A DNA stretch of 26,526 bases from a virus (IMGVR_UViG_3300012920_000219:1-26526); one strand, 5' to 3'. Shown: positions 1-26,526, numbered from the stretch's first letter. Notes: generated from the letters alone by a model not told the origin. Made by a program: numbers and translations.

Positions 1-1614
1 ATCTTATCAAAATCCGGGGCTGATGCTAAAAAAATGTTTACCGACAAGGTTGTACCAATATCCGTCAACTATCCTTTCTTCTTTAAACCAATACAAGATG
101 GAATGGATAGACCAAAAACAGAGCTGGCGTATCGTGTTCCCGCAAGTAAATTTACTAGACGTAAAATAATTGCAAACGAAAAATCAGAAGAATTAGAAGG
201 ATTAGATACAACTATTGACTGGAAAAATACTGGGGACAATAGTTATGACGGTGAAAAACTTACTTTGCTTGTACATGATGAAGCTGGTAAATGGGAAAAA
301 CCTGAAAATATATTAAACAACTGGCGTGTAACTAAAACTACATTAAGATTAGGTTCAAGAGTTATTGGTAAATGTATGATGGGTTCAACAAGTAACTCAT
401 TAGACAAGGGAGGTGAAAACTTTAAAAAATTGTACAATGATTCAGACGTCACAAAAAGAAACCGCAATGGACAGACTCGCTCGGGATTATATAGTTTGTT
501 CATACCTATGGAATGGAATTTCGAAGGATTCATGGATTCTTATGGATTACCTGTATTCGAAACGCCTACGGAACCGATTGAAGACGCATATGGATCATTA
601 ATAGACATAGGTGTTATTAGTCATTGGGAAAATGAAGTTGAAGGTTTAAAAGGAGATGGAGATGGTTTAAATGAATTTTATAGACAATTTCCAAGAACTG
701 AAGAGCATGCTTTTAGAGATGAAACTAAAAACAGTATATTTAACTTAGCAAAAATATACGAACAAATAGATTATAATGATGATGTACTTGGAGAAGCTAA
801 TGTTAATGTTGGATCATTTTCGTGGCAAAATGGTATTAAAGACACTAAGGTGCAGTTTACACCAAACCCTAACGGAAGGTTTAAAATCAGCTGGGTTCCG
901 GATGTAAATCAACAAAATAACATTGTAGTAAAAAATGGAATGAAATGGCCCGGTAATGATCATATGGGTGCTTTTGGTTGTGATAGTTATGATATATCAG
1001 GAACAACAGATGGCAAAGGATCTAAAGGCGCTTTGCATGGTTTAACTAAGTTTAGCATGGAAAATGCACCACCAAATCATTTTTTCTTAGAATATATAGC
1101 TAGACCACAAACAGCTGAAATGTTTTTTGAAGATGTGTTGATGGCATTAGTATTTTATGGTATGCCATTATTATGTGAAAATAATAAACCTAGATTATTA
1201 TATTATTTAAAACGGAGAGGTTATAGAGGGTACAGTATGAATAGACCTGATAGATCATGGAATAAGTTATCCGTTGCAGAAAAAGAAATTGGAGGTATAC
1301 CTAACTCCAGCGAAGATATAAGACAAGCACATGCTGCTGCAATCGAAACTTATATTAATGAATATGTAGGTATAAAACCTGACGGTGATTTTGGAAATAT
1401 GTATTTTAACAATACATTAAATGATTGGGCAAAATTTGATATAAATAAAAGAACAAAATTTGATGCCGCAATAAGTTCAGGTTTAGCAATAATGGCGTGT
1501 AATAAAAATAAATATAAACCTCACGCTATAAGAGAAAAATCAAAAGTTAATATTAGCTTTTCAAGATACGAAAATAAAGGAACTATATCGAAAATAATAA
1601 AAAATTATGGCTGA
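1..1614 (+). CDS. terL: Terminase large subunit, 5' end outside window
   Basis: This is the ATP-driven packaging motor and DNA-cutting nuclease that loads the genome through the portal. The frame is open from base 1, so the first visible ATG (34) is probably internal and the N-terminus with Walker A lies upstream. Numbering from that ATG, a Walker B motif LLVHDEAGKW has its acidic pair at D82-E83. It is followed by a coupling-type motif around GSTSNSL. The C-terminal RNase H-like nuclease shows its expected acidic residues: D317 in GCDSYD, E382 in LLCENNK and D477 in TKFDAAISSGLA. At least 537 residues are visible, consistent with a 600-700 aa terminase. It ends in TGA and overlaps the portal start by 8 nt, suggesting translational coupling. 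The Walker B and nuclease pattern makes the assignment firm. Confidence 0.94.
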   Translation: MLSKSGADAKKMFTDKVVPISVNYPFFFKPIQDGMDRPKTELAYRVPASKFTRRKIIANEKSEELEGLDTTIDWKNTGDNSYDGEKLTLLVHDEAGKWEKPENILNNWRVTKTTLRLGSRVIGKCMMGSTSNSLDKGGENFKKLYNDSDVTKRNRNGQTRSGLYSLFIPMEWNFEGFMDSYGLPVFETPTEPIEDAYGSLIDIGVISHWENEVEGLKGDGDGLNEFYRQFPRTEEHAFRDETKNSIFNLAKIYEQIDYNDDVLGEANVNVGSFSWQNGIKDTKVQFTPNPNGRFKISWVPDVNQQNNIVVKNGMKWPGNDHMGAFGCDSYDISGTTDGKGSKGALHGLTKFSMENAPPNHFFLEYIARPQTAEMFFEDVLMALVFYGMPLLCENNKPRLLYYLKRRGYRGYSMNRPDRSWNKLSVAEKEIGGIPNSSEDIRQAHAAAIETYINEYVGIKPDGDFGNMYFNNTLNDWAKFDINKRTKFDAAISSGLAIMACNKNKYKPHAIREKSKVNISFSRYENKGTISKIIKNYG

Positions 1615-4030
1615 ATCAGTTATTAAAAGTTATTTCCCAAGCCAAACGGTTAGCGATGATGAAAAGTTATCTCAGGAATATGGCCTGCAGGTAGCTAGGT
1701 CTATTGAGAACGAATGGTTTAAAAAAGATCGTGGCCAAAACAGATTTTTTGTAAATCAAAACAATTATCATAAATTAAGACTATATGCAAGGGGAGAACA
1801 AAGTATACAAAAATATAAAGATGAATTATCTATTAATGGTGATTTATCATATTTAAATTTAGATTGGAAGCCAGTTCCTATTATACCAAAATTTGTAGAT
1901 ATAGTTGTTAATGGTATTGCTGAAAGAGTATTTGATATAAAAGCATATTCACAAGATCCGTATGGTGTCGAACAAAGAACGGATTATATGAACGCAATTT
2001 TATCAGATATGATGACAAGAGAAATATCTGATTTTGCAGATCAACAATTTGGTATAAATATATACAACACACCTGCGGATGATATACCTGAAGATAAAGA
2101 AGAATTAGAATTGCATATGCAACTTAGCTATAAGCAGTCTATTGAAATTGCAGAAGAACAAGCTATTGAAACAGTTTTTAATTTAAATCATTATGAAAAT
2201 ATAAAGAAAAGATTATATTATGATTTAACTGTTTTAGGTATTGGTTGTGTTAAAAATACTTTTTCACAATCAGAAGGTATTAAAATAGAATATGTAGATC
2301 CTGCTAATATAGTTTATTCGCATACAGAGTCACCTTATTTTGATGATATATATTATATAGGTGAAATAAAAAATATTCCAATAAATGAGTTAAAAATGCA
2401 GTTTCCTGATTTAACTGATGAAGATTTAAAACAAATCAGTATGCAGGGAAGTCAAGATTACAATGTGTATAATAAATTTAATACACAAGTTAATAATAAT
2501 GATAATAACTCCGTGCAAGTTATGTATTTCAATTACAAAACTTACATGAACGAAGTTTATAAAGTAAAAGAAACTGCAACTGGCGCAGAAAAAATTATTA
2601 AAAAATCTGACGCATTTAACCCACCAACAACCGAAGGTTTAAGATTTGAACGTATTGCAAAAAATATAGAGGTGCTTTATCAAGGTACTTATATACCAGG
2701 AACTAAAATATTACTTGAATGGAAACTTTGTGACAACATGCTTCGTGAAAAAGCTGATATAAACAAAGTAAAATTAAATTATTCACTTGTAGCGCCGAGA
2801 ATGTATAATGGTAGAATTGAATCTTTAGTTAGTAGAATTACAGGTTTTGCTGATATGATACAATTAACACATTTAAAAATACAACAGGTATTATCAAGAA
2901 TGGTTCCTGATGGTGTTTACTTAGATGCTGATGGTTTAGCTGAAGTTGATTTAGGTAATGGAACAAATTATAATCCTCAAGAAGCATTAAATATGTTTTT
3001 TCAAACAGGTAGTATAATTGGTAGATCATTTACATCTGAGGGGGATATGAATCCTGGTAGAGTGCCAATACAAGAAATAAGTAATAATGCAGGTACTAAT
3101 AAATTATCAGCATTAATTAGCACATATAATTATTACATGCAAATGATTAGAGATGCTACTGGGTTGAATGAAGCAAGAGATGGTAGTATGCCGGATAAAA
3201 ATGCTTTAGTAGGTGTGCAGAAATTAGCTGCTGCTAATAGTAATACAGCAACAAGACATATATTACAAAGTGGTTTATTTTTAACAGCTGAAACTGCAGA
3301 AAAAATATCATTAAGAATTGCAGATGTTTTAGAGTATTCTCCAACTGCAGATGCGTTTATACAAAGCATAGGTGCACATAATGTTGGTACATTACAAGAG
3401 CTTACAGAACTGTACTTACATGATTTTGGTATATTCTTAGAATTAGCGCCGGATGAAGAAGAAAAACAAATATTAGAAAATAATATTCAAGTTGCAATTG
3501 CGCAAAATAATATTGATCTTGATGATGCTATTGATGTAAGGCAAGTTAAAAACATTAAACTAGCTAATCAACTTTTAAAATTAAGAAGAAAAAAGAAATT
3601 AGAAAGAGATCAGCAAATGCAACAACAAAACATACAAGCTCAAGCGCAAGCAAATGCACAAGCTCAACAAGTTGCAGCACAAGCTGAAGTACAAAAACAA
3701 CAAGCATTAACTCAAAGTAAAATTCAATTAGAATCTGCTAAAAGCGAATTAGATATGAAAAAACTAGCGGCAGAAGCACAATTGAAAAAAGATTTAATGC
3801 AACTAGAGTTTCAAATGAATATGCAATTAGCTAAAGTAAAATCTTCAGGTGAAGCTCAAAAAATAAAAGATAAAGAAGATAGAAAAGACGAAAGAACAAA
3901 AATACAAGCCAGTCAACAAAGTGAATTGATTGATCAAAGAAAAAAAGATTTACCGCCTAAAAACTTTGAATCAGCTGGCAATGATGTAATAAGCGGTAAT
4001 TTTGGCTTAGGTGCATTTGAACCTAAGTAA
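1607..4030 (+). CDS. Portal protein with long C-terminal coiled coil
   Basis: This is probably the dodecameric portal, the channel at the capsid vertex through which DNA is packaged and ejected. Support comes from its place directly after the terminase and before the scaffold and capsid genes, its 807-aa length (typical of large podovirus and crAss-like portals), and an N-terminal segment KPVPIIPKFVDIVVNG near residue 90 that resembles portal families of that type. A long alpha-helical middle includes SLVSRITGFADMIQL. From about residue 659 to 785 the chain is almost only Gln, Ala, Lys and Glu and should form a long helix or coiled coil, matching the barrel/tail extension of large portals. 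The end is Gly-rich. The start lies inside the terminase stop region with context AAAAATTATGGC and no Shine-Dalgarno. Family identity is inferred from position and general sequence character. Confidence 0.88.
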   Translation: MAESVIKSYFPSQTVSDDEKLSQEYGLQVARSIENEWFKKDRGQNRFFVNQNNYHKLRLYARGEQSIQKYKDELSINGDLSYLNLDWKPVPIIPKFVDIVVNGIAERVFDIKAYSQDPYGVEQRTDYMNAILSDMMTREISDFADQQFGINIYNTPADDIPEDKEELELHMQLSYKQSIEIAEEQAIETVFNLNHYENIKKRLYYDLTVLGIGCVKNTFSQSEGIKIEYVDPANIVYSHTESPYFDDIYYIGEIKNIPINELKMQFPDLTDEDLKQISMQGSQDYNVYNKFNTQVNNNDNNSVQVMYFNYKTYMNEVYKVKETATGAEKIIKKSDAFNPPTTEGLRFERIAKNIEVLYQGTYIPGTKILLEWKLCDNMLREKADINKVKLNYSLVAPRMYNGRIESLVSRITGFADMIQLTHLKIQQVLSRMVPDGVYLDADGLAEVDLGNGTNYNPQEALNMFFQTGSIIGRSFTSEGDMNPGRVPIQEISNNAGTNKLSALISTYNYYMQMIRDATGLNEARDGSMPDKNALVGVQKLAAANSNTATRHILQSGLFLTAETAEKISLRIADVLEYSPTADAFIQSIGAHNVGTLQELTELYLHDFGIFLELAPDEEEKQILENNIQVAIAQNNIDLDDAIDVRQVKNIKLANQLLKLRRKKKLERDQQMQQQNIQAQAQANAQAQQVAAQAEVQKQQALTQSKIQLESAKSELDMKKLAAEAQLKKDLMQLEFQMNMQLAKVKSSGEAQKIKDKEDRKDERTKIQASQQSELIDQRKKDLPPKNFESAGNDVISGNFGLGAFEPK

Positions 4031-4061
4031 TATATAATGTATAATCATATAATATTTTATT

Positions 4062-5297
4062 ATGGCAGAAGAAATTCAAGCAAAAGTTATAGATGCTGAA
4101 GAACCGTCTATACAAGAAAAAGAGGAAGCTGTACAAAAAAACGCAGGGTTTGATGAAGAATCCGGCATGTACAAGGTGGACCTATCAAAACCACCAGTAA
4201 ATCAAGAAGAACCTAAACAAGAAGAAAATGCCGTTCAAGAGCAAAGCACAGATGAGGTACCTGTACGCGACGAATCCGAAACTAGCGAAGAAGTGGTCGA
4301 AGAAGTACAAGAACAAGAACCTACCGGAGAAAGTACTGAAGATGTGCGGAATGAAGAAGAACCGGTAATAGAAGAAATAACAGATGTACAAACCAGTAAT
4401 GACGAGACTGCAGTGGTTGCAGAACAAAAAGAAGAGCCGGTTGAACAGATTGAAGAAAAAGAAGAAATAGATTATCCGGAAAATATTCAGGATTTAGTTA
4501 AATTCATGAATGAAACTGGAGGTACTCTTGAAGATTATGTAGCCTTAAATAAAGACTACGAAAAATTTGATAATATGGATTTATTGCATGAATATTATTC
4601 AAAAGCAAAACCACATTTATCAGCAGATGAAATTGCATTTTTAATTGACGATAATTTTTCATATGATGAAGAAGTTGATGATGCAAAAGATATTAAAAGA
4701 AAAAAATTAGCATTCAAAGAAGAGGTTGCACAAGCAAAAAATCATCTTGAAAATCAAAAAGCTAATTATTATAAAGAAATTACACAGGGCGCAAGATTAA
4801 CACCTGAAGCCCAAAAAGCTATGGACTTTTTTAATAGATATAATAAAGAAAGTGCAGAAGCTGAACAAATAAACAAATCTCAAAGAGATGTGTTTACGCA
4901 GAAAACTAACAATGTTTTCAATGATAAATTCAAAGGTTTTGAATATTCAGTCGGAGATAAACGTTATAGGTTTAATGTGAAAAATGTAAATGAAGTTAAA
5001 GAAAACCAAAGCGACATTAATAATTTTACTAAGAAGTTCTTAGACGCCAATAATTCAATGGATGACGCAGCTGGTTACCATAAAGCTTTATTTACTGCGA
5101 TGAATGCCGACGCTATCGCTCAACACTTTTATGAACAAGGTAAAGCAGATGCTATTAAGCAATCTGTTGCTACAGCTAAAAATATCAATATGGACCCTCG
5201 GGCAGGGCACAAAGAAATTGAAACTAGCGGAATAAAAGCAAAAGTTGTTAGCGGAGATAATTTATCGGGATTGAAATTTAAACTTAAAAATTATTAA
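4062..5297 (+). CDS. Scaffold-like capsid assembly protein, Glu-rich
   Basis: This 411-aa acidic protein sits between portal and major capsid protein, the usual place of the internal scaffold that shapes the procapsid and is later removed. Residues about 1-150 are low-complexity, dominated by Glu, Gln, Val and Asp, and look disordered. Residues 150-350 are helical and charged, with coiled-coil-like stretches such as RKKLAFKEEVAQAKNHLENQ. The last 10 residues are basic (GLKFKLKNY), like the basic capsid-binding tails of known scaffolds. No protease gene is visible next to it, so removal could occur by exit or by a protease outside the window. The role rests on gene order and composition rather than a recognised motif. 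A minor head protein is the alternative. Confidence 0.65.
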   Translation: MAEEIQAKVIDAEEPSIQEKEEAVQKNAGFDEESGMYKVDLSKPPVNQEEPKQEENAVQEQSTDEVPVRDESETSEEVVEEVQEQEPTGESTEDVRNEEEPVIEEITDVQTSNDETAVVAEQKEEPVEQIEEKEEIDYPENIQDLVKFMNETGGTLEDYVALNKDYEKFDNMDLLHEYYSKAKPHLSADEIAFLIDDNFSYDEEVDDAKDIKRKKLAFKEEVAQAKNHLENQKANYYKEITQGARLTPEAQKAMDFFNRYNKESAEAEQINKSQRDVFTQKTNNVFNDKFKGFEYSVGDKRYRFNVKNVNEVKENQSDINNFTKKFLDANNSMDDAAGYHKALFTAMNADAIAQHFYEQGKADAIKQSVATAKNINMDPRAGHKEIETSGIKAKVVSGDNLSGLKFKLKNY

Positions 5298-5315
5298 CAT
5301 TTAAACTTTTAACAA

Positions 5316-6749
5316 ATGGCAACAAACGTTTCATTTAGCGGCCCAGCGGCTGCGGGGATAGTAACGCCAGCTTCACAAAAAGCAACTTTGGCGTCTAACT
5401 ACCTAAATTTTCACGGGTCAAGTGGATCTAACTGGTCACAGCAATATCTACCTGAACTGTATGCACAAGAAGTTGAAAGATATGGAAACAGATCTGTATC
5501 TTCTTTCTTAAGAATGGTAGGTGCTGAAATGCCTATGGCTTCTGATCAAGTTATTTGGTCTGAGCAAGGTAGATTACACCTAGCGTATAACGGAGAAATT
5601 AATCCTGTTACAGGAGCAATCGATGCTATCACTGGTATTGACTCTGGAGCAACTGAAGCTCACGCTGTGAGAAAAGGTGCTACAGTAGTAGCTGTTGTTA
5701 ACTCTGTAGTATTTAAAGCTTTTGTTACAGCTGGTATTGAAACTTCAACATCAGGTCTAACTATTAAGCCTTACGGTGCTGAGAATGTTGACGACCTATC
5801 AGGTATCGCAACAACTGACAACCAAGCGATTAAATTCTTTGTTTATGGTTCTGAATTCGGAAAAGGTTCTGCAAGTATGACAGAAGCTATCGAGCCAAAT
5901 TTCAAATCTTTTACTAATAAGCCACTTATTATTAAAGATCACTACGAAATTTCTGGTTCTGATACAGCTCAGATCGGATGGGTAGAAGTTTCTGGAGAAT
6001 CTGGACAAAGCGGTTACTTATGGTATTTAAAAGCTGAAGGTGACACAAGAGTAAGATATGAAGACTATTTAGAAATGGTAATGATTGAAGCAGAAAAATC
6101 TGATTCAACTGCTGATTCTGCAGTTCCTGATGGATCTGAAGGTCTTTTATCTGCAATTGGTTCAAGAGGTATCGTAGCTACAAATCAGTTCGATTCTTCT
6201 ACTCCTGCAGTTGATCAATTACCTGAGTTCGATTTATTACTTAAAGAATTAGATAAGCAAGGTGCTATTGAAGAAAACATGTTATTCTTGAATAGAGATG
6301 CTAATCTATACTTTGATGATATGCTTGCTGGATTAAATCCAAATGTTACAGGTGGTTTATCTTTTGGTGTTTTTGAAAACAGCGAAGATATGGCACTTAA
6401 TTTAGGATTTAACGGATTTAGAAGAGGTTCTTATGATTTCTATAAAACTGATTGGAAATATCTTAATGATAAATCTACAAGAGGTTTAGTAGGTGGATTA
6501 GAAGGTCTTATGATTCCTGCAGGTACATCTTCAGTGTATGACCAACAATTAGGTAAAAATGTAAGAAGACCATTCTTACACGTAAGATATAGAGCTAGCG
6601 AAGCTGATGATAGAAGAATGAAATCTTGGATTACTGGTTCAGTAGGTGGAGCATCTACAACTGGTGATGATAAGATGGAAGTTCACTACTTATCAGAAAG
6701 ATGTTTAGTAGTACAAGCTGCTAACAACTTCGTTAAGTTTGATTCTTAA
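5316..6749 (+). CDS. Major capsid protein
   Basis: This 477-aa protein is the probable main shell subunit. It follows the portal and scaffold, has a typical length, and has a mixed alpha/beta composition without membrane segments. Segments such as YLPELYAQEVERYGNRS near residue 45-60 and YLSERCLVVQAANNF close to the C-terminus look like conserved ends of capsid proteins of marine phages. It presumably adopts an HK97-type fold, although no single diagnostic residue can be pointed to. Codon use differs from its neighbours: it is less extreme in A at third positions, with more C-ending codons, as expected for the most strongly translated late gene. A strong stem-loop terminator follows 12 nt after its TAA stop, consistent with a transcript ending after the capsid gene. 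The start is ATGGC after AACAA. Confidence 0.9.
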   Translation: MATNVSFSGPAAAGIVTPASQKATLASNYLNFHGSSGSNWSQQYLPELYAQEVERYGNRSVSSFLRMVGAEMPMASDQVIWSEQGRLHLAYNGEINPVTGAIDAITGIDSGATEAHAVRKGATVVAVVNSVVFKAFVTAGIETSTSGLTIKPYGAENVDDLSGIATTDNQAIKFFVYGSEFGKGSASMTEAIEPNFKSFTNKPLIIKDHYEISGSDTAQIGWVEVSGESGQSGYLWYLKAEGDTRVRYEDYLEMVMIEAEKSDSTADSAVPDGSEGLLSAIGSRGIVATNQFDSSTPAVDQLPEFDLLLKELDKQGAIEENMLFLNRDANLYFDDMLAGLNPNVTGGLSFGVFENSEDMALNLGFNGFRRGSYDFYKTDWKYLNDKSTRGLVGGLEGLMIPAGTSSVYDQQLGKNVRRPFLHVRYRASEADDRRMKSWITGSVGGASTTGDDKMEVHYLSERCLVVQAANNFVKFDS

Positions 6750-6761
6750 TACTTATTTTAT

Positions 6762-6803
6762 ATAAAGGGACGGGTGCTTCGGCACCCAGCTCTTTATTTT
6801 TAA
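6762..6803 (+). terminator. Rho-independent terminator after the capsid gene (cUUCGg loop)
   Basis: A perfect 6-bp GC-rich stem (6772-6777 GGGTGC with 6782-6787 GCACCC) closes a TTCG loop, the very stable C(UUCG)G tetraloop. Outer flanks AAAG (6764-6767) and CTTT (6792-6795) can pair to lengthen the stem, with an internal mismatch between. A T-rich tract TTTATTTTTAACTTTT follows. This is the strongest hairpin noticed in the intergenic spaces of the window. It would end or attenuate transcription after the capsid gene, letting capsid mRNA exceed that of the downstream genes. Confidence 0.88.
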
Positions 6804-6821
6804 CTTTTATTATATTATATC

Positions 6822-7595
6822 ATGGAAAAAATTAAAAAAGAAAAAGCAGTGAAGCCTGCTGTTGAAAAACGAAGCGCTTTACCAAAATTAAGAGATAAGG
6901 TGTATGAATTAAAATTAAATCAAACGCCTATCGTATACATATTAAAAAGTAGAGGGTTATTATGGTTTGATGAAACTGTAGGATATGAAAGAGAACTTAA
7001 ATATTGTGAAAATCAAAAAACAATATTTGTTGATGAAATGAAAGGGCCACAAAGACTTAACCATATTATATTTAGAGACGGACAATTATATGTTCCTAAA
7101 GAAAAACAAACTTTACAAAAATTCTTAGAATATCATCCAGATAATGGTGTTAAATTTGCAGAATTTAATCCTGTACAAATAGCAGAAAATGATATTGATT
7201 ATTTAGAATTAGAAATTGAAGCGTTAAATTTAGCGCAAAAAGTAGAAGTGGATCATGCGGAAGCAATTTTAAGGTCTGAAGTCGGCGATAAGGTATCTAA
7301 GATGACTTCTAAGGAGCTTAAAAGAGATATATTATTATTTGCTAGAAGCAATCCAAAACTATTCTTAGAATTAGTTAAAGATGAAAACATAAATATTAGA
7401 AATTTAGGTATAAAAGCTGTTGAAGCTGGTATTATTAAATTATCTAACGATCAAAGAACATTTATGTGGGGGTCAACTGACAGAAAATTAATTACTGTTC
7501 CTTTTGATGAAAACCCATATTCAGCTTTAGCTGCATACTTTAAAACTGATGAAGGTATTGAAGTATATCAAACTATCGAAAAGAAATTAAAGTAA
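6822..7595 (+). CDS. Uncharacterised protein downstream of the capsid gene
   Basis: I do not recognise this 257-aa protein. The first 25 residues are Lys-rich (KIKKEKAVKPAVEKRS) and look disordered. Residues 25-110 contain a compact beta-rich part, including PIVYILKSRGLLWFDE and HIIFRDGQLYVPKEKQ. Residues 110-257 are mostly helical and charged, with a segment MTSKELKRDILLFARSNP that resembles helical repeats. No signal peptide, transmembrane segment or catalytic motif is seen. It lies between the capsid gene and the first connector-size protein and is bracketed by two hairpins. A head decoration, head-completion or other virion-assembly role is possible but unproven. The start follows TTATATTATATC with no Shine-Dalgarno. 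Confidence 0.8.
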   Translation: MEKIKKEKAVKPAVEKRSALPKLRDKVYELKLNQTPIVYILKSRGLLWFDETVGYERELKYCENQKTIFVDEMKGPQRLNHIIFRDGQLYVPKEKQTLQKFLEYHPDNGVKFAEFNPVQIAENDIDYLELEIEALNLAQKVEVDHAEAILRSEVGDKVSKMTSKELKRDILLFARSNPKLFLELVKDENINIRNLGIKAVEAGIIKLSNDQRTFMWGSTDRKLITVPFDENPYSALAAYFKTDEGIEVYQTIEKKLK

Positions 7596-7602
7596 GCAAT
7601 TG

Positions 7603-7637
7603 TAGGTAACGGCCTGCAATCGCGGGCCTTTAACCTA
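7603..7637 (+). terminator. GC-rich hairpin between the 257-aa and 232-aa genes, possible terminator
   Basis: Seven pairs form between 7611-7617 (GGCCTGC) and 7622-7628 (GCGGGCC, one G-T pair), with an AATC loop. Outer arms TAGGT (7603-7607) and ACCTA (7633-7637) can add five pairs. The base of the inner stem is followed only by TTTAACC, so the T-run is short. The structure could be a weak terminator, a processing site, or a structure that limits ribosome access to the ATG at 7651. It is one of only two clear GC-rich palindromes between genes here. Confidence 0.55.
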
Positions 7638-7650
7638 TAATAAAAATATA

Positions 7651-8349
7651 ATGAGCGTAAACGTAAACACAGTATACCAAAGAGTATTAGCTATAGCAAA
7701 CAAAGAACAACGAGGTTATTTAACACCTCAGGAGTTTAATTATCTTGCAAATCAAGCGCAGCTAGATATATTCGAGCAGTATTTTTATGATTTAAATCAA
7801 TTTAGTAGAATACCAGGTAATGATACTGAATATGCTGATATGCTTAGTATTTTAGAAGAAAAAATAAGTTTATTTGAAAAAACAAATCAAACTGTAACAA
7901 ATGGCACAGCATTGCCATCTGATTTATATAGATTAGGTTCTGTAGTATTTAATGGTGCTGAAGCAGAATCTATAAATCAAAAAGATTATATCTATATAAC
8001 ACAATCTCCTTTAGCACAACCAACAAACGATTTTCCTATATATATTAGAGATAATGCAGGTATTAAAGTATATGGAAAAAACTCATCTGGTGCATTAGAA
8101 CAAAAAACTTCAGGAGTTACATGTAACTATATAAAACAACCTGCTAATGTAGAATGGGCATATAATACCGTTTTAGATGAAGCATTATATAATGCAAATA
8201 ATAGTGTTAATTTTGAGCTACACGAATCAGAAGAAACTGATTTAGTTATTAATATACTAGCATTAGCCGGTATTGTAATAAAAGATAATAATATTTATCA
8301 AATTGCAAGTTCAGAAGAAATAAAAGATACTCAACAAGAAAAAGCATAA
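7651..8349 (+). CDS. Connector/ring-like head-tail adaptor candidate
   Basis: This 232-aa protein has a helical N-terminus (NTVYQRVLAIANKEQRGYLT, then a segment like NYLANQAQLDIFEQYF), a beta-rich middle (residues 80-170) and a helical acidic C-terminus. The N-terminal helical pattern resembles head-tail adaptor or ring proteins of marine podoviruses and crAss-like phages, which stack under the portal. Size, position after the capsid gene and before the nozzle-like gene, and the near-contiguous pairing with the 293-aa gene (3 nt gap) all fit. There is no enzymatic motif. The exact ring position, or a head-completion role, cannot be decided from sequence alone. Confidence 0.62.
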   Translation: MSVNVNTVYQRVLAIANKEQRGYLTPQEFNYLANQAQLDIFEQYFYDLNQFSRIPGNDTEYADMLSILEEKISLFEKTNQTVTNGTALPSDLYRLGSVVFNGAEAESINQKDYIYITQSPLAQPTNDFPIYIRDNAGIKVYGKNSSGALEQKTSGVTCNYIKQPANVEWAYNTVLDEALYNANNSVNFELHESEETDLVINILALAGIVIKDNNIYQIASSEEIKDTQQEKA

Positions 8350-8352
8350 TAA

Positions 8353-9234
8353 ATGGGACTAATTAACGCAACAAATCAATCATATTACAGTGGCTCTAGT
8401 TATGGAGGTTACCAGTACATAAGTTTAAAAGATATTATAAATAACTTTATGATTTCTTATGTTGGCGAAGAAAAAATTATTCCTAAAATTAAAAGAAATA
8501 ATGTAGCTTTCTTTGCTCAAAGAGCATTACAAGAATTAAGTTATGATACATTAAGAAGTGAAAAATCACAAGAAATAGAATTAGGGCCTAGCCTTACAAT
8601 GACTTTACCACAAGACTATGTACAATATATAAAATTATCATATGTTGATAGAGGTGGTATAGAAAACACTATATATCCTGCTTTAAAAACAAGTGATCCT
8701 ACACCTATTCTACAGGATGATAGTTATGGATATACATTTGATAGCGACGGTAACTTACTTATAGCTAATGAATCTGAAACATGGAAAAAATTCAAAGATA
8801 ACGACAACGGGGCAGATGTTGTAAATGATTTTTATTTAGAAGACAATAGAAGCTTTCAAGTTTTAGAAGGCAAAAGATATGGTTCTGATCCACAATTTAT
8901 GAATTCAAACGGTACTTTTTATATAAATCAAAATACTGGTAAAATTCATTTTTCTTCAAATTTAAAAGAACAAATTATTACTCTTAAATATATAAGCGAT
9001 AACTTAGGAAAAGATTCGGAAATGCAAATACCAAAACTTGCAGAAGAAGCAATGTATAAATGTATTGCTTATTATATATTATCAACAAGAGCAAATACAC
9101 CTGAGTATATAGTTATGAGATTTAAAAAAGATAAATTTGCATCTGTAAGAAATGCAAAATTAAGATTATCTAATTTAAAATCTGAAGAGCTTACTCAAGT
9201 AATGAGAGGTAAATCTAAACAAATTAAACACTAA
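8353..9234 (+). CDS. Tail tubular/adaptor-like structural protein
   Basis: This 293-aa protein lies 3 nt after the previous gene and 3 nt before the 2069-aa nozzle-like gene. It contains a helical segment around NNVAFFAQRALQELSYDTLR followed by a beta segment around LPQDYVQYIKLSYVD. A C-terminal helical part has EEAMYKCIAYYILSTRANTP, and the tail is basic. The order of helical bundle, short beta domain and C-terminal helix is reminiscent of T7 gp11/P22 gp4-type adaptor proteins that join portal to tail nozzle, and the location is the expected one. Homology is inferred from architecture and context, not from a motif that proves it. Confidence 0.62.
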   Translation: MGLINATNQSYYSGSSYGGYQYISLKDIINNFMISYVGEEKIIPKIKRNNVAFFAQRALQELSYDTLRSEKSQEIELGPSLTMTLPQDYVQYIKLSYVDRGGIENTIYPALKTSDPTPILQDDSYGYTFDSDGNLLIANESETWKKFKDNDNGADVVNDFYLEDNRSFQVLEGKRYGSDPQFMNSNGTFYINQNTGKIHFSSNLKEQIITLKYISDNLGKDSEMQIPKLAEEAMYKCIAYYILSTRANTPEYIVMRFKKDKFASVRNAKLRLSNLKSEELTQVMRGKSKQIKH

Positions 9235-9237
9235 AAT

Positions 9238-12200
9238 ATGCCTGAATTAAGACATCATTTTCGTTCAGGTAAAATGAATAAAGACCTGGACGAAAGATTA
9301 GTTCCTAATGGTGAATATAGAGACGCAAATAATATTGAAATTTCAACTTCAGAAAGTGATGATGTAGGCGCAATTCAAAATGTTATAGGTAATACAAAAA
9401 TTATTGGTAAAACATACGATGCAAACGCCCAAGCTATTACCGCTAATTGGAGCGGATTCGGCTTAACTAATGCAAAAGCTATAGGAAGTGTAGTTGATAA
9501 TGAAAATGATAAAATATATTGGTTTATAACATCTGACGAAGCTGATTGTATTGCTGAATATGATGATGTTAAAGGCATTATAGCACCTGTTTTAGTTGAC
9601 GCAAACAATATATTAAACTTTTCGTCTGACCAATATATATCAGGCATTAATATTTTACAAGGTTTATTATTATGGACAGATAATAAATCTGAGCCTAAGC
9701 AAATAGATATAGCTATATTTAAATCAGGGTGTTCAGGTGATTTTACAACACATACAAAATATACAGGTCAATTAATACCGAGTGCAGAATTATCGTCTGC
9801 GTCTAATTTTTTAGAAGAACATATAACAGTAGCTAGATTAGCGCCAATGAGTGCTCCTACACTAACAATGAGCTCTTCCACAAGAGGCGGTAATGGAACA
9901 GGTTCTAATGAAGTTATTATAACTAATGCTGTTTCTACCACATTTACAGATACAGAAGGTGTTGCAAAATCTCCTGGAACACAACTTACATTAAGTTTTT
10001 CCCCTTTGCCAAATTGGTTAGTAGGAGATACAATAACTTGTACAGCTACTTATGAAGAATTAGGGCAACAAGAAACATACACAATAACATTATTAATTAA
10101 TAGTATAAGCGCATCTAATGTATTTACGTGTACAATACAAAGTATACCATTAGAAATACCTCATGTAGCTTTAATTTGGGAAGCTTTATTAAGTGAAGAA
10201 GGTGTATTATTTGAAAAGAAATTTGTTAGATTTGGATATAGATGGAAATATTACAACGGGCAATATTCTACGTTTTCACCCTTTAGTGAATTAGCATTTT
10301 TACCAGATACTTTTGAATATTTATCAACAGATGGCCATAATGAGGGTATGATAAATAATCTTAGACAACTAACAGTAAATATAACAGAATCAAGACCAAT
10401 TGATGTAGAAGAGGTTGAAATACTTTATAAAGAGTCTAATAATCAAAATGTTTATGTAGTTGATTGTCTTAAATATGCTTCTGATGGTTCATTCCCAACA
10501 ACATATGCGTTAGAATCTGAAATAATTACAAAAGTAGTTGAATCAAATCAGATAATTAGACCTTGGGATAACGTTCCAAGAAAAGCTTTAGCACAGGAAG
10601 TTACTGCAAATAGGCTTATTTTTGGTAACTATTTACAAAATTATGATATATTAGACTTTAATTTACCAGATATTAGCATGTTTATATCCCAAGCTGCTAT
10701 TACAACTCTTAAAGAACCTGAATTATCTGTAAAATCATTAAGAACATACCAAGCAGGTGTTGCTTATATAGATAAATATAATAGACAATCACCTGTGTTT
10801 ACAAGCGCATCTGCATCAAAACAAACAAGTAAATCTTATGCACCAACTGTTAACAGTATAAGTGTAACCTTAAATAATCAACCACCAGATTGGGCAACAC
10901 ATTTTAAATATTTTATAAAAGAAACTTCTAATGAATATTATAATTTAGCATTAGATAGATATTATTTAGCTGAAGATGGTAATGTTTGGTTAAGTTTTCC
11001 TTCTTCTGAAAGAAATAAAATAACTGAAGAAAGTTATTTAATATTAAAGAAAAAACATGACTCTGATGAATTTGTAGCTACTAAATCAAGATATAAAATA
11101 TTAGATATACAAAATGAAGCACCTGATTTTCTTAAATTAAAAGAAAGAGCTATTGGTACAGCCGCAGTTGAAGCTAGAAGCTCGAATATACCTCAGGTAG
11201 GTAGTATATCTTTTGAATTTAGAGGGCCTGATCCAGCTAATAATGTTAGTTTTGGTAGTGGGTTTTCTTCAGATTCAGTTGTACAATTAGCGGTTGCTGG
11301 TGTTAAAACAGATAAATATAAAGTTGTAACTGGTGGACCAACAGGTAATAAAGATACAACTGGAAGTAATGATGAATTAGAATTTGTTTATAAAGTAACA
11401 TTAGAAGAACCATTAAAAAGCGGTGATAGCAGCGTTTTATCAAATATAAGCTCTGGTACTGAATTTGAAGTTATATTATTTGAGGAAAAATTTGAAAGAA
11501 AAGCAGAATTTTATGGTAGATTTTTTGCTAAAATAAACAGAGATGGTAATTTTGATACTAATATTATAGAGTCTTTTCCTGAAGAAAATGAACAATTTGG
11601 TATATCTGATGCTAGAACTATATTTGGCAATGCACAAAATACAGGTCCTGGAGACGGAACACAAGAGGCATCTTGGTTTGATACGCAAGCTAGAAGAAGA
11701 AAAGTAACTCAAGCCAATAATGGACATCCAAAACTAGGTTCCAATACAATGCGATTATTGTATACTGCTTCACCTAAGTCTGGATCAAGAAGCTTTGATA
11801 AAGCAAATACTATAAATAACTTCTTAAAAGCAATATCTACAACAGGTACTTTATTTAGGTTTAAAGGTAGCGGAACAGATGCTCTAGGCGAAATATATAA
11901 AGTAACAGCCGCTACTATAGAATACAAATATAGAAGAAATAGAAAAAGATTAGCATCAAGTAAAAGAAGAGAATATAATGTAACATTTGAACATTATAAA
12001 AATGCCACGCCTTATGAAGACCCATTTGTATATCCTTCTTCGGGTAGTGCATCTAATTTTATAGATGAAATACAAATAATTGAAAACGTAATACAAACAG
12101 ATGTAGAAGTTTTAACATCATCTAACCCTGCAATATGGGAAACAGAACCTAAAGAAGCTGTTGATTTAGATTTGTATTATGAAACAGGTATATCAAGACC

Positions 12201-15200
12201 GATTGCTCAACATGGTCAAACTCATGTATTAGACTTTAAAAATTGTTACTCATTTGGTAATGGTGTTGAATCTGATAGAATAAATGATGACTTTAATGCT
12301 CCTAGAATTGATAAAGGTGTTAAAATATCTACAGTATTAGACGAACCATATAAGCAAGAAATAAAGAAAACTGGTTTAATATTTTCAGGTATATTTAATT
12401 CGACTAGCGGTATTAATAGATTAAATCAATTTATACAAGGTGAACCTATAACTAAAGATTTAAATCCACATTACGGCAGTATACAAAAATTACATTCAAG
12501 AAATACTGATTTAATAACTTTTTGTGAAGATAAAGTATTAAAAATACTAGCTAATAAAGATGCTTTATTTGAAGCAGGAGGAAATGCACAATTAACAGCA
12601 ACAAATAGAGTTTTAGGACAATCAGTACCGTTTTTAGGAAATTATGGCATAAGTAAAAATCCTGAATCTTTTGCAGAACACGCGTTTAGAGTGTATTTTA
12701 CAGATAAAAACAGAGGTGCTGTATTAAGATTATCAATGGACGGTTTAACACCTATATCTGACGCTGGAATGAAAGATTATTTTCATGATAATTTGCCAGG
12801 AGCAAATAAGCTTATAGGTAGCTATGATACTAAAAAAGGATGTTACAATTTAACTTTACCAACAACAACTGTAAGTTTTGACGAACAGGTAAGAGGTTGG
12901 CCAAGTTTTAAATCTTTTATACCTGAAACTGCACAATCTTTAAATAACAAATATTTTACATATAATGCTGGTGAATTATGGATTCACAACAATGAAGTTA
13001 GAAATAATTTTTATGGTGTACAATATGAGTCTGACGTTACTGTATTATTAAATGATGCAGCTGATTCAATAAAAGGTTATAAAACATTAAATTATACTGG
13101 TTCTGCATCAAGAAAATATACTAATAATTATGATGCAGGCAATAATTATAGTAATCCTACATCAACAAATACAAAAGGTTGGTATTGTGATTTTATAAAA
13201 ACAAATGAGCAAAGTGGTTTTGTTAAAGAATTTATAAAGAAAGAAGGTAAATACTTTAATCAAATAAAAGGCGATGCTACTACAATTGATAATTTAGATA
13301 GTAAAGAATTAAGTGTACAAGGTATTGGACAATTAACAGCAATATCAGGCGATACAGCATTAGATGATAGAACAGTTACAGTATCATTAACAGGTATTGC
13401 AAATACAACGAATCCAGGAGCTACATTTGATGTTACAATAGGCACAGAAATACATAGTACAAATTCAAGTATTACAATATTAATAACACCAAATACGGGA
13501 AGCACATTAACAGCAAGCGATCTTAGCGTAGGCACTACAGGAACATATGTTGATAGTGTTAGTTTTGCACAAGATGGTGCTAATGTTATTGCGACAGTAA
13601 ACTTTACAGACGGTGTTAACATGCCTAGCAGTGATTTAGCAATTAACTTAGCTGTAACGGGTGATGGTGTTTTAAATAATTATTTACTAAATGATTTAGT
13701 TATAAAAAGTCAAACTAATTCAAATATAACTACAACTATTAGCTATTCCGGCTCTGGTAACGCTACAGCAGAAGCTACAAATTCTGCTACAGGTTTACCT
13801 AGCACATATACAACTACCGCAACGGTTGCAACAGTTACACTAGATTTAGATACTGGATATAATTTTAAAGAACAACCAGATTTTAAAATAACTAAACAAG
13901 ATGATGATCCAGAAAGTGAATATATAATTACTTTCCAGGATAAAGATACAAGTAACGCTAATATAACTATAGGTTCGGGTGGTAAAACACTTGCAGATGT
14001 AGATAAGAGGGTTTATACAATACAGTATAAATATCCTGCGGCAAATACTGATGATAATGAAATTATATTTAGCAGTGCTTCTGTTTTAGAAAATGATGCA
14101 GACACTAATAAAATTACAGGATATAGAGTTGTTAACGGTAATGTTGTTCCTAGGTTTGCAACTAATAAAGAAGTTAGAGTTTTTGGTGCCGTAGGTGCAG
14201 ATTTTAGATTTAAAAACTTTACAACATCAACAGGTAGCACTTCGGGCTCAAGCACAACATTAACACTTACAGCTGTCAATAATGACATTCATGTGGGTAT
14301 GTTAGTTACAGGAACAGGTATAAGTGGCACAGTAACTGTAGTTAGTGTTAGCGGAACATCAGTTACACTTTCAAGCGCACAAACTATTAGTAGTACAACA
14401 ATAACATTTACAGAGTGGTGGAACGGCACAACGTTTGTTGGTTCTGAAACAGATTTAGAAATACCAAGTGCTGGTTATTATTCAATTTTAGTTCCATTCC
14501 TTGAAACTACTGTTACAAGAAGATATTATATACAAATTGAAGCTATTAGCCCAACAACACTATTAAGTCCTTTACAAGGTAATATATATGACTCTTCTAA
14601 CGCTGTTTTAAATCCATTCTATATAAATCAATATGCTGATGTTACAGTAAGCTTAAATGCGTCTCAAACAGCTGATTTCACTATTACATCAAGTGCTGCA
14701 ACTAAGTCATATACTGCAAGTGCATATCCTGTTGAAGGATCTGACTTTTCAAAAATTGCTTTAAGCTTAACAGCTACAGCAACAAATAATATAACTAAAA
14801 CTAGAGACCCTGAGATTGAAGATTTTACAGGATTTGTATCAACACCAGCTGATGAAGATCATTCTATATTTACAAATGATTTTGAATTAGATTTTGATTT
14901 ACCTGTTGTTACTATAAATAACTCAGCATCACCAAAAACAGTTACAATAACTGGTGATATGTTTATTAATAAATATGGTAGCGGTGATTTAACAAGCACG
15001 TTGCCTTTAAATGATTTTCTTACTGTTTCTGGCGGCTCTGGTGGTGGTGGTTCTAGACAATTATCAGTTACAGTAACGGGTGATGCAAGCGGTATAATAG
15101 TAGGTGATCACAGATTTAGTTATAATGATGGTAATGGAAATAGTGGTACACTTGTAAAAGCTATAGATGTTGGTACTTTATCACTTACTAGTTTAACAAG

Positions 15201-15447
15201 CGGTTCTGGTGTTATGTATGGTAATTTCCATGGTAATTCATTATCACAAATAACTTTAAATATATCATCAACATCTAGCTCAGCAATTAGTCAAACACAA
15301 GAATTAACAATTACAAAAACAAGTTTAGTTGGTGTAGCTCCATCACAGGATTTACACTATAATTGGACTGCAAAAACAGACGAAGTAATATCATCAACAT
15401 CAGATGTATCATTTACAATAGATGTAGATTTAGCTTACGTCCCTTAA
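9238..15447 (+). CDS. Giant tail nozzle/stabilisation-like protein with adhesin-like C-terminus
   Basis: At 2069 aa this is one of two giant virion proteins here. Its N-terminus (HHFRSGKMNKDLDERLVPNG, then EYRDANNIEI) resembles the opening of tail tubular B/stabilisation-type proteins in marine podoviruses and crAss-like phages. Repeated beta segments follow (NDKIYWFITSDEADCIAEY and LQGLLLWTDN near 85-150; FVRFGYRWKYYNGQYSTFSP near 330-350), suggesting a propeller-like nozzle. A well-conserved-looking block lies at 1092-1190 (LITFCEDKVLKILANKDALF; NKDRGAVL-like DKNRGAVLRLSMDGLTPISD). From about 1360 to the end the chain is Thr/Ser/Gly-rich with Ig-like beta repeats. A segment at 1662-1725 (VGMLVTGTGISGTVTVVSV) is of the kind found in phage fibres and adhesins. 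No separate tail-fibre gene is seen nearby, so the C-terminus may supply receptor binding. It is much longer than T7 gp12 (about 800 aa). Confidence 0.72.
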   Translation: MPELRHHFRSGKMNKDLDERLVPNGEYRDANNIEISTSESDDVGAIQNVIGNTKIIGKTYDANAQAITANWSGFGLTNAKAIGSVVDNENDKIYWFITSDEADCIAEYDDVKGIIAPVLVDANNILNFSSDQYISGINILQGLLLWTDNKSEPKQIDIAIFKSGCSGDFTTHTKYTGQLIPSAELSSASNFLEEHITVARLAPMSAPTLTMSSSTRGGNGTGSNEVIITNAVSTTFTDTEGVAKSPGTQLTLSFSPLPNWLVGDTITCTATYEELGQQETYTITLLINSISASNVFTCTIQSIPLEIPHVALIWEALLSEEGVLFEKKFVRFGYRWKYYNGQYSTFSPFSELAFLPDTFEYLSTDGHNEGMINNLRQLTVNITESRPIDVEEVEILYKESNNQNVYVVDCLKYASDGSFPTTYALESEIITKVVESNQIIRPWDNVPRKALAQEVTANRLIFGNYLQNYDILDFNLPDISMFISQAAITTLKEPELSVKSLRTYQAGVAYIDKYNRQSPVFTSASASKQTSKSYAPTVNSISVTLNNQPPDWATHFKYFIKETSNEYYNLALDRYYLAEDGNVWLSFPSSERNKITEESYLILKKKHDSDEFVATKSRYKILDIQNEAPDFLKLKERAIGTAAVEARSSNIPQVGSISFEFRGPDPANNVSFGSGFSSDSVVQLAVAGVKTDKYKVVTGGPTGNKDTTGSNDELEFVYKVTLEEPLKSGDSSVLSNISSGTEFEVILFEEKFERKAEFYGRFFAKINRDGNFDTNIIESFPEENEQFGISDARTIFGNAQNTGPGDGTQEASWFDTQARRRKVTQANNGHPKLGSNTMRLLYTASPKSGSRSFDKANTINNFLKAISTTGTLFRFKGSGTDALGEIYKVTAATIEYKYRRNRKRLASSKRREYNVTFEHYKNATPYEDPFVYPSSGSASNFIDEIQIIENVIQTDVEVLTSSNPAIWETEPKEAVDLDLYYETGISRPIAQHGQTHVLDFKNCYSFGNGVESDRINDDFNAPRIDKGVKISTVLDEPYKQEIKKTGLIFSGIFNSTSGINRLNQFIQGEPITKDLNPHYGSIQKLHSRNTDLITFCEDKVLKILANKDALFEAGGNAQLTATNRVLGQSVPFLGNYGISKNPESFAEHAFRVYFTDKNRGAVLRLSMDGLTPISDAGMKDYFHDNLPGANKLIGSYDTKKGCYNLTLPTTTVSFDEQVRGWPSFKSFIPETAQSLNNKYFTYNAGELWIHNNEVRNNFYGVQYESDVTVLLNDAADSIKGYKTLNYTGSASRKYTNNYDAGNNYSNPTSTNTKGWYCDFIKTNEQSGFVKEFIKKEGKYFNQIKGDATTIDNLDSKELSVQGIGQLTAISGDTALDDRTVTVSLTGIANTTNPGATFDVTIGTEIHSTNSSITILITPNTGSTLTASDLSVGTTGTYVDSVSFAQDGANVIATVNFTDGVNMPSSDLAINLAVTGDGVLNNYLLNDLVIKSQTNSNITTTISYSGSGNATAEATNSATGLPSTYTTTATVATVTLDLDTGYNFKEQPDFKITKQDDDPESEYIITFQDKDTSNANITIGSGGKTLADVDKRVYTIQYKYPAANTDDNEIIFSSASVLENDADTNKITGYRVVNGNVVPRFATNKEVRVFGAVGADFRFKNFTTSTGSTSGSSTTLTLTAVNNDIHVGMLVTGTGISGTVTVVSVSGTSVTLSSAQTISSTTITFTEWWNGTTFVGSETDLEIPSAGYYSILVPFLETTVTRRYYIQIEAISPTTLLSPLQGNIYDSSNAVLNPFYINQYADVTVSLNASQTADFTITSSAATKSYTASAYPVEGSDFSKIALSLTATATNNITKTRDPEIEDFTGFVSTPADEDHSIFTNDFELDFDLPVVTINNSASPKTVTITGDMFINKYGSGDLTSTLPLNDFLTVSGGSGGGGSRQLSVTVTGDASGIIVGDHRFSYNDGNGNSGTLVKAIDVGTLSLTSLTSGSGVMYGNFHGNSLSQITLNISSTSSSAISQTQELTITKTSLVGVAPSQDLHYNWTAKTDEVISSTSDVSFTIDVDLAYVP

Positions 15448-15457
15448 TTTATAAAAT

Positions 15458-15775
15458 ATGCCTAATATAACAATGACATTCCCAAATATCAATGATTCTG
15501 TACAAATAGGTGACACTATATATTATCAGAATACATCAGGTACTATTATTGAAATGGGTACTGCTACAGCAATTACAGCTACTACAATAAGTTGTAATAT
15601 AGGTGGCACTGTTGTTAGGCCAACAGCAAATGATTTTATATTATTTAGTAAAGATAACAGGTCGCATATATCTGCACTAAGAGGTTATTTTGCTGAAGTA
15701 AAAATGAAAAACGATCAAACAACACAATGCGAACTATACGATGTTGGTAGCGAGATATTTGAGTCTAGCCGTTAA
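15458..15775 (+). CDS. Small beta-rich virion protein
   Basis: This 105-aa protein is probably structural. It has alternating hydrophobic/Thr-rich beta strands (DSVQIGDTIYYQN, TATAITATTISCNIGG) followed by KDNRSHISALRGYFAEVKMK and an ending SEIFESSR. The pattern of a beta domain, then SALRGYFAEV-like sequence, then a Ser/Arg end resembles a short virion-protein family repeatedly seen in marine phage genomes; I recall the pattern but not a function. It starts 10 nt after the giant nozzle-like gene and would be co-translated with it, so a tail-associated role is likely. No enzyme motif or membrane segment is present. Confidence 0.6.
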   Translation: MPNITMTFPNINDSVQIGDTIYYQNTSGTIIEMGTATAITATTISCNIGGTVVRPTANDFILFSKDNRSHISALRGYFAEVKMKNDQTTQCELYDVGSEIFESSR

Positions 15776-15804
15776 CATGTAATTATAATATAAACTAAAC
15801 AATT

Positions 15805-16500
15805 ATGGATCCAACAGGAATGATAGCGTCAGCCGGCGTACAAGCAGCAGGACAGGCATTAGGCGGGATAGTAAAATTCGGTGCTAGCTTGTTTGGTGGA
15901 GGTAAACGAAGACGTGAACAAAGAGAGGCCGCAAAACAATTAGCAGCTGAAAGAAGTAAATTTGAGCAATTAGATACAGGCAATGTATATGAAAATATAG
16001 AAAATACATTTGAAGATTTAACTGTAAATACACAAGCAGCGGATTTTGCAGCTCAGCAAAGTCAAGCGGCTAATGCTAATATTATGTCTGGTTTAGCCGG
16101 AGCAGCGGGTGGATCCGGTATTGCTGCTTTAGCACAATCTATGGCTAACTCACAAGCACAACAAGCACAACAAGCGTCAGCAAGTATTGCACAACAAGAA
16201 CAATCAAATGCTAGATTAGCTGCACAAGGTGAAAGTCAAAGGCAAATGGCAATAGCAGGTGGTGAAGCACAATCACAAAAAATGGCTTACGAAAAACAAA
16301 GTACATTACTTGGTATGGCGCAGCAAAGAAAAGCAGCAGCAGATCAAGCTAGACAAGATGCTACCAACCAGTTAGTTGGAGGATTAACAGATATGGCAGG
16401 AGGTGCAGCAGGAGCTATGATGGCTAACAAAGGTTTAAAAAACACAGTTACTGGCGTAGATAGCGCAGGAGATCCAACTTACCACAAAGGATTATTTTAA
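15805..16500 (+). CDS. Candidate internal virion (ejection) protein, gp14-like
   Basis: This 231-aa protein is Ala, Gln and Gly-rich. The first 33 residues are hydrophobic and small (MIASAGVQAAGQALGG, FGASLFGGG) and are followed by a basic cluster KRRREQR at about 34-40, a pattern suited to membrane insertion. Residues 90-210 form a long Ala/Gln helical region (QAQQAQQASASIAQQEQ), and the C-terminus is Gly/Ala-rich. In size and composition it resembles T7 gp14-type ejected proteins that enter the cell envelope during DNA delivery. It is the first and smallest of three consecutive genes (231, 498, 2115 aa) whose size progression parallels T7 gp14-gp15-gp16. This is inference by composition and order. 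Confidence 0.6.
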   Translation: MDPTGMIASAGVQAAGQALGGIVKFGASLFGGGKRRREQREAAKQLAAERSKFEQLDTGNVYENIENTFEDLTVNTQAADFAAQQSQAANANIMSGLAGAAGGSGIAALAQSMANSQAQQAQQASASIAQQEQSNARLAAQGESQRQMAIAGGEAQSQKMAYEKQSTLLGMAQQRKAAADQARQDATNQLVGGLTDMAGGAAGAMMANKGLKNTVTGVDSAGDPTYHKGLF

Positions 16501-16513
16501 TAAATAAAAAATT

Positions 16514-18010
16514 ATGGCAGATAAAAATTTAATATTAGGAGCAAGATTAGCAGCAGGCGGGTTTAATACTGGCCTAGCAGACGTGGTAGATAAAAGTATT
16601 GCAAGAGCTACTAAAAATATTACTGGTATATTTGAAGCACAAGCTGAATATGCGGCTGAGATTGATAGAAGAGCTTTTGATATTATTAATCAGTTTCCGC
16701 CAGATATAAATTTTTCTAAATTAGATCCTCAGCATGTAGAAGCACTACAAGCATGGTCTACAGCTAAGAAAGAAGACTATTTTAAAAAAGCACAACAACT
16801 TGCTAAAACAAGAGTAAATAGTCCTGAATTTTTAACTTTACAAACAGAGTTAAATCAGATAAAACAAGCTTATGTAAATGCAAATGATAATTTAATAAAT
16901 TTACAAGCTAAAAGAACAACATATACACAAGATAGAGGAGATGAATTAATTTCATCAGGTATGCACAAAGAGGATATAAATTTAGAAGCATTAGATAAAT
17001 TATTATTACCAGACGGTTTAGAATATAAAGTAGCATATGATGACTTTGGTAATCCTACATATACTGTTGGGGATAAAAAAATTACCATGAAAGATTTAGA
17101 CTGGTATTCTATAGATAATAAATTTGCACAATTTGCAGGCGAGCAATCTGTAAAAGTGCAAAATGCTGGTATAAAAGGATTAGAATTAAAACCTGGGACA
17201 GCAATGTATGATCAATTAATGCTTAGTCTTGATTCACAATTAAGAGGACAGGAAAGATTTAAATCTATTTTAAATGATAAAATGTTTAATGATGTTGGAT
17301 TAGATTTTACACCAGACCAAATTGCTAAGTTTTCAAAAGATCCGGCTGGTGCAAAAGAAGCTATTAAGCAAAAAATGATGTCTCATTATATGAATATTAA
17401 TGGAGCCGCTTATAAGTCTTATATAAATACACTTAATGCTCAAAATAATAATAACAATTCATATTCTGCTGGTGATCAATTTGATTTAGATGCTGCTGCG
17501 GGAACTGTAAAAGATGCAATAACATTTATAAATAGTAGGCCAGACGTAAACGCAATAAAAAGAGTAATAGGACAAACAGACTTAGAAGGAAGTGCTAAAT
17601 ATGCTACTGGTGCGGAAATTATAAAAAGATTTGGAGAAGATAAAGCTGCGGGGGTAGGTGTTACTAAAGAAGATAATAACAAATTGTATTATGCCGCTGT
17701 TGATGGACAAGGTGGAACACAATACAGGGTTGTGCCTTTAGATCAAAATGATCAAGGTGCGTTGTTTGATTTTTACATGAACGCATATAACATTTCACCT
17801 GAAGTATCGGCTATATATAAAAGCCGACTAAATCTCGGTACTTTTACACCTGTAAATAATAATACAAATCCTTTAGCTAATCCAATTAATCTTAGCGATG
17901 GTGATTTACAAAAGATTAATGATTATATAAATGAAATGGGGATTAGTCTTAATAATGTAAATAGAACAGGCACACCTAAATCAGACGAAGAATTAATTAC
18001 AGAATTTTAA
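16514..18010 (+). CDS. Candidate internal virion (ejection) protein, gp15-like
   Basis: This 498-aa, largely helical protein has no enzyme motif. Its N-terminus (LILGARLAAGGFNTGLAD) is small-residue-rich, and residues 30-140 are long charged helices (IFEAQAEYAAEIDRRAFDII; AWSTAKKEDYFKKAQQLAK). An Asn-rich linker (NNNNNS) occurs near residue 315. The C-terminus is acidic (SDEELITEF). Its stop codon directly abuts the ATG of the 2115-aa gene (TTTTAAATGG), a layout that favours coupled, roughly stoichiometric synthesis. Placement between the gp14-like and giant proteins suggests the middle member of an ejectosome. T7 gp15 is about 750 aa, so this one is shorter. Confidence 0.55.
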   Translation: MADKNLILGARLAAGGFNTGLADVVDKSIARATKNITGIFEAQAEYAAEIDRRAFDIINQFPPDINFSKLDPQHVEALQAWSTAKKEDYFKKAQQLAKTRVNSPEFLTLQTELNQIKQAYVNANDNLINLQAKRTTYTQDRGDELISSGMHKEDINLEALDKLLLPDGLEYKVAYDDFGNPTYTVGDKKITMKDLDWYSIDNKFAQFAGEQSVKVQNAGIKGLELKPGTAMYDQLMLSLDSQLRGQERFKSILNDKMFNDVGLDFTPDQIAKFSKDPAGAKEAIKQKMMSHYMNINGAAYKSYINTLNAQNNNNNSYSAGDQFDLDAAAGTVKDAITFINSRPDVNAIKRVIGQTDLEGSAKYATGAEIIKRFGEDKAAGVGVTKEDNNKLYYAAVDGQGGTQYRVVPLDQNDQGALFDFYMNAYNISPEVSAIYKSRLNLGTFTPVNNNTNPLANPINLSDGDLQKINDYINEMGISLNNVNRTGTPKSDEELITEF

Positions 18011-21000
18011 ATGGAAGAATTATTAAGACAGTTGTATGGTAAATACGCTGCTGATTTGAGTCCAGAAGAAGTAAATAAAAAAATTAAAGTTGCTTTAACT
18101 GTAGAACCAAATAGAGCTGTAGATTTATTTTATAAAAAATATACCGGAGCTGGTCCTACAGAACAGCAAAGAAGTGCTGTTGTACAATTCTTACAAAAAA
18201 GAACTTCCAAAGAAGCGCCACAAGACCCAAGTATGTGGCAATCCTTAACTAATGGGGTTAAGCAAATATATAAAAGTATGGCTGCAGAAGGACCTATGAT
18301 GAATGCAGCTGAAAGACTTACCGAAACAAATAAACAAATTAATCTTATACATAACAGTCCTGATGATCAAACATTTTTTGTAGGAGGCTATGCTGTTCCT
18401 AGAGGACCTTATTATAAAGGTGAAGAAGTTGATAAGCAAGGTGCTCTTGATTATTATAAAAAGAAAAAAGCTGAAGATGAAATGATTTGGCTTGAAAATT
18501 TTTCACAAGCAGAAGAAATACAATCTGAAATAGATAAATATACTAAAGCAAGAATATTTGATGAGCAAGGTAATTTTGATTTACAAGGAAGAGAAGTACC
18601 GCAAATAGTAATGGAACAATTACCTCAAATGTTAGGTAGTTTTATTGGTGGTACATATTTTCAAGAAGCTGGAGGGGTAATGGAAAGATTAATGACTAAA
18701 CAAGCAGCTGAAGATTTAAATATTAGTGAACAAGATTTTATGCAATTATCTCAACAAGAAAGAGGTGCTGCATTTTTAGATATAATAAATGACGGTAGAG
18801 CAGAAGATATATTAGACGATGCTCACCGTACTGGGTTAATTAATCAAGGTTTTGATGTTCTTAGTGCCGGTTTTATGGCAACAAGAGCTGTTAAATTTAT
18901 ACCTAAAGACGCTATGAGAAGAGCGTTAAAAGGTAATTTTAAAGAATTAAGTAAAGCATTAAAATATCAAGGTACATCTACAGGTGTTGAAATATTAACA
19001 GAAAATGCACAAGAAATAAATTCTGCACTAACAGCTGGTGACCCTATAACAGCAATGTTGTTAGCGGAAACTACAGCACAAACTATTATTGGTGCAGGTG
19101 GTACACAACTTAGTATAGGTGGAGCAAGTTTTACATACAATGAAGGTATGGCTCAATACTCTGCTATGACAGATCCTACAAGTGTTGCAGCAATTGCAAA
19201 ACAAATGCGAACACAAATAAAAAATGACAGAAGAAGAACAGAAGAAAATAAATTAGATTTACTGAGACAAATAGATATTGCTGAAAGTTTAACTAAAGAT
19301 AGTAAATTTAATAATTTAGATCCTGAAGCTAGGAAAGAGTTTTTTAAAAATGAATATGCAAGACAAAAACAATTTGATAAAATTGAAGCATTAGAAAAAA
19401 GATTAGAAAAAAGACCAAATAACTTAGAATTAGAATATCAAATAAATGAAGCTAAATTAGCTTTGGGAGACATAGAAGACAATATGTCTAGTGTATTATA
19501 TTTTAATAACTATAAAGCAAACGGAATGAAGTTTGCTGAATTTATAAACTCTAAAAAGAAAGGATTTTTTGCAGATAAAAATGTTATTATAAGAGAGAAT
19601 AAAAAAGAATTAGAAAGTTATTTAAAGAAATACGATCCTGATGCACTTAACGACCCAAGTGTACAAAATGTATTAAATGGTAAATCAAATGGTGCTTTAA
19701 ATAAAAATGGTAAAACAGCTTATATAATAAATGAAAATATAAGAAATAACAGTATTAAAAAAGGCGGGGCGATGGGTAGAGACGCTGGTAATGTTGTACA
19801 CCATGAAGTTATTCACATGTTATTTCACAGTATGCCCGATAATATCCGTGCTAAAATAAGAAATGAAATTGATTTAGCTTTAAAAGAAAACAAAGATCCA
19901 GATATACAAAAAGTATACGAAAAATTACAAGAAAGATTAAAAGCTTATGAAGGTAAGTCTGATTCAGTTTTATCTCATGAATTTTTTGCAGGTCTTTCAG
20001 ATGTTCTTAGCCCAATACAAGCAGCAAAAAATATTGAACAAGTTGGTTTATTTAGAAAAATAGGTCAAATATTTAACAGTAATCTTAATGTATTAAATTT
20101 ACCTACAATTATTGATAGTCAGAATGCACTAGAAATAATGCAAAAATATAATTCATTTAATGGAATAGAAACAACAATAAGGCAAGATGTTGAAAAAGCG
20201 GCTGGCGATGTAGCCTCAACAGTTGCTGGTAGAGGTGTTGATGTAGATGATAAAGTTTCTTTAGAATCTGTAAATACTACAGATATGGCTACGTCTTTAG
20301 ATCAATATATAACTGAAGATATAAATTCAAAAGAAGCATTCCAAGCAAGCGATGCAGCTAAAGCAGGTGTATATACAGAAATAGAAATAAACAATGTGTT
20401 AGATGGTTATATTTCTAATATGATTGTTGAAGACCAAAACTTAGGTGGTCTACCTTCAGATATACAAGAAGATGTAAAAAGAAAAGTTAAAGAAAGAATT
20501 ACAGATAGAGTTCTTAAAAACTTTGACCCTAATAAAGAAGGCAACAAAAGAAGTTTATTTAGTTATATATATGGAGATGCTAAAGGTAAAGGAAGAAATG
20601 GTATTGCATATAAAGCGTTATTAGATATAAAACAACAATATGCTAAAGACACTAAAACAACCTCAATAACAACTGACGAAGGTTCAACTATAGATATAGC
20701 TGATGATACTACAATAAGTATAGAAGATCAAATAGATAATAAAATATTAAGTGAAAACATAGATAATACAACTAATCCTAAAATTGAAGATGAAATAGAT
20801 GTATTTTCTGAACAAGATATAAAAGATATAGAAGACTTTGTATCTCAAATATTTGGAGATGAAGTTATATTAGATCCTAAAGATTCTAATTTTAGAAACA
20901 AAATAAAAGAGATATACGAAAAAGCTGTAATGCCTAAAGTAAGAAGTTTAGCAGGTAATTTTGAAAACTTTTTTGATAACTATATAAATAAACTTTTTGA

Positions 21001-24000
21001 TCCAAATAAAAAATTATTACCTATACAATATTTATATCAAGCTGAAAGAAGTTTAAAAGATAAAAACTTTGCTAAGTTTAATAAAAGGTTAACAACACAA
21101 GAACAGATTAGGAAAGCAAGAGATGAAAAAAATGCTTTTGTTGAAAATGAAGCACAAGGTGTTGATTTATACGATAGGTTAAAACCATCATTAGAAACTT
21201 TAAAAGAATATTTTAGTTATGGTGAAAAGAAACCTAATTCTACTGTAAGAGCTAGAAGAAATAAACTTTATGCTGCAATAGGTACTGAAGTTTTGTTTAA
21301 CAAAACACCTAATCAACTTAAGCAAGCTAACTTAACAGATGAAGAAAAAGCAGTAGCTGCTAGAAAAATTGAAAGAAGTTTAGAAAGTAAAGAGTTAGCA
21401 ATATCTGTAGGCTTAGGAGATATATATTATAAATTAGAGCCTGGCAATATGGATGTAGCTAGAAAATTTGCTAAGCAATGGGTTAAAATATTACCATACT
21501 TTGATAAATATCCAGGTTTATTAAATTTAGGTACATTTACAAATGGCTTACTTAAAGATGGTGATATAGATAGTCAGCAAAAAGCTGAAATTGAAAAAAT
21601 ATTATTAGCAGGTTCAAATAAGTGGGTTGGTAATAAAACAAAAACTTATGGCAAGTCTGCAAAAAAAGGAGAAGAAAACTATTATAAAGGTGGTCCTTTT
21701 ACAAAAGCTACATTAAATAATGAGTCTGTTGAAAAATTACAAGCTAGAAGCGATAGATATGCTAACGCTGGTATACATTTTTGGACAGCGGTAAATGAAG
21801 CTGTTAATGATCCTAATAATGGTGATTTAAACTTTATAGCTATATCGCATTATTTAGATAATGCAAGAAGTGAAAAATCGCATGTTCACAGACGAGCAGC
21901 GAGACTTTTTGGTTATGATGTTGTTACTCTTGCTAATAATGAACAAATGGTATTTGAGCATGCAATGCAAAGTACAAGAGCAAAAAATGAACTAATGAAA
22001 GGTGCTAAAAAACCTGTTAAGCCATTTCATGATTTCTTAGAAGAAGTATTTGATAATTATTATGTAATAGGTATGTCTAAAAAAGATGCCGATAATGTTG
22101 ATGGTGCTACATTTATAGATTTCAAAGGTGAAGTTAGATCATATAAATTTAATATGGGTCGTAACTGGTTTGTTGATACAGGCAAATGGATTCAAAGATA
22201 TGCTAATCCAGATGTTGCGGCAAATGGTGGTGTTAATTTAAAAAGATTAAAAACTTTAAAAGGTGTTACCTTTGAAAAAGAATTTAATATAAAAAATGAC
22301 GGAACAACATTAGATGTAGCGTTAGAAAGTAAAGATCAAAACTTAAGCCAAGATTTAAACGATATTATAGAACAAAAGAAAGGTGCTAAGTTTGCATCTC
22401 AAAAAAGATATTCAGATAAAAAAGCTAAAAGAAGAGCTAAAAAAGCAGGGCCAAAAGGTATATTTAAATTCTTTATACCACCTAGTGCGGAAGACTTTCA
22501 AGGATTAATGTATTCATTATTGCCTAAAGGCGAGTTAGGTAATGTAGCTCATGAGTGGTTTAGACAAAATTTATTCAGACCATATGGTTTAGCTATAGAA
22601 AATATTACTAGAGAAAGAATGGCTTTAATGAATGATTTTAGAGAGCTAAAAAATAAATTAAATAAAGTTCCTAAAAAATTAAAAGAAGAAGTTCTTGATG
22701 GTGATTATACAAAACAAGATGCTGTAAGAGTTTGGATTTGGGATAAACAAGGTATGACTATACCTGGTTTGTCAGAAACAGATCAAAAAAAATTAGTAGC
22801 AATTGTTGAAAAAGATAAAGGTTTAAAAACTTTTGGTAATGAATTAATAAACATAAACAAGGGTGATGGTTATGTTAAACCTGATAATAATTGGGATGTT
22901 GGTACTATTACTACAGATTTATATCAAAATATAAACACTACTAAAAGAGCAAAGCATTTAGAAAAATGGAAAGAAAATGTTGATGAAATATTTAATAATG
23001 AAAATTTAAATAAACTAGAAGCTGCTTATGGTACTGAATATAGAGTTGCACTAGAAAATATATTAAGCAGAATGGAATCTGGTAGAAATAGACCAGGTGG
23101 TGGTAACGCACAAATTAATGCATGGTTAGAATGGGTTAATAATTCCGTTGGTGTTATCATGTTCTTAAACGTTAGATCAGCTATGTTACAGATGATTTCA
23201 ACTATCAATTACATGAACTGGTCTGATAATAATCCATTACAAGCGGCAGCAGCTTATGCTAATCCTAAACAATTTTGGTCAGACTTTTTATTTATATATA
23301 ATTCTGATTTCTTATCAGAAAGAAGAGGTGGATTAAAATTAAATGTAAATGAATCTGAAATTGCTGAGATGGCAAATAGAGGTGGTGTAAGAGGTGTTAT
23401 AAATTTTATACTTAACAAAGGATTTGTATTAACAAGAGCTGCAGATAGTTTTGCTATTGCAAATGGTGGTGCAGCTTTTTATAGAAATAGAACTAATTCT
23501 TATATTAAACAAGGAATGTCGCGACAAGAAGCTGAAACAAAAGCATTCCAAGATTTTAGAGAATTAACAGAAGAATCACAGCAATCATCAAGACCAGATA
23601 GAATATCTATGCAGCAAGCAAGTGGTTTAGGTCGTATTGTATTGGCTTTTGCAAACACACCAATGCAGTACACAAGATTAATGAAAAGATCTATACAAGA
23701 TATTGCGGCTGGAAGAGGTGATTGGAAAACTAATTGGTCTAAGCTAATGTATTATAGCACAATACAAAACTTTATATTTAACGCTATGCAACAAGCTTTA
23801 TTTGCAATTGGTTTTGGCGAAGAAGAAAAAGAAGAGGTTGATAAGAAAGTTACTAAAGTAGCTAATGGTATGGTTGATTCAATACTGAGAGGATCAGGTA
23901 TCGCCGGTAATGTAATTATGATGGCTAAAAACGTATCACAAGAAATTGTAAATCAAGCTGGTAAACCTAGACCTGATTATAATAAAGCTATAGACAAGGT

Positions 24001-24358
24001 ATTTGATATATCTCCACCTATAGACGCTAAACTTTCAAAACTTAGAAGTTCAGCATATGTATTTAATAATCAAATGGATGAAGTATTAGATGAAGGGTTA
24101 AGTGTAGACAATCCAGGTATTATGGCTACTGCTCAAATTGTTTCAGCAACTACTAACGTACCTTTAGATAGAGTCGTTAGATTATTTGATAATTATAGAG
24201 CAGCAGTAGCGTCAGATGCAGAAGCTTGGCAAAGAGTAGCATTAATATTAGGTTGGGGTACATGGGAACTAGGTATAGAAGATAAAAATAAAAGGTATCA
24301 ACCAAAGCTTAGTGGTCAAAGTCTTGGTGGACAATTAAAACAAGGAACATTAAAATAA
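18011..24358 (+). CDS. Giant internal virion protein with HExxH zincin domain
   Basis: This 2115-aa protein is the largest in the window and a candidate gp16-like ejected protein or multidomain virion polyprotein. Residues 1-100 are helical. Around 290-400 there are amphipathic/hydrophobic stretches (LSAGFMATRAVKFIP; MLLAETTAQTIIGAGG). A zincin metallopeptidase motif HHEVIH gives HExxH at H598-E599-H602, with E657 in SHEFFAGLSD as a possible third zinc ligand about 55 residues on. Long charged linkers follow. A Lys/Arg-rich patch lies at 1470-1483, a hydrophobic segment near 1708-1735 (SVGVIMFLNVRSAMLQMIS), and a conserved-looking C-terminal module with FANTPMQY at 1880-1887 and FNAMQQALFAIGF near 1920-1935. 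No lytic transglycosylase or RNA polymerase motif was found. The peptidase could trim virion proteins or act in the host envelope; both are conjecture. Confidence 0.68.
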   Translation: MEELLRQLYGKYAADLSPEEVNKKIKVALTVEPNRAVDLFYKKYTGAGPTEQQRSAVVQFLQKRTSKEAPQDPSMWQSLTNGVKQIYKSMAAEGPMMNAAERLTETNKQINLIHNSPDDQTFFVGGYAVPRGPYYKGEEVDKQGALDYYKKKKAEDEMIWLENFSQAEEIQSEIDKYTKARIFDEQGNFDLQGREVPQIVMEQLPQMLGSFIGGTYFQEAGGVMERLMTKQAAEDLNISEQDFMQLSQQERGAAFLDIINDGRAEDILDDAHRTGLINQGFDVLSAGFMATRAVKFIPKDAMRRALKGNFKELSKALKYQGTSTGVEILTENAQEINSALTAGDPITAMLLAETTAQTIIGAGGTQLSIGGASFTYNEGMAQYSAMTDPTSVAAIAKQMRTQIKNDRRRTEENKLDLLRQIDIAESLTKDSKFNNLDPEARKEFFKNEYARQKQFDKIEALEKRLEKRPNNLELEYQINEAKLALGDIEDNMSSVLYFNNYKANGMKFAEFINSKKKGFFADKNVIIRENKKELESYLKKYDPDALNDPSVQNVLNGKSNGALNKNGKTAYIINENIRNNSIKKGGAMGRDAGNVVHHEVIHMLFHSMPDNIRAKIRNEIDLALKENKDPDIQKVYEKLQERLKAYEGKSDSVLSHEFFAGLSDVLSPIQAAKNIEQVGLFRKIGQIFNSNLNVLNLPTIIDSQNALEIMQKYNSFNGIETTIRQDVEKAAGDVASTVAGRGVDVDDKVSLESVNTTDMATSLDQYITEDINSKEAFQASDAAKAGVYTEIEINNVLDGYISNMIVEDQNLGGLPSDIQEDVKRKVKERITDRVLKNFDPNKEGNKRSLFSYIYGDAKGKGRNGIAYKALLDIKQQYAKDTKTTSITTDEGSTIDIADDTTISIEDQIDNKILSENIDNTTNPKIEDEIDVFSEQDIKDIEDFVSQIFGDEVILDPKDSNFRNKIKEIYEKAVMPKVRSLAGNFENFFDNYINKLFDPNKKLLPIQYLYQAERSLKDKNFAKFNKRLTTQEQIRKARDEKNAFVENEAQGVDLYDRLKPSLETLKEYFSYGEKKPNSTVRARRNKLYAAIGTEVLFNKTPNQLKQANLTDEEKAVAARKIERSLESKELAISVGLGDIYYKLEPGNMDVARKFAKQWVKILPYFDKYPGLLNLGTFTNGLLKDGDIDSQQKAEIEKILLAGSNKWVGNKTKTYGKSAKKGEENYYKGGPFTKATLNNESVEKLQARSDRYANAGIHFWTAVNEAVNDPNNGDLNFIAISHYLDNARSEKSHVHRRAARLFGYDVVTLANNEQMVFEHAMQSTRAKNELMKGAKKPVKPFHDFLEEVFDNYYVIGMSKKDADNVDGATFIDFKGEVRSYKFNMGRNWFVDTGKWIQRYANPDVAANGGVNLKRLKTLKGVTFEKEFNIKNDGTTLDVALESKDQNLSQDLNDIIEQKKGAKFASQKRYSDKKAKRRAKKAGPKGIFKFFIPPSAEDFQGLMYSLLPKGELGNVAHEWFRQNLFRPYGLAIENITRERMALMNDFRELKNKLNKVPKKLKEEVLDGDYTKQDAVRVWIWDKQGMTIPGLSETDQKKLVAIVEKDKGLKTFGNELININKGDGYVKPDNNWDVGTITTDLYQNINTTKRAKHLEKWKENVDEIFNNENLNKLEAAYGTEYRVALENILSRMESGRNRPGGGNAQINAWLEWVNNSVGVIMFLNVRSAMLQMISTINYMNWSDNNPLQAAAAYANPKQFWSDFLFIYNSDFLSERRGGLKLNVNESEIAEMANRGGVRGVINFILNKGFVLTRAADSFAIANGGAAFYRNRTNSYIKQGMSRQEAETKAFQDFRELTEESQQSSRPDRISMQQASGLGRIVLAFANTPMQYTRLMKRSIQDIAAGRGDWKTNWSKLMYYSTIQNFIFNAMQQALFAIGFGEEEKEEVDKKVTKVANGMVDSILRGSGIAGNVIMMAKNVSQEIVNQAGKPRPDYNKAIDKVFDISPPIDAKLSKLRSSAYVFNNQMDEVLDEGLSVDNPGIMATAQIVSATTNVPLDRVVRLFDNYRAAVASDAEAWQRVALILGWGTWELGIEDKNKRYQPKLSGQSLGGQLKQGTLK

Positions 24359-24364
24359 ATAATT

Positions 24365-24496
24365 ATGGCAAAAGATGCGTGTTATAAAAAAGTAAAGGCA
24401 AGGTACAAAGTATTTCCTTCTGCATATGCTAGCGGAGCTATTGCAAAATGTAGAAAAGTGGGTGCTGCTAACTGGGGTAATAAATCTAAAAAGTAA
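24365..24496 (+). CDS. Tiny basic protein with two Cys (43 aa)
   Basis: This small frame starts with ATGGC after AATT, 6 nt after the giant gene, and stops with TAA. Its 43 residues are Lys/Arg-rich with Cys at positions 6 and 29 (KDACYKKVKARYKVFPSAY; AKCRKVGAANWGN). The pattern CYxKVKxRYxVxPSAYASG...CRKxGA is one I recognise as recurring in small or C-terminal segments of phage and large-virus proteins, but its function is unknown. Its start context matches the other genes, and it packs tightly against its neighbours, which argues it is real. It may be a nucleic-acid-binding or minor virion protein. Confidence 0.82.
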   Translation: MAKDACYKKVKARYKVFPSAYASGAIAKCRKVGAANWGNKSKK

Positions 24497-24499
24497 ATC

Positions 24500-24640
24500 A
24501 TGGCTAAAAAATATAAACCACATATGATGTATTGCAAAGATGGTTCTGAACATAATGCAAAAACATATCAAGAACATTTAAAGCTTAAAAAGAAAGGCTG
24601 CGGGCATAAAAAATTTAAAGATGGCGGTAAGAAAGACTGA
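24500..24640 (+). CDS. Tiny basic His/Cys protein (46 aa)
   Basis: The 46-residue product starts 3 nt after the previous stop with ATGGC and ends in TGA. It is rich in Lys, His and Gly, with Cys at 12 and 34 (MMYCKDGSEH; KKKGCGHKKFKDGG). The two Cys and several His could bind a metal, but no classic CxxC zinc ribbon is present. The Lys/Gly-rich ending overlaps the start of the next gene by 20 nt in another frame, so the pair is probably translationally coupled. I do not recognise the family. It was accepted because of tight packing, start context and coding-like composition. Confidence 0.7.
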   Translation: MAKKYKPHMMYCKDGSEHNAKTYQEHLKLKKKGCGHKKFKDGGKKD

Positions 24641-24896
24641 AAAAGGGGCTAACTTAAGACGCTGGTTTAAAGAAGAATGGATTGATGTACGAACTGGTAA
24701 ACCTTGCGGAAGACGTAAAGGTGAAAAAAGAAGTGTGCCATACTGTAGACCTAAGAAAAGAATATCTAGTAAAACTGTAAAAACAGCTTCTGAAATGACA
24801 GCAGCTGAAAAAGCGGCAAAACAAAGAGAAAAAACAAGATTAGGGCAACCAGCAGGTAAGCCAAGAAGAGTTAAAAATGTTAATAGAAGAAAATAA
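24621..24896 (+). CDS. DUF5872-like basic protein
   Basis: This 91-aa, very basic protein has the block KGANLRRWFKEEWIDVRTGK followed by PCGRRKGEKRSVPYCRP, with Cys at 29 and 42. I recognise this as the DUF5872-type motif (RWF..W.DV.TGKPCGR..GE.R..P.CRP) found in phages and large eukaryotic viruses; its function is not established. The C-terminal half (SEMTAAEKAAKQREKTRLGQ, then Arg/Lys tail) is helical and strongly basic, suiting nucleic-acid binding or packaging inside the virion. The start overlaps the preceding gene by 20 nt. No Shine-Dalgarno is present. Confidence 0.82.
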   Translation: MAVRKTEKGANLRRWFKEEWIDVRTGKPCGRRKGEKRSVPYCRPKKRISSKTVKTASEMTAAEKAAKQREKTRLGQPAGKPRRVKNVNRRK

Positions 24897-24931
24897 TACG
24901 TAATTACATATAGTATACAAACTTAATCGTT

Positions 24932-25213
24932 ATGGCAAAAAAATTATCGGAAGACACGGAAGTAAAACTTGACTTGAAAACGATCGGAATGATCATTGGC
25001 GGAGCTATTGCTTTAGCCACAACTTATTTCACTTTGACAGCTGAGATAGAGCTTGCAAAAGAGTTACCAAAACCAGATATATCAAGAACTGAGTTCGATT
25101 TGAAAGACGAATTAATTCGTTCGACAATAATTGATATTGATGAAAAGGTAGACAAAAATGCGGAAAAGCTTGAGGATATAGATGAAAAGCTTTATCAGCT
25201 AATAAAAGAATAA
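24932..25213 (+). CDS. Single-pass membrane protein with coiled coil, lysis-region (paralogue A)
   Basis: The 93-aa product has a short charged N-terminus, one membrane segment at about 17-36 (TIGMIIGGAIALATTYFTL) and a charged heptad-like C-terminus from 50 to 93 (IDEKVDKNAEKLEDIDEKLY). This topology suits a holin-type or inner-membrane spanin-like protein. Residues 4-39 align without gaps to residues 3-38 of the protein at 25565, with 16 of 36 identical and a shared ending FTLTAEI, so the two are paralogues. It begins the lysis-type cluster, 35 nt after the DUF5872-like gene. It is not a classic holin family I can name. A virion membrane anchor is the alternative. Confidence 0.62.
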   Translation: MAKKLSEDTEVKLDLKTIGMIIGGAIALATTYFTLTAEIELAKELPKPDISRTEFDLKDELIRSTIIDIDEKVDKNAEKLEDIDEKLYQLIKE

Positions 25214-25215
25214 CT

Positions 25216-25563
25216 ATGAAAAACTTAATCACTTTAATCTTATTATTATTTACATCAATTTCATTTTCGCAAGAAATAACAGTATTATATATGAATTCAC
25301 ATTGGAATTCAAGAAATGATTGGAAAGATGTAGATAACTTAAAAAGAGCAAAAATTTTGAAAGTTGATTTCGACTCTCAAAAACCAAGTATTAAGCAGGC
25401 AATAAGATCAGTACCTGCTGTAATAGTATTAAAAGACGGTAGACCAGTTGCAACATGGCAAGCTGATTTATCTATGAAACTAAAAGTACGCTGGGAAGAT
25501 GTTCAAGATGTTATAGATGGCAAAAGCGTTCCTACATTAAGAAGAAGAGCTTCTACAAATTAA
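25216..25563 (+). CDS. Secreted thioredoxin-fold candidate lacking the CxxC site
   Basis: The 115-aa product begins with a clear signal peptide (MKNLITLILLLFTSISFSQ, cleavage expected near residue 18-19) of flavobacterial style. The mature part looks thioredoxin-like: strand ITVLYMNSHW, helix, strand AKILKVDFDSQ, then RSVPAVIVLKDGRPVATW with a Pro at 67 in the place of the thioredoxin cis-proline. Where CGPC would follow the Trp, the sequence is NSRN (31-34), and the whole protein has no cysteine. It therefore cannot do disulfide chemistry and may be a periplasmic binding or scaffold protein. It starts 2 nt after the first membrane paralogue and ends 1 nt before the second, so all three probably act together. 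The fold is inferred from motif spacing. Confidence 0.6.
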   Translation: MKNLITLILLLFTSISFSQEITVLYMNSHWNSRNDWKDVDNLKRAKILKVDFDSQKPSIKQAIRSVPAVIVLKDGRPVATWQADLSMKLKVRWEDVQDVIDGKSVPTLRRRASTN

Positions 25564-25564
25564 T

Positions 25565-25879
25565 ATGGCAGAATTATCAGAAAAATCAAAAGTATCGCTA
25601 GATATTAAAGCAGTAATAGGTGCAGTTATTGGTATCGTATCAATTGCTGGTGTTTGGTTTACATTAACAGCTGAAATAGCACAGTTACAATTAGATGTAA
25701 TTAGAATGCAGGATGCTGTAGCTCTTAATGAAGAATTTAGAATTAAATGGCCGCGCGGAGAAATGGGAGCATTACCAGACGACGCAAAACAGGATTTAAG
25801 AATACAATATTTACAAGACGACGTAGAACAATTAAAATATGTTGTTAAAGCTCTTGAAATAGATAATGCAAAAAAATAA
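25565..25879 (+). CDS. Single-pass membrane protein with coiled coil, lysis-region (paralogue B)
   Basis: This 104-aa protein has a membrane segment near 16-34 (AVIGAVIGIVSIAGVWFTL), followed by the shared FTLTAEI block and a C-terminal charged helix (LRIQYLQDDVEQLKYVVKAL). A short Pro/Gly-containing linker (KWPRGEMGALPDD) separates the two helical parts. It is paralogous to the 24932 protein in the N-terminal third and diverges after it. A short cytoplasmic N-terminus and a periplasmic coiled coil would resemble an inner-membrane spanin, but a holin/antiholin pair made by gene duplication is equally possible. It lies 6 nt upstream of the peptidase gene. Confidence 0.62.
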   Translation: MAELSEKSKVSLDIKAVIGAVIGIVSIAGVWFTLTAEIAQLQLDVIRMQDAVALNEEFRIKWPRGEMGALPDDAKQDLRIQYLQDDVEQLKYVVKALEIDNAKK

Positions 25880-25885
25880 AATTAA

Positions 25886-26350
25886 ATGAAAAACATAAGC
25901 GAACATATCTCATATAAGGAGGGAGTGTATAGCATTACTGCTTTGAGGCTAGGTTTAAATAACGACCCTACAAAGGCTCATTTAACGAATATGGAGTTAC
26001 TTGCGGAAAAAATATTTGAGCCCCTTAGAAAGCACGTAAACGGCCCTATAAAGATCAATTCATTCTATCGCGGACCTGAATTAAATAAAGCGATCGGCGG
26101 AAGTGCCAATTCGCAACATTGTAAAGGCCAAGCGATGGATATTGATGATGTATATGGCTATATGAGTAATGCAGATATGTATGAATATATAAAAAATAAT
26201 TTATCGTTCGACCAGATGATATGGGAATTCGGTAATTCTGATAACCCGGATTGGGTACATGTGAGTTATGTAAATGAAGAAGCTAATAGAAATAGATGTT
26301 TGTTAGCTTATAAAGATGAGAATAACAAAACAGCTTATAAAATAATATAA
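25886..26350 (+). CDS. M15-type peptidoglycan peptidase (endolysin candidate)
   Basis: This 154-aa protein cuts, by family analogy, peptide cross-links or stem peptides of murein. The zinc-site pattern of peptidase M15 is present: SQHCKGQAMDID with H78 and D85, and WVHVS with H125. The upstream signature SFYRGPELNKAIGG (about 59-72) is typical of the M15_3/hedgehog-like group. No signal peptide is seen, so export would depend on a membrane-disrupting partner such as one of the two nearby membrane proteins. The length matches single-domain phage endolysins. The start follows AAATTAA, and the TAA stop overlaps the next ATG by one base. The 5' half is somewhat more GC-rich than its neighbours. 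Confidence 0.92.
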   Translation: MKNISEHISYKEGVYSITALRLGLNNDPTKAHLTNMELLAEKIFEPLRKHVNGPIKINSFYRGPELNKAIGGSANSQHCKGQAMDIDDVYGYMSNADMYEYIKNNLSFDQMIWEFGNSDNPDWVHVSYVNEEANRNRCLLAYKDENNKTAYKII

Positions 26351-26526
26351 TGAAACTATGGAAAATTGTCCTTTTTGCAGTAACTGTATTTGTAACTAGT
26401 TGTTCAATACAGAAAAAACCTAAATTACAAATTACACATGTCTTAGCTGTAACTCAGCAAGGTGACACATTAACTATACCTATTGATGTTATAAGACCTA
26501 TTAACTATAGAATAATAAACTATAGC
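26350..26526 (+). CDS. Lipoprotein, spanin-like candidate, 3' end outside window
   Basis: The frame runs off the right edge; 59 residues are visible. It has a short basic N-terminus and hydrophobic core (LWKIVLFAVTVFV) followed by the lipobox VTSC with Cys at 18, so it should be lipid-modified after signal peptidase II cleavage. A mature part with beta-like sequence (LQITHVLAVTQQGDTLTIP) follows. It starts within the stop codon of the peptidase (TAATG). A lipoprotein immediately after an endolysin is the usual place for an outer-membrane spanin, but the sequence is not Pro-rich like Rz1, and full length is unknown. Confidence 0.72.
   Translation, partial: MKLWKIVLFAVTVFVTSCSIQKKPKLQITHVLAVTQQGDTLTIPIDVIRPINYRIINYS

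What the first reader, a model, noticed from the sequence alone, without database searches (positions are those of the whole stretch)
18011..24358. Zincin metallopeptidase buried in a giant candidate ejection protein
HHEVIH (HExxH at 598-602) with E657 as a possible third ligand sits inside a 2115-aa protein whose position matches T7 gp16, which instead carries a transglycosylase. A virion-borne peptidase could process neighbouring virion proteins during maturation or digest envelope or host defence proteins on entry. I saw no lysozyme or polymerase motif to explain the size. The motif and its distance to the Glu are seen directly; the role is inferred.
Basis: partly seen in the sequence, partly recalled or inferred. 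Interest (0 to 1): 0.72.

Follow-up and report, generated by a model that had tools for sequence, protein, structure and literature searches.

The report
Swappable metallopeptidase in phage injected protein
A marine bacterial virus carries, inside a giant protein that is probably injected into the host with its DNA, a zinc-protease domain whose four catalytic residues stay fixed across 47 divergent relatives while the surrounding sequence is swapped wholesale, so it is a real enzyme of a known general kind in an unusually exchangeable setting.

Summary
ORF 18011-24358 encodes 2115 aa with HEVIH at 598-602 and E657. The window is the virion module of a crAss-related podovirus of the Flavobacterium/Cellulophaga phage type, and the giant is the last gene after two small ejection-type genes. 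Its C-terminal third finds 333 relatives in IMG/VR. Of 66 full-length relatives 55 have HExxH (0.3 expected by composition). In 47 dereplicated domains with a median of 17% identity, H598, E599, H602 and E657 are the only columns above 79%; the HExxH was selected for, E657 was not. AlphaFold2 puts the two motifs on adjacent confident helices (pLDDT about 95). The profile resembles the metallopeptidase of the N4 virion RNA polymerase beyond the motif. So this is a gluzincin of the polyvalent-protein type (Iyer 2017), a known kind. New here: relatives with 92-96% identical C-termini carry zincin halves only 22-30% identical, so the module is exchanged on a fixed carrier; it was lost or degraded at least five times; and it precedes a sigma-70-region-2-like block. 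Ten relatives also encode a stand-alone sigma factor, and two near-complete ones show no RNA polymerase-like giant. Substrate and activity are untested; self-processing after ejection is the leading guess.

The parts
18011..24358 (+). giant candidate ejection/cargo protein, 2115 aa
   Evidence: last gene of the virion operon as in MW202828, Elemovirus, Panino and phi38:1; 333 relatives of its C-terminus
19580..20101 (+). gluzincin metallopeptidase domain, aa about 524-697
   Evidence: AlphaFold2 on 47 sequences, pLDDT about 95 over the active-site helices; alignment A1
19802..19816 (+). HEVIH (aa 598-602), zinc ligands H598 and H602, general base E599
   Evidence: present in 55 of 66 relatives
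19979..19981 (+). E657, third zinc ligand
   Evidence: only other invariant column in 47 sequences; on the helix aa 651-666 of the model
20408..20797 (+). sigma-70 region-2-like block, aa about 800-929
   Evidence: profile A4: most PDB matches are sigma factors, best E 0.0089; hhalign to cellular sigma factors score 35 versus 18 or less in controls; Pfam Sigma70_r2 in 4 of 44 members, best 5.9e-4, none in the window's own copy
22358..24295 (+). conserved all-helical C-terminal carrier domain, aa about 1450-2095
   Evidence: conservation profile, alignment A3, model
16514..18010 (+). 498-aa middle ejection-type protein
   Evidence: position equals phi38:1 gp100 'structural protein'
15805..16500 (+). 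231-aa small ejection-type protein
   Evidence: position equals phi38:1 gp099 'virion structural protein'
9238..15447 (+). muzzle-like tail protein, 2069 aa
   Evidence: PHROG 14478 E 5e-133; Pfam crAss_MUZ_C E 2.3e-5, just below the cut-off

Best explanation
The giant protein is a virion cargo/ejection protein of a marine Bacteroidota-type podovirus that works like a 'polyvalent' protein: a conserved helical C-terminal carrier with an exchangeable N-terminal half. That half holds a catalytically intact gluzincin metallopeptidase (H598, H602 and E657 bind zinc, E599 activates water). Most likely, after the protein has been threaded into the host and refolds, the peptidase cuts the giant polypeptide itself, and possibly nearby ejected proteins, separating the N-terminal modules and the sigma-like block from the C-terminal carrier that stays with the ejection channel. 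Shown here: the domain, its conserved catalytic set, its place in the operon, and module swapping. Inferred: presence in the virion, activity, substrate and timing.
For: HExxH in 55 of 66 relatives against 0.3 expected. H598, E599, H602 and E657 are the only columns above 79% in 47 domains with median pairwise identity 17%. AlphaFold2: three short strands, then the HEVIH helix and the E657 helix, pLDDT about 95 there. The second-look aligner puts lethal-factor-type gluzincins first (4dv8 catalytic domain: Z 5.7, rmsd 5.1, 166 aligned) and PPEP-2 at 4.9. Profile match to the N4 vRNAP metallopeptidase: score 39.7, E 7.8e-5; 60 shuffles that keep HExxH reach at most 29.8. PHROG 87 'metallo-protease' matches 4 of 47 members, best 1.2e-4. 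The Elemovirus giant has the domain at aa 1447-1674, 29.5 bits. Giants of elemoF, phi38:1 gp101 ('structural protein') and Panino match the N-terminal profile at 33-38 bits. Self-processing by such domains was proposed by Iyer et al. 2017 (PMC5512222), with phage P1 DdrB cited as processed before packaging.
Against: No cleavage product, virion proteomics or assay was available. N4 vRNAP, the nearest studied case, is packaged uncut (PMC5512222), and the purified protein showed no evidence of degradation (PMC12633501). At least three lineages lack the domain and two have the first histidine changed to glutamate, so processing cannot be obligatory. No Pfam zincin model matches the window's own domain. 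Foldseek itself gave no significant structural match, and the lethal-factor Z scores lie close to an unrelated row (CloA, 5.9).
Confidence: 0.45

Rival explanations
1. The peptidase is a host-directed effector: once injected it cleaves one or more host proteins (defence, stress or regulatory proteins), and module swapping reflects an arms race with different hosts.
For: The zincin half is swapped while the carrier is kept: L069/L072 have 96% identical C-termini but 26% identical zincin domains, L057/L058 92% and 23%. DNA similarity of L069/L072 starts just after the zincin domain. The domain is dispensable (five or more losses or degradations). Other cassettes such as a polynucleotide-kinase/zeta-toxin-like AAA domain occur in single relatives.
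Against: No target is known. A self-cutting module that carries its own cleavage site could be swapped just as freely. Swapping also covers neighbouring linker regions, so it is not specific to the peptidase.
Confidence: 0.3
2. Maturation protease: it cuts the giant or its neighbours during virion assembly, before DNA packaging.
For: Late-gene position; phage P1 DdrB is thought to be processed before packaging (PMC5512222).
Against: Relatives without the domain keep the C-terminal carrier, so assembly does not need it. N4 vRNAP is packaged intact (PMC5512222).
Confidence: 0.13
3. The domain mainly serves packaging or structure and its proteolytic activity is vestigial, as the corresponding region of N4 vRNAP is needed for encapsidation.
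For: The region with the N4 metallopeptidase is required for encapsidation (PMC5512222). Three relatives have lost the first metal ligand, and two of them (L055, L079) still match the zincin profile at 23 and 39 bits.
Against: The four catalytic residues are the only invariant ones in 47 sequences of about 17% identity, the pattern of selection on catalysis rather than on shape.
Confidence: 0.12

Closest known systems
Zincin-like MPTase domains of phage-type polyvalent proteins (Iyer, Burroughs, Aravind 2017)
   Same: HExxH helix followed by a helix with the third-ligand Glu, three-stranded sheet, embedded in a giant multidomain phage protein beside virion genes
   Different: No curated Pfam model matches the window's domain; the phage group is marine Bacteroidota phages; it is followed by a sigma-like block, and the paper's main text contains no mention of sigma; wholesale swapping on a conserved carrier is documented here
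Phage N4 virion RNA polymerase gp50, C1 domain with HExxH
   Same: Giant last protein after two smaller ejection proteins; profile-profile similarity of the zincin domains beyond the motif
   Different: No RNA polymerase domain detected in the window protein; no relation of the C-terminal domains was found, but this was not tested directly
T7 gp14/gp15/gp16 ejection proteins
   Same: Order small, medium, giant; the highest-ranked second-look match of the C-terminal model is a T7 gp15-gp16 core chain (6yt5_A, Z 4.6, within noise)
   Different: No transglycosylase domain; sequence similarity not detected
Crassvirales cargo proteins and vRNAP (phi-crAss001 gp45-gp50)
   Same: Similar tail architecture with a muzzle-like protein and a cargo position after it (PMC10172136)
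   Different: No RNA polymerase DxDGD-type motif in any of the giants

Membership tests
Polyvalent-protein zincin MPTase | HExxH plus a downstream Glu on the next helix | tested here: met
   invariant in 47 sequences; helices 595-606 and 651-666 in the model
Polyvalent-protein zincin MPTase | small three-stranded sheet and helix before the HExxH helix | tested here: met
   AF2 strands at aa 524-528, 561-563, 569-573; confident region, no solved structure
Polyvalent-protein zincin MPTase | detectable relation to a characterised member (N4 vRNAP C1) | tested here: met
   hhalign score 39.7, probability 61%, E 7.8e-5, above 60 of 60 shuffles that keep HExxH
Polyvalent-protein zincin MPTase | match to a curated family model | tested here: inconclusive
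   no Pfam zincin model for the window's domain; M78 in 2 of 47 members at best E 0.08; PHROG 87 metallo-protease in 4 of 47, best 1.2e-4
Polyvalent-protein zincin MPTase | zinc binding and peptidase activity | not testable with these tools
   needs protein
T7 gp16 ejection protein | N-terminal lytic transglycosylase | tested here: not met
   no SLT or lysozyme match in the window protein
T7 gp16 ejection protein | fold of the C-terminal core | tested here: inconclusive
   6yt5_A Z 4.6, 73 aligned, within the noise band
N4-type or crAss-type virion RNA polymerase | RNA polymerase catalytic domain | tested here: not met
   no Pfam RNAP match; no D[FYILVAM]DGD motif in 66 giants; no other RNAP-like giant ORF in two near-complete relatives
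Sigma-70 region 2 (block aa 800-929) | profile relation to sigma factors | tested here: inconclusive
   most PDB profile hits are sigma factors but the best E is 0.0089; hhalign E 6.4e-5, probability 64%; only 2.4% against the phages' own sigma

The most novel reading that the evidence does not exclude
The giant is an injected early-transcription device: a sigma-region-2-like domain is delivered with the DNA and freed by the adjacent metallopeptidase, steering the host RNA polymerase before the phage's own sigma factor is made, in place of the virion RNA polymerase that N4-like and crAss-like phages inject.
Probability: 0.13. Interest if true: 0.88.

Novelty: new variant of a known kind. Interest (0 to 1): 0.57.

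Why it matters
Giant injected proteins of abundant marine phages are almost unannotated: none of 50,697 phage records gave a tblastn match to this one. The data show they can be read as a fixed carrier plus exchangeable enzyme modules, with the peptidase present in most of them. If the peptidase frees the modules after entry, this would help answer how very large ejected proteins act at several places in the cell, and E599A becomes a clean single-residue test. If it cuts host proteins instead, the swapping set of more than 40 divergent domains is a library of phage proteases against bacterial targets.

Tried and rejected
tblastn of the whole giant against phages and a viral scan with patterns chosen over its whole length found nothing; only the conserved C-terminus worked. 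Pfam and PHROGs on the window protein: no informative hit. Foldseek of the zincin model against PDB and BFVD: no hit at E 0.001 or better. Foldseek of the C-terminal model: none, and PDB sequence search with that profile: none. The genome-contig scan gave only three binned fragments under unrelated organism names, so no host could be inferred. An RNA polymerase identity of the giant was considered and rejected. A first hhalign against a single sigma sequence was uninformative and was replaced by a 14-sequence alignment. Literature searches for zincin together with crAss-like phages and for sigma factors in ejection proteins gave no relevant prior report in the open library.

Full report
Observation. 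The ORF at 18011-24358 (+) has 2115 codons. HEVIH is at residues 598-602 and residue 657 is Glu. The protein has 15 histidines, and 0.008 HExxH motifs would be expected by composition.

Setting. The window is the virion module of a tailed phage: large terminase (cut at the left end of the record), portal, capsid and two ring-type proteins by PHROGs, a 2069-aa muzzle-like protein (PHROG E 5e-133; crAss muzzle C-terminal domain E 2.3e-5, slightly under its cut-off), then proteins of 105, 231, 498 and 2115 aa. The portal is 26-53% identical to those of a Manatee Spring phage, Maribacter phage Panino, Flavobacterium Elemovirus phages, Cellulophaga phi38:1 and Pachyviridae. In MW202828, Panino, elemoF and phi38:1 the virion operon likewise ends with a giant protein of 3859, 1829, 3694 and 1691 aa. 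In phi38:1 the three genes at its end are annotated as structural. A profile of the window family's first 460 residues matches the giants of elemoF, phi38:1 and Panino at 33-38 bits. The two small plus one giant layout resembles T7 gp14-15-16 and N4 gp52-51-50 (the N4 order is; its ejection roles; T7 from general knowledge).

Relatives and conservation. The whole protein found nothing, but its residues 1710-1936 found 333 relatives in IMG/VR, of which 80 loci were kept. From these I took 66 proteins of 1700 aa or more including the window's own, 56 after removal of near copies. Residues 1450-2095 are strongly conserved; residues 1-1450 hardly at all. Inside the variable part the HExxH stands out: 55 of 66 have exactly one, against 0.32 expected for the set. 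In 47 dereplicated windows, median pairwise identity 17%, the four columns H598, E599, H602 and E657 are fully invariant and no other column exceeds 79%. The first three are fixed because windows were chosen by the motif; E657 was not chosen, though MAFFT was free to place gaps. The H-to-E distance is 51-71 residues in 46 of 47.

Fold. AlphaFold2 on that alignment gives mean pLDDT 77.7, with most ten-residue blocks between residues 523 and 662 at about 90-98; strands at 524-528, 561-563 and 569-573, the HEVIH helix at 595-606 and the E657 helix at 651-666. Coordinates are not released by the tool, so ligand distances were not measured. Foldseek found no significant match. The second-look aligner ranks lethal-factor gluzincin domains at the top (Z 5.2-6.7) with PPEP-2 at 4.9; an unrelated HD-type row reaches 5.9, so this is supporting, not decisive. 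The same superfamily link was reported for polyvalent MPTases by Iyer et al. 2017 (PMC5512222). PHROG 87 'metallo-protease' matches 4 of 47 members (best 1.2e-4); Pfam M78 matches 2 at best 0.08.

Relation to N4. I aligned 14 diverse N4-type C1 domains; the N4 C1 domain is described as having a conserved HExxH (PMC12633501). The comparison with A1 gives score 39.7, probability 61%, E 7.8e-5. Controls: A3 20.7, A4 12.4; 60 column shuffles of A1 that keep HExxH reach at most 29.8; masking the motif drops the score to 22.6 with the alignment in the same register. So the resemblance goes beyond the motif but leans on it.

Losses and swapping. Of the 56 dereplicated proteins, six have no HExxH; L055, L079 and L070 have Glu in place of the first His. 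On a tree of the C-terminal domain these states need at least five changes. Proteins with nearly identical C-termini often have unrelated zincin halves: L069/L072 96% against 26%, L058/L057 92% against 23%, L058/L065 92% against 29%, L081/L061 92% against 30%. At the DNA level L069/L072 are 87% identical from just behind the zincin domain to the end, with little similarity before it. L081/L061 are similar upstream (to 3635), then not, then similar over the sigma-like block (7347-8197), not, and again from 9183. Other close pairs such as L051/L053 keep the domain (71% identity). This is mosaic exchange of modules on a fixed carrier. Chimeric assembly is unlikely to explain so many independent contigs but was not tested.

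Sigma-like block. Behind the zincin, usually 135-265 residues on, lies a block found in nearly all giants, including most of those without the zincin. Its profile matches mainly sigma factors in the PDB (best E 0.0089), Pfam Sigma70_r2 matches 4 of 44 members (best 5.9e-4; not the window's copy), and hhalign against 14 cellular sigma ORFs scores 35.1 (E 6.4e-5) against 11.6-18.0 for unrelated or reversed profiles and about 9 for shuffles. It does not match the phages' own sigma convincingly (2.4%). I hold this at about 60-65% likely. Ten of ten relatives examined encode a separate protein of about 250 aa that is a clear sigma factor (99.8%, E 6.6e-30 against cellular sigma factors). Two near-complete relatives (59 and 68 kb) show no other RNAP-like giant ORF (the last 1.3 kb of the 59-kb record were not read).

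Mechanism. Shown: the gluzincin signature under strong purifying selection on its catalytic residues, embedded in an exchangeable half of a giant whose position is that of ejection proteins. Inferred: that the giant is in the virion, that the domain cuts, and what it cuts. I favour cutting of the giant itself after ejection (0.45), because a single self-contained cutter fits a multi-module injected chain, tolerates swapping, and is the proposal already made for this domain class. Host-protein cleavage (0.30) fits the swapping equally well. Maturation and structural roles are less likely because several lineages do without the domain and because catalytic residues alone are conserved.

Novelty. 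The domain class and its presence in phage giants are known. The family, its mosaic exchange on a conserved carrier, and the neighbouring sigma-like block were not found in the literature searched, which covers open-licence papers only.

Noticed in passing
20408-20797 (giant aa 800-929): Sigma-70 region-2-like block directly behind the zincin, present in nearly all relatives, also in most of those without the zincin
   Followed up: partly
L126-L135: Ten of ten relatives encode a separate, clear sigma factor of about 250 aa, suggesting these phages redirect host RNA polymerase; none is in this fragmentary window
   Followed up: partly
L069/L072, L057/L058, L065/L058, L081/L061: Near-identical C-terminal carriers joined to unrelated N-terminal halves, with sharp DNA similarity breaks at the module borders
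   Followed up: yes
L055, L079, L070: Zincin-derived domains in which the first histidine of HExxH is Glu (EELFH, EELSH), possibly inactive
   Followed up: partly
single members of the 18 relatives in alignment A2: Other cassettes in the giant: polynucleotide-kinase/zeta-toxin-like AAA domain (Pfam AAA_33 E 4e-17), DUF6861, DUF6934
   Followed up: no
L002:25334-36913: Manatee Spring phage giant (3859 aa) carries two HExxH motifs, weakly matching the zincin profile
   Followed up: no
25886-26350: 154-aa protein that looks like an M15-type D-Ala-D-Ala peptidase endolysin (by eye and by a similar annotation in MW202828); ordinary
   Followed up: no
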